DNA of 64,000 nucleotides from Leptotrichia sp. oral taxon 212 (GTDB lineage: Bacteria > Fusobacteriota > Fusobacteriia > Fusobacteriales > Leptotrichiaceae), in NCBI RefSeq assembly GCF_001274535.1, contig NZ_CP012410.1:1585126-1649125 (forward strand). The letters are read 5' to 3'. The translations under genes and the position numbers were made by a program. The notes beneath the pieces are model-generated. The model was not told where the DNA came from. It searched no databases and saw only the letters and a list, made by a program, of their open reading frames with translations. Positions within the stretch are counted from its first letter, which is position 1. Each line of letters opens with the position of its first letter. Positions 1-64,000 of the stretch are shown here, piece after piece.

Positions 1-534
1 TTCATTTATATTTTTAAGAATTTTAAACAAATCTTCTTCATTAAGTTTCTTAAATTCAAAGGCAAGACATCTTGACAGCAGGGCATTATTCAAGCTGTAG
101 TATGGATTTTCCGTTGTTGCTCCAATTAATATAATATTCCCATTTTCGAGATCCTGAAGCAGTGAATCCTGCTGTAATTTATTGAATCTATGAATTTCAT
201 CAAAAAATAACAGTGTCTGCCTTCCTTCTATACTAAATATTCTTTTCGCCCTTTCTGATAATTCCTTAATATCTGAAACCGAGGATTTTATAGCATTCAG
301 ATATTCATAGTTATAATTCATTCTATTTGCTATAATCTCCGCAAGAGTTGTTTTTCCAGTTCCAGGAGCTCCCCAGAATATTGAATTCATAAATGTCCCT
401 TTTTCTATAATTCTTTTCAGTACTCCCTTCTCTCCCACAATTTTTTCCTGCCCATAAAAATCTTCAAGAGTCTTAGGTCTGTATCTGAAAGCCAAAGGCT
501 TTTTTTCTTCGTATAAATTTTCAAATAGATTCAT
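1..534 (-). CDS. rarA: Replication-associated recombination protein RarA (partial, C-terminus off window)
   Basis: The first 178 residues of a clamp-loader-like AAA+ ATPase of the RarA/MgsA (Mgs1/WRNIP1) family, which acts at stalled replication forks. The sequence shows the N-terminal RYRPKTLEDFYGQ segment (about residues 17-29), Walker A GAPGTGKTT (about 55-63), a Walker B LLFFDEIHRF and sensor-1 GATTEN. The ATG at 532-534 is preceded by AGAGGTAAAAAT, a good ribosome binding site. The reading frame stays open to base 1, so the C-terminal part, including the tetramerisation domain, lies outside the window. The family call is secure; only the 3' end is missing. Confidence 0.92.
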   Translation of the reverse strand, partial: MNLFENLYEEKKPLAFRYRPKTLEDFYGQEKIVGEKGVLKRIIEKGTFMNSIFWGAPGTGKTTLAEIIANRMNYNYEYLNAIKSSVSDIKELSERAKRIFSIEGRQTLLFFDEIHRFNKLQQDSLLQDLENGNIILIGATTENPYYSLNNALLSRCLAFEFKKLNEEDLFKILKNINE

Positions 535-637
535 ATTTTTACCTCTGTATTTTCACAATATTTATTCTATTATTTTTACTTTATGATGTCTCTTATTATA
601 TTTTTTTCTATACAGTTCTATTTTTTTATTATAACAT

Positions 638-674
638 AAAACAGGAACTCTGAAAATATCAAAGTTCCTGTTTA
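638..674 (-). terminator. Intrinsic terminator of the SH3 gene
   Basis: An 11-bp perfect inverted repeat (AAACAGGAACT at 639-649, AGTTCCTGTTT at 663-673) with a 13-nt loop lies just beyond the stop of the SH3-domain gene. On the minus strand it is followed by TTTTATG. Confidence 0.75.
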
Positions 675-688
675 AAAATTCCATTCTA

Positions 689-1174
689 TTATTTCATTTT
701 TCTTACCTGACTTTTATGAATATAGCCATAATCTTCCCCTAATCCATCATTTACATTAAATTTTATAGAATACCATTCTCCTTTTTCAGAATATTTTATT
801 ACTTTTGTTCCATTAGAAAGTTTTTCTAATATTTGTGATGAAGAACTGTTTAAAGCTCTTACATTTGCATATCCATCCTTTGAATTTACAACATATATTT
901 CTCCTACTGCTATTTGGCTGTCATGTATATATCCATAAATCATTTTTCCATTTCTTGTTTTATATTTCACGTAATACCATTTACCTTCTTTTTTAATAAT
1001 TTCACCCTCCTCTTGATTATCCAGCCTAGCCAGTATTCTTGAACTACTGGAAGCTTTTTCTCTTAGATTTGCCGATTCATCAGAGGAATTTACTTCAAAA
1101 ACCATTTTTGAAAAACCTAAACTAAAAATTCCAAGAAACATTGTCATTAACAGTAATTTTCTAAATTTTTTCAT
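689..1174 (-). CDS. Secreted protein with two bacterial SH3 domains
   Basis: 161 residues. A signal peptide (KKFRKLLL, then a hydrophobic stretch, to about residue 22) is followed by two tandem SH3b-like repeats, about residues 25-88 and 93-158. Each has the SH3b hallmarks: ANLR or ANVR near its start, WYYVKY or WYSIKF in the middle, and GYIHxSQ at the end. SH3b domains usually bind cell-wall peptides, so a periplasmic, wall-associated role is likely. No catalytic domain is attached; the protein is only the two repeats. It stands alone between rarA and trxB with its own promoter-like extended -10 and its own terminator. Confidence 0.8.
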   Translation of the reverse strand: MKKFRKLLLMTMFLGIFSLGFSKMVFEVNSSDESANLREKASSSSRILARLDNQEEGEIIKKEGKWYYVKYKTRNGKMIYGYIHDSQIAVGEIYVVNSKDGYANVRALNSSSSQILEKLSNGTKVIKYSEKGEWYSIKFNVNDGLGEDYGYIHKSQVRKMK

Positions 1175-1231
1175 AAAATCATTCTCTTTCAGTATTATTA
1201 TTTTTTATAAATTATTTTTTTAATTTAAGTT

Positions 1232-1240
1232 ATTATATCA
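1232..1240 (-). promoter_or_regulatory. Extended -10 promoter for the SH3 gene
   Basis: On the minus strand TATGATATAAT is an extended -10 (TG-N-TATAAT) about 60 bases before the start. No good -35 was found at 17 bases upstream, which is usual for extended -10 promoters. Confidence 0.45.
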
Positions 1241-1304
1241 TACTTAACATTAAAGTAAGGTGAAAATTTTGAAATTTTATAAATTTATTTTTTACATAAT
1301 AAAA

Positions 1305-1389
1305 GAAACCATCCTAAAAATATGTATTTTAAAGTCTTAAAGTATAATCATCCAAAGATTTTAAAACATATTTCATATAGAATAGTTTC
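1305..1389 (-). terminator. Long imperfect hairpin downstream of trxB
   Basis: GAAACCAT (1305-1312) pairs with ATAGTTTC (1382-1389) apart from one wobble. An inner pair, AAATATGT..AAGTCTT with AAGATTTTAAAACATATTT, has two bulged bases. It is followed by TTTTATT on the minus strand. Probably the trxB terminator, but the stem is long and imperfect. Confidence 0.4.
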
Positions 1390-1416
1390 CATTACTTTTA
1401 TTTATTTTTCTATTTC

Positions 1417-2400
1417 CTAGTATTCCTTAATTAAATATTCAAATGCTCCAAGTGCAGCTTTTGCTCCTTCACCCATTGCAATAATAATCTGTTTCTGTTT
1501 TACTGTTGTAACATCCCCTGCAGCAAATATCCCTTTTACGCTTGTCATGTTATTCTCATTATTTATTTCAATTTCTCCAATTTTGTTAATTTTTACTAAA
1601 TCCTTTACCAGTTCACTTCTTGGAGATAGACCTATTTCAATAAACATCCCGTTTACTTTTAAATCATGCTCCTTTTCAGTTGCTCTGTCAACGTATTTTA
1701 TACTTTCAACAAATTCTTTTCCAATAACTTCTTTAGTTGCAGAATTCAGTATAACTTTTATATTTTCTCTTTCAGCAAGCTTATCCTGTAATACCTTGTC
1801 CGCTTTCATCTCAGGCATGAACTCAATTAAAGTCACGCTTTTAGCAATTCCTGATAAATCAATAGCTGCTTCCACTCCTGAATTTCCACCACCTATAACT
1901 GCAACATCCAGTCCTTTATAGAACGGTCCGTCACAAGTTGAACAGTAATGAACTCCTTTTCCTGTATACTCTTTTTCTCCAGGAATGTTAAGTCCTCTAG
2001 GTTTAGCACCAGTTGCCACTATTAATGTTTTTGTTCTATAACTTTTTCCATCATCTGTTACAAATATTTTATCTTTTCCGTCTTCTTTAATTTCAGTCAC
2101 AAGATTCCCTTCCTTAAAAGCAATTTCATGCTCCTTAAGATGCTCATGAAGAGATTCTGCAAACTTTGCACCTGTTGTAGATATAGTTCCTATTATATTT
2201 TCTATTCCATCTGTATCTAAAACCTGTCCTCCTACTTTAAGACCCACCATTGCAACAGAAAGTCCTTTTCTTGCAGAATATATGGCAGCTGAAACCGCCG
2301 CAGGTCCTGCCCCTATTACAGTTACGTCATATAGTTTATTTTCATCAATTTTTACTAATTTTCCTTCATCAAGAACACCTAAATTCAAGCTAAAATCCAT
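1417..2400 (-). CDS. trxB: Thioredoxin reductase-like flavoprotein, similar to the AhpF C-terminal half
   Basis: 327 residues. Pyridine nucleotide-disulfide oxidoreductase of the low-molecular-weight TrxR/AhpF class. FAD-binding GAGPAAVSAA is at about 30-39, the redox pair CSTC at 153-156, the NADPH-binding GGGNSGVEAA at about 170-179, and the second FAD motif IFAAGDVTT near the C-terminus. The DGPFYKG after the cysteines and the QIIIAMGEGAKAALGAF tail are closer to AhpF than to classical TrxB. The N-terminal tandem thioredoxin folds of AhpF are absent, and a non-homologous leader of about 25 residues precedes the FAD domain. It may reduce thioredoxin or feed a separate peroxiredoxin. The start has AGGAGGAAAA and a near-consensus promoter, so the leader is real. 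Confidence 0.88.
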   Translation of the reverse strand: MDFSLNLGVLDEGKLVKIDENKLYDVTVIGAGPAAVSAAIYSARKGLSVAMVGLKVGGQVLDTDGIENIIGTISTTGAKFAESLHEHLKEHEIAFKEGNLVTEIKEDGKDKIFVTDDGKSYRTKTLIVATGAKPRGLNIPGEKEYTGKGVHYCSTCDGPFYKGLDVAVIGGGNSGVEAAIDLSGIAKSVTLIEFMPEMKADKVLQDKLAERENIKVILNSATKEVIGKEFVESIKYVDRATEKEHDLKVNGMFIEIGLSPRSELVKDLVKINKIGEIEINNENNMTSVKGIFAAGDVTTVKQKQIIIAMGEGAKAALGAFEYLIKEY

Positions 2401-2452
2401 TTTTCCTCCTAATATATAATATTTTTAATTTTGTAATCATTACATATTGTAT

Positions 2453-2481
2453 ATTTTATTATAAATTAGATAATTTGTCAA
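2453..2481 (-). promoter_or_regulatory. Sigma70-type promoter of trxB
   Basis: Minus strand: TTGACA at 2476-2481, a 17-base spacer, then TAAAAT at 2453-2458. This is one base from perfect consensus, about 50 bases before the trxB start. Confidence 0.8.
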
Positions 2482-2533
2482 CTCTTTTATGATGAAAGTA
2501 AAAATAATATAAAATATAGTAGACATTAATAAT

Positions 2534-2562
2534 AAAGACTGGATAACATAATTCCTGTCTTT
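2534..2562 (-). terminator. Possible terminator of the hydrolase-mlaA operon
   Basis: AAAGAC-T-GG / CC-T-GTCTTT inverted repeat with an 11-base loop, beyond the last gene of the operon. The T-run is weak on the minus strand and better on the plus strand. Confidence 0.4.
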
Positions 2563-2587
2563 TTATACATATATCAATTTGAAGTTT

Positions 2588-3030
2588 TTATTTAAAATTA
2601 ATTCTATATACGCATTTTTCTCTTTCACCTAAAACATATTGCTCGCTACTTTCCGGTAACTTTACAATCTCAGGAAATTTACATCCAATATACTCACAAG
2701 TTTTTCTTGAAGCTAAGTTTTCCGGATTACATGTAATAATTAAATACTCCATATTATGTTTCTTAGCCAATTCAAACAGTAATAAACTGGCTTTCCCTGC
2801 AAAATGGTTGCTCTATATTCCTTTTTTATACTATATCCTATATTCCCTCCATAGTAAGTATTTTCATTATAACCTATACGTAAGTCACATTCTCCAATTT
2901 CAGCTCCATCTAGAGTACATATTTTAAAATGATAAGCCGGTACATAATTTTTTTCTTGATTTCCTTCTGAAACTTTTTCTAATTTAAGATAGATTTCCTC
3001 ACTTTTTAAAAAATCAGTATTAAAAAACAT
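2588..3030 (-). pseudogene. GNAT family acetyltransferase, broken by a frameshift
   Basis: One acetyltransferase split over two frames. The first part starts at the ATG at 3028-3030 (ribosome binding site AAAGGAGAATTT) and runs through FKICTLDGAEIGECDLRIGY to NIGYSIKKEYR. At about 2809-2812 the frame breaks. Moving to the next frame restores a typical GNAT core, RGNHFAGKASLLLFELAKK, followed by TCNPENLASRKTCEYIGC, the acetyl-CoA-binding and C-terminal part. A single missing base in AGAG(G)CAAC explains it. It is either a true pseudogene or an assembly error. It is the last gene of the operon, 10 bases after the NTF2-like gene. Confidence 0.82.
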
Positions 3031-3040
3031 AAATTCTCCT

Positions 3041-3445
3041 TTATGTATAGATAAATTCAGGAATGTCACTTTTTTCATAAGGGTCGTAATTATTTAATTT
3101 ACACATAAATTCTTTTAGATTTTCTATTTTTCCATCTTCTGTCCATTCTATCAAAGAAACTCCTGAAAAATCTTCAGCTTCTTCATTTTTTTCTTTAAAT
3201 TTAAAATACCATTCAACAATTGTCTGATTATCTTTATGAAAAAATTGTTTTATATCCCACGCAAGAACATCAGCACGACTGTTCCATTCATAAAACCAGA
3301 GTTTAATTTTTTCTATTCCTCTATATTCAGGACCCCAACTCTCAGTATAAAGGATATTTTTTGAAAATATTCTATCTATTCCCAAATCTTTTTTTTCTAA
3401 CCACATATTAAACCAAAGTGTAATAATTTCTTCTTTATTTTTCAT
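3041..3445 (-). CDS. NTF2-like (SnoaL-type) protein
   Basis: 134 residues, no signal peptide. The pattern matches the NTF2-like fold: N-terminal helices (EEIITLWFNMWLEKK), NILYTESWGPEYRGIEKIKLWFYEW in the middle, then strands ending in VEWYFKFK and VSLIEWTEDGKIENLKEF. Proteins of this size bind or convert small molecules, and the substrate cannot be told. The ribosome binding site is CTGGAGTTTAAAAAA. It lies in a tight run of genes after mlaA and DUF4298 and just before the broken acetyltransferase. Confidence 0.7.
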   Translation of the reverse strand: MKNKEEIITLWFNMWLEKKDLGIDRIFSKNILYTESWGPEYRGIEKIKLWFYEWNSRADVLAWDIKQFFHKDNQTIVEWYFKFKEKNEEAEDFSGVSLIEWTEDGKIENLKEFMCKLNNYDPYEKSDIPEFIYT

Positions 3446-3472
3446 TTTTTTAAACTCCAGACATATCCAAAA

Positions 3473-3778
3473 TTATTCTCTTCTCAGCATTTTTGCTGCA
3501 ATCTCAACCATACGTATTGCCAGCTCGTGATTTTCTCCGAATAAATTATAAGCACCATCTTCACTTAAAACGCCACATTTCAAATCTTCAGGCAAAAGAT
3601 TATTATTGGAATCTTCTGCATCAGAAAACCAATCCTGACTGCTATAATATTGATCCAGTTTTTTATAATCAGGCAAATTTTCACAAAGTTTATCAAGAAC
3701 AGCATTAAGCTCATTGAAAATATCAGCAGATTTATCCATTATTTTTTCCATTTTTTCTATTCTTTTTATTTTATCCAT
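3473..3778 (-). CDS. DUF4298 family protein
   Basis: 101 residues, cytosolic, with no membrane segment. The N-terminal helix IKRIEKMEKIMDK and the central LxxYYSSQDWFSDAE segment match the small DUF4298 family, whose function is unknown. The C-terminal segment ENHELAIRMVEIAAKMLRR is helical. It starts 16 bases after mlaA with a GGGAGAAAAT ribosome binding site, so it is probably co-transcribed. The link to lipid transport may be positional only. Confidence 0.75.
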   Translation of the reverse strand: MDKIKRIEKMEKIMDKSADIFNELNAVLDKLCENLPDYKKLDQYYSSQDWFSDAEDSNNNLLPEDLKCGVLSEDGAYNLFGENHELAIRMVEIAAKMLRRE

Positions 3779-3794
3779 ATTTTCTCCCAGTCTT

Positions 3795-4787
3795 CTACTT
3801 TCTTACCTGCATTTTTCTGTAATTATAGTAAAGCGCCCTAACAAGGTCATATTCAAAAGGAGAATTTAAATCTCCGTATCTAAATCCTATAAGCGATCTT
3901 GCATTTAATCCTGTAACTATAGGTCTTGTAAATCCATAAATATTTTTATCAAATACTCCTGTGTCGAAAAATAACTCTGTTTCAACTTTTCTTCTTACAT
4001 ATCCTTCCATTGCCATGTCTGCAAAACTTCCTAATCCATCTCTCAATGTGCTAGGTCCTAATAAAGGAAGTACCAGGTAAGATCCTGTAGGAACACCATA
4101 AACTCCAAGTGTATCCCCCATTGTTTCCCAGTTTTTTTTCAGACCAAATTTCTTAGCAACATCATTTGTTCCCGCAAGTCCAAGAGTTGAGTTTATGACA
4201 AATCTCCCAAGTGCATTTGCAGCTTTTTTAGGTCTGAACTGCAGTAAAGAATTAATCATAGTAGGTATTTCCTTGAAGTTATTATAAAAATTTTCTATTC
4301 CTATTCTAATTGGCTTAGGAACAATTGCCGCATATACCTGTGAAGCAGGATATAGAACTTTTCTGTCAAGCTGTGTATTAAAAGCATACATTCTTCTGTT
4401 AAAAGATTCCATTCCATCATTTATGTCAGTTAGCTCAAATACTTTGCTGGAAATAATATATTCTTCATCAAGTCTGTCAATGTTACTTGCGATAATTCCG
4501 TATTTATCCTTTTCAAAAGCTATATAATGGCCACTATACTTTTTATTCTTGCTCTTTGAATTATAGTTATATCTCTCATATACTTCTACATTACTTGAAG
4601 GTTCTTCAACAACATCTCCATCTATAAATTCCAGAAATATATCATCATTCATTTCTTTTTCTATCATTTCAGTATAATTAACATTTTCTGCTGTATAAGG
4701 CTTTAAAGCCTCTGACTGTTTCCCCTGTGCCAATGCTGCCGTAAATAGTACTGCCCCCAATATTATAAATTTATTTTTTGTTCTCAT
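3795..4787 (-). CDS. mlaA: MlaA (VacJ) family outer-membrane lipid asymmetry protein lacking a lipobox
   Basis: 330 residues. The MlaA core covers about 116-330: DGMESFNRRMYAFN, VPKPIRIGIENFYNN, NALGRFVINSTLGLAGTND, MGDTLGVYGVPTGSYLVLPLLGP. MlaA removes mislocalised phospholipid from the outer leaflet of the outer membrane. Classical MlaA is a lipoprotein. This one has an ordinary signal peptide (RTKNKFIILGAVLFTAALAQG), no cysteine that could be lipidated, and an extra N-terminal region of roughly 90 residues before the core. The start codon touches the stop of the hydrolase gene (TAGATG), so the two are translationally coupled. No other mla gene is in the window. Confidence 0.9.
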   Translation of the reverse strand: MRTKNKFIILGAVLFTAALAQGKQSEALKPYTAENVNYTEMIEKEMNDDIFLEFIDGDVVEEPSSNVEVYERYNYNSKSKNKKYSGHYIAFEKDKYGIIASNIDRLDEEYIISSKVFELTDINDGMESFNRRMYAFNTQLDRKVLYPASQVYAAIVPKPIRIGIENFYNNFKEIPTMINSLLQFRPKKAANALGRFVINSTLGLAGTNDVAKKFGLKKNWETMGDTLGVYGVPTGSYLVLPLLGPSTLRDGLGSFADMAMEGYVRRKVETELFFDTGVFDKNIYGFTRPIVTGLNARSLIGFRYGDLNSPFEYDLVRALYYNYRKMQVRK

Positions 4788-6125
4788 CTATTCTTCCTCC
4801 AGTTTATCTACCATAAGATTTACAACATCTCTATGCCATAAAATTCCTGTATGTCCTCCGTAAGGTATTATAACTCTGTTATTAAATGTTTTATTTATGT
4901 AGTCCAGATCGCTTTCTGTTGTAAGAATATCATCCTTTGATGTTATAAATATTATATTTTTATTATTTTTATCAATAAATTCCTGACTGTTTCTTAAATC
5001 AAATTCCTTTATGAACTGTCCCATTGTCAAATCAGGATATTTATTCTTTTTCAGATAAGGAAATAAAATCTCTTTTGAATACTCATCAAAAGATACTGAC
5101 AGACCTTCCCTGAATTCCTTAGTCACTGAATCAAATCTCTTGTATATCTTTTTATCAGACAGTCTTCCAACAGCATTTTTCCCACTGAAAACTTCTCCTG
5201 CAAAAGTCATGTTTGCTGAATAAAATCTGAACAGAAGTCCTGTAAGAACTTCAAAATCACTATCTTTTAACTGTAATTTTGATACTGCCGATCTTATATC
5301 TGTAAAATCAACATCACTTATTTCAAGATATTCATCATATACAAGCTTACCAAATATATTGTCCAAAAACTTTTCAAGACTTTCTGCATTATATATCCCA
5401 TTTTTTACAAGATAACTGTCAAGTTTCTGTGTTGCAGTCAAAATACTTACAGGTGAATTTAGCATAAGAGATTTTTCAATACCAATCTTTTTCTTTTCAC
5501 TGTCCATTTCCTGTATAAGTAACGACTGGAATCCTCCAAGACTGTATCCTCCAATATGTGTTTTAGTAATTTTCATCCCTTCAGCCTTTTCTTTTGAAAC
5601 TGCTGTAGCTATGAGGTTATACATATGTGTTGACTCATCCTTTATGTATCCTGCATAATTATTTTTACTCTGGCTTACAATATATGGCATTGTAGTGGGA
5701 GAACTTAAGGCAAGTACATTATATCCCCTTTCATAAAATACATTTGCCATATACATTGTAAGTCCACTGTTATATAGTGATCCCGTTCCTGATATAAGTA
5801 TCATTAAAGGAGCGTCATTTTTCTGTTTCCATACCCCATATTCATAATCACTCCATGGTCTCAATATTTCAGGAACTTTTTTTATGGCCTTGAATTTTTT
5901 TACTTTTGGAGCCTTTCCCTTTTTAAGTTTATACCATTGACTGCTTGGAGTTCCCATAACAGTTGCCATTATTGCATTATCCTTATAAGGATAATCAACT
6001 GCTATCTGCGATACATCTATTTCTTCTCCAGATCCAATTATTGAAAAGAGCATTACCGCTATTACAATTAATATTTTTTTTAACATATTTTCTGCATGAT
6101 AATATATATAATTTATATAAATCAT
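4788..6125 (-). CDS. Secreted alpha/beta hydrolase coupled to mlaA
   Basis: 445 residues from the upstream ATG. SGTGS (about 112-116) looks like the oxyanion loop, GYSLGG (193-198) is the nucleophile elbow with Ser195, and TSKDD and PYGGHTGILWH near the end supply the likely acid and histidine. A signal peptide (MLKKILIVIAVMLFSIIGSGEE) begins at residue 14. Two starts are possible: the ATG at 6125 has a strong AAGGAAAGGAGAGT but only 3-4 bases of spacing, while the ATG at 6086 starts cleanly at the signal peptide without a clear ribosome binding site. First gene of the operon. The pairing suggests a lipase or esterase working on envelope lipid, which is an inference. Confidence 0.72.
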   Translation of the reverse strand: MIYINYIYYHAENMLKKILIVIAVMLFSIIGSGEEIDVSQIAVDYPYKDNAIMATVMGTPSSQWYKLKKGKAPKVKKFKAIKKVPEILRPWSDYEYGVWKQKNDAPLMILISGTGSLYNSGLTMYMANVFYERGYNVLALSSPTTMPYIVSQSKNNYAGYIKDESTHMYNLIATAVSKEKAEGMKITKTHIGGYSLGGFQSLLIQEMDSEKKKIGIEKSLMLNSPVSILTATQKLDSYLVKNGIYNAESLEKFLDNIFGKLVYDEYLEISDVDFTDIRSAVSKLQLKDSDFEVLTGLLFRFYSANMTFAGEVFSGKNAVGRLSDKKIYKRFDSVTKEFREGLSVSFDEYSKEILFPYLKKNKYPDLTMGQFIKEFDLRNSQEFIDKNNKNIIFITSKDDILTTESDLDYINKTFNNRVIIPYGGHTGILWHRDVVNLMVDKLEEE

Positions 6126-6239
6126 ACTCTCCTTTCCTTAAATTTATTTCCCACAACTCAAGAAACTTCAGATATTGCAAATGTTCCTGTAAAATTTTTA
6201 TTTTCTTAATGAATCTAATCTGATTTGAGTTTTATTTTT

Positions 6240-6268
6240 ATTCTAACATACATTTCTATCCTTGTCCA
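6240..6268 (-). promoter_or_regulatory. Promoter of the hydrolase-mlaA operon
   Basis: Minus strand TGGACA at 6263-6268, a 17-base spacer, and TAGAAT at 6240-6245, about 115 bases before the hydrolase start. Confidence 0.6.
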
Positions 6269-6303
6269 TATTAGAAATTTATATAACCAATATATTAAAA
6301 AAT

Positions 6304-6393
6304 GGGGCTGTCTCAAAAAAATCAAAAATGATGTAAAAATCATATTTATGAATTATTTATAATTTCACATTTTTAAAATTTTGAAGAAGTCCC
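6304..6393 (-). repeat. Long imperfect hairpin after smc, related to the 41.6 and 53.9 kb hairpins
   Basis: GGGGCT (6304-6309) pairs with AGTCCC (6388-6393) with one wobble. AAAAATG/CATTTTT and TCAAAA/TTTTGA pair inside. The left flank CTGTCTCAAAAAAATCAAAA is nearly the same as CTATCTCAAAAAAATTAAAA at 41605. It probably ends smc transcription. This hairpin and the promoter at 6240 are all that the 310-base gap holds. Confidence 0.4.
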
Positions 6394-6434
6394 GTTATTT
6401 TTCAAAAAACTTGTAAATACTTCTCTTTACATAA

Positions 6435-9400
6435 CTATACATCTACCGAAATTATTCTCGACTCACCTATCTCCTTATTCATAGTAACTCCATAAAGTCT
6501 ATGAGAACCTTTCATTGTTTCCTTATTATGAGTTATAAGTATAAACTGTGATTTAGTTATGAACTTATTTAAGAGCTTGACTATTTTCTTAGTATTTTCC
6601 TCATCCAGAGCCGCTTCAATTTCATCAAAGAAAGTAAACGGACTTGGTTTAAACATAAATATCGCCATTATAAAGGAAACTGCCAGCATTGATTTTTCTC
6701 CCCCTGATAAAAGCATAAGTGTCTGCTCAGGTTTATTTTTATATTTCACGCTCAGTTCCAGTCCTGTTTCCAGCAGATTTTCCTCATCAAGCAGTCTTAT
6801 TGCCCCTTTTGCTCCATTCAGAATAGTTTCACACATATATCTGAAATTTTTATTAATTTCTTCAAGGGCAATATTAAATTTTTTAACTATATCATTTTCA
6901 ATATCCCCAATTAATGTAAGAAGGGATTCCCTACTTGCAAGCAGGTCTCTTTTCTGATTGACAAGTTCAGTATATCTCATATTCTCCCTTTCGTATTCTT
7001 CTATTGCAGAAAGATTTACGCTTCCAATTTCCATTCTACTTTTTTCATTAATAGAGAGTTTTCGCTTTATTGCCTGTAGTTCGGTTTCGTTTTCAATTTC
7101 TTTGTACTCTTCGTTATTTTTTGCTCTCTCCTCAGGAATTTCTTCCAGTTCATAATTATAGGATTCAAGTTTTTTTGTATTTTCAGAAATTTTTTCAATC
7201 AGTTTTCCATATTCGTTTTCCTGATCCCTTTTTTTAATTTCAATATCCTTGACACCTTTTATAAGTTCCTTTTCAGAAACTTCCAGATTTTTTATTTCCT
7301 TTTCAAGAGACTTTATAAGTTCGGATTTTTCCTTGTTTTCTTTGCATTTCTTATCTATCTCTTCCTTTTTATTCTGAATTTCTTTTGTAAGTTTTTCTTT
7401 CATGACAGTTTTTTTCTGCTGAAACTCTTCAACTTCCTTCTTTTCATTAACAAGTTTTTCATAATCAGCTTTTATTTCTGCATATCTTGACTTATTACTG
7501 TCAGTTTTTACTTTTAAGATTTCATATTCCTTATCAAGTGTATTTAATTCGTTGAAATATTCGTCTATATTCTCTGATTCTTCTATTTCAGTATTTAATT
7601 TTACAATATTTATCTTATTTTCTTCTATAAGTTTGACTATATTTTCAATTATCTCAGTATTTTCCCTAATTTTTTCTTTTCTTGAAACTATAAAATCATT
7701 ATTCTGTTTAATCTCATATTCTAATGTTCCAATTTCCCTCTTTCTTTTGTTATATTCAGAATTAAAGTTATCATATTCCTTCAGAAATTCCCTGTAATTT
7801 TCTTCCATTACTTCCAGTTCCTTCTGAATTTTCTGTCTTTCATTTTCCTCTGCTTCTAATATTTTTGATAATTTCTCAAGTTTTTTAGACAATTTTTCTC
7901 TTTCATTCTGAATTTCATTCATTTTTTCCTTTATTACTTTAAGTTCCTTTTTTCTCTCTAACAGTTCATCCTTCCCTCTTACAGAGTAACCTCCCGTCAT
8001 TCTTCCCCTTGCAGTTATTATATCTCCTTCAAGTGTCACAATTCTGTCATTAAAGCCTTCTTTGAGCAGCTGTGTTCCTATTTCAATATTTTTTACTACA
8101 ATTGAATTTCCATAGACAAATTCTACAATTTTTTTTATGTTTTCATCATATCCTACTATATTTCTGGCAAAACCTATGACACCTTCCTTTTTAGGATATT
8201 CATTTAGAATTTTGTACACTTTTACATCTGCAACAGGTAAAAAAGAAGCTCTTCCAAGCTTTTTATCTTTTAAAATACTTATACATTTTTTACCAATATT
8301 ACTATTCTCTACAACAATATCCTGAAAATTCCCTCCAGAAAGTGTCTGTATTGCTTCCTCGTAACCGTCAGGAATATTTATAAGATTTACAAAAGCTCCA
8401 ATAACTCCTTTTATATTTTCCTGAAGTATTGCCTTTGTCGCTCTTGCAAAAGTTTCATTTCTCTCGATTATATTTTCATTTGCCCTTTTTTTAGCATTAT
8501 GATTTTCGTATCTGTAGCTGAGCTCTCCCATCTGCTTATTTATATCTGAATAATGATTTCTTATTTTTTCAGATTTCATACTGACTTCTTTTAAAATCTG
8601 TTCTTTTTCTTTCTTTTCATTTTCCTTCGTAAGCTTATTCTGCTCAAACACTTCCATTCTGTTGACAAATTCAGCAAATTCACTATCCAGTTCTTCCTTT
8701 TCTGTAACTTGTCTTTTCATTACAATTTCAGCAGCGGTAATTCTTTTTTCATATTCTTCATTTTCACTTGCCGCCTTTATTTTATCCACTTCAAAATCTT
8801 GACTTTGCTGTGTCGCTTTTTTCAGTTTTGTCATTAAAACTTCACGCCGTACCTTCAGCTCTTCCACTGTTTCTTCTATCTTATTTTTAGATTTTTCCTT
8901 TTCTGAAAGCTCTTTCATAATTTTTGAAAGTTCTTCTTCAGACTTGGAGAGAATCTCTCCCTTTTCCTTTATATCAGTATCCAGAACCTTATTTCTCTTT
9001 TCCTTTTCTTCAGCCTGAATATCCAGATTAGAAAGCTGACCTGACAGCTTTGAATGTTCATCTTTAAGGCTTTCCACTTCAAGAAAAATTTGCTCATTCT
9101 GATTTTTTTCATTTTCCAGCAGTTCATATTTTTCTTTTTTACTTAACAATACATTTTCTGCTTCTGTATTTTTGTCCTGATATTCCTTCTGTATTTCCGT
9201 AATGACTTTTTCAAACTGGAAACGTTTCATTTTAAATTCTTCGTGCTTTTTTTTCCCTTCATTCCGGTTATATTCTAAAATCATAAACTTATGAGTATCT
9301 ATTTTTTCAGAGAACGTCTTATAAAGCCTTGCTTTTCTTTCCTCTTCCCTTAAATGACCTACTCTTGCTGCCAGTTCCTTTTCAACAAACTCTATCTTTT

Positions 9401-9965
9401 CAATCTCATTTTTTACATCCTTCAGCTTTTTTGTAGAATCTTCCTTTTCCACCTTGGCTCTTTTTACTCCGGCAGCTTCTTCTATAATTTCTCTAAGCTC
9501 TTTTGGATTGGAACTTATTATTCTTTCAACTCTTCCCTGTCCAATTATGGAATAAGCCTGTTTTCCGATACCTGTATCCATAAAAAGATTACTTATATCC
9601 TTTAGTCTTACCCGCCTGTTATTTATAAAATATTCGTTTTCTCCGCTTTTATATATTCTTCTTGTTATTTTTACTTCAGAAAAATCTATGTCAAGATACT
9701 TATCTTCATTTTCAATAATAAGACTGACTTCCGCCATGGAACGTGGTTTTTTATTTTTTCCACCTGAAAAAATAATATCCGAACTTTCCTTAGCTCTTAT
9801 ATTTTTGTAGCTCTGCTCACCTAAAACCCATAAAATTGCATCCAGAATATTGCTCTTACCACTTCCGTTAGGCCCAACTATAGAGGTTATTCCTCTGTTA
9901 AATTCAACAGTTGTCTTTTCAGCAAATGATTTGAATCCTGCAAGCTCCAATGCCTTTAAATACAC
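6435..9965 (-). CDS. smc: Chromosome segregation protein SMC
   Basis: 1176 residues from the preferred GTG at 9963-9965 (ribosome binding site AGAGGAAATCA); a 15-residue longer ATG version would run into the upstream methylase gene. Complete SMC architecture: Walker A GPNGSGKS at 31-38, a first long coiled coil, a hinge at about 500-660 (GVIGAFVNLINIPDGYEEA and the DIITARGRMTGGY that follows it), a second coiled coil, then signature LSGGEKSMLAVSF and Walker B FTFFDEIEAALDEEN. SMC, with ScpAB, compacts and separates the chromosome; scpA and scpB are not nearby. It is the last gene of a long same-strand run and starts 22 bases after the methylase stop. Confidence 0.96.
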   Translation of the reverse strand: MYLKALELAGFKSFAEKTTVEFNRGITSIVGPNGSGKSNILDAILWVLGEQSYKNIRAKESSDIIFSGGKNKKPRSMAEVSLIIENEDKYLDIDFSEVKITRRIYKSGENEYFINNRRVRLKDISNLFMDTGIGKQAYSIIGQGRVERIISSNPKELREIIEEAAGVKRAKVEKEDSTKKLKDVKNEIEKIEFVEKELAARVGHLREEERKARLYKTFSEKIDTHKFMILEYNRNEGKKKHEEFKMKRFQFEKVITEIQKEYQDKNTEAENVLLSKKEKYELLENEKNQNEQIFLEVESLKDEHSKLSGQLSNLDIQAEEKEKRNKVLDTDIKEKGEILSKSEEELSKIMKELSEKEKSKNKIEETVEELKVRREVLMTKLKKATQQSQDFEVDKIKAASENEEYEKRITAAEIVMKRQVTEKEELDSEFAEFVNRMEVFEQNKLTKENEKKEKEQILKEVSMKSEKIRNHYSDINKQMGELSYRYENHNAKKRANENIIERNETFARATKAILQENIKGVIGAFVNLINIPDGYEEAIQTLSGGNFQDIVVENSNIGKKCISILKDKKLGRASFLPVADVKVYKILNEYPKKEGVIGFARNIVGYDENIKKIVEFVYGNSIVVKNIEIGTQLLKEGFNDRIVTLEGDIITARGRMTGGYSVRGKDELLERKKELKVIKEKMNEIQNEREKLSKKLEKLSKILEAEENERQKIQKELEVMEENYREFLKEYDNFNSEYNKRKREIGTLEYEIKQNNDFIVSRKEKIRENTEIIENIVKLIEENKINIVKLNTEIEESENIDEYFNELNTLDKEYEILKVKTDSNKSRYAEIKADYEKLVNEKKEVEEFQQKKTVMKEKLTKEIQNKKEEIDKKCKENKEKSELIKSLEKEIKNLEVSEKELIKGVKDIEIKKRDQENEYGKLIEKISENTKKLESYNYELEEIPEERAKNNEEYKEIENETELQAIKRKLSINEKSRMEIGSVNLSAIEEYERENMRYTELVNQKRDLLASRESLLTLIGDIENDIVKKFNIALEEINKNFRYMCETILNGAKGAIRLLDEENLLETGLELSVKYKNKPEQTLMLLSGGEKSMLAVSFIMAIFMFKPSPFTFFDEIEAALDEENTKKIVKLLNKFITKSQFILITHNKETMKGSHRLYGVTMNKEIGESRIISVDV

Positions 9966-9987
9966 TGATTTCCTCTTTTCTATAAAT

Positions 9988-10854
9988 TTATTTTTCTGTA
10001 AAAATATCATAATTTTTAATATTTTTACTAAATATCATGATTTCTTTAGCTTTTATTTTGTTTTCTAAAGAATAATTTATATCAAATTCTACAGAACTAA
10101 ATTTTTTATAAATTTCTTTAATTTCCTTACAATTATCATATGTGACAATCCAGTTTTTAGTTATTTTTTTTATATCTTCATAAAGCTCTATATGATTTTG
10201 ATGACTATAAAAATTAGTATATAACTCAGGTCCTTTTTTGTAATAGGGTGGATCAAAAAATATGAACTTTTCCTGTTTTATTTTGCTTATTACATTTTTT
10301 TTAAATTCTAAAACATCTAAGTTATAAAATTCTATTTTATCTTTTAATTTTTCGATTTCTTTTATTTGCTCTATTAACTTATTTTTATTAAATCTACAAT
10401 TCATTTTGTAATTTCCGTTTTGCAGATTTCCTCCTATTACACCTGCTTTTAAAATACCAGATCTGTTTACTCTATTTAAATAAAAAGTAGCCATTCCTAA
10501 TTTTAAAATTTCTTTTTCCAATAACAGATTCATATTTTCTTTATTTGCATATATTTCTTTTTGTTTCTCCCGTTCAAGAATAGAAATCTCAATTTTTTCT
10601 ATTATATTACAAAATTTTTCCGTATGATTTAAGATACAATGCCAAAAGGAATAAATACCTCTATCTATATCATTAAGTACCAGTTTTCTTACCTTTTTCT
10701 TTTTTAACAATAATAATGCTAAGCCTGCTCCTCCAGCAAAAGGTTCTATATATATGGGATTTCTAATATCATTTTTTTCAAAAAGAGAAACTATGATATT
10801 AAAAACCTTTGATTTTCCGCCAGGATAACGTAGTGGAGAAAGTAAATTTCTCAT
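9988..10854 (-). CDS. D12-class DNA adenine N6-methyltransferase
   Basis: 288 residues. Class D12 (Dam-type, alpha group) order: PLRYPGGKSK at 7-16 (motif X), EPFAGGAGLA at 37-46 (motif I, AdoMet), NDID at 61-64, FYLNRVNRSGILKAG at about 124-138, and catalytic DPPY at 201-204. All residues needed for methylation are present. The target site cannot be read from the sequence; GATC is typical of Dam, but the LNRVNRSG segment is also found in methylases with other sites. It lies 12 bases after the AAA/TOPRIM gene with ribosome binding site AGGTGG, so the two form a pair. The base composition looks even more A/T-biased than that of smc or the capsule genes (visual impression). Confidence 0.9.
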   Translation of the reverse strand: MRNLLSPLRYPGGKSKVFNIIVSLFEKNDIRNPIYIEPFAGGAGLALLLLKKKKVRKLVLNDIDRGIYSFWHCILNHTEKFCNIIEKIEISILEREKQKEIYANKENMNLLLEKEILKLGMATFYLNRVNRSGILKAGVIGGNLQNGNYKMNCRFNKNKLIEQIKEIEKLKDKIEFYNLDVLEFKKNVISKIKQEKFIFFDPPYYKKGPELYTNFYSHQNHIELYEDIKKITKNWIVTYDNCKEIKEIYKKFSSVEFDINYSLENKIKAKEIMIFSKNIKNYDIFTEK

Positions 10855-10866
10855 AATACCACCTAC

Positions 10867-12507
10867 TTATTTCAGTTTTTCTTTTACTATTCCATAATTT
10901 CTATTTAATTGATTTATCAATTTTCTTTCTAGTTCCTCATTGAATTCTTCTATTTCTTTTTCATACTTTTCTTTAAACTTTTCCATTAATTTATTTCCAT
11001 TTTTTCCAAAATTTTTCCGTTCTTCTAAGAACCATAGTTTATCTTGCTCTCTTTCAGGTTTGCCTAAATTAGTGTACTGTAATCTTTTTGCATAAAATTT
11101 TTGTTTGTTATCACATTTACATTTATCCCAAAATTCATCATTTTCTTCCATACCTAATAAGATTTCCAGACATTCTTTTTCTATTGATTTTATTCCTGGA
11201 AAAAACAATGAATTTCTATGATTTTCAACATTTATTTTAAAATCATTTTTGTAATTTGTACTTTTTCTATTGTAATCTGCATCATAAATAATAATTCCAT
11301 TTTTTAATTGAGAAATTTTATTAGATATAGCTGCTATATTTGTTATCCCTATTTTTAAAGGATATACTTTACAATATTCTTTTAATTTTTTTGAAACAAT
11401 ATTTTTAAAAAGATATTCTCCTTCCTCATCTTCAAAAAATACATCTATTTTTATTTCTTTTTGATTATTATTTTCTTCTCTTATTTTAACTAATATATTA
11501 TTCTTTATTTCATCATAACCTATGTGTATTCTATTTATTAAGCTTCCTCTTGTTTTATCTAAAAAATTTACTTTAGAATTAACACTGTAAATCTTATTAT
11601 TTAAAAGCTCCTCTATTATTTCCAAAGAATGTGTAGTAAAAATAATTTTTATATTATATTTTGCAGAATATTTATTTAGAAATTCAATTAATTTTTTCTG
11701 AGCTCCAGGATATAACGTAGCTTCTAATTCATCAATAAGTAAAATTCCTCCAAAATAATTATCTTTAAATTTCTCTTTTAATCTTTTAAATTCGAGTATA
11801 GTTAATATAATTTTACCAATATTGTCCTGACCAGCAGAAATAGTTTGCCAGTCATAAGAATTTGTTGAAATTCCTCCTGTAGATATTTTATTTTTATCAA
11901 TCAATTTTATTTCATTTTTATATTCTTCACTATCAAAGCTTAATAATATTTCAGAATAATATTTTTTAAAAAAAACTATTTCCTGATCTGATAACTCAAG
12001 ATTGTTTTCTTTTAAATCATCAACTTCTCCAATAGGATATAATCTACTCAATCCCATATAAACTACAGGGAGTGGAATATTTCCTTTTCCAGTTGAACGA
12101 CTTTTTCCAGCAACAAATCTTATATGTTTTTTTTCACCATCAGGTCTTTTCCTTGATTTTACTTGTAATGGATTTTCATAAATAATTTTCTTTTTTACAA
12201 TATCACTATTTTCATCAAAACAAATATAGTAGCTATGATTACCAGGTAAATCATATTCCCTGCTAAATTTAAAAATATCATTTATATCTGTATAAAACTT
12301 TTGGTTTACTATCATACAATCAGAATAATTTTCTTTCTTATCATCTTTTTTTCTTCCTCTTCCTACACCAAAAGGTTGTCCTATACATCCAAGCAATGTA
12401 CTTTTCATTGTTCCATTCTGACCACATATTGCTGTCAAATTTTTTCCTATTTCAATTTCTAAATCTTCTGCTAATCTAAACTTATTAATTATAACTTTTA
12501 GTATCAT
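10867..12507 (-). CDS. ABC-type AAA ATPase fused to a TOPRIM-like nuclease domain (OLD/PARIS-like)
   Basis: 546 residues. The N-terminal two thirds is an SMC/RecF-type ATPase: Walker A GQNGTMKST at 29-37 (Met replaces the usual Gly before Lys), signature SAGQ at 224-227, Walker B ILLIDE at 255-260, H-loop TTH at 291-293. The last 200 residues carry a TOPRIM-like pattern: FFEDEEGE at 357-364 as the glutamate motif and IIIYDADY at about 405-412 as the DxD motif. This order matches OLD-family nucleases and the fused form of PARIS ATPases. Both are anti-phage proteins, but neither is normally paired with an adenine methylase. A restriction-like partner for the downstream methylase is the likely role. 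The domain calls are mine from motifs; the TOPRIM call is the weaker one. Confidence 0.78.
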   Translation of the reverse strand: MILKVIINKFRLAEDLEIEIGKNLTAICGQNGTMKSTLLGCIGQPFGVGRGRKKDDKKENYSDCMIVNQKFYTDINDIFKFSREYDLPGNHSYYICFDENSDIVKKKIIYENPLQVKSRKRPDGEKKHIRFVAGKSRSTGKGNIPLPVVYMGLSRLYPIGEVDDLKENNLELSDQEIVFFKKYYSEILLSFDSEEYKNEIKLIDKNKISTGGISTNSYDWQTISAGQDNIGKIILTILEFKRLKEKFKDNYFGGILLIDELEATLYPGAQKKLIEFLNKYSAKYNIKIIFTTHSLEIIEELLNNKIYSVNSKVNFLDKTRGSLINRIHIGYDEIKNNILVKIREENNNQKEIKIDVFFEDEEGEYLFKNIVSKKLKEYCKVYPLKIGITNIAAISNKISQLKNGIIIYDADYNRKSTNYKNDFKINVENHRNSLFFPGIKSIEKECLEILLGMEENDEFWDKCKCDNKQKFYAKRLQYTNLGKPEREQDKLWFLEERKNFGKNGNKLMEKFKEKYEKEIEEFNEELERKLINQLNRNYGIVKEKLK

Positions 12508-12532
12508 AGTTCCCCCAAAATTTTAAATAAAA

Positions 12533-13816
12533 TTATCTCCCTTTTCCAAAAATAACTATCGTCACTGTTTTTAACAGAACTTTTACATCAAATGGAATAC
12601 TATGATGCTTTATATAGTACAGATCATACTGCAATTTTCTGTAGGCATCTTCAACACTTGCACCATAAGGATACATCACTTGCGCCCATCCTGTCAGTCC
12701 AGGTTTTACAGTATGTCTTAAATTATAGTATGGTATTTCCTTTTCAAGCTGCTGAATAAAAAATTCCCTTTCAGGACGAGGTCCGACAAAGCTCATTTCT
12801 CCTCGTAGAACATTCCACAGCTGAGGCAGCTCATCAATTCTTGTGGCTCTCATTATTTTCCCAAACTTTGTCACCCTGTTATCATTTTTCGATGCCCATT
12901 GAGGTCCATCTTTTTCAGCATCTGTAGTCATAGAACGGAATTTCACTATGTTAAATTTCTTATTCCCCTCTCCTATTCTTTCCTGTATAAAAAATATTGG
13001 CCCTTTAGATTCAAGTTTTACTATTATTGCAGCAAGTATAATTACCGGCGCCGCAAATATTCCTATCAGCATTGCAAAAAACAGATCCAGCAGTCTCTTA
13101 GCCTTAAGATTGAAATTGTTATGATATATTTCAAAACCTGTATTCTCGAGAAACCATTTTGGGCTTAAATGAGATATGGGTAGCTTATTTTCATACGTTT
13201 CATAAAATTCCAGATAGTTGTAGTATTGCAACCCTTCAAGCTTATATTGCAGCAGTTTTCCCGTAAGTTTAGGATCTCCCAGAAGTTTATCCGTAAAATC
13301 TACAAGAACGTCAAATTTCTTTGTTTTATACATTTCAACTATTTCTTTTCCAAGCGCCTTCGTATCAGTGTTATTTAATGATGCGGCAAATACATACTGT
13401 CCATCCTTTTTTACACTTTCAAGTAAATCCTGTGTGTAGTCATTTTCTCCGACAAAAACAACATGTTCCTTTTCAACTACTCCCATAATGACTATATATC
13501 TGAACGCTATCTGAAATATTGTTATTATTCCGAAAAGTATAATTCCTTCATAAAAAGTGAATATTTTAGAAAAAGTTGTAACAGTCATTAAAATTCCGTT
13601 TATTACAATTACCGTTGTCATATCCTTAAGCTTATACTTGTTTGTTGCTACATTATATACATTCGCTATATAGTAGGCAACCAGGGCACTGACTATTATC
13701 ATTGCATTTCTGAATCCCAGCCCCCTGTTTATTATAACCAGTCCAATAAAATACATTGCTACTGTCAATATTCCAAATAAATAGGAAAAATTTTTTCTTA
13801 CTCCGCTTATGGCCAT
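12533..13816 (-). CDS. Undecaprenyl-phosphate sugar-1-phosphate transferase (WbaP/EpsL-type)
   Basis: 427 residues from the ATG at 13814-13816, which has AAAGGTGG upstream; a GTG 15 bases earlier lacks room for a ribosome binding site. Four N-terminal membrane spans come first, then a nucleotide-binding-like middle (VVFVGENDYTQDLLESVKK), a fifth span, and the bacterial sugar transferase domain from about residue 240: KRLLDLFFA, FFIQERIGEG, NIVKFRSMTTDAE, TRIDELPQLWNVLRGEMSFVGPRPER, LRHTVKPGLTGWAQV. The family moves a sugar phosphate from UDP-sugar to the lipid carrier and starts a capsule or O-antigen unit. It is the last of the polysaccharide genes, and only 25 bases separate it from the ATPase gene. 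Confidence 0.92.
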   Translation of the reverse strand: MAISGVRKNFSYLFGILTVAMYFIGLVIINRGLGFRNAMIIVSALVAYYIANVYNVATNKYKLKDMTTVIVINGILMTVTTFSKIFTFYEGIILFGIITIFQIAFRYIVIMGVVEKEHVVFVGENDYTQDLLESVKKDGQYVFAASLNNTDTKALGKEIVEMYKTKKFDVLVDFTDKLLGDPKLTGKLLQYKLEGLQYYNYLEFYETYENKLPISHLSPKWFLENTGFEIYHNNFNLKAKRLLDLFFAMLIGIFAAPVIILAAIIVKLESKGPIFFIQERIGEGNKKFNIVKFRSMTTDAEKDGPQWASKNDNRVTKFGKIMRATRIDELPQLWNVLRGEMSFVGPRPEREFFIQQLEKEIPYYNLRHTVKPGLTGWAQVMYPYGASVEDAYRKLQYDLYYIKHHSIPFDVKVLLKTVTIVIFGKGR

Positions 13817-13888
13817 ATTTCTATTTCCCACCTTTACATTTTTACTTTATTGTTATCTCATTATATTTTATAATTCTGTTCTGTCAGT

Positions 13889-14638
13889 TTATTTTGTCTT
13901 TTTTAAAGCTATTATTACATAATTTATGAAATAATAAGCTGCCTGGAACAATGAAAGCTTTTCCACATCCCTGTATATTCTCCATCTTACTTTGGCGGCA
14001 TCTATTTTATTACTTGATCTTGATTTATTCAGAACTCTGTAAAATGCCAGATTTTCCTTCAGGCCATGTATTTTCCCAGTCTCCTTTACTATCTCAAGCC
14101 AAAGGACATAATCTTCATTTTTATCCCTCTCCTTAAAATATCTTTTTCCAAGCTTTCCGGCATTGTAGATAACTGTAAGGCAGCCTAAATAGTTATTCTT
14201 AAGTAAATCCCTGTATGTTATTTCTTCCTTTATTTTTATTTCATTGATAGGCTTTCCTTCTTCCGTAACTCTTGTATATTCTGTACAGCTTATGGCAGCA
14301 TTTTCCTTTTTCATGAATTCAATCTGTTTTTCAAGCTTATCTTCCTTCCAGTAGTCATCAGAATCCAGAAAGGCTATATATTCTCCATCCGCTTCATCTA
14401 TAAGCCTGTTTCTTCCTTCAACCACACCGATATTTTTTTCACTGTCAATAGCTTTTATTCTTTTGTCTTTCTGTGCATATTTCTGTATAATTTCATAACT
14501 GCTGTCAGTAGATCTGTCATTCAGTATAAGCATTTCCCAATCTGTATATGTCTGAGAAATGACTGACTCTATCGTTTCTCCAATAAATTTTTCTGCATTA
14601 TACACGGGAATTATTATAGATACCTTATTTTTTTCCAT
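13889..14638 (-). CDS. Family 2 glycosyltransferase
   Basis: 249 residues from the ATG at 14638 (TTGGAGAAAAA upstream). GT-A fold: VSIIIPVYNAEKFIGETIES at the N-terminus, LILNDRSTDSS, then the metal-binding AFLDSDDYW and RNRLIDEADGEY. The C-terminal ANK-like tail with VEKLSLFQAAYYFINYVI is typical of short capsule glycosyltransferases. It overlaps the 3' end of the CDP-glycerol transferase gene by 14 bases, so the two are coupled. Donor and acceptor cannot be told from sequence. Confidence 0.88.
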   Translation of the reverse strand: MEKNKVSIIIPVYNAEKFIGETIESVISQTYTDWEMLILNDRSTDSSYEIIQKYAQKDKRIKAIDSEKNIGVVEGRNRLIDEADGEYIAFLDSDDYWKEDKLEKQIEFMKKENAAISCTEYTRVTEEGKPINEIKIKEEITYRDLLKNNYLGCLTVIYNAGKLGKRYFKERDKNEDYVLWLEIVKETGKIHGLKENLAFYRVLNKSRSSNKIDAAKVRWRIYRDVEKLSLFQAAYYFINYVIIALKKTK

Positions 14639-15833
14639 TTTTTTCTCCAAGTTTTTTTATAATCAGTTCGTATACTCTCTTACAGTTTTCCTTATCAGTA
14701 TATTTTAAAAACATACTTCTCATTTTATCTGTATTTTCCCTTACAGATGGACTATACTCAAATTTATTATCTGTAATCTCTTCTATTTTTTCCACACATT
14801 CCTTTATACTATGAACACCTTCACCAAAAAGTTCCTTATCCAGATCCACATAGGAACCAACTTTTTTCTGATATTCTTCCCTGTCAAACTGAAAAAATAT
14901 AATCGGCTTTTTCAGATAATAGAAATCGTATGCAACACTGGAATAATCTGTTATAAGTATTTTTGATTTCATCAGCTCCTTTGTAATATCTGCATCTTTT
15001 GGCAGCAGAGTGACATTTTTTCCAAGCTTCACTTTATCAAAATTCTTCAGGTAATCATGCATAAGCTGATGAATATACACATTCAGATAAATATTTTTTT
15101 CTTCCAGATATTTATTAAGTTTTTCGTCTGTTACAAGTCCTGTAATATTCTTAAAATATTCTGTATCTTCTATCCTTGTATTTTCAAGTTTTATCCAGTT
15201 TCTCCATGTAGGCATGAAAAGAATTTCTTTTCTTTCAACTTCCACATCATACAGTTTATCATATCTTGGATATCCTGTTATAAATGTACTATTTTCAGGA
15301 ACATTCCACCACGTTTTAGTTTTTATGTTTTTTTCATATTCTGAATCACATATATTTATATCGTAGGATTTCACAAGTTTTTCTGCTATTTTCCCTGTTT
15401 TCCTGTTCATTGGCATTCTGACTTTAAATCCTACCGTCCCATGATTCAGAAACACCTTTAAAGTCTTATAATGAAACATATTTATAACTGGAACAACAAA
15501 CAGATAAGGAGCTATATCTGCAGATATTGAATGCGAAAAAAGGACAACTTCTGAATTCATGAAATAGAGATAACTTTCCACACTTCCCTTTACCAGCTTA
15601 CCGCCATGAATTTTATCAAAAACCGGTGAATTTTTATTGACAACCCAATATTCCTCTATATCCTTTTTTGACCTTAAATATTCATATATCGCTCTTCCAT
15701 TGTCAACAAAAAGTTCTCCTGCATTTCCACCGGCAAGCCATATTTTCCTGTTTTTAAATTTTCCCTTTGTAAAAGGATAAATTATAAAGGCTGTTATCAT
15801 GTTTATAAGGCATCTTATCTTGTCCATTCTCAT
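14625..15833 (-). CDS. CDP-glycerol:glycerophosphate glycerophosphotransferase (TagB/TagF family)
   Basis: 402 residues. Family motifs: FLNHGTVGFKVRM with the catalytic-type His, NICDSEYEKNIK, STFITGYPRYD, ILFMPTWRNW and ILITDYSSVAYDFYYLKKP with PIIFFQFD. In Gram-positive bacteria these enzymes build teichoic acid. In an outer-membrane organism a glycerol-phosphate substituent on capsule or O-antigen is more likely. A weak hydrophobic stretch lies at about 10-20. ATGs at 15833 and 15827 both fit the AAGGAAA site. It lies in the same run as two glycosyltransferases and the initiating sugar transferase. Confidence 0.88.
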   Translation of the reverse strand: MRMDKIRCLINMITAFIIYPFTKGKFKNRKIWLAGGNAGELFVDNGRAIYEYLRSKKDIEEYWVVNKNSPVFDKIHGGKLVKGSVESYLYFMNSEVVLFSHSISADIAPYLFVVPVINMFHYKTLKVFLNHGTVGFKVRMPMNRKTGKIAEKLVKSYDINICDSEYEKNIKTKTWWNVPENSTFITGYPRYDKLYDVEVERKEILFMPTWRNWIKLENTRIEDTEYFKNITGLVTDEKLNKYLEEKNIYLNVYIHQLMHDYLKNFDKVKLGKNVTLLPKDADITKELMKSKILITDYSSVAYDFYYLKKPIIFFQFDREEYQKKVGSYVDLDKELFGEGVHSIKECVEKIEEITDNKFEYSPSVRENTDKMRSMFLKYTDKENCKRVYELIIKKLGEKNGKK

Positions 15834-15845
15834 TTTCCTTCTTTC

Positions 15846-16676
15846 CTACTTATATTTATTAAATCCTTCTATTCTTCCTTTTAAAACTGTTTTATGGTAT
15901 TTCCTATTTTTCGTGAGCAATATTCCTGCCATACTTCTGAATATTCTTTTCAAATATTTGAAATAATAAAAGAAATTTTTTCTTCCCATAACCTCTTTCT
16001 TAACGAGAGCTCCGTAACCGAGTGCATATTTATAAGCTTTGTCCAAATCATCATAATTCCCTTTTTTAGCAGGATGAAAAATAATGTCATCTGCAAAATA
16101 CTCCCCCTTGTATCCTTTATGCAGTAATGTCAGTACATAATCTGTCTCCTCTCCACTTCCAAAAGCAGACCCAACACCCAGATTTTCATCAAACAGAATT
16201 ATATCCTCAAATACATAGTTTACAAAAAAAGTGATGGACTTCACAGTTTTTTCAATATTCCCTTTAGTCAGTTTAAGGTTCTGTTCAGACATTATTCCTG
16301 TTCCATAGTCTTTTCCTCTTTCAAGAGTTCTGCACGAATATATTCTCTTATCTTCATTTTCTTTAAAAAATTTCACTACTTTTTCCAATGTATCAGGCTG
16401 ATATTCACAGTCGTCATCAGGAAATCCTGTAATTTCCCCATCCATTACAAGTAATCCTCTGTTTCTATTCAGACTGAGACCTTTCCTGTCACTCTTCATA
16501 TACTTTATTTCAAAATCATCTTCATATTTTTCTAAAATTTTATAAGCCCTGTCATCATTGTTCTGATCCACTGCAATAAGTTCAAAATCCTTATAAGTCT
16601 GTTCTTTTAAACTTTTTAAAAATAGTTCCAGTTCATCAGTAACATTTATTGTTGGCATTATTAACGAGACCTTCAA
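15846..16676 (-). CDS. Family 2 glycosyltransferase
   Basis: 276 residues from the TTG at 16674-16676, which sits 8 bases after AAAAGGAG; the GTG nine bases upstream would leave no spacer. GT-A features: VSLIMPTINVTDELELFLKS, DFELIAVDQNNDD, GLSLNRNRGLLVMDGEI, metal-binding GFPDDDCEY, and LGVGSAFGSGEETDYVL, the usual acceptor-side region. The C-terminus is basic and aromatic (FFYYFKYLKRIFRSM), probably membrane-associated. It is the first gene of the polysaccharide run, behind an extended -10 promoter. Confidence 0.88.
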   Translation of the reverse strand: MKVSLIMPTINVTDELELFLKSLKEQTYKDFELIAVDQNNDDRAYKILEKYEDDFEIKYMKSDRKGLSLNRNRGLLVMDGEITGFPDDDCEYQPDTLEKVVKFFKENEDKRIYSCRTLERGKDYGTGIMSEQNLKLTKGNIEKTVKSITFFVNYVFEDIILFDENLGVGSAFGSGEETDYVLTLLHKGYKGEYFADDIIFHPAKKGNYDDLDKAYKYALGYGALVKKEVMGRKNFFYYFKYLKRIFRSMAGILLTKNRKYHKTVLKGRIEGFNKYK

Positions 16677-16747
16677 TATTCTCACTCCTTTTTACTGCCG
16701 ATTTCTCTGAATCTTATTTCACTTTCTTAGTATTAAATTTATTTAGT

Positions 16748-16756
16748 ATTATATCA
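16748..16756 (-). promoter_or_regulatory. Extended -10 promoter for the polysaccharide-methylase-smc gene run
   Basis: Minus strand ATGATATAAT (TG-N-TATAAT), about 75 bases before the first glycosyltransferase. No good -35 at 17 bases. All genes from here to smc are on one strand with gaps under 75 bases. Confidence 0.45.
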
Positions 16757-16805
16757 TAAAATTTTACAAAATTAAACAGTCAAAAATAATGAAATTACTT
16801 TAAAA

Positions 16806-16827
16806 GGGACTGTTTTACAACAGTCCC
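16806..16827 (-). terminator. Intrinsic terminator of the DUF333 lipoprotein gene
   Basis: A 9-bp perfect stem, GGGACTGTT / AACAGTCCC, with a 4-base loop, followed by CTTTTAAAG on the minus strand. Confidence 0.85.
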
Positions 16828-16873
16828 AATTCCTATTCTTTTATCTTGATAGTTTTCTACTTTGGTATGAAAT

Positions 16874-17239
16874 TTATTTTTCAGATTTATTGTTTTGTCT
16901 GTAATATTCCCATTCATCTACTTCTTTTCCATTTTTAAGTTTGCATTTCCCAATTTCATTTCCATTCTGATCCTTTACAATAATTGATTCCCCGCCTTGA
17001 TCCACACAGTATTTAGAAGCTGGATTAGGCAGTCCAGCTACTGGTCCTTTTATATCTGCTTCATTATTTGTTTCTTCCTGAGTTTCACTTTGTTCCTGTT
17101 TAATCATTTCCTGAACATTTTCTTTTGCATAACTATCTTTTATAGACGATACGCCAGACGTGTTTCCTTTTTCTGAAGTACATGAAACCAAAGCTGCTCC
17201 GATTAATGCAACTCCTAAAATTAGTTTGAATTTTTCCAT
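16874..17239 (-). CDS. Small DUF333-domain lipoprotein
   Basis: 121 residues from the ATG at 17239 (AGAGGTGTAAT upstream); the longer ORF adds 20 unlikely residues. Signal peptide EKFKLILGVALIGAALVSC with lipobox ALVSC. A Ser/Glu/Gln-rich linker follows, then a DUF333-type segment: GLPNPASKYCVDQGGE, IVKDQNGNEIGKCKL, EVDEWEYY. The two cysteines in that segment could pair. DUF333 also occurs in HslJ-like and inhibitor-like envelope proteins; the function here is unknown. It is a single gene with its own terminator. Confidence 0.82.
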   Translation of the reverse strand: MEKFKLILGVALIGAALVSCTSEKGNTSGVSSIKDSYAKENVQEMIKQEQSETQEETNNEADIKGPVAGLPNPASKYCVDQGGESIIVKDQNGNEIGKCKLKNGKEVDEWEYYRQNNKSEK

Positions 17240-17338
17240 ATTACACCTCTTCTCTCTTGTTGTTTTTTTCATTTTATCATCGAGGTCTTTGTTTAACATT
17301 TATAAGAGTTTATATTAATCTTTAAATAACAGTATAAT

Positions 17339-18544
17339 TTATTTACAAAAATTAGGATATTCTTTTTTTATTGCCTCGTATAATCTTTCCAGACCTTTTT
17401 CCAGTATATGAGTAGGAGCCGCAAGGTTTATTCTTTCAAATCCTTCACCATCTTTACCGAATGTATATCCTTCACTGAAAAATATCTGTGCTTTTTCATT
17501 CATAAATTTTTTCAGTTCTTCCCCTTTAAGTCCCAAAGCCCTGAAATCAATCCACTGCAAATAAGTTCCCTGAATTAATGGAGCTCTGAGCTCAGTAAAT
17601 TTCTCTTCAAAAAATTTATTTACAGTTTTCTGATTTTTATTAATCAGCTGAAGAAACTGCTCAAACCATTCTTCTGACTGAGTATATGCCAATATACAGG
17701 CTCTATATCCCAATGCCGCAAATACATGTGCCGATGATTTTCCCTGTTCAGCTATAAATTTTTTTCTCAACTTTTCATTTTTTATAATTATATTTGATAT
17801 TCCAATTCCTGCAAGGTTAAACGTCTTCGTTGGAGCAGTACATGTAATGGTAATTTCAGAAAGTTCTTCCGACAGTGTCTGTAAGACAGTATGTTTTTCA
17901 CCTTCCATCAGAATATCAAAATGTATTTCATCAGAAACAATTTTGAGATTATTTTCAAGGGCAATTTCACCAATTTTTCTCAGTTCTTCTTCAGTCCATA
18001 CTCTTCCTACAGGATTGTGGGGACTGCATAAAATAAGGAGTTTATTTTTTTCTTCCTTTGCAAGTTTTTCAAAATTTTCAAAATCTATTGTGTATCTTCC
18101 TTCATTTTCTATGAGTGGGCATTCTATAATTTTTCTCCCATTTAATTTTATTGCGCTGTAAAAAGGATAATACACAGGTGTAAACACTATTACTCCATCC
18201 TCTTTTTCAGTAAATGCCTTTACAGAATCAAATAATGCAGAAACGACTCCTGAAGAAGTTACAATCCACTCTTTCTGAATGTCAAAATCATGTCTTCTCT
18301 TCATCCAGCTTATGACAGCTTCAAAGTATTCCTTATAAGTTCCAGTATATCCAAGTATTGCTTCATCTATATACTTTTTCAGACCTTCCTTTATTTCAGA
18401 TGCAATCTGCAGTTCCATATCAGCTACAGAAAATGGCACTATATCATTAGGCAGATCAGGATATTCCTTGTACATCTGATCCCATTTGTACGAGCCTTGA
18501 TTTTTTCTGCTTACCAATGTTTCAAAATCGTATTTTTTTGACAT
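17339..18544 (-). CDS. patB: PatB/MalY-type PLP-dependent cystathionine beta-lyase / aminotransferase
   Basis: 401 residues from the ATG at 18544, six bases after AGAGGT. Fold-type I PLP enzyme: VPFSVADMEL at about 36-45 (MalY/PatB hallmark), SPHNPVGRVW at about 174-183, SDEIHFD with Asp205, and the Schiff-base lysine K240 in TAPTKTFNLAG. The family removes sulfur from cystathionine or cysteine (C-S lyase), giving pyruvate or homocysteine, ammonia and, with cysteine, H2S. Oral bacteria often use it for sulfide. It starts 17 bases after the TPR gene, so they are probably co-transcribed from the fhs promoter. MalY-like regulatory activity cannot be excluded. Confidence 0.9.
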   Translation of the reverse strand: MSKKYDFETLVSRKNQGSYKWDQMYKEYPDLPNDIVPFSVADMELQIASEIKEGLKKYIDEAILGYTGTYKEYFEAVISWMKRRHDFDIQKEWIVTSSGVVSALFDSVKAFTEKEDGVIVFTPVYYPFYSAIKLNGRKIIECPLIENEGRYTIDFENFEKLAKEEKNKLLILCSPHNPVGRVWTEEELRKIGEIALENNLKIVSDEIHFDILMEGEKHTVLQTLSEELSEITITCTAPTKTFNLAGIGISNIIIKNEKLRKKFIAEQGKSSAHVFAALGYRACILAYTQSEEWFEQFLQLINKNQKTVNKFFEEKFTELRAPLIQGTYLQWIDFRALGLKGEELKKFMNEKAQIFFSEGYTFGKDGEGFERINLAAPTHILEKGLERLYEAIKKEYPNFCK

Positions 18545-18561
18545 TTTTAGACCTCTCATTT

Positions 18562-20133
18562 TTAGTTATTTTCTCCACTCTGTAATTTTTTTAGTCTATT
18601 TACAGCTTCCTGTTCCAATTTACTTGTCGGATAACCTTTTAATGAATCTAATACTTTACTGTAATATTCTTTCGCGAGTTCTATATTATTATTTTCTTCA
18701 TAATAATTTCCAAGGTTGAAAAATGCTAAAGGATTACCTTTTTCAGCTGATTCCAGATAAAGTTTCATTGCTTCTTCTTTATTTCCTTCATCACTATAAA
18801 TATTAGCAAGGTTATTCATTGCAGTTGTCTCTCCTTTTTCAGCTGCTTTTTTATACCATTTTTTAGAATCTTCAATTCTATTCTGTTCAGAAGCAAAAAG
18901 ACCTAACTCATACATTGCATCAACATGATCTTTTTCTGCAGCTTTTTTTAACCACCTGTCAACTTCTTCTGTATATTTACCTGTTTCTGAATAAACAGAT
19001 AATGCATAACTAAACATACATTGGCTATCTCCTAATTCAATTCCTTTCAAAATATATTCTTTGTATTTTTCTATATTTCCTTTTTGTCTATTTATTACTG
19101 CTAAATTATAATAGCATTCCTTTATACTATATTTTTCAACCAATATTTTTAAATATTTTTCAGCTTTATCAAAATCTCCACTGGTTAGATATAAATTTGC
19201 TTGACTGTTATATACATTTATTAATTTTTCAATAGCATTTTCTTTAAGATGTGGTATTTTTTCTATCACTTCCTGAAAATACTTCTCAGCTTTTTCAAAA
19301 TTTTCAATTTCATAATAAACATGTCCTAAATTGTATTTTGATTCTAAAAATCCTAATTTTTCAGACTCTAAGTACCATTTTTCAGCCATTTTATAATCTT
19401 TTTTATGAAAATAAAGATTTCCTAAGGTTAAAAAATCTTCTCTTTTTTTAGTTCCATCTTTCTCAATTAACTCTCTAAACTTTTCTATGTTTTCGGTTGT
19501 TTGATAAAGATTAAATAATTTATCCTTTGAATCAGGACTTCCATTTTCCAAAGCAATTTTATAATATTTTTCAGAATTTTCAAAATCATCTTCAGCAAAA
19601 TATGCATCACCTAAACAATTAGGTGCATACTTATCATTTTTTTTATTTTTTAATATTGTAAAATTTATTTCTTTTACTTTATCGTAATTATCTTGAAACA
19701 TATAATAATTTGACATGTAGGCTAATACATCATAATCTTCCTTATTTTCAAGCTTATTGTACCATTCTAACATTTTCTCTTCATTATTATTTTTTGCATA
19801 AAATATAGCAAGACTTTTCTTTGCTATATTTTCTCCTTGATTTGCAGCCTTTAAACAATATTTTTCATACATTTCATCATCTTTATCCATATAAAAAGTA
19901 GCTAACATTGTTGAAGCATGGGGAAAATAATCTTCTATTCGTTCAAAATACAATTTTGAAACTTCTGGATAAAGTTCCCTTATATCCATTCCCAACTTCA
20001 TCATTTCATTAATTTGCTCTTTTGTTAAATTTTCTCCTGCTTTATCAATATGCTCCTTAGCAATCTTCAAGTATTTTTCTTCTTCACTATCTTTATTTCG
20101 AAATTTATTTATTATTTTTTCAAATATCCCCAA
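18562..20133 (-). CDS. TPR/Sel1-repeat protein
   Basis: 523 residues, cytosolic, no signal peptide. It is almost wholly made of about 13 helix-turn-helix repeats of 33-36 residues, with the TPR/SLR signature seen as AIFYAKNNNEEKMLEWYNK, LGDAYFAEDDFENSEKYYKIA, YNLGHVYYEIENFEKAEKYF and, at the end, MNNLANIYSDEGNKEEAMKLY. Such proteins are scaffolds for protein-protein binding. The start is a TTG (AAGGTGAAATAG upstream). It lies between fhs and patB, and no partner is evident. Confidence 0.85.
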   Translation of the reverse strand: MGIFEKIINKFRNKDSEEEKYLKIAKEHIDKAGENLTKEQINEMMKLGMDIRELYPEVSKLYFERIEDYFPHASTMLATFYMDKDDEMYEKYCLKAANQGENIAKKSLAIFYAKNNNEEKMLEWYNKLENKEDYDVLAYMSNYYMFQDNYDKVKEINFTILKNKKNDKYAPNCLGDAYFAEDDFENSEKYYKIALENGSPDSKDKLFNLYQTTENIEKFRELIEKDGTKKREDFLTLGNLYFHKKDYKMAEKWYLESEKLGFLESKYNLGHVYYEIENFEKAEKYFQEVIEKIPHLKENAIEKLINVYNSQANLYLTSGDFDKAEKYLKILVEKYSIKECYYNLAVINRQKGNIEKYKEYILKGIELGDSQCMFSYALSVYSETGKYTEEVDRWLKKAAEKDHVDAMYELGLFASEQNRIEDSKKWYKKAAEKGETTAMNNLANIYSDEGNKEEAMKLYLESAEKGNPLAFFNLGNYYEENNNIELAKEYYSKVLDSLKGYPTSKLEQEAVNRLKKLQSGENN

Positions 20134-20164
20134 CTATTTCACCTTCCAATTTTCATCTTCTTAT

Positions 20165-21835
20165 TTAAAACAACCCTATAATTACGCCATTTTCATCTAT
20201 ATCAATCAGTTCTGCTGAAGGTTTTTTAGGCAATCCTGGCATATCTATGATTTCTCCTGCCATCGCCACTAAAAATCCTGCTCCTGCAGACAGTCTGATT
20301 TCATTTACTGTAATTTCAAATCCTGTAGGTCTTCCCAGCAATTTTGGATTATCCGACAGTGATTTCTGCGTCTTCGAAATACATACAGGAAATTTATCAT
20401 ATCCGTATTCTTCATATTTTTTAATGTTATTAAGTGCCTTAGGCATAAATTTAACTCCATCAGCTCCATATATTTCCTTTGCAATAATTTCTATTTTTTC
20501 CTTTATTGGAAGTTCCAGTTCATACAATGGAGAAAATTTTTCTTCTGACTTTTCATTTTTTTCAACTGCGGAAATCACTTTATCTACAAGCTCTTTACCA
20601 CCTTCTCCGCCTTTTTCCCAAATTTCACAGAGAGCAACTTCCACATCTTTTGCATTACAGAATTTTTCAATTTCCTTTATTTCAGCATCAGTGTCAGTTA
20701 TAAACTTATTTATTGCAACAACTACAGGAACGTGATATTTCTGCATACTTTCTATATGTCTTTCAAGATTTACAAGTCCTTTCTTCAATGTTTCAACATT
20801 TTCTGATTTCAGGTCAGTATCTCCGCCATGATGTTTCAACGCTCTTACAGTTGCAACTATAACAATAACATTTGGTTCAATTTCTGCTTTTCTTGCTTTT
20901 ATATCCAGAAATTTTTCCGCTCCAAGGTCAGCCGCAAATCCTGCCTCAGTTACAACATAGTCTGACAATTTCAATGCCATTTTTGTAGCAAGCACCGAAT
21001 TACAACCGTGTGCAATATTTGCAAAAGGTCCTCCGTGTATAAATACAGGTGTATTTTCCAATGTCTGAACAAGATTAGGCTTAATTGCATCCTTAAGAAG
21101 CGCTGTAACTGCCCCTTCTATTTTCAGCTGTTTTACCTGCAGCATTTCCCCTTTTCTATTGTATCCAAAAACTATTTCCCCTATTCTTTTTTTCAGGTCA
21201 ATAATGGAGTCAGCAAGACAGAATATTGCCATTATTTCTGAGGCTACAGTTATCTGAAATGATGTTTCCCTCGGAATTCCATTAAGTCTTCCGCCCATTC
21301 CAATTACAATATTTCTCAATGCCCTGTCATTCATATCAAGAACACGTTTCCACGTTATATTATTTACATCTATGTCCAGTTCATTTCCCTGCATAAGATG
21401 ATTGTCAATGCATGCAGAAATAAGGTTATGTGCCGTAGAAATTGCATGAATATCCCCTGTAAAATGAAGATTTATCTCTTCCATAGGAACAACCTGGGAC
21501 ATTCCTCCTCCTGCAGCTCCTCCTTTTATTCCAAATACAGGACCTAATGACGGTTCCCTCAATGCCGCAATTGATTTATATCCGAACTTGTTCAATGCCT
21601 GAGTAAGCCCTACCGTTACAGTTGATTTACCTTCACCTGGAGGTGTAGGAGTTATTGCCGTTACAAGTATAAGTTTTCCATCTTTTTTGTCAGAATTTTT
21701 TTTCAGAACATCAAGACTGACTTTCGCCTTATAATTTCCATATTGTTCGTAATCTTCTTCAGCAAGTCCTGCTTTCTCAGCAATCACATTAATTTTTTCC
21801 AACTTTGCCCTTTGAGCTATTTCGATATCCGTCAT
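20165..21835 (-). CDS. fhs: Formate-tetrahydrofolate ligase
   Basis: 556 residues, the usual length. ATP-dependent formation of 10-formyl-THF, feeding purine and Met-tRNA formylation. [15 protein letters not shown] (P-loop) near residue 65, [33 protein letters not shown] and [20 protein letters not shown] are all family signatures. ribosome binding site GGAGGCGATGAA. It has a consensus-like promoter and no visible leader riboswitch; the leader is only about 70 bases. Confidence 0.97.
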
Positions 21836-21908
21836 TTCATCGCCTCCAAAAATTTTAGTTATATATTTTTTCCTGTTTCCAAAACTATTTTACGCCTATT
21901 TTTATTAG

Positions 21909-21937
21909 ATTATAATATCTTTCTTTTTCAAAGTCAA
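21909..21937 (-). promoter_or_regulatory. Promoter of fhs
   Basis: Minus strand TTGACT (21932-21937), a 17-base spacer, TATAAT (21909-21914). Confidence 0.82.
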
Positions 21938-22033
21938 TTTACTTTTTTTCAATTTAATGATACAATTAAGAAACAAACATTTTTTAGAAATAATTCAAAG
22001 ATAAACTATAATTAATTTAAAAGGAGATAATAG

Positions 22034-22789
22034 ATGAAAATAAAAAGACTATTTACAGCGGCCTGTATGACTGCATTTGCATTTATAACTTCAGGATTAC
22101 AGGGGAAATCCATAAGACATAAAAAAACTGTCAAAGCGAAACAGAATACTGCTAAAACTGTAAAAACAAAGAAAACTGTTTTTAAGAGTACAATTGTTAA
22201 AAATACAGAAAACAAAGCAAAACATACTGTAGCAAAAACTTCTCATACTGAAAAAAAGACATCACACGCTAGAACTTCGCATACTTCAGGAATTTATGGT
22301 ATTTCTTCAAATAATAAAAATCAGCTTATTGTTAATAAAATGTCCGAATTGAAGAAAAGACACGAAAGAATAGCAAAATCAGGAACTGCAAGTGAAAAGA
22401 AAGCCGCAGCTGCCGAAAAGAAACTTCTTGTATCGTATAGTAAATGGAAAGGTACAAAATACGCATGGGGTGGAGATTCTAAAAAGGGAATTGACTGTTC
22501 AGCACTGACACGTAGAGTTTACCGTGAAGTTTATGCCCATGAACTTCCAAGAGTTTCAACACAGCAGGCAAAAACTGGAAAAAAGATATCATCTAAAAAC
22601 TTAAAAGCTGGAGACATTGTTTACTTTAGACCTGAAGGAAGAACTCATCATACAGCCGTTTATGTTGGAAATTCGTTATTTATAAACGCTTCTTCATCAA
22701 AAGGTGTTGTAATGTCTTCACTTAAAAGTCCATATTGGGGGAAATACTTCAAATATGGAGTAAGAGTCGATAAAAATAGAAATGTTTAA
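22034..22789 (+). CDS. Secreted NlpC/P60 peptidoglycan hydrolase
   Basis: 251 residues. Signal peptide (KIKRLFTAACMTAFAFITSGLQG), then a Lys/Thr/His-rich low-complexity stretch to about residue 85, a short helix (KMSELKKRHERIAK) and the NlpC/P60 domain at about 132-248. Catalytic residues: Cys155 in GIDCSAL and His206 in THHTAVYVG. The third position is Asn218 (FINASSSKG), where the family has H, N or Q. It cleaves peptide cross-bridges, most often D-Glu-DAP. The basic linker may bind the wall. Divergent from fhs; TATAAT at 22007-22012 is a possible -10. Confidence 0.9.
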   Translation: MKIKRLFTAACMTAFAFITSGLQGKSIRHKKTVKAKQNTAKTVKTKKTVFKSTIVKNTENKAKHTVAKTSHTEKKTSHARTSHTSGIYGISSNNKNQLIVNKMSELKKRHERIAKSGTASEKKAAAAEKKLLVSYSKWKGTKYAWGGDSKKGIDCSALTRRVYREVYAHELPRVSTQQAKTGKKISSKNLKAGDIVYFRPEGRTHHTAVYVGNSLFINASSSKGVVMSSLKSPYWGKYFKYGVRVDKNRNV

Positions 22790-22886
22790 AATCTATTTTT
22801 AAAATAATCTATAAAAAATTGAAACTTTAATTTTTCTATGATATACTACCAAAACAACAAATAAATATATTAAAGGAGTGAATATT

Positions 22887-23312
22887 ATGAGTAAAAAAGT
22901 AACAGCCGCATTAATTTTTTTAATATTTTCAGTATTAAGTTTTGGAGAATTTTCAAAAACGGCGGACGGTGTTCTTGTTGCAGATTCTTTTGAAGAATGG
23001 GCTAATTTCTTTGGTGATGATCCTTCTTCAGGAAATACAGTATGTAGCCTAATTGGATCTACCCTTATGGAAATTTCCTACTCAAATGAAGGAAAAAAAC
23101 TTCAAAACAAAAATGATACAGCTGAAATATTAAATTATATAAATGAAAATCTTTCTGCTGCAGGAATAACAAATCCTGTAAAAGGAAAGGGTTATCTCTA
23201 TGAAATTTATTTTGCAAAAAATTGTAGAAAATTTACAGAAAAAGATTATAATCTGATAGGTTCACCAACATTCAAAAAAACAATAGAAAAAATTTTTTCA
23301 ACATACAGATAG
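22887..23312 (+). CDS. Small secreted protein of unknown function
   Basis: 141 residues from the ATG at 22887 (AAAGGAG upstream, 9-base spacing). Signal peptide SKKVTAALIFLIFSVLSFG with a cleavage site near residue 20. The mature part has one early Cys (NTVCSLIG) and one late (AKNCRKFT), which may form a disulfide. No known domain was recognised. It lies 97 bases after the NlpC/P60 gene and is closed by a strong terminator, so it may be part of that unit. Confidence 0.72.
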   Translation: MSKKVTAALIFLIFSVLSFGEFSKTADGVLVADSFEEWANFFGDDPSSGNTVCSLIGSTLMEISYSNEGKKLQNKNDTAEILNYINENLSAAGITNPVKGKGYLYEIYFAKNCRKFTEKDYNLIGSPTFKKTIEKIFSTYR

Positions 23313-23370
23313 GATAATCAGAGATATATGACAAAAATGTAAACAATAAATGATTATTTTACTTATAACA

Positions 23371-23422
23371 AAAACCTCTAAATAAATATGATTACTTTCC
23401 ACATATTATTTAGAGGTTTTTT
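23371..23422. terminator. Bidirectional terminator between the secreted-protein gene and the autotransporter
   Basis: AAAACCTCTAAATAA (23371-23385) pairs with TTATTTAGAGGTTTT (23406-23420), a 15-bp perfect stem, followed by T residues on the plus strand and A/T runs on both sides. It serves both converging genes. Confidence 0.88.
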
Positions 23423-23479
23423 GTTTAACCTTTTATTTTTCTACAAGGTTGTTTTTCATTTCCCTGTTTTATTACAATC

Positions 23480-26400
23480 CTAGTAAATAGCTCTGAATCC
23501 TATTCCTCCTCTTACATTCTTACCTTTCGTATCATATCCTCCGTTTAATGTTACTCCGAATCTCTGGTTCTCTATTCCGATATTTAAGTCCGCTTTAAAG
23601 TTTCCTTTTCTGTCGTCCTTCTCGCCTCTTATATTAAACCAGTCTGTATCCGTATATGATACTTTTGCCATGTTCTTTACATTTCCTACTTTTCCTAGCT
23701 CATTTTCATAACCTAGTCCTAATGTTGTCACAAATGTTGTTTTTACTGCCATTGGCTGTCTGTAGCTAAATTCCACTCCTACTTCCGGTCTTATTGAGTA
23801 GTAGTCGTTTCCTTTTACGTCAAGTCTCATTTCTCCTGACTTCTCCTTGATTGTAGTAAATCTTCCATATTCAAGTTTTAAGCTTCCGTATGGTCTTATG
23901 CTTGTTCTTTCACTTGTTCTTATATTATATCCCAGTTCATTCTTAACTGCCACTCCATATGTTGTATAGTCTGACTTCGCATTGAAGATTTCATCAACTA
24001 CAAGATACTTTCTGTGCATATCATTTCTTGATACATATCCTTCTCCTGATATTGTCCATCTCAATGATCCGTTATGATCTGCAGCCGGCGACATTGTCTT
24101 GAAGATTCCAAGTTTTAACATTGTCTGGTTTTCTTTTGATTTTCCTATGTCCTTGAACTTGAATCTGTTATGTACCGCTCCTGCATACCATCCTGAGCTG
24201 TTTCCAAGTTTAACTGTTTCATCTTCATGTAAATATGCAAATCCGTATGCATTACTTGTGTAGTCTATTATTCCTGCAGTATCTGTCTTATATTCATCTC
24301 TCATTCCAAAGGCTTTTATCTTGTTGGACTGCTTAGACTTAGTATCCCACTCTTTAGATAAATGTGTAATTTCCTTATCAATAAGTCTTCCTGTTCCATA
24401 TGTTCTCTGCTGTACATTTGCATACTGGTGTCCCATCATTTCATCTATTGCCTGGAAGAACAGTGTCTGTTCATTTTTACCAATTCCATTTAATTTCTGG
24501 AATAGCTGATTTTCCCTTGTCCCGATAGCTTCTACTCCATATCTCTGTTCTAGACCATCTAAGAAATTATACGTGTCTTTAACTTCCACTGGTGTTGCTT
24601 CATTTCCTGCCCAATGAGTATATGGAACTTTAGCCAAATATGCACTCTGCATAGTTCCATCAGTTTGATTTTGTGTAACAGTTGACATCCAAGTTAATGA
24701 ACCTGCATAGATATTCCATTTTTTAATTTGTGGATTTTTCTTTATCATTTCATTATATGGTTCCAATATTCTTTGATCAACTTGTATGTATTTACTTGTT
24801 GTACCTTGTGCCGCTTCATTACCCATTATTAAATCAGCCGCTGTCAATCCGGTTAATGCACTCAGACCGTTAATAGGATTAGTAAATCTCTTATTAGATG
24901 TATCTATGTACATACCAATTGTTGATAACTGCATATCTTTATACTCTTCAGCAGTTGTTGTTGCCAATGTTGGAACTACTGGTTTTCCATTTACAGTTAT
25001 AGTTCCGACAGTCGAACCAGCAGGTACATCTATTTTAACTCCACCCATTCCTTTTCCTAAATCCTGTCCTCCAGAAGCTGTTTTTATAACTGTCGAATCA
25101 TTAGGGTCTGTAACTCCATTGATATTGAAAGTTCCATAGTTCTTAACTATACCAGGATTTGCCCCAGCTGCATTTCCTTTAGATAAAATTCCTAGTGAAT
25201 CTTCTGCTGTTAATTCTATTTTTCCCCAGTTTTCTATTGTAGATCCATTTTTAACAACTACTCCCGCTAATTTCTTTAATCCACTACCATTAGATCTAAT
25301 TGTACCATAGTTATATCCATAAGCTCCGTTATCCAGGTACATTCCAGTAGTATTGCTTGCACCCAAGTTAATTGTTGCTGTTGAACCTGGTGCCGTACCA
25401 TTGTATACTTTAGTACCAGCCTCTGTTCCATACATTCCTATACTATATTCACCAGTTACATTAATAGTACCTTCATTAACTACATTTCCTGTGTATGCCT
25501 TTGCCGGGTTACCATCTCCATTAAATCCGGCTGCCATACCTACTGCATATCTATTATTTAATGAATTATTAGGATCTATATATGAAGCTCCTACTGTTAC
25601 TGATCTTCCAGACAAGTTTGTTGCAGTTCCACCATAAGTACTATAAATTCCCACATTTCCCATTCCACTTCCAAAGTTTATATCAGCATTATTTGTTACT
25701 GTTCCTGCTGAATACAGACCATAGTTATACGAACCTGTTGATGTCAATGTAGTATTGTTATTTACAACTCCTGTTCTATCGTTTGAATAAATATATGTTC
25801 CATCATTTCCTAATGCCTGACTTGCAACATTACTATTTATAGTATTTCCTGTTCCTTCATTCAGGAAACCGAATGAGCTGTCTCCTATTGTCATAGTACT
25901 TCCTGCATTTGCAGTTATTGTTTGTCCAGCACCTTTTGTGAAAACTCCTACAGCTTTATTAGCTCCTGTATTTATCTTACTTGTTGAATCTAAAGTAACA
26001 TTTCCACCTTCACTGTATAATCCTGTTCCACCATTACCAACAGTTATTGTTCCTTTTTGTACTATTTCTTTTCCAAAAATACCAACTGAATTATCTCCAA
26101 CAGTTACTGTTCCTGTATTTGTTATCTTGTCTCCAGCTTGTGTTAATATTCCTACACTTGGTTTAGAAGCTGTCAATGGATTTGTTAAAGTTATATCACT
26201 TGTATTTTCTACTTCAGCTCCATTTGATATAATTCCATAACCTTTATCTCCTGTTATTTTTGCATTATTAGTCAGTTTTCCACCACCAGCTGTGTAAACA
26301 CCTATAAGTCCTTCAGTAGTTCCAACAGTATCTGTCAGTTTCACATTAAGAGTATTTAATAAGTTTGCTCCTGTTCCACCTTCATAAAATAGACCTACTC

Positions 26401-29400
26401 CTGTTCCAGCATTTGAACCACTATATTTTAATTCAAGTGTATTTGAACCGGATGGTATTATATTACTTCCATCATTCTTAACAAATACCCCTGTTCCTCC
26501 ATCTTTTACTTCTACTCCATAATCTGAATTAAATCTTACTGGTGATTTTTCAGCATAAACACCTATACCTTTTTTGCCAACAACTATATCTGAACTTCCT
26601 GTTCCTGTCAAGTTAACTGTTGCTCTCTTAGAAACTATACCTACCGCTTCGTCTCCTGTTAAAGTCAATTTACCATTGTTAGTTATACTTCCATTTGAAG
26701 AACTTAATAAACCTGATGTTCCGTTTGTATCTCCGTATAATCCTACAGATTTATTTCCATTAACTGTTATTTGACCTTTATTTATTATTTCAAATGTTTT
26801 ATCAGCAGCTATTAATGTACCGTCAGTAATCTTCTTATCAGTTCCATAAGTTTGTAGTGTTCCTGCAGATGTAAATGCAGCCATTCCGACACCTTGAGTA
26901 GTAACATTAATTGTACCTGTTGCTTCATTTGTTAGTGTACTTCCATTTATTCCATAGGCACCGATTCCTTCATTTACATTAATAATATTGTTATTATGTA
27001 TCTGTCCATAGCTGATGTTAAGACCTATTGTTCCTGCCGCTAAAGTTCCGCCATTTATATCGACAGTTCCATTATTTATGAATTGAGTCTTACTGTTGTT
27101 TCCATCAGTATTAGCAGAATCATTAGATCCCATTGCTAAACCTTTTCCTACTGTCGAACTAACTGTTTTATTAGTATTAATAGTAACAACTTCCCTTGAT
27201 AATCCTACTTTATTAAAGTCATCAGATGTATTACCTACATCAATATTTGAATCTATATCAAATTGTCCATTGATGTAGTAAATCTTATATTTATGTCCAT
27301 TATCATTAAAAGAAGCTACTTTCATAGCAGTTTGAACCAAATTTGCTATTGTTGTTCCATCCCATATTTTATGTATTCCATTATTTGAAGCCAGAACTAC
27401 ATTATCTCCTGTAAGATTTACAGTTACATTAGACATTCCTGTATATTTTGCTGTTCCTGTTATTCCTGGTGCTGTTAAAGCTGCTGCAGCATAATCATTG
27501 GCAGTTCCCGGAATTAATATACCATGTGATATATTTAATGTTGTAGTTCCTGTAAAATTAATACGTGAACTAGCATCAGCATTAAATGGAGTTGATGAAT
27601 CATGATCTTTTGCTTCATTTTCTGAGTGGGTTATTGTTCCTCCTCCAAAATTAACTCTTCCTCCATTTGTTGCAACTAATGCTCCTGATTTACCAGTTTT
27701 AATTGCATTAGCACTTCCATTTAAATTAGCTACTGCATTTGCACCTGATGCCATTGCACCAATACCATAAATATCAGCATTTCCTGTTACATTTACTGTT
27801 CCATTTGCTCCCGCATAAGCCCCAATATTATTATATAAATAAGGTTTTGTTGCAGCATCCTGTGCAGCGGCTCCATCTTTTGCAACAATATCTTTTTCTG
27901 CATTTACTACACCATTATTTTGTGCTAATGCCACTATTGAAGAATATCCTAATGCAGTTACTTTTTCTTTTGCAGTTACTATACCTTTATTATCCCCTAT
28001 TAAAGCAACTGATCTGTTTAATTTATTAGAAGAATCTAATTTTGCTCTTCCTGTCATAATTACTGGTTTATATAGGTTGATTTCACTTGGTTTATTTACT
28101 AACCCTGCTGCTGTTCCACCAGGCATACCTGTATTATTCCATACTCCAGTTGAATAAGCTATAACTGTTCCTGTTGCCGCCTGGTTTGCTGTATCATCAT
28201 AAGAACTTGTTACATCTGTTGCTGCATCTCTTATTTCTGTAGAAGGAGTAACTTCAGTATATGCTGTTCTTGCTAAATTTTTATCAGCTTTATCAGGTCT
28301 TGCCACATCAATTACTGACCCTTTATCTGCAGCAAACATTATACTATCAGTTGCATGCTTACCAAAATAAATTTCTGTTTTTGCCACTTCAAGATTATGT
28401 ATTTTATCTATATTATAATCAGGGAGACCTCTTGAAACATGTCCAGGTTTTCTTGTACTAGCATCACTTTCTGCATATCCTTTTGCTTCTGTTCTTTGTG
28501 CTGCTGTAGGCGTTCCTAAGTCTGTTTCAGGAACTATTCCTTCTCTTTGACCTGATCTGGAATATACTCCCACGTTTCCTGTTGAAGCTGAATTTTCTCC
28601 AACTTTCATTCCTACTGCTACTTCTCCTTGATAAATTCCTATTACACTTGGTCTCCAACCATCTGCAGTAAATGTTCCTCTAGTACCAAAAGGAAGAAGT
28701 CCTCCTGTTTGAAAATCACTATATCTATTTTCAAAAAATAATCCAACATTTGAATTTCCATCTACATTTATTTTTCCTGTTCCAAGACCTAATTGAATAC
28801 TTGGCGTCATATTTGTATTTGGGTCACTTGTAACATCTCCACTTCCCTTAAGATTTTGCCAGTTTGGAGTATAACCTATTCCTAAGTAAGCGAGGTTTCC
28901 ATTACCTTTTATATCATAATCTCCTGAATTATCTAACTTAAATGTCCCTTGAACTCCCATAACACTATGGATATAGTTATTATTTGCATTTATGTTTACT
29001 TTTAAGTTTCCTGAATATCCACCTCTTTGATTATATGAATGATAGTCCACATTATCTATTCCCATTGTATAGTATGAACCTGGATAACCAAAAAATACAC
29101 TATTATATTCATTTTTAACAGTTACTGTTGAACTGTTAATTGTAACATTTCCATTATGCCAAGTTTCTGCTGCAATAAAAGTTGCATATCCATGTAGTCT
29201 TACATTTACATTTGTTATATCTCCATCCCATACTGTATGCATTGCTGAGGTTCCCTTTGGATTCCAACCAGGGTTTCCAGCTACATCAGCATTAACATTT
29301 TTAAATGTCCATCTTATACCTGTTACCTGATTTCTATCTACTGCATTCAAATAAAATAAATTTGGAACTCTACCTTGAACTGCTGCTAAAGTATTTCCAG

Positions 29401-30319
29401 TACGATACCATTGTGAATGTTCATCTAGACTATTAGTACCTGGATTCCAACCCGACCAGTAATTCAGACCTAATCCGTCTTGATTCTTAGCTGGACGTGA
29501 AACCCCCCATGCATTTTCACCTGTTATACTTCTACCATTAAAATTATATTGAACAGTAGGATTAATAACTATATTAGGTGTTTTATTTGGTGCTACTATT
29601 GCTTGTGGTGTAGGTATATCCAATGATGGCGGCAATAAATTAGGTACATTTAACGCCTGTAACACTGGTGCGGACACATTTACAGTAGGAGCTGCTACAG
29701 GATCTCTGTATACATCTTTTGGTCTAATTGACGCATCAACGTTCATTACTGTTAAAGGTTCCTGTTTTGGTGTTGTACTTGCAATACCATATCCTGAACC
29801 TAATCCACCTCTAGATGTTGTCGAAGCTGAAAATGGATTGGTTGATGTAGGTAATAATCCGTAGTTTGGACTCTCTGGAGAAGTATATCTTTCAAAAGGA
29901 TTTGCACTTCTTTCAAATATTCCTTCATAAGGATATTTCTGTTTTTTATCCCCTCTACCTTTGTAAGTTCCTCTCCAGTCACTGTAGAAATAGTTCATTC
30001 CAAACTGCCATGAACTCCATGGAGATTTAACTACATGGTCTCCCTGTTCCATTAACTGTATTAACTCAAGGTTTGAATTCTTCATAAGTTTATTGTTTTC
30101 ATGTTTTGCTTCCTTAAAAAGCTTCTTCATATCTGTTATCGATGTCTGAAGTCCTCTTCTTGCCTGTTCTACACTATCTATTTCTCCTACTGAAAACGAC
30201 ACCAGTCCTGTCAAAAGAAATGTAAATAATAATGCTGAATTATATTTTACATCCTTACATCTTTTAGCAAATCCTCTTAACTCTTTTTCTATTCTTTTCA
30301 GATTGTTATTCATAATCAT
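23480..30319 (-). CDS. Large type V autotransporter adhesin
   Basis: 2279 residues. An extended signal (NNNLKRIEKELRGFAKRCK then LLFTFLLTGLVSFS) is characteristic of fusobacterial autotransporters. A conserved head follows (SPWSSWQFGMNYFYSDW, YPYEGIFERSANPF), then a Pro/Asn-rich segment. The passenger, about 270-1950, is rich in Asn, Thr and Gly and made of short beta-helix-like units such as NGGTVNITG and GIGVYAE. The last 300 residues are the beta barrel, ending in GGIGFRAIY with a terminal aromatic residue. By family it is an outer-surface adhesin (compare RadD/Fap2 of Fusobacterium). It is the last gene of the six-gene run, 30 bases after ompA. No cleavage site can be named. Confidence 0.93.
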   Translation of the reverse strand: MIMNNNLKRIEKELRGFAKRCKDVKYNSALLFTFLLTGLVSFSVGEIDSVEQARRGLQTSITDMKKLFKEAKHENNKLMKNSNLELIQLMEQGDHVVKSPWSSWQFGMNYFYSDWRGTYKGRGDKKQKYPYEGIFERSANPFERYTSPESPNYGLLPTSTNPFSASTTSRGGLGSGYGIASTTPKQEPLTVMNVDASIRPKDVYRDPVAAPTVNVSAPVLQALNVPNLLPPSLDIPTPQAIVAPNKTPNIVINPTVQYNFNGRSITGENAWGVSRPAKNQDGLGLNYWSGWNPGTNSLDEHSQWYRTGNTLAAVQGRVPNLFYLNAVDRNQVTGIRWTFKNVNADVAGNPGWNPKGTSAMHTVWDGDITNVNVRLHGYATFIAAETWHNGNVTINSSTVTVKNEYNSVFFGYPGSYYTMGIDNVDYHSYNQRGGYSGNLKVNINANNNYIHSVMGVQGTFKLDNSGDYDIKGNGNLAYLGIGYTPNWQNLKGSGDVTSDPNTNMTPSIQLGLGTGKINVDGNSNVGLFFENRYSDFQTGGLLPFGTRGTFTADGWRPSVIGIYQGEVAVGMKVGENSASTGNVGVYSRSGQREGIVPETDLGTPTAAQRTEAKGYAESDASTRKPGHVSRGLPDYNIDKIHNLEVAKTEIYFGKHATDSIMFAADKGSVIDVARPDKADKNLARTAYTEVTPSTEIRDAATDVTSSYDDTANQAATGTVIAYSTGVWNNTGMPGGTAAGLVNKPSEINLYKPVIMTGRAKLDSSNKLNRSVALIGDNKGIVTAKEKVTALGYSSIVALAQNNGVVNAEKDIVAKDGAAAQDAATKPYLYNNIGAYAGANGTVNVTGNADIYGIGAMASGANAVANLNGSANAIKTGKSGALVATNGGRVNFGGGTITHSENEAKDHDSSTPFNADASSRINFTGTTTLNISHGILIPGTANDYAAAALTAPGITGTAKYTGMSNVTVNLTGDNVVLASNNGIHKIWDGTTIANLVQTAMKVASFNDNGHKYKIYYINGQFDIDSNIDVGNTSDDFNKVGLSREVVTINTNKTVSSTVGKGLAMGSNDSANTDGNNSKTQFINNGTVDINGGTLAAGTIGLNISYGQIHNNNIINVNEGIGAYGINGSTLTNEATGTINVTTQGVGMAAFTSAGTLQTYGTDKKITDGTLIAADKTFEIINKGQITVNGNKSVGLYGDTNGTSGLLSSSNGSITNNGKLTLTGDEAVGIVSKRATVNLTGTGSSDIVVGKKGIGVYAEKSPVRFNSDYGVEVKDGGTGVFVKNDGSNIIPSGSNTLELKYSGSNAGTGVGLFYEGGTGANLLNTLNVKLTDTVGTTEGLIGVYTAGGGKLTNNAKITGDKGYGIISNGAEVENTSDITLTNPLTASKPSVGILTQAGDKITNTGTVTVGDNSVGIFGKEIVQKGTITVGNGGTGLYSEGGNVTLDSTSKINTGANKAVGVFTKGAGQTITANAGSTMTIGDSSFGFLNEGTGNTINSNVASQALGNDGTYIYSNDRTGVVNNNTTLTSTGSYNYGLYSAGTVTNNADINFGSGMGNVGIYSTYGGTATNLSGRSVTVGASYIDPNNSLNNRYAVGMAAGFNGDGNPAKAYTGNVVNEGTINVTGEYSIGMYGTEAGTKVYNGTAPGSTATINLGASNTTGMYLDNGAYGYNYGTIRSNGSGLKKLAGVVVKNGSTIENWGKIELTAEDSLGILSKGNAAGANPGIVKNYGTFNINGVTDPNDSTVIKTASGGQDLGKGMGGVKIDVPAGSTVGTITVNGKPVVPTLATTTAEEYKDMQLSTIGMYIDTSNKRFTNPINGLSALTGLTAADLIMGNEAAQGTTSKYIQVDQRILEPYNEMIKKNPQIKKWNIYAGSLTWMSTVTQNQTDGTMQSAYLAKVPYTHWAGNEATPVEVKDTYNFLDGLEQRYGVEAIGTRENQLFQKLNGIGKNEQTLFFQAIDEMMGHQYANVQQRTYGTGRLIDKEITHLSKEWDTKSKQSNKIKAFGMRDEYKTDTAGIIDYTSNAYGFAYLHEDETVKLGNSSGWYAGAVHNRFKFKDIGKSKENQTMLKLGIFKTMSPAADHNGSLRWTISGEGYVSRNDMHRKYLVVDEIFNAKSDYTTYGVAVKNELGYNIRTSERTSIRPYGSLKLEYGRFTTIKEKSGEMRLDVKGNDYYSIRPEVGVEFSYRQPMAVKTTFVTTLGLGYENELGKVGNVKNMAKVSYTDTDWFNIRGEKDDRKGNFKADLNIGIENQRFGVTLNGGYDTKGKNVRGGIGFRAIY

Positions 30320-30349
30320 CTCTCACTTCCTTAAAACTCCGTTTTTTTG

Positions 30350-30895
30350 TTACTGCTGGCTTCCTCTTCTTGCAAGCTTGAATTCTATTCTTCTGTTCTG
30401 TGCTCTTCCCTCTGATGTACTGTTTGTCGCTACAGGCTCTTCTTCCCCTTTTGATACCGTTCCCTTTATTCTGCTAGGGTCAAGTCCAAATTCCAGTAAC
30501 TTCGCCTTTACGCTCTGTGCCCTTCTCATTCCTAACTTCATGTTGTAAGCATTGCTTCCCTTTGAATCTGTATGCCCTTCTATAACTACTTCATAGTCGT
30601 TGAAGTTTACATATTCTATGAATTTATGTAACATTTCAAAGTACTGAGGCTTTACGTTCGACTTGTCAAAGTCAAAGTTCAAACTTCTCTCGTCCATTAC
30701 AACTATCTGCTGATCCGGCCCCTTCTCTTCCGCTATTATTTCTGTTATGTCTATCCTGTCTATCTCAAGGGCATTTATTCTTATCGTATTTTCCCTCATC
30801 TGTGTTGTTGTCAGCTTTCTCGCCGCAGATGATACCGAAGATACTGCCAACAACATCGCTACACCCGCTACTACTGTTGCTGTTCTTCTAGCCAT
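30350..30895 (-). CDS. OmpA-like peptidoglycan-binding protein
   Basis: 181 residues. Signal peptide ARRTATVVAGVAMLLAVSSVSSA, a short helical segment with QMRENTIRINALEID, and an OmpA/MotB C-terminal domain at about 70-178: LNFDFDKSNVKPQYF, VVIEGHTDSKGSN, MKLGMRRAQSVKAKL, GEEEPVATN, GRAQNRRIEF. It should hold the outer membrane to the wall, with no N-terminal barrel. The start lies inside the lipoprotein gene (25-base overlap) behind GGAGGCAGATGC, so the two are coupled. Its place just before the autotransporter suggests help in placing or anchoring it. Confidence 0.92.
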   Translation of the reverse strand: MARRTATVVAGVAMLLAVSSVSSAARKLTTTQMRENTIRINALEIDRIDITEIIAEEKGPDQQIVVMDERSLNFDFDKSNVKPQYFEMLHKFIEYVNFNDYEVVIEGHTDSKGSNAYNMKLGMRRAQSVKAKLLEFGLDPSRIKGTVSKGEEEPVATNSTSEGRAQNRRIEFKLARRGSQQ

Positions 30896-31113
30896 GCATC
30901 TGCCTCCTTCTCAAGTGATCTGTATTCCTGTGAATAATTGATTTTCCCTTCCTCTTTTAACTTCTCTACATTTTCTGACGGCTTTATGAATTTGTTCTCT
31001 CTTAAATATGCCTCTATATTGTCCAGTCTGTCTGTATTGTACTGCACTAATTTAGCATTTGTACATGATATCATTAATAGTCCTAATACTGCTGCTATTA
31101 TTCCTTTTTTCAT
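30871..31113 (-). CDS. Small lipoprotein of the adhesin operon
   Basis: 80 residues from the ATG at 31113 (AAGGAGAGTAGAAAAT); the longer reading adds 12 unlikely residues. Signal peptide KKGIIAAVLGLLMISC with lipobox LMISC, then a short helical mature part (DRLDNIEAYLRENKF, YRSLEKEADAWLEEQQQ). No domain recognised. It has the place and size of the small lipoprotein in the fusobacterial RadABCD operon; similarity not tested. Overlaps ompA. Confidence 0.78.
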   Translation of the reverse strand: MKKGIIAAVLGLLMISCTNAKLVQYNTDRLDNIEAYLRENKFIKPSENVEKLKEEGKINYSQEYRSLEKEADAWLEEQQQ

Positions 31114-31202
31114 ATTTTCTACTCTCCTTGTCATATTTAGTATTACCAACTTAAAATTATTAAAAATGATACGTTCCTTCTAAACTCCTGAAATTAAATC
31201 TC

Positions 31203-31682
31203 CTAATTTAATTTATTTTCAATACCTTCAAGTCTCTGTTCCATCTTGTCAAGCATCTCATTCGTCTTGTGGAATGTCTCTATGTTGCTGTTTATCTCGT
31301 CAACTCTCTTCTTTATTCTCTGTACTTCTGCATCCATCTTTTCGCTTTCACTCATGTTCTTGTACTTCGCCTTCATCGCTTTTGCCTCAGCCTTTCTCTT
31401 TCTCGCTTCAGCTTCCTTGTTTCGCTTTGCTTCCAGCTCCGCTTTCTTGCTTCCGCTTACTGTCGGTGTGCTTATGCTCGGAGATACTGTTACAGGTACT
31501 TCTCCCTCTTCAACTACTGAGTTCATAAGTTCCTGTTTTCTTGCCTCCTTCTCCTCTGCCGCCTTCTTCTGTTTCGCAACCTTTAACAGTCTTTCTATGT
31601 TCGGGTCTGTCTTCTCTGCCATTGACAGCTGCCCCACCGCAAATGCAAGCAGTGCCACTCCCATTATCTTCTTAGCTTTCAT
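31203..31682 (-). CDS. Secreted charged coiled-coil protein of the adhesin operon
   Basis: 159 residues. Signal peptide KAKKIMGVALLAFAVGQLSMA. The mature part is Lys/Glu/Ala-rich with heptad-like helices (RKQELMNSVVEEG, AELEAKRNKEAEARKRK, then RIKKRVDEINSNIETFHKTNEMLDKMEQ split into two) and a short Ser/Pro/Thr hinge near 70-85. No known domain. It lies 36 bases after the next protein and 90 bases before the lipoprotein gene. A rod or spacer in the periplasm or on the surface is possible. The base composition is richer in G+C than flanking genes. Confidence 0.75.
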   Translation of the reverse strand: MKAKKIMGVALLAFAVGQLSMAEKTDPNIERLLKVAKQKKAAEEKEARKQELMNSVVEEGEVPVTVSPSISTPTVSGSKKAELEAKRNKEAEARKRKAEAKAMKAKYKNMSESEKMDAEVQRIKKRVDEINSNIETFHKTNEMLDKMEQRLEGIENKLN

Positions 31683-31717
31683 ATCTTCTCCCTTTCCTGT
31701 CTGTTTTTCTTATTCCT

Positions 31718-32140
31718 CTATTTCTTTGCCTTCTTTGTTTTCTCTGTCTTTGCCTTCTGCTCTTTCACTTTCTTGCTCTTCTTCTTCCCTAACACTTCAT
31801 TGTAGCCATCCAGTTCCTTTTCTTCCCTAGCCACACTTCTTACTACTCTCTCATAGTAGTCCACCTTTATCGCTGCCTTGTTTGCATTATATTCTAGCTT
31901 TTCCATCGGTGTTCTTGGTTTCACTTCTTCTTCTGCTTCTACAGTTTCAGCTTCTTCCATTCCCTCAGCTGTTTCAGCCTTCACTCTTTCCACCTTCTTA
32001 GGTGCCTTCGCTGCCTTTCTTTCAGCCTCCTGCTGCTTATAGTAGTCATCCCTTGCCTTCTTCAGTACATCCTGTGCACTGTTTGCCATCGCTACGCTTC
32101 CAACAGCTAAAAGAAGTCCTGCCAGAATTATCTTTTTCAT
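31718..32140 (-). CDS. Secreted charged protein of the adhesin operon
   Basis: 140 residues. Signal peptide KKIILAGLLLAVGSVAMA, then SAQDVLKKARDDYYKQQEAE, an acidic stretch of AETAEGMEEAETVEAEEE, a helical core (TPMEKLEYNANKAAIKVDYY) and a basic tail of KK/SK repeats. The tail KEQKAKTEKTKKAKK may bind nucleic acid, wall or membrane lipid. No domain recognised. It lies 35 bases before the following coiled-coil gene and 38 bases after the FadA-like gene, so it is in the same transcript. Confidence 0.75.
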   Translation of the reverse strand: MKKIILAGLLLAVGSVAMANSAQDVLKKARDDYYKQQEAERKAAKAPKKVERVKAETAEGMEEAETVEAEEEVKPRTPMEKLEYNANKAAIKVDYYERVVRSVAREEKELDGYNEVLGKKKSKKVKEQKAKTEKTKKAKK

Positions 32141-32178
32141 ATGTTCCTTCCTTTCTTTCCCGTTATAGTTTTAAAATA

Positions 32179-32568
32179 CTAGTTCCCCATTATTGCAAGT
32201 ATCTGTTCAAGTTCAGCTATCTTCTGTTCTTTTTCTCTTATCAGTTTTGATATGTTTTTATAATATGCATCATAGTTGTTTAAAACCTGTTTGTATTTAT
32301 CTCTATGCCATCTCACTTCTGAGTCCTTCTTAAGTTTTTCGAATACCTTTTCTTTTCCTTCTTCCTTTGCCTTAAGATCTGCCACTTCAGTTTCGAGCTG
32401 CACCTTCTGAGCTTCAAACTCCTTCTTCTTCTGTGCTTCCTTTTCAAGAAGGTCGTTAAACTTATTCTCTATTGAGTTTAGACTCGCTTCCAGACTTGGT
32501 TTTGTTGCCGAATAACTTAATGCCGCCATTACTAATAGTATTGACAGCAAAAGTATTTTCTTTTTCAT
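32179..32568 (-). CDS. FadA family adhesin
   Basis: 129 residues, with AGGAGGAAATTT before the ATG at 32566-32568 (the longer reading is wrong). Signal peptide KKKILLLSILLVMAALSYSA, then a single long amphipathic helix hairpin: LEASLNSIENKFNDLLEKEA, ending VLNNYDAYYKNI and EKQKIAELEQIL. The length equals that of Fusobacterium nucleatum FadA, and both end in a GN dipeptide. FadA binds cadherins and forms filaments; here the function is by family. First gene of the operon that ends in the autotransporter. Confidence 0.82.
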   Translation of the reverse strand: MKKKILLLSILLVMAALSYSATKPSLEASLNSIENKFNDLLEKEAQKKKEFEAQKVQLETEVADLKAKEEGKEKVFEKLKKDSEVRWHRDKYKQVLNNYDAYYKNISKLIREKEQKIAELEQILAIMGN

Positions 32569-33006
32569 AAATTTCCTCCTGTTGATTAAAAAATACAATT
32601 TTTAAGATCTATATAAAATAATTACTAAACAAATAAAATTTTATAATTTGAAATAACAAAAGCATGTTTTTTCTCATTTGAATTTATAAAAAAATACTAT
32701 AATAGAAATTATACTTTGAATAATATTTTTTTTTAAATAAGAAAGAACATTCATTAACAATATCATTCTTATGAAAAACATTTATAAACTTACATTATTT
32801 GTATAATTAACATGACTGTAATTTAATACTATTATACACCTTTTTTTTCTTTTTTCTCGCCCCAAATTAAAAATAACCCTTTTTGAAACAGAAAAATATA
32901 AGATATATCTATCTCTAATCTAAATTTTACAGTACTTTATTAATATTCAAAAATTATTTTTATATATCATATATTTTGATAAAAAACTTGTTTACAATAT
33001 AAAATT
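32569..33006. other. AT-rich intergenic region upstream of the FadA operon
   Basis: About 440 bases of very A/T-rich sequence. Several TATAAT-like words occur on the minus strand (for example TATTATAGT near 32700), but none has a good -35 at the right spacing, so I cannot choose the promoter. No open frame, tRNA or repeat seen. Confidence 0.5.
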
Positions 33007-33035
33007 ACTGCCTTAATTGAAATAATTAAAGCAGT
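33007..33035 (-). terminator. Terminator of corA
   Basis: 12-bp stem ACTGCCTTAATT / AATTAAAGCAGT with a 5-base loop; the single mismatch is a G-U wobble only on the minus-strand RNA, which agrees with its use by corA. Followed by AATTTTAT. Confidence 0.75.
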
Positions 33036-33080
33036 GATTTTAATTTTTATATATCTATAAATTTTCCTTTTTTTTCTGTT

Positions 33081-33983
33081 TTAAAGTATTTTCTTTTTCA
33101 TGTATTTCCACAGGATAACCATCAAAGCTATCATAATTACTGTAATTATTGCTAATGTGGCAAAACCTTTATTCTGAAATGGAAGAAGAATATTCATTCC
33201 ATAAAACCCGAATATCATATTTGGAACTGTAATCAGTATAGTTGCGGCTGCGAGAAACTTCATTGTTATATTCATATTATTCCCAATATAGGAAGAATAG
33301 GTCTCCCTCGTTGTCTTACAGATTTCACAGTATGAAGAAGATAAATCTGTTGTAAAATTAATTTCCTGTAGTATTCTTACCATGTATTCATCATATTTTT
33401 CAAATTCAGGTTCTTCATTTAAATTTTCAATAACAAAACTCAGATTCCTCAATGCAATATTATAAATATAGAATCCCTGTTCAACTTCTGCCAGCGATAT
33501 CAGTCTTTCATTGCTCTGTTGTTCTCTTAATATTGTTTCTATCTGGTCATGCTCTCCAATTAAAAAACGCACATATTTATAAAGACTTTGCGATACTTTA
33601 TGCAGCATTGTAATAAGAAACTTGTTTATTTCAATTTCATTATTTGTTTTTGTATACTCCTCAACAAAATTATGAAACTCATCAAAATAATTTTCATCTA
33701 TAATTGTTAATTTCTCTTCCTTTTTCAATATTACAAGGGGAGAAATCTCACACCAGAAATATTTTTCATCTTTATTGTTAGACTCAATTTTTGGATAATA
33801 AAGTTTGTAAATTTCCCAGTCAGACTTGGAAATTCTTGGAGTAAAAATCTCTTCATTTGTAATATTTTTTATTTTTTCTTCCGGTATCTGAAATGTTTCA
33901 GATAATATCTGATAATCTTCCTCTATTAACTTATGTGCATATACTATGCTTTTATTTTCCTCTGAATAAATCTTTTTTATCAT
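33081..33983 (-). CDS. corA: CorA-type divalent metal ion transporter
   Basis: 300 residues. N-terminal cytosolic domain of about 235 residues, mostly helical (SLYKYVRFLIGEHDQIETIL), then two membrane spans at the C-terminus with the selectivity motif YGMN (in FGFYGMNILLPF) after the first. The end, LWKYMKKKIL, is basic as in CorA. It carries Mg2+ and possibly Co2+ or Ni2+ as a homopentamer. Ribosome binding site AAGGAG is 13 bases before the ATG, longer than usual. It lies 56 bases downstream of polC with its own terminator. Confidence 0.92.
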   Translation of the reverse strand: MIKKIYSEENKSIVYAHKLIEEDYQILSETFQIPEEKIKNITNEEIFTPRISKSDWEIYKLYYPKIESNNKDEKYFWCEISPLVILKKEEKLTIIDENYFDEFHNFVEEYTKTNNEIEINKFLITMLHKVSQSLYKYVRFLIGEHDQIETILREQQSNERLISLAEVEQGFYIYNIALRNLSFVIENLNEEPEFEKYDEYMVRILQEINFTTDLSSSYCEICKTTRETYSSYIGNNMNITMKFLAAATILITVPNMIFGFYGMNILLPFQNKGFATLAIITVIMIALMVILWKYMKKKIL

Positions 33984-34039
33984 AATTCAATTTTATCTCC
34001 TTAAGTTTTCCTTCACTTTTTTAAAAATAATATTCTTCC

Positions 34040-37000
34040 CTAAAATAATGTCTGCTGATTTGTCGCTGATAATTCAGGCACACAATTGTATGTTTTTAAC
34101 AAATCCATCACTGTTTTATTTAATTTTGTTCTTTTCACCAGATCTTCCACTGACAAAAATTCTCCTTCCTTTCTTTCATTTACGACATTAACTGCAACTG
34201 CTTCACCAAGTCCGTCCATTGCAATTAGAGGCATTCTTATTTTTCCGTCTTCAATAGTAAAATGAGTAGCTTCTGATTTATAAATATCTATCTGCATAAG
34301 CTCAATTTTTCTATAATGCATCTCAATCAGAATTTCATATAGGAATAGTTCCTGTTTTTCTTTTGCATTAAGGTTACCTCTTGCATCAAGTTCCCTTTTT
34401 GCTTTTTTCAGTTCATCTACAGACTTGAACATCGCAGTCATTTTAAAATCAGCTGCCTTTCTGTTCAGGAATGCAGTATAAAATTCAAGCGGGTAATAAA
34501 CTTTAAAATAAGCTATTCTCACAGCCATCATAACGTAAGCAACAGCGTGACCTTTAGGGAACATATATTTTATCTTTTCACACGAATCAATATACCACTG
34601 CTTTACTTTATGTTTTTTCATTATTTCTGAATATTCTTTCCATTTTTCAGGATTTTTAGTGGGCTGACCTTTTCTGACAAATTCCATTATTGTAAAGGCA
34701 ACCGATTTATCAAGACCGTTATCAATCAGATAGTTCATAATGTCATCACGGACTGTTATTATTTCACTTAAGGTAGCAATTCCCTGTCTTACATATTCCT
34801 GTGCATTATTCAGCCATACATCAGTTCCATGGGAAAGTCCTGATATTCTTACTAATTCCGCAAATGTCTTAGGCTTCGTATCCATAAGCATCTGTTTTAC
34901 AAACGATGTACCAAATTCAGGTATTCCTGACGATCCTGTTTTAGAATCAATGTCCTGAGGTGTAACACCAAGTGCTTCTGTTCCACTGAACAGGCTCATA
35001 ACCTTTTCATCATCAAGTGGAATACTGTAAATATCCACTCCTGTTAAATCCTGCAGTATTCTCAATGTAGTCGGATCATCATGTCCCAGTATATCAAGCT
35101 TTACAAGCTGTTCATCCATTACGTGATAGTCAAAGTGAGTCGTCTTGGACTCGGCATTCATATCATTTGCCGGTCTCTGAATAGGGCAGAAGTCATATAT
35201 GGACTTATCAGCCGGCACTACAATCATACCTCCGGGATGCTGTCCTGTCGTTTTTCTTGCTCCCTCGCATCCTTTTGCAATCCTTGTAAGTTCAGCTTTT
35301 CTTTTGCTTATTTCAGGTGTCCCCTCTACTTCCTCAAAATATTTTTTCACATATCCGAAAGCATTTTTTTCTGCAAGAGTGGCGATAGTCCCTGCCCTGA
35401 ATACATTTTCTGAACCGAACAGTTCTTCCGTATATTTATGTATTTCACCCTGATATTCTCCTGAAAAGTTCAAATCAATATCAGGAACCTTGTCACCGTC
35501 AAATCCCATAAATACTTCAAAAGGTATTGCGTGACCATCTTTTATATATTGAGTTCCGCACTCAGGGCACACTTTATCAGGCAGGTCAGGCCCACTTCCT
35601 TCAAACTCCATAAATTCAGTATGTTTACAGTTAGGACATCTGTAATGTGGATAAAGTCCGTTCACTTCCGTTATTCCCATCAGATATGCCACAATGGATG
35701 ACCCTACCGATCCTCTTGACCCTACTAAATATCCATTATCAAGAGACTTCTTAACAAGCTTCTGGGCTATAAGATAAAGAACTGCAAATCCATTTCCTAT
35801 TATTGAATTCAGCTCCTTTTCTATTCTTTCCTTCAGATGCTCAGGAACATTTTTTCCATACAGCTCATTCAGTTTTGTATAAGTCATCTGTCTTACTTCC
35901 TCTTCCGCACCTTCTATTTTCGGAGGATAGAATCCTGTAGGAATAGGTCTTACGTTTTCTATCATATCGTTTATTTTATGAGTATTTTCTACAACTACTT
36001 CATATGCTTTCTCTTCTCCTAAATATGAAAATTCTTCCAGCATTTCATCTGTTGTTCTTAAAAATAGCCTTTTATCATAAGAAAATATACGCCGTCCCAT
36101 TCCGCTTCCTAAAATAAGCACACTACGGTTAATTGCTTCCCTTTCTTCCAGATAATGGGCGTCTCCTGTAGCTACTACTATTTTTCCAAGTTTTTTACCA
36201 AGGTCATAAAAGTAATTATTCATTTCCACAATTTTATCAAGACTTTCAACATCTCCAGTACCTTCCAGGTCAATATAATTTGTCAGAGGATGTATTTCAA
36301 TGTAATCATAAAATTTTGCCCTCTCTTCAATATCATTCAAATCTGACCCACGTATAAACATATTTGCAAGCTCACCGTTATTTCCAAATACTGCCGATGC
36401 CGAACTTGCAATCAGAAGATTTTCCCTCTTTTCATTTAACAATGATTTAGGTATTCTTGGTTTTCTGTTACCAAAAAATTCAATATGGCTTCTTGATACA
36501 AGCTCATAAAGATCCCTTAGTCCTTCCTGATTTTTTACAAGTATCATTGTATTAAGCGTTTCTGCATTCTGGATATTTGTTTCCAGTTCCCTGCTTATTT
36601 CTGTAAGTTTCAGGATTCCCTTACTCAGCACCATATTCAGAAATTTCTGAAATATTTCAGCTGTTGCCTTTGCATCATCTACTGCCCTATGGTGATTATC
36701 AAGGGAAATATTAAAATAATTGGCTATATTCTTAAGACCAAATCTCTTCTGGTCATGCAGAAGCACTCTTGCCCAGTGTAGTGTATCTATAACGCTTGGA
36801 GAGTATTCCAGCCCTTGATTTTTAGCCTTCTGGTTGATAAATCCCACATCAAACTTGGCATTATGTGCCACAACCGTAGTATCCTTACAGAATTTCAAAA
36901 ATTCAGGAAGCACAGTTTCAATGTTATCAGCATCCTTCACCATATCATCTGTAATATTTGTAAGTCTTGTAATTTCTTCCGGAATATTCATTTCAGGATT

Positions 37001-38350
37001 TATAAACACAGAAAATTCATCTATTATTTCTTTCCCTTTTAATTTAATTGCTCCAATTTCAATTATTTTATCGTTATAAGGATCAAGCCCTGTTGTTTCT
37101 ATATCAAATACAACATAAACTTCTTCTTCTATCAGCTTATCAGATGGTTTCGTTATCATATCCTGCTCATCATCGACAACATAGGCTTCCATTCCAAAAA
37201 TTATTTTAAAATTTTCATTTGACTCCTTATATGCAAATGGAAAAGAATGCACTACTCCAAAATCTGTAACTGCAATTGCCTCATGTCCAAATTCCTTTGC
37301 CCTCTTTGCAAGATCCTTTGCAGAAACCACTCCGCTCATTTCACTCATGTTTGTATGGGCATGAAGCTCTATTCTTTTCTTTTCGGCATTGTCCTTTCTT
37401 TCTGTCATTTTAGGCTCTATCTTGTCAATTTTCTTTGCATTTATATAGTGTTCTCCGGTAAATCTGTCTATTTCAAATCTTCCTATTACTTTTACCCAGT
37501 CATTCAGACCTATTTTCAATTCTCCGGCATTTTTAAGAAAAATCCTGCAACCTATGGAATCTGTATAATCAGTAATTATGAAGTCACATTTTATATTTCC
37601 ATTTTTTGTTTCTGAAATATCTATATGAAAAATATGCCCTTCAAGTGCAACTTCCTCATTCAGGTTTAAGCTGTCAAGCACTTTGAATTCACTTGTTTTT
37701 CTGTCAGCCACTTTTTTTCTGTAATCACTATGTACTGTATTTCCTTTATTTCCATTCCATTTTTCCTTTGTTTCTTCCTTTGGAGGTTCAAATACAGGGA
37801 GCTCTTCCACTTTCACAGCTTTTTCCAGATTTCTCTTCTTTTCTTCTATCATTTTATGAATTTCTTCAAAATCTCCACTTGTAAATTCCAGATTGAAATT
37901 TTTTCCTGTAGTATTATATATTCTCTGTTTCAGTTCACTCAGTATATCAGAATTTCTTCCATGTTCTATCAGATGTTCTGACGGAAGTTTTATAAAGATA
38001 TTATCTTCAATATTATCCACTTCATAATTGGCAAAAATATACTGATGTCTTGCACTTTCAGATTTATAATTATCAATGATAAATCTTATAAAGCCATTTA
38101 TATCACTTTCAAGAGTTTCCGTTTCAACTGTTATTTTTATGCTGAGCTTAAGATCGGTACCAAAACTTTTGTGCATCAGCTTACGTAAATCAGCCAGTTC
38201 TTCATTTGCATTGTAATTATTAACTTTTACATGTATCTCTATTTCTTTCTTTTTTGAAAACAGGTTTACATGCTCTATTCTAAAACTTTTCATATCATAC
38301 TTTGCCGTAAAATCATTTGACGGCTTTAATTTTAAATACTTTGCTGACAT
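34040..38350 (-). CDS. polC: DNA polymerase III alpha subunit, PolC type
   Basis: 1436 residues. N-terminal domain, an OB fold (about 230-315, LEGHIFHIDISETKNG), PHP domain starting near 325 with RIELHAHTNMSEMSG and AIAVTDFGVVHS, DEDD proofreading exonuclease inserted in PHP (VVFDIETTGLDPYNDKIIE, later HHRAVDDAKATAEIF), zinc-binding CPNCKHTEF and CPECG, and the catalytic core with VPDIDLNFSG. PolC is the leading-strand replicase of Firmicutes and Fusobacteria. Its promoter lies just before the relic toxin-antitoxin locus. Confidence 0.97.
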   Translation of the reverse strand: MSAKYLKLKPSNDFTAKYDMKSFRIEHVNLFSKKKEIEIHVKVNNYNANEELADLRKLMHKSFGTDLKLSIKITVETETLESDINGFIRFIIDNYKSESARHQYIFANYEVDNIEDNIFIKLPSEHLIEHGRNSDILSELKQRIYNTTGKNFNLEFTSGDFEEIHKMIEEKKRNLEKAVKVEELPVFEPPKEETKEKWNGNKGNTVHSDYRKKVADRKTSEFKVLDSLNLNEEVALEGHIFHIDISETKNGNIKCDFIITDYTDSIGCRIFLKNAGELKIGLNDWVKVIGRFEIDRFTGEHYINAKKIDKIEPKMTERKDNAEKKRIELHAHTNMSEMSGVVSAKDLAKRAKEFGHEAIAVTDFGVVHSFPFAYKESNENFKIIFGMEAYVVDDEQDMITKPSDKLIEEEVYVVFDIETTGLDPYNDKIIEIGAIKLKGKEIIDEFSVFINPEMNIPEEITRLTNITDDMVKDADNIETVLPEFLKFCKDTTVVAHNAKFDVGFINQKAKNQGLEYSPSVIDTLHWARVLLHDQKRFGLKNIANYFNISLDNHHRAVDDAKATAEIFQKFLNMVLSKGILKLTEISRELETNIQNAETLNTMILVKNQEGLRDLYELVSRSHIEFFGNRKPRIPKSLLNEKRENLLIASSASAVFGNNGELANMFIRGSDLNDIEERAKFYDYIEIHPLTNYIDLEGTGDVESLDKIVEMNNYFYDLGKKLGKIVVATGDAHYLEEREAINRSVLILGSGMGRRIFSYDKRLFLRTTDEMLEEFSYLGEEKAYEVVVENTHKINDMIENVRPIPTGFYPPKIEGAEEEVRQMTYTKLNELYGKNVPEHLKERIEKELNSIIGNGFAVLYLIAQKLVKKSLDNGYLVGSRGSVGSSIVAYLMGITEVNGLYPHYRCPNCKHTEFMEFEGSGPDLPDKVCPECGTQYIKDGHAIPFEVFMGFDGDKVPDIDLNFSGEYQGEIHKYTEELFGSENVFRAGTIATLAEKNAFGYVKKYFEEVEGTPEISKRKAELTRIAKGCEGARKTTGQHPGGMIVVPADKSIYDFCPIQRPANDMNAESKTTHFDYHVMDEQLVKLDILGHDDPTTLRILQDLTGVDIYSIPLDDEKVMSLFSGTEALGVTPQDIDSKTGSSGIPEFGTSFVKQMLMDTKPKTFAELVRISGLSHGTDVWLNNAQEYVRQGIATLSEIITVRDDIMNYLIDNGLDKSVAFTIMEFVRKGQPTKNPEKWKEYSEIMKKHKVKQWYIDSCEKIKYMFPKGHAVAYVMMAVRIAYFKVYYPLEFYTAFLNRKAADFKMTAMFKSVDELKKAKRELDARGNLNAKEKQELFLYEILIEMHYRKIELMQIDIYKSEATHFTIEDGKIRMPLIAMDGLGEAVAVNVVNERKEGEFLSVEDLVKRTKLNKTVMDLLKTYNCVPELSATNQQTLF

Positions 38351-38399
38351 TTTATCTTTACCTTTGCTTTCTACATTTATTTTATGATTTTATTTTTAT

Positions 38400-38428
38400 A
38401 TTATACAATATCCAAAAAATTATTACAA
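38400..38428 (-). promoter_or_regulatory. Promoter of polC
   Basis: Minus strand TTGTAA (38423-38428), a 17-base spacer, TATAAT (38400-38405). Confidence 0.7.
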
Positions 38429-38438
38429 AAGTTTTTAT

Positions 38439-38594
38439 TTTAATATTCCTTTTGAAATTGGAAATCCACGCCCAAAACAGGAATTATTATCTGCTATTAA
38501 AGAAGCTGAAGAAATGGAAAAAAATCCTGAAATAGGGAAACGTTACTCTTCAGTAAAGGAAATGATAAAGGATATACTTGAAAATGAAGAATGA
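38439..38594 (+). pseudogene. RelB/DinJ-type antitoxin fragment
   Basis: A frame on the plus strand with no start reads IPFEIGNPRPKQELLSAI, then KEAEEMEKNPEIGKRYSSV and KEMIKDILENEE before the TGA at 38592-38594. This is the C-terminal, toxin-binding half of RelB/DinJ antitoxins. The ribbon-helix-helix DNA-binding half is missing and its place is taken by the polC promoter region. The overlap with the toxin start is preserved. Confidence 0.75.
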
Positions 38595-38709
38595 TGAAAT
38601 AATATATTCAATTCGTACAACCAATCAATTTCGTAAAAGTCTGAAACGTATGTCTAAGCGCGGATACAATTTCTTAACAAAAAAATACATAAATCAGAAT
38701 TCCTTCTAA
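38584..38709 (+). pseudogene. YafQ/RelE-type toxin fragment
   Basis: An ATG at 38584, overlapping the antitoxin stop, opens a 41-residue frame: KNDEIIYSIRTTNQFRKSLK then RMSKRGYNF. This matches the N-terminal helix of YafQ-type mRNA interferases (TTQFKKDLKLMKKRGYD in the family). After about residue 30 it becomes LTKKYINQNSF and stops, so the catalytic residues (His, Arg and His near the C-terminus) are gone. Confidence 0.75.
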
Positions 38710-39431
38710 TCTACATATTTTCTTAAAATTTCACATTCAGTTTGATTTTTCTCTTCTAAAACCTCTTTTAAGGATACATGGTATCCTTTCATCACTTCCA
38801 TCTCGATGCTTCCCATTTGGCACTTATTTCCCTCAGAAGCTGTAATAACTTCCATTTTTAATTCTTCATTTTTATCATTTTTTAGCGATAAATTTGATTT
38901 AAATATTTCAATTTTTTTGCTGTCTTTTTCCCATATATTACTTTCTATCTGATAAGCTAGCATTTTAAATAAATTTGTATTGTCTAGTAACCATTTTTTT
39001 ATTTTATCAGATTCTTTTAACTGTTTACCATTCACATTAAATTTTTCTGTATTTTCAATAATTTTTCTTATATTTTTCATTTCAATACAGTAATTTTTAA
39101 TTATTGAAATTTTATAAAAATTTTTATTTTTAAAATTTATACTAAAAAAAATGAAAAATATGAGTAACCCAATATCTAATATTTTTCTACTTAAAGTCAC
39201 ATTAGCATATTTATTTTTTAATCTAAATATGAGATACCTTAAAAAAATTATAAATATAGTAATATAAAGTAAACATATGAGAACTAAACCTAAAATACTT
39301 TTATCATCTACTTTTATTATCATATAAATTATATCGATAAACAGTATATCTCTTAAACTTTCTTTGAATATACTTTTTTCCTTATTTTCCTTTTCTACTA
39401 TTTTTTCATATTTTTTTGCATCGTAATTCAT
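38706..39431 (-). CDS. Membrane protein of unknown function
   Basis: 241 residues. Three hydrophobic segments: about 26-42 (LRDILFIDIIYMIIKV), 47-70 (LGLVLICLLYITIFIIFLRYLI) and 87-102 (LDIGLLIFFIFFSINF). The last 120 residues form a soluble Lys/Glu/Asn-rich domain with LLDNTNLFKMLAYQIESNIW. The start has AAGAGGATAAGTTT. No family recognised. It is very AT- and Lys-rich, unlike the enzymes around it, and lies beside the relic toxin-antitoxin locus, so it may be recently gained. Confidence 0.65.
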   Translation of the reverse strand: MNYDAKKYEKIVEKENKEKSIFKESLRDILFIDIIYMIIKVDDKSILGLVLICLLYITIFIIFLRYLIFRLKNKYANVTLSRKILDIGLLIFFIFFSINFKNKNFYKISIIKNYCIEMKNIRKIIENTEKFNVNGKQLKESDKIKKWLLDNTNLFKMLAYQIESNIWEKDSKKIEIFKSNLSLKNDKNEELKMEVITASEGNKCQMGSIEMEVMKGYHVSLKEVLEEKNQTECEILRKYVD

Positions 39432-39473
39432 AAACTTATCCTCTTATCATAATTTACAGTTAACATCAAAATA

Positions 39474-39529
39474 AAACAGGACTTTTGAAATTTTGGACTT
39501 CTATTATATCAATTTCTCAAGTCATGTTT
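39474..39529 (-). terminator. Terminator of the prdX-flavodoxin unit
   Basis: AAACAGGACTT (39474-39484) pairs with AAGTCATGTTT (39519-39529) with one mismatch; GAAATT/AATTTC pairs inside. It follows the editing-protein gene. Confidence 0.6.
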
Positions 39530-39560
39530 CCATAATGTTTATAATTTATATTCCCTCTTT

Positions 39561-40052
39561 TTAAATCTCAATCACATTCGCATCACATCCGATGCTTTCA
39601 AGATATTTTAATAAATCGGATGTTTTAATGAATATTGTTTTTTCATTTGTATTTGGATGAAAGCTCATACGTTCTTCATTTATTATTTCCTTATCTATAT
39701 ACACCTTTATGTCTTTTTCCTTATTATTTAGCAGACCAAATGGCGATACAGTTCCCGGTGGCAGCATCATTTTTTCATAAAGACTTTTTTCAGATGCCAT
39801 TTTTATCTGGTTTGCAGAAACTATTTCCTTAAACCTGAGCATATCCAGCCTTTTACTGTCATCCATAATAAGAAGATAAAACTCTGTCTTTTTCCTGTTT
39901 GTCAGAAACATTGTTTTTGTACGTACTCCTTCTATGCCTTCAATGAATTTATCTGCAAGTTCCATGGTTACTGCAGGTTCATGTTCCACAAGTTCAAAAG
40001 GAATGTCAAGTTCATCTAATTTTTCTTTTACTTCCAAAAACATATCCATCAT
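39561..40052 (-). CDS. Prolyl-tRNA editing protein (YbaK/PrdX family)
   Basis: 163 residues from the ATG at 40052, six bases after AGGAGGATGTA. YbaK/ProRS-associated editing fold: LDIPFELVEHEPAVTMELAD, EGVRTKTMFLTNRKK, then KMMLPPGTVSPFGLLNN (PGTVSPFGL is the family signature) and VYIDKEIINEERMSFHPNTN. These enzymes hydrolyse Ala-tRNA(Pro) or Cys-tRNA(Pro). It is stand-alone, not attached to ProRS. It lies 32 bases after the flavodoxin gene in the same run; the link looks positional. Confidence 0.85.
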   Translation of the reverse strand: MMDMFLEVKEKLDELDIPFELVEHEPAVTMELADKFIEGIEGVRTKTMFLTNRKKTEFYLLIMDDSKRLDMLRFKEIVSANQIKMASEKSLYEKMMLPPGTVSPFGLLNNKEKDIKVYIDKEIINEERMSFHPNTNEKTIFIKTSDLLKYLESIGCDANVIEI

Positions 40053-40084
40053 TACATCCTCCTCATACAATTATTTTATATGAT

Positions 40085-40591
40085 TTATTTTTCAAGCCAT
40101 TCTTTCAATAAATCTTCTGCTTTTTCAATTTCAGAACTGTCTATTGAAAGCCCTTTAGTAACGGTTGAATTTGGACAAAGTTTCTTTATATCTCTTACAC
40201 TTGTCCCAAGTCCGCTTCCACCATTTGTACATATTGGTTTTATTGTTTTTCCTTCAAAACCATATTCTTCAAGGAATGTAAAAACTACCATTGGCATTGT
40301 ATTGCAATAATTAGGATATGCCAAATAAATTGTATCATACTTTTCAGGTTCCTGAAGATATTCATCAAGTTCAGGTCTTGCATTATTATTAAAATCCCTC
40401 TCTGCTTCTTCTGCACATATTTTATAATTATCAGAATATTCCACAAGCTGTTTTATCTGAAAAACTTCCGCTCCAGTAATTTCCTGTAATTTTTCCGCAA
40501 CAATTTCCGTATTTCCTTTTTTTACTTCCTTAATTTCTCCATCAAAATAGTTCTGTCCTCTTCTAGAATAAAAAGCTATTAAATCTGCCAT
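40085..40591 (-). CDS. Flavodoxin-like protein
   Basis: 168 residues, long-chain flavodoxin fold. FYSRRGQNYFDG (phosphate loop, variant), GNTEIVAEKLQEITGAEVF, the FMN-binding loop region LAYPNYCNTMPMVVFTFLE and CTNGGSGLGTSV. It matches the Flavodoxin_4 group of electron carriers; a quinone- or nitro-reducing role is also possible. Ribosome binding site GGAGGTTTATCA. It is the first gene of the two-gene unit with the editing protein. Confidence 0.85.
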   Translation of the reverse strand: MADLIAFYSRRGQNYFDGEIKEVKKGNTEIVAEKLQEITGAEVFQIKQLVEYSDNYKICAEEAERDFNNNARPELDEYLQEPEKYDTIYLAYPNYCNTMPMVVFTFLEEYGFEGKTIKPICTNGGSGLGTSVRDIKKLCPNSTVTKGLSIDSSEIEKAEDLLKEWLEK

Positions 40592-40740
40592 TGATAAACC
40601 TCCAAAAATATTTTATTTATAAATTTTATTATTACTGTTATATTGTACCTTTTTAAAAGAAAAAAAACAAGTTTTAATAATATCTATAACAAATTTTTTC
40701 ACTATATTTACAAATAACAATAAAATTTTAACCAAAATAT

Positions 40741-40769
40741 TTACTCTTTCTCTAAAAATATGATATAAT
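40741..40769 (+). promoter_or_regulatory. Promoter of yebC
   Basis: Extended -10 TGATATAAT (40761-40769), with a poor -35 TTACTC at 40741-40746. Confidence 0.55.
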
Positions 40770-40798
40770 CAAAAATATAATTATGAATGGAGGATTTT

Positions 40799-41518
40799 AT
40801 GGGAAGACATGGTACAATAGCGGGACGTAAAGAAGCTCAGGATAAAAAGAGAGCCGCTTCTTTTACAAAGCTTGTCAGACTTATAACTGTTGCTGCAAGA
40901 GGTGGGGATAATCCTGAATTTAACGTTGCCCTGAAACATGCAATTGAAAAAGCTAAAGCAATTAATATGCCTAATGATAACATCAACAGAGCTATCAAGA
41001 AAGGAGCCGGAACAGACGGTTCAAATGCTTTTGAAACATTAAACTATGAAGGATACGGACCAGGAGGAGTTGCAATAATCGTTGAAGCACTGACTGATAA
41101 TAAAAATAGAACTGCCGCATCTGTAAAAACTGCTTTTGACAGAAATGGTGGAAATCTTGGTGTTTCCGGATCAGTTTCATACATGTTCGGAAGAAAGGGT
41201 GAAATTATTATTGAAAAAACATCTGATATAGATGAAGATGCATTAATGGAAGCTGCCCTTGAAGCAGGAATGGAAGATATGGAGACTTTAGATGACAGTT
41301 TCTACATTACTACAGAAACTGCAAACTTTGATGCTGTCGCTGACGCCTTAAGAGGAGCAGGATATACACTGCTTGAAGCGGATATTCAGTATCTACCATC
41401 TATTGAGGTGGAAACTCTTGGAGAAGATGATCTTCAGAAATTGGCAAAATTAATCGATGTACTTGAAAATGATGATGATGTTCAGAAAGTTCATCATAAT
41501 TTTGCAGGCGACCTTTAA
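40799..41518 (+). CDS. yebC: YebC/PmpR family protein (TACO1-type)
   Basis: 239 residues from the ATG at 40799 (GGAGGATTTT). Starts GRHGTIAGRKEAQDKKRAAS, followed by RAIKKGAG, EGYGPGGVAIIVEALTDN, ALTDNKNRTA and SVSYMFGRKGEI. Family members bind DNA or the ribosome and affect gene expression or polyproline translation. Single gene with its own promoter and a downstream hairpin. Confidence 0.95.
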   Translation: MGRHGTIAGRKEAQDKKRAASFTKLVRLITVAARGGDNPEFNVALKHAIEKAKAINMPNDNINRAIKKGAGTDGSNAFETLNYEGYGPGGVAIIVEALTDNKNRTAASVKTAFDRNGGNLGVSGSVSYMFGRKGEIIIEKTSDIDEDALMEAALEAGMEDMETLDDSFYITTETANFDAVADALRGAGYTLLEADIQYLPSIEVETLGEDDLQKLAKLIDVLENDDDVQKVHHNFAGDL

Positions 41519-41603
41519 TTCTAATAACCTATAATAGAATAATTTTAGCGAAATCAATTTATTTTAAAGAGTTTTCGCTATTTTTTATTTTGAAAAAAAA
41601 GAA

Positions 41604-41672
41604 GCTATCTCAAAAAAATTAAAAGCTAATATAAACTACATTTTACTTATATTTTTTCTGCTTTGAGATAGC
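41604..41672. terminator. Hairpin after yebC, shared by the converging lipoprotein gene
   Basis: GCTATCTCAAA (41604-41614) pairs with TTTGAGATAGC (41662-41672); inner TAATATAA/TTATATT pairing. Lies between converging genes. Confidence 0.65.
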
Positions 41673-41717
41673 AACTTTAAAATTTCTCAATTTTTAAAAC
41701 TTATAAATTATCCTTTA

Positions 41718-42734
41718 TTATCTGATACTTCTGTTATATTCTCCAACAAGTTCATTAAACTGTTTAATCATATTTTCAGGAGTTCCATTTGCATTTTCAA
41801 GGAAAAAACTGTTACTTAAAGTGTTCTGGTCTACTGCTTTTTTAGTTTCAATTCTTTCTATAAGATTTACAAGGGCTGCTTTGAAGTCATTTGTTTCATC
41901 CATGAAACTATTAAGCCCACTAACCTTTATTCCTGAATTATCTTTTATTCCTTCTTTTTCCAGATATTTTTGATCCCTTATAGCATTCTGATATTCAGAT
42001 GCAACTTTAATCAATTTTTCCTGTAAAGCCTTAAATTTAGATACATCTCCTGTTGTAACATTTGCACCGTTCAATTTCTGGTTTCTAATTTCAGCCAGCA
42101 CTTCTTCTGCAGTATTCATAATCATCATTCTGTTGTATGATATAATTCTTCCTTCTTTTTGATACATTTTAGCTTCTGATTCTTTCTGTTCAGCTACTTT
42201 TTTATCCATTGCAGTTCTGAAAGGAGCAACTGCCTGATCATATTTCTTTATAATTTCCAGAAACTTAGTATGGTATTCCTGTGCTTTTTTATAATTATCA
42301 CTTGTGTAATCTTTTCCATCAAAATATGCTTTCATATCCTGAGCAAGCGGTGACAGTTCTTCAAATATTGGAAGCAGTCCCTCTGCAGCTTTATCCAGTT
42401 CATTCCATTTTGGTTTAGCTTCAGTTGCTTTCTTTATTTTTTGAATAAGTGTAGGAATTTGATGAAGATTAATACTTACACTTCCTGACGGTTTCTGGAA
42501 CTGTGCTTCTGCTCCTGCATCTTCAAAATAATCTCCCGCACTTTTTTCAAAGCTCAATAATTCATTGTGAACTCCAACATAAAGATTGTATTTTTCAACT
42601 TCATTTACCTGTTTACTGCTGTTTCCTCCTTTATTATTTCCTAAATCCTTAAAAGGATCGTTCTTACTTCCTTTCTTACCACATGAAATTAATAATACCA
42701 GCATAGTCAGTATCACTAAAATTTTTCTCATCAT
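41718..42734 (-). CDS. DUF3829 lipoprotein (YiiG-like)
   Basis: 338 residues from the ATG at 42734 (AGAGGATTA). Signal peptide MRKILVILTMLVLLISC with lipobox LLISC, a Gly/Asn-rich linker, then an all-helical DUF3829 region: NEVEKYNLYVGVHNELLSFE, SGSVSINLHQIPTLI, ILGQEYHTKFLEIIKKYDQ-like repeats, RIISYNRMMIMNTAEEVLAE and the end NGTPENMIKQFNELVGEYN. YiiG-like lipoproteins are periplasmic with no known activity. Same strand as the preceding membrane protein, 49 bases apart. Confidence 0.85.
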   Translation of the reverse strand: MMRKILVILTMLVLLISCGKKGSKNDPFKDLGNNKGGNSSKQVNEVEKYNLYVGVHNELLSFEKSAGDYFEDAGAEAQFQKPSGSVSINLHQIPTLIQKIKKATEAKPKWNELDKAAEGLLPIFEELSPLAQDMKAYFDGKDYTSDNYKKAQEYHTKFLEIIKKYDQAVAPFRTAMDKKVAEQKESEAKMYQKEGRIISYNRMMIMNTAEEVLAEIRNQKLNGANVTTGDVSKFKALQEKLIKVASEYQNAIRDQKYLEKEGIKDNSGIKVSGLNSFMDETNDFKAALVNLIERIETKKAVDQNTLSNSFFLENANGTPENMIKQFNELVGEYNRSIR

Positions 42735-42783
42735 TAATCCTCTCTTTCTCAAATTTTATTTATAATTTATTTTGCTAATAAAC

Positions 42784-43338
42784 TTACTGTTTCTTATTCT
42801 TTATTTTTTGATATATCAGACATCCAACAGTTATAACTACAATTGCCGTTGCACCTGCCCAACCTAAATAAATATAACCTGATGTTGATTTATTCTCAAA
42901 TACTCCTGTCAGTGAATACTTAAATATTTCAAAAAGGGGAACTCCACTTCCGTTTTCCTGTTTCCATATATAATAAGTAAGACTTAATACTTCTGCAAAA
43001 TATGTTCCAAAAAGTCCAATTATTGGAACTATGATAATACCTGTTATTATTTCTATTTTAGAAAAAATAGTTTTTGATTTATAAAAATTACTTGTTCCTT
43101 TTTCAATTTCATTAATTTTTTCAGCATCTCCATATACTTCTGATTTCTTATCTTTTATCTTCATTATAGGAAAGCAATATCCTAAAAATGGAAAAGCAAA
43201 TATTCCTGCAAGTAAATAAACACTATATCTGTTAAGTACCGTAAATAAAAGATATGCCAATAATGCTACTATCAATCCTATAATTGCCCCTAAAATTCCT
43301 AAAAACAATGCTCCAATATTAGTTTTGTTTTCCTTCAT
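42784..43338 (-). CDS. Membrane protein of unknown function
   Basis: 184 residues with four predicted spans: about 8-30 (ALFLGILGAIIGLIVALLAY), 39-58 (YLLAGIFAFPFLGYCF), 96-115 (IITGIIIVPIIGLFGTYF) and 158-176 (WAGATAIVVITVGCLIY). A short soluble loop lies at 60-93. No family recognised. GAGGGAGAAAAAGT ribosome binding site. It lies between vsr and the DUF3829 lipoprotein gene, and 50 bases separate it from each, so it may be read with the lipoprotein. Confidence 0.65.
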   Translation of the reverse strand: MKENKTNIGALFLGILGAIIGLIVALLAYLLFTVLNRYSVYLLAGIFAFPFLGYCFPIMKIKDKKSEVYGDAEKINEIEKGTSNFYKSKTIFSKIEIITGIIIVPIIGLFGTYFAEVLSLTYYIWKQENGSGVPLFEIFKYSLTGVFENKSTSGYIYLGWAGATAIVVITVGCLIYQKIKNKKQ

Positions 43339-43390
43339 ACTTTTTCTCCCTCAAAATTCTATTTTATTTTTATTTGTTTTTTTGTATTTT

Positions 43391-43888
43391 TTACTTATAT
43401 TTTTCTTGGTATTTAGAAATTTTCATCTGAACAGAAATATCCTTTTCACAATAGTTAAATACTCTTTCAATTCTGTTTTTCAAAGTTTCAAGATATTTTT
43501 TTCTATAAATTTCATTTTTCTGCATTTCCCTTATTTCGCACTCCCAGATAGTTATGACACTTATATCCATTTCAAAAAGCTTTTCCCTGACTTCCATGTC
43601 TCTTTCTACATTTCTTCTAAATTTCTTTTCCCAAAATTCTTCATTTGTATGAGGAAATGTAGCTATTTTACAGTTTTCATGTCTATGCCAGAAACATCCG
43701 TTCACAAATATCGCCGTTTTATACTTTAAAATATAAATATCAGGTGTTCCTGGAAGCATGGAATAATTTATACGATATCTGTAACCCATTTTAAATAAAA
43801 GTTTTCTAATGTAAATCTCAAGTTTCGTATTTTTAGATTTTATCCTTGCCATATTCTGACTTCTTGTGAGAGGTTTTTTCTTTTTCAT
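43391..43888 (-). CDS. vsr: Very short patch repair endonuclease Vsr
   Basis: 165 residues. Vsr fold: SQNMARIKSKNTKLEIYIRK at the N-terminus, the catalytic aspartate in GTPDIYILKYK, zinc and DNA-binding FVNGCFWHRHENCK with FPHTNEEFWEKK, and VITIWECEIRE. Vsr nicks the strand at T:G mismatches that arise when 5-methylcytosine deaminates, so it fits the nearby cytosine methyltransferase. Starts seven bases after the DUF262 stop; no clear ribosome binding site, so it may rely on coupling. Confidence 0.93.
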   Translation of the reverse strand: MKKKKPLTRSQNMARIKSKNTKLEIYIRKLLFKMGYRYRINYSMLPGTPDIYILKYKTAIFVNGCFWHRHENCKIATFPHTNEEFWEKKFRRNVERDMEVREKLFEMDISVITIWECEIREMQKNEIYRKKYLETLKNRIERVFNYCEKDISVQMKISKYQEKYK

Positions 43889-43895
43889 ATTCTAA

Positions 43896-45050
43896 CTATT
43901 TACTTTCTAAATTTCTATCTTCTATTACTTTTTCTAGTTTGTGTTTTACATTTTTAAAATGATTTACAGAAATTCTTTTTTCTTGTGTTAATATTTTTTT
44001 TAAAATTTCAAATCTAATCATTCTGTTTTTATACTTATTAACTCCTTCTGAAGAAGCTAACTTATATTTTTTTAAATCATCAATAATTATTTTTTCTTTT
44101 TCATCTGTACTATTCAATTCAAACTCATTTTTAAAAAGACTATAACATTCAGTAAACAATTCAAATAAATTAGACATTTCAGAAGTAATTACTATATGTT
44201 GTTCTAAAAAATCTGACGTTACACAAAATAATGTGTACATCTGTATTTTTTTTTTAGTAAAATCATTTATCTTTGCCAATTTTCTTATTAATGTCATTGA
44301 TTCATAAACTTTTTCAGAATCTATTTTAGAATCTTTGTACTCTCTACTAAAATCTTTATACATTTGATTTAGCTTTTCAGAATTTTTATTAGATGTCTGA
44401 TCAACAATTCCTTCTCTTATTAATAACAAAATACTACTACAATACTCTATATCCTTCATTCTTCTTATATCACTCACATTAAAAATTTTATAATCTTTCC
44501 AAAAAACATCATTTGAAATTTTCTCAGCTGTTTTCCCAAAAGCACTTCCTAAACTTTTTCTTTTTTCTTGTTCAGTAAGTATATAATCTGTCAAATTTAG
44601 TCTTTGAAACATCTTTTTAACGTCTTCTATTTTAAATTTTCTATCTAAATTAACTATTGACATTTCATATGCCCAAATATTAGTTTTTACATCATCGTCT
44701 AAATCTTCAAAATATTTTCCTGAATATACTTTTTTTATATTTTCTTCTATTAAATATTTTTCTTCCAACTTATATTGTCCTGCTATAAATTCAGAAATTG
44801 CCTTTACTCTTTGCTGTCCATCTACAATATGTGTAATTGTTTTACCTGTTTCTGGATCTGTATTTGCATCCCATAAAAATATTTCAGGAATAATTAAATT
44901 TAAAAGTATTGTTTCAATAAGTCTAATATTATCTTTTATTCCCCAAACTGCTTTTCTTTGATAAGAATTATCTACAATTAATGTTCCATTTTTAAAATCA
45001 TTATAAATTTCAGATATTTTTCTGGTATTTCTAGAAAATTTATTTGACAT
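43896..45050 (-). CDS. DUF262 domain protein (GmrS-type N-terminal fold)
   Basis: 384 residues. The DUF262 signature is complete: DNSYQRKAVW (27-36) and IVDGQQRVKAI (75-85). This ParB/sulfiredoxin-like fold occurs in the type IV GmrSD nuclease and in SspE and BrxU, where DGQQR binds or hydrolyses nucleotide. The C-terminal 200 residues (KKFKLIRILAKINDF-like helices, EQHIVITSEMSNLFELF) are helical, and no HNH/DUF1524 nuclease motif is visible, so cutting may need a partner. It starts inside the NTase gene (11-base overlap), so the two are expressed together. Confidence 0.8.
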   Translation of the reverse strand: MSNKFSRNTRKISEIYNDFKNGTLIVDNSYQRKAVWGIKDNIRLIETILLNLIIPEIFLWDANTDPETGKTITHIVDGQQRVKAISEFIAGQYKLEEKYLIEENIKKVYSGKYFEDLDDDVKTNIWAYEMSIVNLDRKFKIEDVKKMFQRLNLTDYILTEQEKRKSLGSAFGKTAEKISNDVFWKDYKIFNVSDIRRMKDIEYCSSILLLIREGIVDQTSNKNSEKLNQMYKDFSREYKDSKIDSEKVYESMTLIRKLAKINDFTKKKIQMYTLFCVTSDFLEQHIVITSEMSNLFELFTECYSLFKNEFELNSTDEKEKIIIDDLKKYKLASSEGVNKYKNRMIRFEILKKILTQEKRISVNHFKNVKHKLEKVIEDRNLESK

Positions 45051-45660
45051 AACTATTTCTTTCCTTTCTTTTTAATTCTTCTATAGATTGAATGTGGTAT
45101 TCCATCATATCATTCCAATCTCTGTATATTCTAAAATTTATTTCATGTTTAAAATACATTTCTGATTTTAATTTCTTACGAACTTCTTTACTTTTATCTA
45201 ACCAATCAATACGACATTTATCAATTTCTAATAAATTTTTTTCTGAAATATATCCTCTATAAATTTGCCTTGATATATATCCATATAAATTTGTTTTTGT
45301 CACATCATAAGATTCTCTAAAAAATTTCCAATAAATGTCAAATAATTGCGGTGAAATAACAGCAATATCGATATCAGACTTCCCGTCATCTTCTACTTCA
45401 AATTTCTTTAATGCTTTATTTGGAGATAAGCTATAACCTAATTTTGCGCTTCCTACCATAACAATATTATTAAAACTAATATTCATAGATTTACTAACTA
45501 TTAATTTAAACAAATCAATGGTTTCCAAGATTTTTTCATTAGGAATATTAAGTATTTCTCTAAAATACCAGTTATCAGTACGGACTACATATTTTAAAAA
45601 AAAATCTTTAACCGTTAATCTTATTAAATCTTGTCTAATATCATTTTCAGTATACAACAT
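45040..45660 (-). CDS. Nucleotidyltransferase-fold protein coupled to DUF262
   Basis: 206 residues. A polymerase-beta-like NTase pattern: VGSAKLGYSLSP (GS at 70-71), a spacer with KKFEVEDD, then GKSDIDIAVIS with Asp96 and Asp98 as the metal-binding DxD. Flanking helices include IDLFKLIVSKSMNI. The third catalytic acid is not certain; D/E in CRIDWLD is a candidate. NTases in defence loci act as toxins (MenA/AbiEii-like), as second-messenger synthases or as antitoxin-like AMP-transferases. Strong GGGAGAGAAA before the start, and the gene overlaps the DUF262 gene. Confidence 0.72.
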   Translation of the reverse strand: MLYTENDIRQDLIRLTVKDFFLKYVVRTDNWYFREILNIPNEKILETIDLFKLIVSKSMNISFNNIVMVGSAKLGYSLSPNKALKKFEVEDDGKSDIDIAVISPQLFDIYWKFFRESYDVTKTNLYGYISRQIYRGYISEKNLLEIDKCRIDWLDKSKEVRKKLKSEMYFKHEINFRIYRDWNDMMEYHIQSIEELKRKERNSYVK

Positions 45661-45675
45661 TTTCTCTCCCTATAT

Positions 45676-46785
45676 CTATATACACTCTTCTAATAATTTT
45701 TTTAATTCCTTTGCTATTTTTTCCATCATTAAAACCGGAACTCCATTTCCAACTGTCTTAAACATATCTGTTAATGACATTGTTTTGGGTAATTCAAATT
45801 TTTTTGGTGCAGATTGTATTGCTAAAACTTCTGCAATACTAAGCCTTCTTGTTTTATAAGGATGTAAATGAACTTCGTTATTACCATATGCAGCTGTAGG
45901 AGAATATCTCCACCTATGTAAACGTTTATATGATTTTTTAGAAACATCTCCTTCTTCAATAATTTTCATTTTTTCTAAACCTGATCTTGGTAAAAAATAA
46001 TCCTGACTATTAAAATGAGACTCTACATTATTTTTATCAAACCAATATTGTACTGTTAAATTTTTTATAATTCCTTTTGGCATGTCAATTTTTGAATTTT
46101 CTTCAAAAGGATTTGTTAATGGCCAGTTAACTTTTTTTATTCTTTCTAAAAAATTAAAATTTTTGAGTCCCCAATTAAATTTTGAAATTAGATATTCTAT
46201 TTCTTTTTTATTTTTTCTATTTGAAATTCTTATTCCTATCATCATAATTCTTTCACGATTTTGTGGAACTCCATAATATAAAGAATTTAATAATTTATCA
46301 AAAACATAGTATCCATTTTTTTCCATTTTTTTATACATTTTAGAATAAAATTCTTTATGTTTCCTAGTTTTCCACAATCCTTTAACATTTTCAAAAATAA
46401 AAAAATCGGGAGTATATTTTTCAATTAAATTAAAATATACTTCTGAAAGTTTTCCGTTTTCACCATATATCCCTTTATTTTTACCAGCTATAGAAAAATC
46501 TGGACAAGGAGGACCTCCAACAAATCCTATAATTGTATCATCACATTCATTTCTTATAATATTTCCCAATAATGAAACGTCATCTAAATAATTTTGAATA
46601 TCATTCTTAAAATAACCGTACTCTGGTTTAGTTTTTTCTAATTTTTTTCTTGAATATTTATATGCATCAAGAAAAGGCTCATATTTTTCAGACACCATTG
46701 CAATATTAAACCCTGCATTTTCCAAGCCTAAATCTAATAATCCACAACCTGAAAAAAAAGAATATATTTTTATTTTATTTTCCAT
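45676..46785 (-). CDS. DNA (cytosine-5) methyltransferase
   Basis: 369 residues. Canonical motifs in order: I YSFFSGCGLLDLGL (11-21), IV GGPPCPDFS (90-98, catalytic C94), VI FFIFENVKGL, VIII QNRERIMMIG, a target-recognition region of about 200-290, IX-X RRLSIAEVLAIQSAP and VGNGVPVLM. It is complete. The recognition site cannot be read. It starts 22 bases after purB with AGAGGATTATT, so it may be carried on the purine transcript, and is followed by the NTase gene after 15 bases. Confidence 0.94.
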   Translation of the reverse strand: MENKIKIYSFFSGCGLLDLGLENAGFNIAMVSEKYEPFLDAYKYSRKKLEKTKPEYGYFKNDIQNYLDDVSLLGNIIRNECDDTIIGFVGGPPCPDFSIAGKNKGIYGENGKLSEVYFNLIEKYTPDFFIFENVKGLWKTRKHKEFYSKMYKKMEKNGYYVFDKLLNSLYYGVPQNRERIMMIGIRISNRKNKKEIEYLISKFNWGLKNFNFLERIKKVNWPLTNPFEENSKIDMPKGIIKNLTVQYWFDKNNVESHFNSQDYFLPRSGLEKMKIIEEGDVSKKSYKRLHRWRYSPTAAYGNNEVHLHPYKTRRLSIAEVLAIQSAPKKFELPKTMSLTDMFKTVGNGVPVLMMEKIAKELKKLLEECI

Positions 46786-46807
46786 AATAATCCTCTGATT
46801 TAATTAA

Positions 46808-48250
46808 TTACACCCTCAGCTCTTCCCTTTCCTCTGTAACTTCATCCTTATATTTTTCAAGGACAGGATCTATTTCCTCCCTGATGAAATCTTCTGTCTG
46901 TTGAGTTGCAAATCCTGTATAATTTGCTGAAACGAGAATTCCTTCCATATCTTCTGCCTTAAGTCCCAGTCTTCCATCTTTTATAATTCTTTCAATCAGG
47001 TTATTATGCTTTCCATTCAGCTTAATTTCCTTTGTTTCTTCCATTGAAAGCTCTCTAATAATTTCATGAACTTCCTGTCTGTCCATTCCTTTTTTCACTG
47101 ATTCCATAATAATGTTTTCAGTCGCCATAAACGGCAGTTCCCTCTGAATATTTGCCTCTATAACTTTCGGATAAACTACAACTCCGTCCATAATATTAAG
47201 CCATATAATAAGAATGGCATCCACAGCTAAAAATGCCTGAGGAATGGATAATCTCTTACTTGCAGAATCATCCAGAGTTCTTTCAAACCACTGTGTCGCA
47301 AATACAAGTGCACCTGTCTGCGAACTTGAAATCACATATTTTGCAAGGGAAGAAATTCTTTCACTTCTCATAGGGTTTCTTTTATATGCCATTGCACTTG
47401 AACCAATCTGATTTTTTTCAAAAGGCTCTTCCAGCTCTTTCAAATGCTGTAAAAGTCTGAAATCATTCGTAAACTTATGAGCCGACTGGGCAATATTTGA
47501 AAGCAGGTTCAATGTCTGGGCATCAACCTTTCTGTCATAAGTCTGCCCTGAAACTCCCTGTTTTTTATTAAATCCTGCCTTTTCAGTAACCAGTTTATCA
47601 AGCTGTTTTACTTTTTCAAAATCTCCATCAAAAAGTTCCTTAAAACTTGCCTGTGTTCCTGTAGTTCCCTTTACTCCCCTGAATCTCAGATTATCCAGTC
47701 TAAATTCCAGTTCCTCAAAATCAAGGAGCAGCGAATGAAGCCACAAAGTAGCCCTTTTCCCTACCGTTGTAAGCTGTGCCGCCTGAAAATGTGTAAATCC
47801 TAAAGTAGGAAGTGATTTGTATTCCAGGGAAAATTCCTTCATTCTTTTAATTAATGTGAGTAATTTCTTTCTAATAATAAGAAGTCCTTCTTTTATCTGA
47901 ATCAGATCAGTATTATCTCCCACATAGGCACTCGTAGCTCCCAGATGAATTATTTTTCTTGCATTCTTAGCCTGTTCTCCGTATGTGTGCACATGAGCCA
48001 TTACATCATGTCTCAATTTTTTTTCAAACTCCGCCGCAACTTCAAAATCAACATCATCCTTATATTTTTTAAGTTCTTCTATCTGTTCATCCGTAATAAA
48101 ATCAAGTCCAAGTTCCTTCTCAGCTTCTGCTAGATTTATCCAAAGCTGTCTCCATGTCCTGAACTTAAATTGTGGAGAAAATATATGTAACATTTCCTTG
48201 CTTGAATATCTCTCTGCCAATGGATTTGAGTATATGTCCATGTTTTCCAT
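46808..48250 (-). CDS. purB: Adenylosuccinate lyase
   Basis: 480 residues. Fumarase/aspartase superfamily: NPLAERYSSKEMLHIFSP, HLGATSAYVGDNTDL, THFQAAQLTTVGKR, and the signature SSAMAYKRNPMRSERI. It splits adenylosuccinate and SAICAR to fumarate plus AMP or AICAR in purine synthesis. The sequence is the long vertebrate-like/Leptotrichia type rather than the short B. subtilis one (inference from length). Ribosome binding site AGGAGG; it lies 114 bases after the rhodanese stop. Confidence 0.95.
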   Translation of the reverse strand: MENMDIYSNPLAERYSSKEMLHIFSPQFKFRTWRQLWINLAEAEKELGLDFITDEQIEELKKYKDDVDFEVAAEFEKKLRHDVMAHVHTYGEQAKNARKIIHLGATSAYVGDNTDLIQIKEGLLIIRKKLLTLIKRMKEFSLEYKSLPTLGFTHFQAAQLTTVGKRATLWLHSLLLDFEELEFRLDNLRFRGVKGTTGTQASFKELFDGDFEKVKQLDKLVTEKAGFNKKQGVSGQTYDRKVDAQTLNLLSNIAQSAHKFTNDFRLLQHLKELEEPFEKNQIGSSAMAYKRNPMRSERISSLAKYVISSSQTGALVFATQWFERTLDDSASKRLSIPQAFLAVDAILIIWLNIMDGVVVYPKVIEANIQRELPFMATENIIMESVKKGMDRQEVHEIIRELSMEETKEIKLNGKHNNLIERIIKDGRLGLKAEDMEGILVSANYTGFATQQTEDFIREEIDPVLEKYKDEVTEEREELRV

Positions 48251-48364
48251 ATTTGAAATTCCTCCTAGCTATTTTTATTTTTTCTTAATTTAAAACACTT
48301 CGCCTTCATCTTTGAAAAATTTATTATTTCTGTGAAATCCAGTATTTTTAGAATATCACATCTG

Positions 48365-48802
48365 CTATTTCACAACTTCTCCATTCCAATCTTTTATTCC
48401 GCCAAAGTCAATTACATTTGTATAACCTTTTTCAATTAATTTTAATGCCGCTTCCCTGCTTCGTCTTCCACTTCTGCAATAAACTAAAATCAAATCATCT
48501 TTATTTTTTAATTTTGCTTCTGCTTCATTTTCAATAGTTTCAAGCGGAATAGACACTGCATTTGGAATATGTCCTTCGTTATACTCTTCTATAGTTCTAA
48601 CATCTACAACTATAGTTTTCTCAGTTTCCATCATTTTTTTAGCTTCATCTGAAGTTATCTTCTTATATTCAGCCTTTTTTTCACTTTTTACTTCCTTCGA
48701 CATTTTCACTGTCTGTTTTTCATTTCCTGTTTTACCACATGAAATTCCTAATACACAAATTAATCCGATTATTGTTAGCAGTGTCATTTTTTTCATTTTC
48801 AT
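48365..48802 (-). CDS. Rhodanese-domain lipoprotein
   Basis: 145 residues from the ATG at 48802 (GGAGATAAAG); the longer reading lacks a ribosome binding site. Signal peptide KKMTLLTIIGLICVLGISC with lipobox LGISC, a Lys/Glu-rich linker, then a single rhodanese domain: TSDEAKKMMETEKTIVVDVR, EEYNEGHIPNAVSIPL, active-site loop YCRSGRRSREAA with the catalytic Cys, and GYTNVIDFGGIKDWNG. It would transfer sulfane sulfur in the periplasm. It sits between purA and purB, whose cytosolic roles are unrelated. Confidence 0.9.
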   Translation of the reverse strand: MKMKKMTLLTIIGLICVLGISCGKTGNEKQTVKMSKEVKSEKKAEYKKITSDEAKKMMETEKTIVVDVRTIEEYNEGHIPNAVSIPLETIENEAEAKLKNKDDLILVYCRSGRRSREAALKLIEKGYTNVIDFGGIKDWNGEVVK

Positions 48803-48868
48803 CTTTATCTCCATTTCTTTAATTTTTATAATTTTTATTTTATTCACAATTTTTCCAACTTCCAAGAA

Positions 48869-50167
<1,299 letters not shown>

Positions 50168-50170
50168 TTA

Positions 50171-50704
50171 TTATTCCTCCTCTTTTTTTACAATACCGAT
50201 ATAAGGTAAATCTCTATGTTTCTGCGCAAAATCTATTCCATACCCGACTACAAATTCATCAGGTATCTTAAATCCTGTATAATCAACTTCTATCTTAACT
50301 TCCCTTCTTTCAGGCTTGTCAAGAAGCGTACATATTTTAATACTTTTTGGATTTCTGATTTTAAGCATTTCCAGAACCTTCTTCAGTGTATGCCCTGTAT
50401 CTATTATATCTTCAACGATTATTACGTTTCTTCCACTAATATCCTCTTCCAGATCTTTTTTTATTTTTACATCTCTTGAACTCTCCAATTCATTTCCGTA
50501 ACTTGATACAACCATAAAATCAATAGTTGCTTCTGTTTTCAGTTCTCTTACAAGATCGCTTAAAAATATTACCGAACCACGTAAAAGGCCAATTAATAAA
50601 ATTTCTTCCCCTTTATAATCATTGTCAATCCGAAGTGCCATTTCTTTTACCTTTTCTGATATTTCTTCTTTTGAGATTAATGTTCCAATACTGTATTTGA
50701 ACAC
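50171..50704 (-). CDS. hpt: Hypoxanthine phosphoribosyltransferase
   Basis: 177 residues from the GTG at 50702-50704, 8 bases after TTGGAGG; a TTG 15 bases earlier overlaps that site. PRPP loop VIIVEDIIDTGHTL, the flexible-loop region VSSYGNELESSR, LLRGSVIF at the pyrophosphate loop and VGYGIDFAQKHRDLP at the base site. Salvages hypoxanthine (and probably guanine). First gene of the purine run, with its own promoter. Confidence 0.93.
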   Translation of the reverse strand: MFKYSIGTLISKEEISEKVKEMALRIDNDYKGEEILLIGLLRGSVIFLSDLVRELKTEATIDFMVVSSYGNELESSRDVKIKKDLEEDISGRNVIIVEDIIDTGHTLKKVLEMLKIRNPKSIKICTLLDKPERREVKIEVDYTGFKIPDEFVVGYGIDFAQKHRDLPYIGIVKKEEE

Positions 50705-50787
50705 CTTTTCTCCCTCCAATTCAAAAATAAATTTATATGTTACCTTATGAAATGTGTAAAATGAAAAATTCTATTCGTTTACTTCTT

Positions 50788-50816
50788 ATTCTACTATATT
50801 TATATAATTTTTTCAA
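50788..50816 (-). promoter_or_regulatory. Promoter of the hpt-purA unit
   Basis: Minus strand TTGAAA (50811-50816), a 17-base spacer, TAGAAT (50788-50793). Confidence 0.6.
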
Positions 50817-50888
50817 TTATAAAAAATTAATATCTATTTTCTATAAAATATATCAATTATACAAAAAAATCGTTAAAAAATTTCCCTA

Positions 50889-50917
50889 TTCAAATTTTTT
50901 TCATATTATACTATAAT
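50889..50917 (+). promoter_or_regulatory. Promoter of the first C69 gene
   Basis: Plus strand TTCAAA (50889-50894), a 17-base spacer, TATAAT (50912-50917), about 40 bases before the start. Confidence 0.6.
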
Positions 50918-50958
50918 TATGTAATAAATGTTATTAAATTTTTATAGGAGATGATAGT

Positions 50959-52383
50959 ATGAAGTTTAAAAAAACAATGTTTTTACTGACATTATTTATT
51001 CTAATGCTTGAATTTTCAACATATATTCTTGCATGTACCGGAGTTATTGTAGGTAAAGGTCTGACATCTGACGGAAGTTATATTTTTGGGCGTAATGAAG
51101 ACTTCTTAGCTGAACCTGAACATAATAAAAACTTTGTGGTTCGTGAAGGTGGAAAAAATAAACCTGGAGAAATATTCAAGGATGAAAGTAACGGATTTAC
51201 ATATCCACTTCCTGAAACTAGATACAAATATTTTTCTGTTCCTGATGTCACTCCTGAAGAAGGAATATTCGATGAAGCAGGATTCAATGAATTTGGTGTA
51301 GCAATTGACACTACAGTTTCTGCTGATTCTAATGATAAAATTAAAAAAATCGATCCTTATGTAAAAGATGGACTGGCTGAATCTGCTATGCCTACTGTTA
51401 TTCTTCCATATGTAAAAACTGCAAGAGAAGGAGTTTTACGTCTAGCTGAAATTATTAAAACTAAAGGTGCCGCTGAAGGAAATATTCTTGTAATAGCTGA
51501 TAAAAAAGAAATGTGGTACATCGAAATCTATTCAGGACATCAGTTTGTTGCAATAAAATATCCTGATGACAAATTCTCTGTTTTCCCTAACACATTCTTC
51601 TTAGGAACTATTGACTTAAATGATAAAAATAATGTAATAAAATCTGACGGTATAGAAAAAGTTGCAAAAGAAGCAGGAAGCTATGTTGCAGAAAATGGAA
51701 AAATGCATCTGGCCAAATCATATGCCCCTGAATTTGCTGAAAGAGACCGTTCGCGTTCCTATTCAGGAATTCTTCAATTAAATCCTAAAGCTAAAATCAG
51801 CTATAATGATGAAAGATTTGAGTTCTTCCAGTCTTCTGACAAAAAAATAACTCTACAGGATGTAATGGCTGTTTTAAGAAACCGTCTTGAAAATACAAAC
51901 TTTAAACCACAAATGGATAGAAAAAAGGGTGATGACTATAAATATCCTATAAATAATGAAAATGTTATCGAATCACATATTTTCCAAATTAAAAAAGACT
52001 TACCTGCAAATGTTGGTGGAATCATGTGGCTTACAATGGCAAGCTCAAAATATTCTCCATATATTCCGTTCTATGGAAATATAACTGCCACTTATGATGC
52101 ATATCATGTAGAAGGTGGACAATATGATCCTAATTCCTACTATTGGGTATCAGAAACTGTAAACACTGCAATGAACAAAGTCTCTGCCAAGGAACAGGCT
52201 GATTTCTTTAATAAAATCAGAAGTTATGAAGATAAAAAAATAGCTGAACAAAATCAGTTAGACAAAAAGATAGCTAAAATGTCTCCAAAACAGGCTGAAA
52301 AATTTGCAACTGAACTTGCCCTTAAAAATGGACAGGAAGGATTTACATTTGTTAAAAATCAGGAAAATATACTAAAGAAATAA
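50959..52383 (+). CDS. C69 family dipeptidase (PepD-type Ntn hydrolase), copy 1
   Basis: 474 residues. A hydrophobic leader (FKKTMFLLTLFILMLEFS) ends just before CTGVIVGKG, so Cys26 becomes the N-terminal nucleophile after cleavage at ILA|C, as in Ntn hydrolases. The same place also satisfies a lipobox (ILAC). Typical C69 segments follow: DGSYIFGRNEDF, DEAGFNEFGVAID, TMPTVILPYVKTAREGV-like, and KKEMWYIEIYSGHQFVAI. The family cleaves dipeptides, often with Asp or Glu. It is followed 70 bases later by a paralogue. Ribosome binding site AGGAGATGATAGT. Confidence 0.9.
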   Translation: MKFKKTMFLLTLFILMLEFSTYILACTGVIVGKGLTSDGSYIFGRNEDFLAEPEHNKNFVVREGGKNKPGEIFKDESNGFTYPLPETRYKYFSVPDVTPEEGIFDEAGFNEFGVAIDTTVSADSNDKIKKIDPYVKDGLAESAMPTVILPYVKTAREGVLRLAEIIKTKGAAEGNILVIADKKEMWYIEIYSGHQFVAIKYPDDKFSVFPNTFFLGTIDLNDKNNVIKSDGIEKVAKEAGSYVAENGKMHLAKSYAPEFAERDRSRSYSGILQLNPKAKISYNDERFEFFQSSDKKITLQDVMAVLRNRLENTNFKPQMDRKKGDDYKYPINNENVIESHIFQIKKDLPANVGGIMWLTMASSKYSPYIPFYGNITATYDAYHVEGGQYDPNSYYWVSETVNTAMNKVSAKEQADFFNKIRSYEDKKIAEQNQLDKKIAKMSPKQAEKFATELALKNGQEGFTFVKNQENILKK

Positions 52384-52453
52384 AATGTAATTTATATAGA
52401 GAGGATATTCAAACTCTCTTTTATACCATATTTAAACTGAAGGAGATGTTAAA

Positions 52454-53902
52454 ATGAAAAAATTTAAAAAGTTATTTTCACTTCTTACTCTGTTTGCATT
52501 GTTTACTCAATTTTCAAATTATATTTTTGCATGCACTGGGGTCATCGTAGGTAAAGGTTTGACAACAGATGGAAGCTATATTTTTGGAAGAAATGAAGAT
52601 TTTACAGCTGCAGCTGATCATAATAAAAATTTTGTGGTTCATGAAAGAGGAAAAAATAAACCTGGAGAAATATTCAAGGATGAAAGTAATGGTTTTACAT
52701 ATCCTCTTCCTGAAACTAAATACAAATATATTTCTGTTCCTGATGTCACTCCTGAAGAAGGAATATTTGATGAAGCAGGATATAACGAATTTGGAGTGGC
52801 AATCGATGCTACAGTTTCAGCTGAAGCTAATGAAAAAATTCAGAAAATTGACCCTTACGTAAAGGACGGTATATCTGAATCTACTATGCCTACAGTTATT
52901 CTTCCATATGTAAAAACTGCAAGAGAAGGAGTTTTACGTCTGGCTGAAATCATTAAAACTAAGGGGGCTGCTGAGGGAAATGTACTCGTAATAGCTGACA
53001 AAAAAGAAATGTGGTATATTGAAATCTATTCAGGACATCAGTTTGTTGCAATAAAATATCCTGATGATAAATTTTCTGTATTCTCAAATACTTATTTTCT
53101 TGGAACTATTGACTTAAATGACAAAAATAACGTAATAAAATCTGATGATATAGAAAAAGTTGCAAAAGATGCCGGAAGTTACATTTCAGTGAATGGAAAA
53201 ATGCATCTGGCAAAATCTTATGCCCCTGAAATGACAGATGGTAACCGTTCACGTGCCTATTCAGGAATTCTGCAGTTAAATCCAAAAGCAAATATTACAT
53301 ATAAAGATAAAATTTACGAACTTTTCCAAACTAGAGATAAGAAAATATCTGTACAGGATGTAATGGCTGTTTTAAGAAACCGTCTTGAAAATACAAACTT
53401 TACAGTTGCTAAAAGAAAACAGAATACTGATACTGCTAAATATCCTATAAGTAACGAAAATGGTATAGAAACTCATATTTTTCAAATTAAGAAAGATTTA
53501 CCTGCAAATGTAGGAGGAATTATATGGCTTGCAATGGCTGGAGCTAAATATTCTCCATTTGTTCCTTATTATGGTAATATAAACACCACTTATGATACAT
53601 ATCACGTAAAAGGTACTACATATAATGCGGACTCTTTCTACTGGGTTGCAGAAAATGTAAATATTAATATGGAAAATGCTTCTGCTGATGTAAAAAATAA
53701 ATATTTACAGAAAATTAAAGACTTTGAAAACAGAAAAATTACTGAACAAAATATTCTGAACAAAAAAATTGCAAAAATGTCACCTAAAGAAGCTGAAAAA
53801 TTTGCAACTGAACTTGCCCTTAAAAATGGAAAAGAAGCATATGAACTTGTAAAAAATGAAGAAAATTCACTAAAAAATAATTCTTTTATGAATTATAAAT
53901 AA
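52454..53902 (+). CDS. C69 family dipeptidase, copy 2
   Basis: 482 residues, a close paralogue of copy 1: long blocks are identical (NKPGEIFKDESNGFTYPLPE, PTVILPYVKTAREGVLRLA, SGHQFVAIKYPDDKFSVF), and the last 35 residues are nearly so. The nucleophile is Cys27 (YIFA|CTGV) with the same leader arrangement. The differences cluster at 280-400, where the substrate pocket should lie, so the two copies may differ in specificity. Own AAGGAGATGTTAAA; co-transcription with copy 1 is likely. The 3' end is closed by a long hairpin. Confidence 0.9.
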   Translation: MKKFKKLFSLLTLFALFTQFSNYIFACTGVIVGKGLTTDGSYIFGRNEDFTAAADHNKNFVVHERGKNKPGEIFKDESNGFTYPLPETKYKYISVPDVTPEEGIFDEAGYNEFGVAIDATVSAEANEKIQKIDPYVKDGISESTMPTVILPYVKTAREGVLRLAEIIKTKGAAEGNVLVIADKKEMWYIEIYSGHQFVAIKYPDDKFSVFSNTYFLGTIDLNDKNNVIKSDDIEKVAKDAGSYISVNGKMHLAKSYAPEMTDGNRSRAYSGILQLNPKANITYKDKIYELFQTRDKKISVQDVMAVLRNRLENTNFTVAKRKQNTDTAKYPISNENGIETHIFQIKKDLPANVGGIIWLAMAGAKYSPFVPYYGNINTTYDTYHVKGTTYNADSFYWVAENVNINMENASADVKNKYLQKIKDFENRKITEQNILNKKIAKMSPKEAEKFATELALKNGKEAYELVKNEENSLKNNSFMNYK

Positions 53903-53920
53903 AACCTCTTAAAAAAAGAC

Positions 53921-53980
53921 AGGCTGTCTTCAAGGAAAAATATAAAATTTGTATCTATATTTTTCTTTCTGAGACAGCCT
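53921..53980 (+). terminator. Terminator of the C69 pair
   Basis: AGGCTGTCT (53921-53929) pairs with AGACAGCCT (53972-53980); GAAAAATATA/TATATTTTTC pairs inside. Followed by TTTTATTCTT. Confidence 0.8.
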
Positions 53981-54034
53981 TTTTATTCTTATTCTTTATT
54001 CTTAAATTAGAAATACTCATTATTTTTTCTGTTC

Positions 54035-54571
54035 TTATTTCAAACTTTCCCATTCTTCCCTTAATACTCCGTATTTTATGGAGTCAAAATATTCATTCAT
54101 ATGATATCTTACTTTTCGTATTCTTCCTTCAAGTTTATAACCAATTTTTTCAGCACTTTTCATCATGGATATATTTCCGCTCCATGTTGTTAGTCCAACA
54201 TGTTCCAATTCTGAAAAATCATTAAAAGTTTTTGTTGTCCATATTTTAAGAGCTTTGCTCCCATAGCCACTATACCAGTAATTACTGTCATAAATTACTA
54301 TTCCGACTTCAAGCCACCTTGTTTTTCTGTCTTGCCAGTATCTGCTTACTGTTCCTACTAAAATTTCATCAATATAAATTCCATTTACATCATCAGATTT
54401 GAAAAAATCTATTTCAGTTTTCAAAAAAGTTTCGTAGTCAATAACTTTATAATCATCAAAATATGGTCCGTTCCATTTTTTCCATTTAGGACTTTCTCCC
54501 TGATATATAATTGAATACAGATGCTCAAAATCAGTTTTATCTATTTTTTTTACAGTTACTTCTTTTTTCAA
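54035..54571 (-). CDS. GNAT family N-acetyltransferase (RimJ/RimL-like)
   Basis: 178 residues, TTG start at 54571 behind AAAGGAGAAAAAA. KIDKTDFEHLYSIIYQGES at the N-terminus, EILVGTVSRYWQDRKTRWLE, VGIVIYDSNYWYSGYGSKAL with the acetyl-CoA loop, and GLTTWSGNISMMKSAEKIGY with RKVRYHMNEYFDSIKYGVL. It resembles acetyltransferases for ribosomal-protein N-termini or aminoglycosides; the substrate is unknown. Single gene. Confidence 0.85.
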   Translation of the reverse strand: MKKEVTVKKIDKTDFEHLYSIIYQGESPKWKKWNGPYFDDYKVIDYETFLKTEIDFFKSDDVNGIYIDEILVGTVSRYWQDRKTRWLEVGIVIYDSNYWYSGYGSKALKIWTTKTFNDFSELEHVGLTTWSGNISMMKSAEKIGYKLEGRIRKVRYHMNEYFDSIKYGVLREEWESLK

Positions 54572-54644
54572 TTTTTTCTCCTTTAGAATTAAAGATTAGA
54601 TACCGGAATATATTAAAATAATTGTTTTCTTTCCTAATAAATAC

Positions 54645-54745
54645 AAAAACAGGATTACTCAAATTTTATTGTTTTAAATAAAAACATTCCTTTGAATAGA
54701 AAAAATATCTTTATTTTCACTATATTTGAGTTAATCCTGCTTTTT
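54645..54745 (-). terminator. Long hairpin downstream of glgA
   Basis: AAAAACAGGATTACTCAAAT (54645-54664) pairs with ATTTGAGTTAATCCTG and T5 (54724-54745), with two bulges. Long loop. This fills the 180-base gap between glgA and the GNAT gene. Confidence 0.6.
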
Positions 54746-54751
54746 CTATCA

Positions 54752-56137
54752 TTACCAGCTTTTTACTAATTCATATAATTTCAAATATTCTTTTGCAGAT
54801 TTATCCCACGAAAAATCCAGATCCATATTTCTTTTTACCAGTTTTTCCCAAATCTCAGGTTTGTCATAATATATACCTTCAGCAACTTTTATTGTAAACA
54901 GCATATCATCTGCGTTAAAGTTAGTAAATGAGAATCCATTTCCTTCATCAGTAAAAATGTTATATGGTCTTACAGTATCTTTCAGTCCTCCTGTTTCCCT
55001 TACAATAGGTATTGTTCCAAATCTCATTGCTATCATTTGGCTAAGCCCACAAGGTTCATATCTTGAAGGCATCAGAAATAAATCGCTTCCTGCATATATT
55101 TCATTTGCAAGATGCGGATTATATCCCAGATATACTTTAAATTTATCAGGATATTTAACTGTAAGATAGTTATAATAATCTTCATAGAATTTATCACCAC
55201 TACCTAAAATTACTATCTGAACAGCATCATACTGTAATAAATTTTCTAATACTGCCGATACAAGATCAAGCCCTTTTCCTTCCACAAGTCTTGTCACCAT
55301 GGAAATCAGAACATTATCTGATTTAGGTAATCCAAGTTTTTCCTGAAGCCTATATTTATTTTCCTTTTTCTTAATCAGTGTTTCCTTATTATAATTTATA
55401 ACATCCTGATTAGTTTCAGGATTAAATTCCTCAATATTAATTCCATTTAATACACCATAAATCTTTTTGGCATTTGTTATCCATTCCAGTCCTTCGCTAA
55501 AATAAGGATACTTTATTTCCTCTGCATAAGTAGGACTTACAGTATTTACAACATCTGCATACCCTATTCCAATCTGCATAAAATTCAAATCATGTCCACC
55601 TATGTTATACCCCATTCTTTCAAATGAAAATTTTGAAAATCTTCCCTGATACATTAAATTATGTATTGTATAAACTGTTCTCATATCCCAGTAAAAAGGA
55701 TCATTATTATATCTTACGTTAAGGAAATAAGGTACTGGGCCTGTCTGCCAGTCATTGCAATGTAAAATATCAGCCTGTAAATTAATTTCCTTTAAAAATC
55801 TTAATGCCATTTCTGAAAACATTGCATACTGAACATCTTCATCATTATCTCCATAAACATGCCCTCTTTCATACAATGCCTTATTTTCAATAAAGTAATA
55901 ACTTATTTTTTCATCAGGGTATTTTACCAGATTAAAAACATCCCCATGGCTTTCCAGTCTTGCTACCCATTCCAGCTTTTCAAGATATTTTACAGGAATT
56001 TTATCATATTTAGGCATTATTATGGATACTTCATGTCCTAATTCCTGCATTTTTTTAGGTAAAGCCTGCATTACATCAGCCAATCCTCCTGTTTTAAAAA
56101 AAGGATAAACTTCTGAGGCAAGATAAACTATTTTCAA
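54752..56137 (-). CDS. glgA: Glycogen synthase (ADP-glucose)
   Basis: 461 residues from the TTG at 56137, 8 bases after AGGAG; the GTG nine bases earlier has no spacer. GT5 GT-B fold. ADP-glucose-binding KTGGLADV at about 15-22, HCNDWQTGPVPYF, YTIHNLMYQGRF, TVSPTYAEEI, VNGINIEEFNP-like LNGINIEEFNP, and the C-terminal LFLMPSRYEPCGLSQ and ETGGLKDTV. It extends alpha-1,4 glucan. It follows glgC by a few bases, so the two are coupled. glgB and glgP are not in the window. Confidence 0.96.
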   Translation of the reverse strand: MKIVYLASEVYPFFKTGGLADVMQALPKKMQELGHEVSIIMPKYDKIPVKYLEKLEWVARLESHGDVFNLVKYPDEKISYYFIENKALYERGHVYGDNDEDVQYAMFSEMALRFLKEINLQADILHCNDWQTGPVPYFLNVRYNNDPFYWDMRTVYTIHNLMYQGRFSKFSFERMGYNIGGHDLNFMQIGIGYADVVNTVSPTYAEEIKYPYFSEGLEWITNAKKIYGVLNGINIEEFNPETNQDVINYNKETLIKKKENKYRLQEKLGLPKSDNVLISMVTRLVEGKGLDLVSAVLENLLQYDAVQIVILGSGDKFYEDYYNYLTVKYPDKFKVYLGYNPHLANEIYAGSDLFLMPSRYEPCGLSQMIAMRFGTIPIVRETGGLKDTVRPYNIFTDEGNGFSFTNFNADDMLFTIKVAEGIYYDKPEIWEKLVKRNMDLDFSWDKSAKEYLKLYELVKSW

Positions 56138-56148
56138 GTTAATCACTC

Positions 56149-57402
56149 CTATTCTTTTATTGTTTCACCACTGTGAACAAATTTATTACCATCGTGTAGC
56201 TTTACTCCTCCAAATATTCTTACATTTCTTCCTATAATAGAACCATCAGGGAGAATTGCTTTTTTACCTATTACGCTTATGCCTCTTGATAATAAATCAG
56301 GTTTTTCATGATTTGGACTGTAGTCATCTCCATAACCTAATATGGAATTTTTACCTACATAAACAGTCTTATCTATAATCACTGTATCTAAATTAGTATT
56401 TTCATCTATATAAGTTCCTGAAAAGACAATACTGTTCTTAACAGTACATCCTTTTCTTACTGTTACTCCAGGCCCCAATACTGAATTTTCAACTCTTCCT
56501 TCTATTTTACAACCATCACAGATTAATGAATTTAGTACGCTTCCTGTTATCCCTATTCTTACAGGTGCCAAATCTTCACTTCTTGTATAAATTTTCCAGT
56601 CAGAATCATAAAGGTTTATTCCTATTTCTTCTGATTTTTTTATCAAATCAAGATTGGCATCAAGATATGAATCATAAGTTCCTACATCCATCCAGTAGCT
56701 ATCATAGCAGTGAACAAAAACTTTTCTTTCTTCTTTAATCATCTGTGGAATAACATGTTTTCCAAAATCTAGATCTTCTTCAGGCATATTTTCCAGATAT
56801 TCCAGAAGTACATCTGTATTGAAAATGTAGATTCCCATAGATGCAAGGTTGCTTTTAGGTTCAGCAGGCTTTTCTTCAAAATTTAGAATTTTTTTGTTTT
56901 CATCAACTTCAAAAATTCCAAATCTTCCTGCTTCTTCTATTGGTACTTCCTGAACTGCAATTGTCAGTTCAGCATTACTTTTTAAATGATCAGCCAACAT
57001 CCATTTGTAATTCATTTTATAAATGTGATCCCCAGATAAAATTAACACATATTTCGGTTTTTTATTCTTAATGAATTCAATGTTCTGTCTAATTGCATCA
57101 GCAGTACCTTGATACCATGCATTTCCTCCTGGTTTTTCATGAGGTTGAAGCATTGTAACCCCTGAATCTCTTCTATCAAAATCCCATGGTTTTCCTGAAC
57201 CTATATGTTCATTCAAGGAAAGTGGTAAATATTGTGTTAATAATGCTACATCATAAATCCCTGAATTTGAACAGTTACTCAATGCAAAATCAATAATTCT
57301 AAATTTCCCTCCAAAAGGTACACTCGGTTTAACTCTCTTTTCAGACAATATGTCAAGTCTAGACCCTCTTCCACCTGCTAAAATCATAGCTAAAATTTTC
57401 AT
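56149..57402 (-). CDS. glgC: Glucose-1-phosphate adenylyltransferase
   Basis: 417 residues. Nucleotide-binding MILAGGRGSRLDILSEKRVK with PSVPFGGKFRIIDFALSNC, GTADAIRQNIEFI, LSGDHIYKMNY and IVFSGTYIDENTNLDTVIID in the left-handed beta-helix. It makes ADP-glucose for glgA, the first step of glycogen synthesis. The fructose-bisphosphate-type regulation of the family cannot be read off. ribosome binding site GGAGGTAATGTT. Confidence 0.96.
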   Translation of the reverse strand: MKILAMILAGGRGSRLDILSEKRVKPSVPFGGKFRIIDFALSNCSNSGIYDVALLTQYLPLSLNEHIGSGKPWDFDRRDSGVTMLQPHEKPGGNAWYQGTADAIRQNIEFIKNKKPKYVLILSGDHIYKMNYKWMLADHLKSNAELTIAVQEVPIEEAGRFGIFEVDENKKILNFEEKPAEPKSNLASMGIYIFNTDVLLEYLENMPEEDLDFGKHVIPQMIKEERKVFVHCYDSYWMDVGTYDSYLDANLDLIKKSEEIGINLYDSDWKIYTRSEDLAPVRIGITGSVLNSLICDGCKIEGRVENSVLGPGVTVRKGCTVKNSIVFSGTYIDENTNLDTVIIDKTVYVGKNSILGYGDDYSPNHEKPDLLSRGISVIGKKAILPDGSIIGRNVRIFGGVKLHDGNKFVHSGETIKE

Positions 57403-57541
57403 AACATTACCTCCATTATATTCTCTACAATATAAGTATACCCTATTTTTAAAAAAAAGAAAGATTTTTTAAAATTTTTTTTATAATTTCTCATTTCTTT
57501 CTCTTAATTTAATATATGAAATTTTTTTATTAATTTTGAAA

Positions 57542-58228
57542 CTATTTTATCTTTGTTTCCTGTGTTTTAAAATATTCTATTACTTTCAGAAAATCATCAA
57601 ATTTTTTGTAAAGCATGTCTTCTATATCTTCAGTAGGAGTCAGTTTATCAGGTATCATTACAGGTAACATACCTGCACCATATGCCGCTTTCACTCCATT
57701 TATAGAATCTTCGAAGACCATGGTCTTGCTCGGATTTATATTCATTTTACCTGCACCACGCAAAAATACTTCGGGATCAGGTTTCCCTCTCTCTACGTCA
57801 TCAGCAGTTATTATGTGACTAAAATAGTCTTTTATTCCTTTACTTTCCAGTAATGTATTAGCCATAAAACTGTCTGCCGATGTTCCCATAACCATTTTTT
57901 TCCCTCTTGAAGAAAGAAATTCAAGCATTTCCTTTGCTCCTGTCATTAAGGCTATATTTCCTTTCTGCGCTTCGTCTATTATGTAATTATAGACTTTTAA
58001 AGTTATTTCATCATAAGGAAAATCTCTCCCAAATTCCTCCAGATAAATTTCCTTTGCCTCCTCATTAGTCAATCCTGTCGTTTTTTCCACTAGTTCATCT
58101 GTAACCTCGTAGTTTAACTCCTTTAGAAGCTTTTTTCCATATTCTAAATAGACTGTTTCTGTATCGAATAATATTCCATCCATATCAAATATGAATAAAT
58201 CAATATTATCCATCAATTTATTTTTCAT
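57542..58228 (-). CDS. HAD superfamily phosphatase (beta-phosphoglucomutase-like)
   Basis: 228 residues. Motif I FIFDMDGILFDTE (nucleophile Asp), motif II GTSADSFMANTLLE, motif III lysine KGIKDYFSH with KPDPEVFLR, motif IV VFEDSINGVKAA. Cap of the beta-PGM subfamily (LEYGKKLLKELNYEVTD). It may act on a sugar phosphate, but the next gene is HutP, and 2-deoxyglucose-6-phosphatase or phosphoglycolate phosphatase cannot be excluded. AGGAGGAATTTA ribosome binding site. Confidence 0.88.
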   Translation of the reverse strand: MKNKLMDNIDLFIFDMDGILFDTETVYLEYGKKLLKELNYEVTDELVEKTTGLTNEEAKEIYLEEFGRDFPYDEITLKVYNYIIDEAQKGNIALMTGAKEMLEFLSSRGKKMVMGTSADSFMANTLLESKGIKDYFSHIITADDVERGKPDPEVFLRGAGKMNINPSKTMVFEDSINGVKAAYGAGMLPVMIPDKLTPTEDIEDMLYKKFDDFLKVIEYFKTQETKIK

Positions 58229-58242
58229 TAAATTCCTCCTTA

Positions 58243-58677
58243 TTATTCATTCGGTAAAATTGCAATTGATCTATGTGCCACAGCACATATGACTTCATTG
58301 AACTGTAATATTCCCACACTTAGGAATATTGCAACTCCCAAATGTTCTCCATCTCTTGCAATTCCAATCTTTCCGCCAACACTTAATCCATTTATATTAG
58401 ATTCAATTTGATTCATAGCTTCCCTGATAGCTCCTATTACGGCTCCATCATGTATATGTTCATCCTGAATAATTCCATTTCTTTTTGCCGCCATCAGTGT
58501 ACTTTCTATAAATTTGAATCTTGCATTAGGTATAGCTCCTCCAACATCAACGGCTGCAACTTTTATTTTTTTCTCTGCATATTCCTTTATCAGCCTTTTC
58601 TCTTCTTCTCTGGAAGAAATTGACATTTTCAAAGCAATCCTGCATATATCAACACTTCTATTATCTTTAAATTCCAT
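58243..58677 (-). CDS. hutP: HutP family RNA-binding protein
   Basis: 144 residues from the ATG at 58677 (AGGAGAAAT). HutP is a histidine- and Mg2+-dependent antiterminator of the hut operon in Bacillus. Family segments: KVAAVDVGGAIPNARFKFIE, QDEHIHDGAVIGAIREAM (His74, His76), GGKIGIARDGEHLGVAIF (His112) and AVAHRSIAILP (His135). The residues that bind histidine and the metal in HutP appear to be retained. No hut gene is in the window, so the target RNA is unknown. It is co-oriented with the HAD gene (14 bases before it) and with the aro genes. Confidence 0.85.
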   Translation of the reverse strand: MEFKDNRSVDICRIALKMSISSREEEKRLIKEYAEKKIKVAAVDVGGAIPNARFKFIESTLMAAKRNGIIQDEHIHDGAVIGAIREAMNQIESNINGLSVGGKIGIARDGEHLGVAIFLSVGILQFNEVICAVAHRSIAILPNE

Positions 58678-58746
58678 ATTTCTCCTCATAATTAATATAA
58701 AATATATACACAAATAAATTATACAAATATCATAAAATTAATATAT

Positions 58747-59187
58747 CTATTTTTTGGAATATTTCATAAGATATTCAACTGCTTCCACATAGCCTTCCTT
58801 ACCTTTTCCATATATCTGTAACACACATGCAGGAGCTGTAACTGAAATTTTTCTGAATTCCTCTCTTTTATGAATATCACTCAGATGCACTTCAACTGTA
58901 GGAATAGAAACCGCTTTTATAGCATCGTGAATCGCGTAGCTGTAATGAGTATAAGCTCCCGGATTAATAATAATCCCATCAATTTTTTCATAATATGCAT
59001 TTTGAAGGATGTCTATTATCCTGCCTTCATAATTTGACTGAAAAATTTCTATTTTCACATTTTTATCATAAAATTTTTCCTGAATGTAACTGCATAAGGA
59101 ATCATAATTATCATTTCCATAAATTCCTGTTTCCCTTATTCCGAGAAAATTTAAATTTGGACCGTTTATTATAAATATCTTTTTCAT
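58747..59187 (-). CDS. aroQ: Type II 3-dehydroquinate dehydratase
   Basis: 146 residues, the usual length. IINGPNLNFLGIRETGIYG at the N-terminus with catalytic Tyr, FQSNYEGRIIDILQNA with Arg, INPGAYTHYSYAIHDAI with the active His, and VEVHLSDIHKREEFRK. Removes water from 3-dehydroquinate in the shikimate route. Followed by hutP; 27 bases after aroK. Confidence 0.96.
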   Translation of the reverse strand: MKKIFIINGPNLNFLGIRETGIYGNDNYDSLCSYIQEKFYDKNVKIEIFQSNYEGRIIDILQNAYYEKIDGIIINPGAYTHYSYAIHDAIKAVSIPTVEVHLSDIHKREEFRKISVTAPACVLQIYGKGKEGYVEAVEYLMKYSKK

Positions 59188-59214
59188 TTTTCCCTTTCCA
59201 TTACATATAAAAAG

Positions 59215-59742
59215 TTATTCTTCAAAAATTTTTTCTATTTCTTCAACTACCCTATCAGTCACTTCTTTCAGCGTTCCGTCATTTTCTACAATAATATTTG
59301 AATACCTGTTATAGAGTTCTATTCTTTCATCATATAATTTGTAAATATTATCTATATTCTGTAAGAGAGGTCTTGCTTCATGATTTTCCTTAGCAATATC
59401 TTCTATTTTTCTGTTCAGAAACACGATTATACCTTTTTCTCCAAGTATTTGCATATTCTTTTCACGCTTTACTGCTCCTCCGCCTGTAGAAATTATGATT
59501 CCATTTTTCTGTGACAATTCTTTCAAATACTTTGTTTCCAGATTTCTGAAATATTCTTCTCCTTTTTCAGAAAATAAAGTACTTATCTTTACATTCTCTT
59601 TTCTTTCCAGATATCTATCCGCATCATAATACTCATAATTCATCTTTTTTGCCAGAAGTTTCCCAATTGTACTTTTTCCACTTGCAGGCATTCCTATAAG
59701 AACTATATTTCTTCCCATTCTATTTTTATTTATATTTTTCAT
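59215..59742 (-). CDS. aroK: Shikimate kinase
   Basis: 175 residues. NMP-kinase fold with Walker A GMPASGKSTIG, DADRYLERKENVKIS (Asp for shikimate), GEEYFRNLETKYL (Arg), ISTGGGAVKREKN, and ARPLLQNIDNIYK with the lid Arg. The start at 59742 was kept because AGAG lies before it, although an ATG 24 bases inside begins at the fold. It gives shikimate-3-phosphate. Four bases after the DUF4250 gene. Confidence 0.93.
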   Translation of the reverse strand: MKNINKNRMGRNIVLIGMPASGKSTIGKLLAKKMNYEYYDADRYLERKENVKISTLFSEKGEEYFRNLETKYLKELSQKNGIIISTGGGAVKREKNMQILGEKGIIVFLNRKIEDIAKENHEARPLLQNIDNIYKLYDERIELYNRYSNIIVENDGTLKEVTDRVVEEIEKIFEE

Positions 59743-59745
59743 ATT

Positions 59746-59934
59746 CTACACTCTTTTAAACTGATTTTCATTTTCACTGTAGTGAAACCCTTTTTCTCCC
59801 AGCCTTTTTACAATTTCTTCCTTTGACAGGGAATAGTAGTTTGCAAAGCTTTCAAGACTTGAAAATTCATCTCTCAGTTTCATATTTATCATGCTGAGCA
59901 TTATATTTATATCTCCATTTTCAAAATCAAACAT
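59746..59934 (-). CDS. Small DUF4250 protein
   Basis: 62 residues from the ATG at 59934 (GAAGGAGAAAAA). FDFENGDINIMLSMINMKLRD followed by DEFSSLESFANYYSLSKEEI fits the DUF4250 family of 55-65 residues, of unknown function and common in Firmicutes. The short helix-turn-helix-like shape (LSKEEIVKRLGEKGF) suggests DNA binding, unproven. It starts 79 bases after the preceding gene and ends 4 bases before aroK. Confidence 0.8.
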   Translation of the reverse strand: MFDFENGDINIMLSMINMKLRDEFSSLESFANYYSLSKEEIVKRLGEKGFHYSENENQFKRV

Positions 59935-60012
59935 TTTTTCTCCTTCACCATTAGATACTTCTATAATTAACAGATGCAATTTTATTTAAAAAACTGCTAT
60001 GATTTTTAATGG

Positions 60013-60759
60013 TTATAGAATCAGCATTAATTTTTCATTATTTTCATTTATATCACTTACAACAGTATTTGCATCTTTACTCTTAAACATTGTATGAAAT
60101 CCATTTTCTTTTTTCTCAAGGAAATCTCCAATTCTTACCTTTGCTATTCCTAAATCTCCTGTTACTTCATATATTTCATTATAAATATTTTCTAAAAATT
60201 CCAAATCAAACAATGTAAATAAATTATAGCTTTTCTTTATTCTTTTTTCATATGCATCTTCCCTCACAATAAAGTATAGCAGTGATTCAAATCCCATATT
60301 TATTCCAAACATTGTATATCCATGCTTACCTATTTCATAGTTTACCATTGCGAAAAGTACATCTACGAGATCTACCTCATATACTTCTTCCTTTTCCTTC
60401 ATACTTTCCCAGTTTATATCCAGAAGATCAGGATCCAGTTCATATTTTTCAAGTAACTGTCTAAAACCTTCAGTATACCCTGTATCTCCAATTTTATATA
60501 AATATCCCTTACTGTATTTTGACATATAATGATAGTAGAAATCTCCATAAGTTGACAAGCCATCTTCAATTTCTTCAGGTACAAAATATTTTTCTATTGT
60601 TTTTTCAGGATTGTTAAAAAATCCTCTTCTGGCTTCCACATATTTTAAAAGTTCATCTCCATCCAAAACTTCAGCCGAAAAATCATCCACTTCCTTATAA
60701 ATTTCCCTGTCTACTGTCATATATTTACTTTCTTCATTATTGTTGCTGCTGTTGACCAT
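60013..60759 (-). CDS. Protein of unknown function in the shikimate cluster
   Basis: 248 residues, cytosolic, no signal peptide or span. Rich in Glu, Tyr and Asp: KEVDDFSAEVLDGDELLKYV, FYYHYMSKYSKGYLYK, FGINMGFESLLYFIVRE, YNLFTLFDLEFLENIYNEIY. The middle part, FAMVNYEIGKHGYTMFGIN, may form a mixed alpha/beta fold, but no family is recognised. The start overlaps the preceding gene by 23 bases and its ribosome binding site (GGAGGTAGAAGAAA) lies inside that gene, so the two are translated together. Confidence 0.68.
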   Translation of the reverse strand: MVNSSNNNEESKYMTVDREIYKEVDDFSAEVLDGDELLKYVEARRGFFNNPEKTIEKYFVPEEIEDGLSTYGDFYYHYMSKYSKGYLYKIGDTGYTEGFRQLLEKYELDPDLLDINWESMKEKEEVYEVDLVDVLFAMVNYEIGKHGYTMFGINMGFESLLYFIVREDAYEKRIKKSYNLFTLFDLEFLENIYNEIYEVTGDLGIAKVRIGDFLEKKENGFHTMFKSKDANTVVSDINENNEKLMLIL

Positions 60760-61600
60760 TTTCTTCTACCTCCGGTTTTTTTAAACTTTGTATTAAAAAT
60801 TTCAGATCAGATAATTTTTCAAATTTTATCATTTTTTTTATCTTCTCTTTTGATTCAGGCTTTAAACGTGAACTATTTATATATGCATCAAAATTTTCCT
60901 GATACTTATTATATAATTTTTCAGTTTTTCTTAAACTTGATTTTACACCGTTCCCATGCTTTCTTACCTTACTGTTTCCAGAAAGAATTTTTTTATCTAT
61001 TTCAGCATTTAATTTCATGAATTCATTTGAAACAAGTCTGTCAAGCTCACTGTCAGTCATATTCATGTAGTCTTCCTTAGTTTTTTCATCTCCGCTATGG
61101 TATAGGTAATCCATTACCGTATTTACATTTTCTTCTACTGAACTTTCATTTTTTTCAGCTTCCAGTAATGTATTCATATTCAAGTAAAAATTTTCCAGAC
61201 TTATGGAAGTTGCTGTATAAATATACGACTGAAAATCATCCTTCTCTTCTAAAAAATTTAGCAGGAAATTCTTTGTGAACATGGAATTTTCATTAATATA
61301 TTCATTAAAACTTGGAAAAAGAGGTTTCAGTATACTCTTTCTTCCATCCTTCATTTTTCCCAGTTTGGAAAGTTCATTATCAAATGTCTGCTTATTTCTG
61401 TTGTATAATCCCAGAACAATTTCAGGATATACTTTATTTAAAAGATTCGGATCCCTTTTTGATTTTTCTACAGTTCCATTAAAATATTTATCAAATGTCT
61501 GTTTCTGTCTTACTCCTCCCTGCTCTATTATTTCCTTATTTGTCAGGGAAAATCCTATTACAGATATACCCATTAAAGTTGTCATTATTATTTTTTTCAT
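60737..61600 (-). CDS. Secreted helical protein of unknown function
   Basis: 287 residues. Signal peptide KKIIMTTLMGISVIGFSL, then a helical, Lys/Asn-rich mature part: GGVRQKQTFDKYFNGTVEK, LGLYNRNKQTFDNELSKLG, MNMTDSELDRLVSNEFMKLN. It ends in a poly-Gln tail (NGQQQQQ). No family is recognised. Upstream is aroE (27 bases), downstream the unknown cytosolic gene that overlaps it. The exported/cytosolic pair inside an aro cluster is unexplained. Confidence 0.68.
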   Translation of the reverse strand: MKKIIMTTLMGISVIGFSLTNKEIIEQGGVRQKQTFDKYFNGTVEKSKRDPNLLNKVYPEIVLGLYNRNKQTFDNELSKLGKMKDGRKSILKPLFPSFNEYINENSMFTKNFLLNFLEEKDDFQSYIYTATSISLENFYLNMNTLLEAEKNESSVEENVNTVMDYLYHSGDEKTKEDYMNMTDSELDRLVSNEFMKLNAEIDKKILSGNSKVRKHGNGVKSSLRKTEKLYNKYQENFDAYINSSRLKPESKEKIKKMIKFEKLSDLKFLIQSLKKPEVEENGQQQQQ

Positions 61601-61627
61601 TATTATTTACCTTTCCTTGATTTTTAT

Positions 61628-62443
61628 TTATTTATAGAGTTTTTCTGATAATTCTTCATAAATTTTTTGTAATATTTCATCATCATATTTTTCATCATTC
61701 CATATTTCTTCTGATTTTATTGCCTGAAATATAAGCATTGTCAAACCATTTACAGTCTTTACATTTCTTTCCATATATTTTTTCATAAGAACTGTTTCTT
61801 CAGGATTGTATATTATGTCCACTACACAGTCAGTATTTATCATGTTCACATCTTCCAGAGGTGTCATATTTATTGCAGGATACATTCCTACCGGTGTACA
61901 GTTTACAATCAGGTTTACATTTCTCACATTTCTTATTTCTGAATAGTGTATAAGCCTGTCCCCTTTTCTTATTTCAAAAGAGTCATTTTCAGATATTGTG
62001 GCCAGATATATATTTTTTGCTCCTTCATCTATAAGAACATTATATACAGCCTTTGCCGCTCCACCTGTTCCCAGAATGAGAACCTTTCCATCTTTCACAT
62101 TAATATCATTCAGCTGCAGAGTTTTTAAAAATCCAAAATAATCAGTATTATCACCAATAAGTTCACCATTTTTTACAGTTATTGTATTTACTGCCCCTAT
62201 TTTTTCAGCAGAATCTGATATATGATCCATATACTCCATCACTTCAGTCTTATACGGAATTGTCACATTTATCCCGTCAAATTTGCCTTCACACAGTTCC
62301 TGTATGAAAGAAGGTAAAATATCTATTTCTTTTTCAATCAGTTCATAACTCGCATTTTTTCCTGTAAGTTTAAAAAATATTTCATGAATTTCTTTTGAAT
62401 AGCTATGTCCAAGCTTTTCTCCCAAAAGTCCCAATTTTTTCAT
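61628..62443 (-). CDS. aroE: Shikimate dehydrogenase
   Basis: 271 residues from the ATG at 62443 (AAGGGAGAAAA). N-terminal KKLGLLGEKLGHSYSKEIHE (shikimate-binding Ser), NVTIPYKTEVMEY with catalytic Lys, ITVKNGELIGDNTDYFGF (Asp), NADP loop LILGTGGAAKAVY, NCTPVGMYP and the C-terminal NGLTMLIFQAIKSEEIW. Reduces 3-dehydroshikimate. Ends 27 bases before the exported unknown gene. Confidence 0.96.
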   Translation of the reverse strand: MKKLGLLGEKLGHSYSKEIHEIFFKLTGKNASYELIEKEIDILPSFIQELCEGKFDGINVTIPYKTEVMEYMDHISDSAEKIGAVNTITVKNGELIGDNTDYFGFLKTLQLNDINVKDGKVLILGTGGAAKAVYNVLIDEGAKNIYLATISENDSFEIRKGDRLIHYSEIRNVRNVNLIVNCTPVGMYPAINMTPLEDVNMINTDCVVDIIYNPEETVLMKKYMERNVKTVNGLTMLIFQAIKSEEIWNDEKYDDEILQKIYEELSEKLYK

Positions 62444-62464
62444 TTTTCTCCCTTCCAAAAAATT

Positions 62465-63211
62465 TTATTTTCCGTTTTTTAGTGTTTCCAGTTCTTTTTC
62501 AGTAAGTTCCCTATATTCTCCAATTTTAAGTTTTTCGTCAAGTTTCAGACTTCCCATCTGAATTCTTTTCAGGTACTCCACTTTATTATCCACAGCCTTA
62601 AACATTCTCTTAACCTGATGATATTTCCCTTCACTTATGGTAATGTAAGCTTTGCTCGGATTTCTTTCTCCTGTTTTTTTATTTATTGGCTCTTCACTGT
62701 TTTCAATTATTTCAACTTTAGCATTTTTAGTGATAAAATCCTTTTCAAGCTCAATTCCTCCTTCAAGTTTTTCAACAGCTTCTTCTGTTACAGGATCTCT
62801 CAGTTCCACATAATACTTTTTGTCCACATGTTTATTTGGGGCAAGCAGATTATGAGTAAGAATTCCGTCATTTGTAAGAATCAGAAGTCCTTCAGTATCT
62901 ATATCAAGTCTACCTACAGGAAAAAGGCTATATGTTCTGTACTTATTTTCCAGTAAATCTATAACCGTCTTATGTTCCTTATCTTCTGTTGCCGAAATTA
63001 CTCCATCAGGCTTGTTCATCATTATATATACAAAAGGTTTGTAATTTATAATTTCATCATTATACTTTACAATATCTTCATTTTCCTTTATATGAACACT
63101 CCCGTTTAATATTATATCATCATTTACTTTTATTTTTCTTTTTTTTAATATATCTTTGACTTCTTTTCTCGTTCCTACACCCGAATTGGCTAAAAATCTA
63201 TCTAATCTCAT
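62465..63211 (-). CDS. Pseudouridine synthase, RsuA/RluB family
   Basis: 248 residues from the ATG at 63211 (AGGAAAAAAT). S4 RNA-binding domain at the N-terminus (MRLDRFLANSGVGTRKEVKD), then the catalytic domain with LFPVGRLDIDTEGLLILTN (catalytic Asp in RLD) and PNKHVDKKYYVELRDPV, and GKYHQVKRMFKAVDNKV. It modifies 16S or 23S rRNA; the target (U516 or U2605) is not decided. In the aro run by position. Confidence 0.93.
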   Translation of the reverse strand: MRLDRFLANSGVGTRKEVKDILKKRKIKVNDDIILNGSVHIKENEDIVKYNDEIINYKPFVYIMMNKPDGVISATEDKEHKTVIDLLENKYRTYSLFPVGRLDIDTEGLLILTNDGILTHNLLAPNKHVDKKYYVELRDPVTEEAVEKLEGGIELEKDFITKNAKVEIIENSEEPINKKTGERNPSKAYITISEGKYHQVKRMFKAVDNKVEYLKRIQMGSLKLDEKLKIGEYRELTEKELETLKNGK

Positions 63212-63232
63212 ATTTTTTCCTATCATTTTTCA

Positions 63233-64000
63233 TTAAATTTCCAAGTTATATATCTTATAATTTCCTAAAATTTGTAAATATATGGATTTTTCCCTTATTT
63301 CTTTCAGTGCTTTTTCTACATTTTCTTCTTCCAGATTTCCTTCAAAGTCTATATAGAAATAATACTCCCAAGGTTTATTTGTCTTCGGTCTCGACTTTAA
63401 ATTTACCATATTCAGTCCATAATCTGAAAATACCTTCAGAAGTTTCATAAGAGCTCCCGATTCATTTTTCGTACTTGTAATGACACTTATTTTTTCACTG
63501 TTTTCACAAATAAGATTTTTATTCGAAACTATAAAAAACCTTGTAAAATTTTCCTTTTCGTTATTTATGTCAGGCTGCAGTAATTCCAGATTATACATTT
63601 CCCTTGTTTCCATATTGGCAATACACGCATTTTCCTTATTTTTTGTATCTCCTATATATTTAGCGCTTAATGCTGTGTTATTCATTTTTACTTTTTCCCA
63701 TTCAGGATATTTTCCTAAAAATTCTGAACATTGCATAAGTGCCTGTTCATGAGAATAAACCCTTTTAATATCCTCTATTTTACTTCCTTTAATTCCCAGA
63801 AGATTGTGTTCTATCCTATGCTTCACTTCTCCAACAATATAAATACTACGTTTATTTATAAGATCTATACTGTCCCTCACTTCCCCTACTATTGAATTTT
63901 CTATCGGAAGAATTGCAAAATCAATCTTTCCGCTTTCAACTCCTTCTACAAGTTCCCTGTGAGTATTAAAACTTAAGATTTCTTCTGCTTTGACTTCTGT
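63233..64000 (-). CDS. pheA: Prephenate dehydratase PheA (5' part off window)
   Basis: 255 codons to the window edge in one open frame. LPIENSIVGEVRDSIDL is the conserved dehydratase segment, IEHNLLGIKG and SHEQALMQCSEFL follow, then ENFTRFFIV (TRF motif). An ACT domain ends the protein (ISVITSTKNESGALMKLL, MVNLKSRPKTNKPWEYYFY). The GTG at 63880 is internal, inside GEVRDSID, so it is not the start. The missing N-terminus may carry a chorismate mutase, as in the bifunctional PheA. Feedback by phenylalanine is likely through the ACT domain. Ends the shikimate/aromatic run in this window. Confidence 0.93.
   Translation of the reverse strand, partial: TEVKAEEILSFNTHRELVEGVESGKIDFAILPIENSIVGEVRDSIDLINKRSIYIVGEVKHRIEHNLLGIKGSKIEDIKRVYSHEQALMQCSEFLGKYPEWEKVKMNNTALSAKYIGDTKNKENACIANMETREMYNLELLQPDINNEKENFTRFFIVSNKNLICENSEKISVITSTKNESGALMKLLKVFSDYGLNMVNLKSRPKTNKPWEYYFYIDFEGNLEEENVEKALKEIREKSIYLQILGNYKIYNLEI

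Follow-up and report, generated by a model that had tools for sequence, protein, structure and literature searches.

We analyzed a 64,000-nucleotide stretch of the genome of Leptotrichia sp. oral taxon 212 (contig NZ_CP012410.1; hereafter, “the window”), in which two minus-strand genes separated by 12 bp lie between a capsule gene and smc (Table 1). One encodes a D12-class N6-adenine DNA methyltransferase (hereafter, the methylase) and the other an OLD-type ATPase with a TOPRIM-like C-terminal domain. Both open reading frames had been singled out by a first-pass annotation made from the sequence letters; we find them where that annotation placed them, each with Pfam support. Elsewhere in the window, positions 23480-30319 encode a repeat-rich autotransporter-like protein of 2,279 residues.

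Table 1. Features of the methylase-ATPase locus (window coordinates)
Feature	Coordinates	Strand	Basis or remark
D12-class N6-adenine DNA methyltransferase, 288 aa, PD-lambda-5_B family	9988..10854	-	PF02086, PADLOC
Methylase SAM-binding motif I EPFAGG, residues 37-42	10729..10746	-	E37, G41, G42 invariant; P38 in 98/101
Methylase catalytic motif IV DPPY, residues 201-204	10243..10254	-	Invariant, 101/101
OLD-type ABC ATPase with TOPRIM-like C-terminal domain, 546 aa	10867..12507	-	Pfam AAA_15/AAA_21, PHROG 3940, AlphaFold2, Foldseek
ATPase Walker A (GQNGTMKST), residues 29-36	12400..12423	-	G29, N31, K35 invariant in 101 homologues
ATPase ABC signature SAGQDN, residues 224-229	11821..11838	-	S224, G226 invariant
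ATPase Walker B ILLIDE, residues 255-260	11728..11745	-	D259, E260 invariant
ATPase H-loop TTHS, residues 291-294	11626..11637	-	H293, S294 invariant
ATPase first acidic motif E359-D360	11428..11433	-	Invariant in 101 homologues
ATPase second acidic motif D409-x-D411 (D409-A-D411)	11275..11283	-	Invariant in 101 homologues
TOPRIM-like core, residues 354-435	11203..11448	-	beta354-358/E359; beta379-383; beta405-408/D409xD411; beta433-435; helices between strands
Capsule sugar transferase (WcaJ-like), left neighbour of insertion	12533..13831	-	64-81% identical, same place in G011, G017, G010, G009, G006, G015, G001
smc, right neighbour	6435..9965	-	Own ribosome binding site, GTG start ~9965
Segment exchanged relative to G011	10884..12540	-	Nucleotide identity profile

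The methylase matches Pfam MethyltransfD12 (PF02086, E = 5.8e-23), and its best match in the defence library is PADLOC PD-Lambda-5_B (PDLC04018; 369 bits, E = 2.9e-111, residues 1-283). The larger protein matches Pfam AAA_15 (E = 1.8e-13) and AAA_21 and, over its full length, PHROG 3940 (308 bits), a family whose function is not known. Among PADLOC defence models, its top match is the retron I-B ATPase-Toprim, aligned to residues 240-528. When that model was run against the window's genome, the window ATPase scored best, and among the matches listed it was the only one to reach profile position 439, the others stopping by ~283. By family and by fold, the 546-residue protein is an OLD-type ABC ATPase. 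The Walker A, SAGQ signature, Walker B, H-loop and E...DAD elements reported in the first-pass annotation are all present, and their key residues are invariant in a set of 101 diverse homologues of the ATPase, each taken with its adjoining methylase; in this set the invariant columns of the ATPase are those of the ABC motifs together with R11, R155, E359, D360, D409 and D411. The catalytic motifs of the window methylase are intact, and its dN/dS against the orthologue in G011, a genome of a related genus, is 0.115. For an E. coli/phiNP version of the pair, dN/dS is 0.07 and 0.13 for the two genes. The methylase, and both genes of the E. coli/phiNP pair, are under purifying selection.

The C-terminal domain of the ATPase had been read as TOPRIM-like, and part of this reading stands. 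In an AlphaFold2 model of the protein (mean pLDDT 88.9, pTM 0.78; pLDDT 88.5 across residues 338-546), the C-terminus forms a small beta/alpha domain and then a helical bundle. E359 follows beta1 of the beta/alpha domain and D409-x-D411 follows beta3, which is the TOPRIM order of strands and acidic residues. With the full-length model, Foldseek returns the OLD nuclease TsOLD as the best PDB match (6p74, E = 7e-13), as well as retron Eco8, GajA and PtuA, at low global TM-scores (~0.3). The isolated domain, however, has no significant Foldseek match in the PDB (best E = 0.22; weak Rossmann-like, CheY-like and TIR matches), no Pfam TOPRIM model including PF20469 matches the window ATPase or the isolated C-termini, hhalign gives no alignment across the TOPRIM region with PF20469-bearing OLD proteins, and a PDB sequence search with the C-terminal profile yields only spurious weak matches. 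On the other side, the retron I-B ATPase-Toprim model picks up 10 of the 101 isolated C-termini (best 1.4e-6), one of the 101 family members has a DUF4435 Pfam match, and hhalign of the C-terminus against DUF4435/AriB, though too weak to build on (P = 0.021), brings the E and DxD residues into register. We regard the domain as probably TOPRIM-like and not as proven TOPRIM; its invariant acidic residues suggest a centre that probably cuts nucleic acid. The same genome also encodes a separate OLD protein (a 686-codon frame) that contrasts with the window ATPase in carrying a genuine PF20469 TOPRIM (G000:C1:1835081-1835296; L266).

The pair was acquired by insertion upstream of smc, as had been proposed. 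Two relatives (G017 and G010) present the empty site, in which the capsule sugar transferase is followed directly by smc; an epimerase-like gene separates the two in four others (G009, G006, G015 and G001), and in the window's genome and G011 the ATPase-methylase pair occupies this position. The expectation that smc keeps its own ribosome binding site is also borne out: an AGAGGA element precedes a GTG start at ~9965, 22 bp past the methylase stop, and the ATG-started smc frame overlaps the methylase solely through an upstream in-frame ATG. The smc start (window 9963-10010) is GTG in both genomes with the insertion and ATG in the inspected relatives without it, and the insertion may have altered this region.

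How general the arrangement is can be judged from its neighbourhoods. In initial searches of phages, plasmids and the genomes of relatives, a D12 methylase adjoined every real homologue of the ATPase. A survey seeded with the ATPase alignment alone, covering one genome for each of 84,980 prokaryote species together with IMG/VR, returned 160 loci, which collapsed at 80% identity into 126 clusters, 121 of them with usable flanks. A D12 methylase lies within 3.5 kb in 109 of these 121 clusters (87 bare pairs and 22 accompanied by the ParB-like PD-lambda-5_A), a proportion to be read with the caution that methylase-linked members made up the seed alignment, so that the family definition may be biased. 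The bare pairs are compact, with both genes on the same strand in 84 of 87, a gap of at most 100 bp in 78 of 87 and a median gap of 27 bp. By comparison, a D12 methylase was found at none of 25 control loci for ATPases of other families, within flanks of ~1.5 kb. The coupling of a methylase to an OLD-like ATPase, claimed at first from the single locus, is thus a recurrent and syntenic association and not a one-off new arrangement: the family is widespread, its methylase is already catalogued as PD-lambda-5_B, and PD-lambda-5_A is sometimes part of it. A search of IMG/VR with the single ATPase sequence gave 16 pattern matches and no relatives, whereas the alignment query did retrieve relatives.

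The remaining 12 of the 121 clusters have no nearby D12 methylase, some lying beside an m5C methylase or type I restriction-modification (R-M) genes and several beside neither, so not every member of the family depends on methylation. At two loci (L071, 5031-5876; L089, 8508-9590), the ATPase adjoins an apparent 5-methylcytosine methylase with a PCQ motif in place of the D12 enzyme. A set of prophage ATPases with an N-terminal extension (L144, L183, L185, L187, L188, L197, L198 and L208) likewise lacks the D12 methylase and, as seen in the four inspected, sits directly downstream of a phage-repressor-like gene; these form a possible methylase-free branch. At a Fusobacterium vincentii locus (L007, 5001-7499), the ATPase is truncated to 371 residues next to an intact methylase, which may reflect decay of the effector with retention of the methylase.

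The pair is mobile and widespread. It occurs in temperate phages of Streptococcus, Vibrio and Citrobacter, on plasmids of Nicoliella and Psychrobacter, and in E. coli prophages, both beside integrase genes and at the P2 hotspot. Its hosts include Fusobacteriota, Bacteroidota, Bacillota, Pseudomonadota and the archaeon Methanococcoides, among others. In E. coli, the pair occurs as three lineages, carried by 85, 15 and 7 of 5,426 complete genomes, or ~107 carriers (~2%) if the three sets do not overlap.

The methylase ties this family to PD-lambda-5, an E. coli prophage system that blocks phages (Vassallo et al. 2022, PMC9519451) and that was described by its discoverers as a compacted, prophage-borne form of an RM+Abi system (PMC9519451). 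That system was tested in an mrr-deleted host (PMC9519451), which fits an active foreign methylase. The window methylase belongs to the family of component B, the position of PD-lambda-5 in E. coli P2 prophages, between the replication endonuclease and portal genes, is taken in other strains by the methylase-ATPase pair, and the 22 clusters mentioned above carry PD-lambda-5_A as a third component. The difference is in the partner, since the OLD-type ATPase of the window is no catalogued PD-lambda-5 component. Component A is ParB-like: the A models recognize a gene at locus L042 whose annotation is ParB/Srx. The window ATPase is absent among the best 25 of 66 PD-Lambda-5_A matches listed, whereas a true A protein matches 25 such models, and we found no PD-lambda-5_A relative beside the pair or elsewhere in the window's genome in a search run without a positive control. 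On these searches we reject plain PD-lambda-5, no component A having been found and the ATPase not being A. One methylase family accordingly occurs in three architectures: with A, with the ATPase (as in the window), and with both. Within the order, the ATPase closest to that of the window (L011, 45% identity) comes from a three-gene locus. In five loci (L049, L050, L052, L053 and L057), a shorter, diverged ParB-like protein of ~410-420 residues with a YDGNRRIILGKIK motif lies between the ATPase and the methylase; proteins of this kind, found downstream of the ATPase mainly in Bacteroidota, constitute a separate PD-lambda-5_A subfamily.

The comparison with G011, which carries the pair at the same site, shows that the two genes can have different histories. 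The methylases are 85% identical, whereas the ATPases share 31% identity over the BLAST-aligned part and 25% over the whole alignment. At the DNA level, identity is ~84% from ~10884 through the methylase into smc and ~81% on the capsule-gene side; across the ATPase gene it is mostly 41-60% per 100 alignment columns, which is chance-like for A+T-rich DNA. Since the flanks and the methylase align so well and the ATPase gene does not, the ATPase has been exchanged in place for a distant relative while the methylase stayed. A second swap is seen between L113 and L078, which share 91.5% DNA identity over exactly the cassette of PD-lambda-5_A and methylase (2.3 kb, from 5 bp before gene A to the methylase stop) and have ATPases that are 30% identical. 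Identity between methylases only weakly tracks identity between ATPases over the 101 pairs (Spearman 0.19; permutation maximum 0.13). In a classical type II system, the endonuclease would need site recognition matched to that of its methylase, so a nearly unchanged methylase beside ATPases that are 25-31% identical argues against such recognition in the ATPase. The ATPase is probably the changeable sensing or effector part, one that does not read the methylase's site, and the site specificity is probably carried by the methylase, along with the ParB-like PD-lambda-5_A where present.

Several known systems resemble the pair in part. OLD nucleases of class 1 (TsOLD), class 2 (Gabija GajA) and class 3 (retron Eco8/I-B) likewise join an ABC ATPase to a C-terminal acidic E...DxD domain within a single polypeptide; the window pair differs in having a methylase in place of a helicase or reverse transcriptase, and in leaving PF20469 unmatched. 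Gabija itself is ruled out, as there is no UvrD/PcrA-like helicase GajB and the neighbours of the ATPase are the methylase and the capsule sugar transferase. In PARIS (AriA and AriB), an OLD-type ATPase is combined with a TOPRIM nuclease, and the anti-restriction protein Ocr acts as the trigger (PMC9122126, PMC12839542). The window ATPase shares with PARIS the OLD-type ATPase and a TOPRIM-like centre, with catalytic residues weakly aligned to DUF4435, but is a single chain with a methylase partner; PARIS is ruled out by the lack of a DUF4435 match in the window's genome and by AriA models that cover the ABC domain of the ATPase alone. WonAB, which is found in a prophage, and PD-T4-4 are two-gene defence systems that pair an OLD-ABC ATPase with a PD-(D/E)XK nuclease (PMC12137116); the present pair is also built on an OLD-ABC ATPase, but theirs has a separate nuclease subunit and no methylase. 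As in type II R-M, an adenine methylase adjoins a putative nuclease, with the difference that this nuclease would be an OLD-type ATPase whose sequence is exchanged independently of the methylase. In the open-access literature that we searched, we found no description of the ATPase-D12 methylase pair; earlier mention elsewhere is possible.

Taken together, these observations lead us to favour, at somewhat better than even confidence, a mobile two-gene immune module of OLD type that is gated by methylation, and the restriction-like logic suggested in the first-pass annotation is plausible in this light. From its context, namely the prophage hotspots and the known defence family of the methylase, we infer that the pair very likely acts against phages. 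The methylase, whose motifs would permit it, would place N6-methyladenine at a particular sequence of the host chromosome. The ATPase, probably a dimer, would be kept inactive by the methyl mark or through contact with the methylase; incoming unmethylated phage or plasmid DNA would release it, and its acidic centre would then cut nucleic acid. Both trigger and target could vary between ATPase lineages. A more specific version, which we put forward tentatively and rate well short of an even chance, is that a self-marking core (the D12 methylase, alone or together with the ParB-like PD-lambda-5_A) is served by OLD-type effectors that lack sequence specificity and are exchangeable in place.

The main rival reading, which we think unlikely although it deserves serious consideration, is a guard resembling PARIS. 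The ATPase-nuclease would watch the methylase or the methylation state and kill or arrest the cell (abortive infection) when a phage anti-restriction protein or phage takeover disturbs it, with no restriction of unmethylated DNA as such. The composition and Ocr trigger of PARIS described above speak for this reading, as does the alignment with DUF4435/AriB, which is the sole weak profile match of the C-terminus to a known TOPRIM. The ATPase swaps beside one methylase would suit fast-evolving sensors, and the RM+Abi description of PD-lambda-5 points in the same direction. However, most clusters consist of the pair alone, with no other R-M system in the loci inspected, and the linkage of methylase and ATPase is far tighter than the guarding of a pre-existing R-M system would need.

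Addiction-module behaviour is possible in classical R-M systems, and the tight operon and the carriage on plasmids and prophages could likewise be explained if the ATPase were toxic to its carrier and the methylase served as an antitoxin or immunity factor, the pair thereby promoting addiction and maintenance of mobile elements and not defence. We consider this improbable, as relatives without a nearby methylase imply that some hosts tolerate the ATPase alone, and phage defence has been demonstrated for the family of the methylase (PMC9519451). Finally, the broad methylase family also occurs in phages without the ATPase, but chance co-location of an orphan Dam-like methylase (regulatory or for phage counter-defence) with an unrelated ATPase, to which we give almost no credence, is in practice ruled out by the neighbourhood survey (109 of 121 clusters, in the same order and strand and in many phyla, versus 0 of 25 controls).

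If our reading is right, PD-lambda-5, a proven defence, would be tied to the OLD nuclease superfamily through a common methylase, and the two clean natural swaps would show that one effector can give way to another with the self-mark left as it was. It could then be asked in E. coli whether an OLD-type effector senses methylation by itself, via the methylase, or via the ParB-like protein; the ~107 E. coli carriers mean that laboratory-tractable versions of the pair exist. If, more specifically, the effectors are exchangeable and lack sequence specificity of their own, self/non-self marking would be separable from killing, and this methylation-based system would belong neither to R-M types I-IV nor to BREX.
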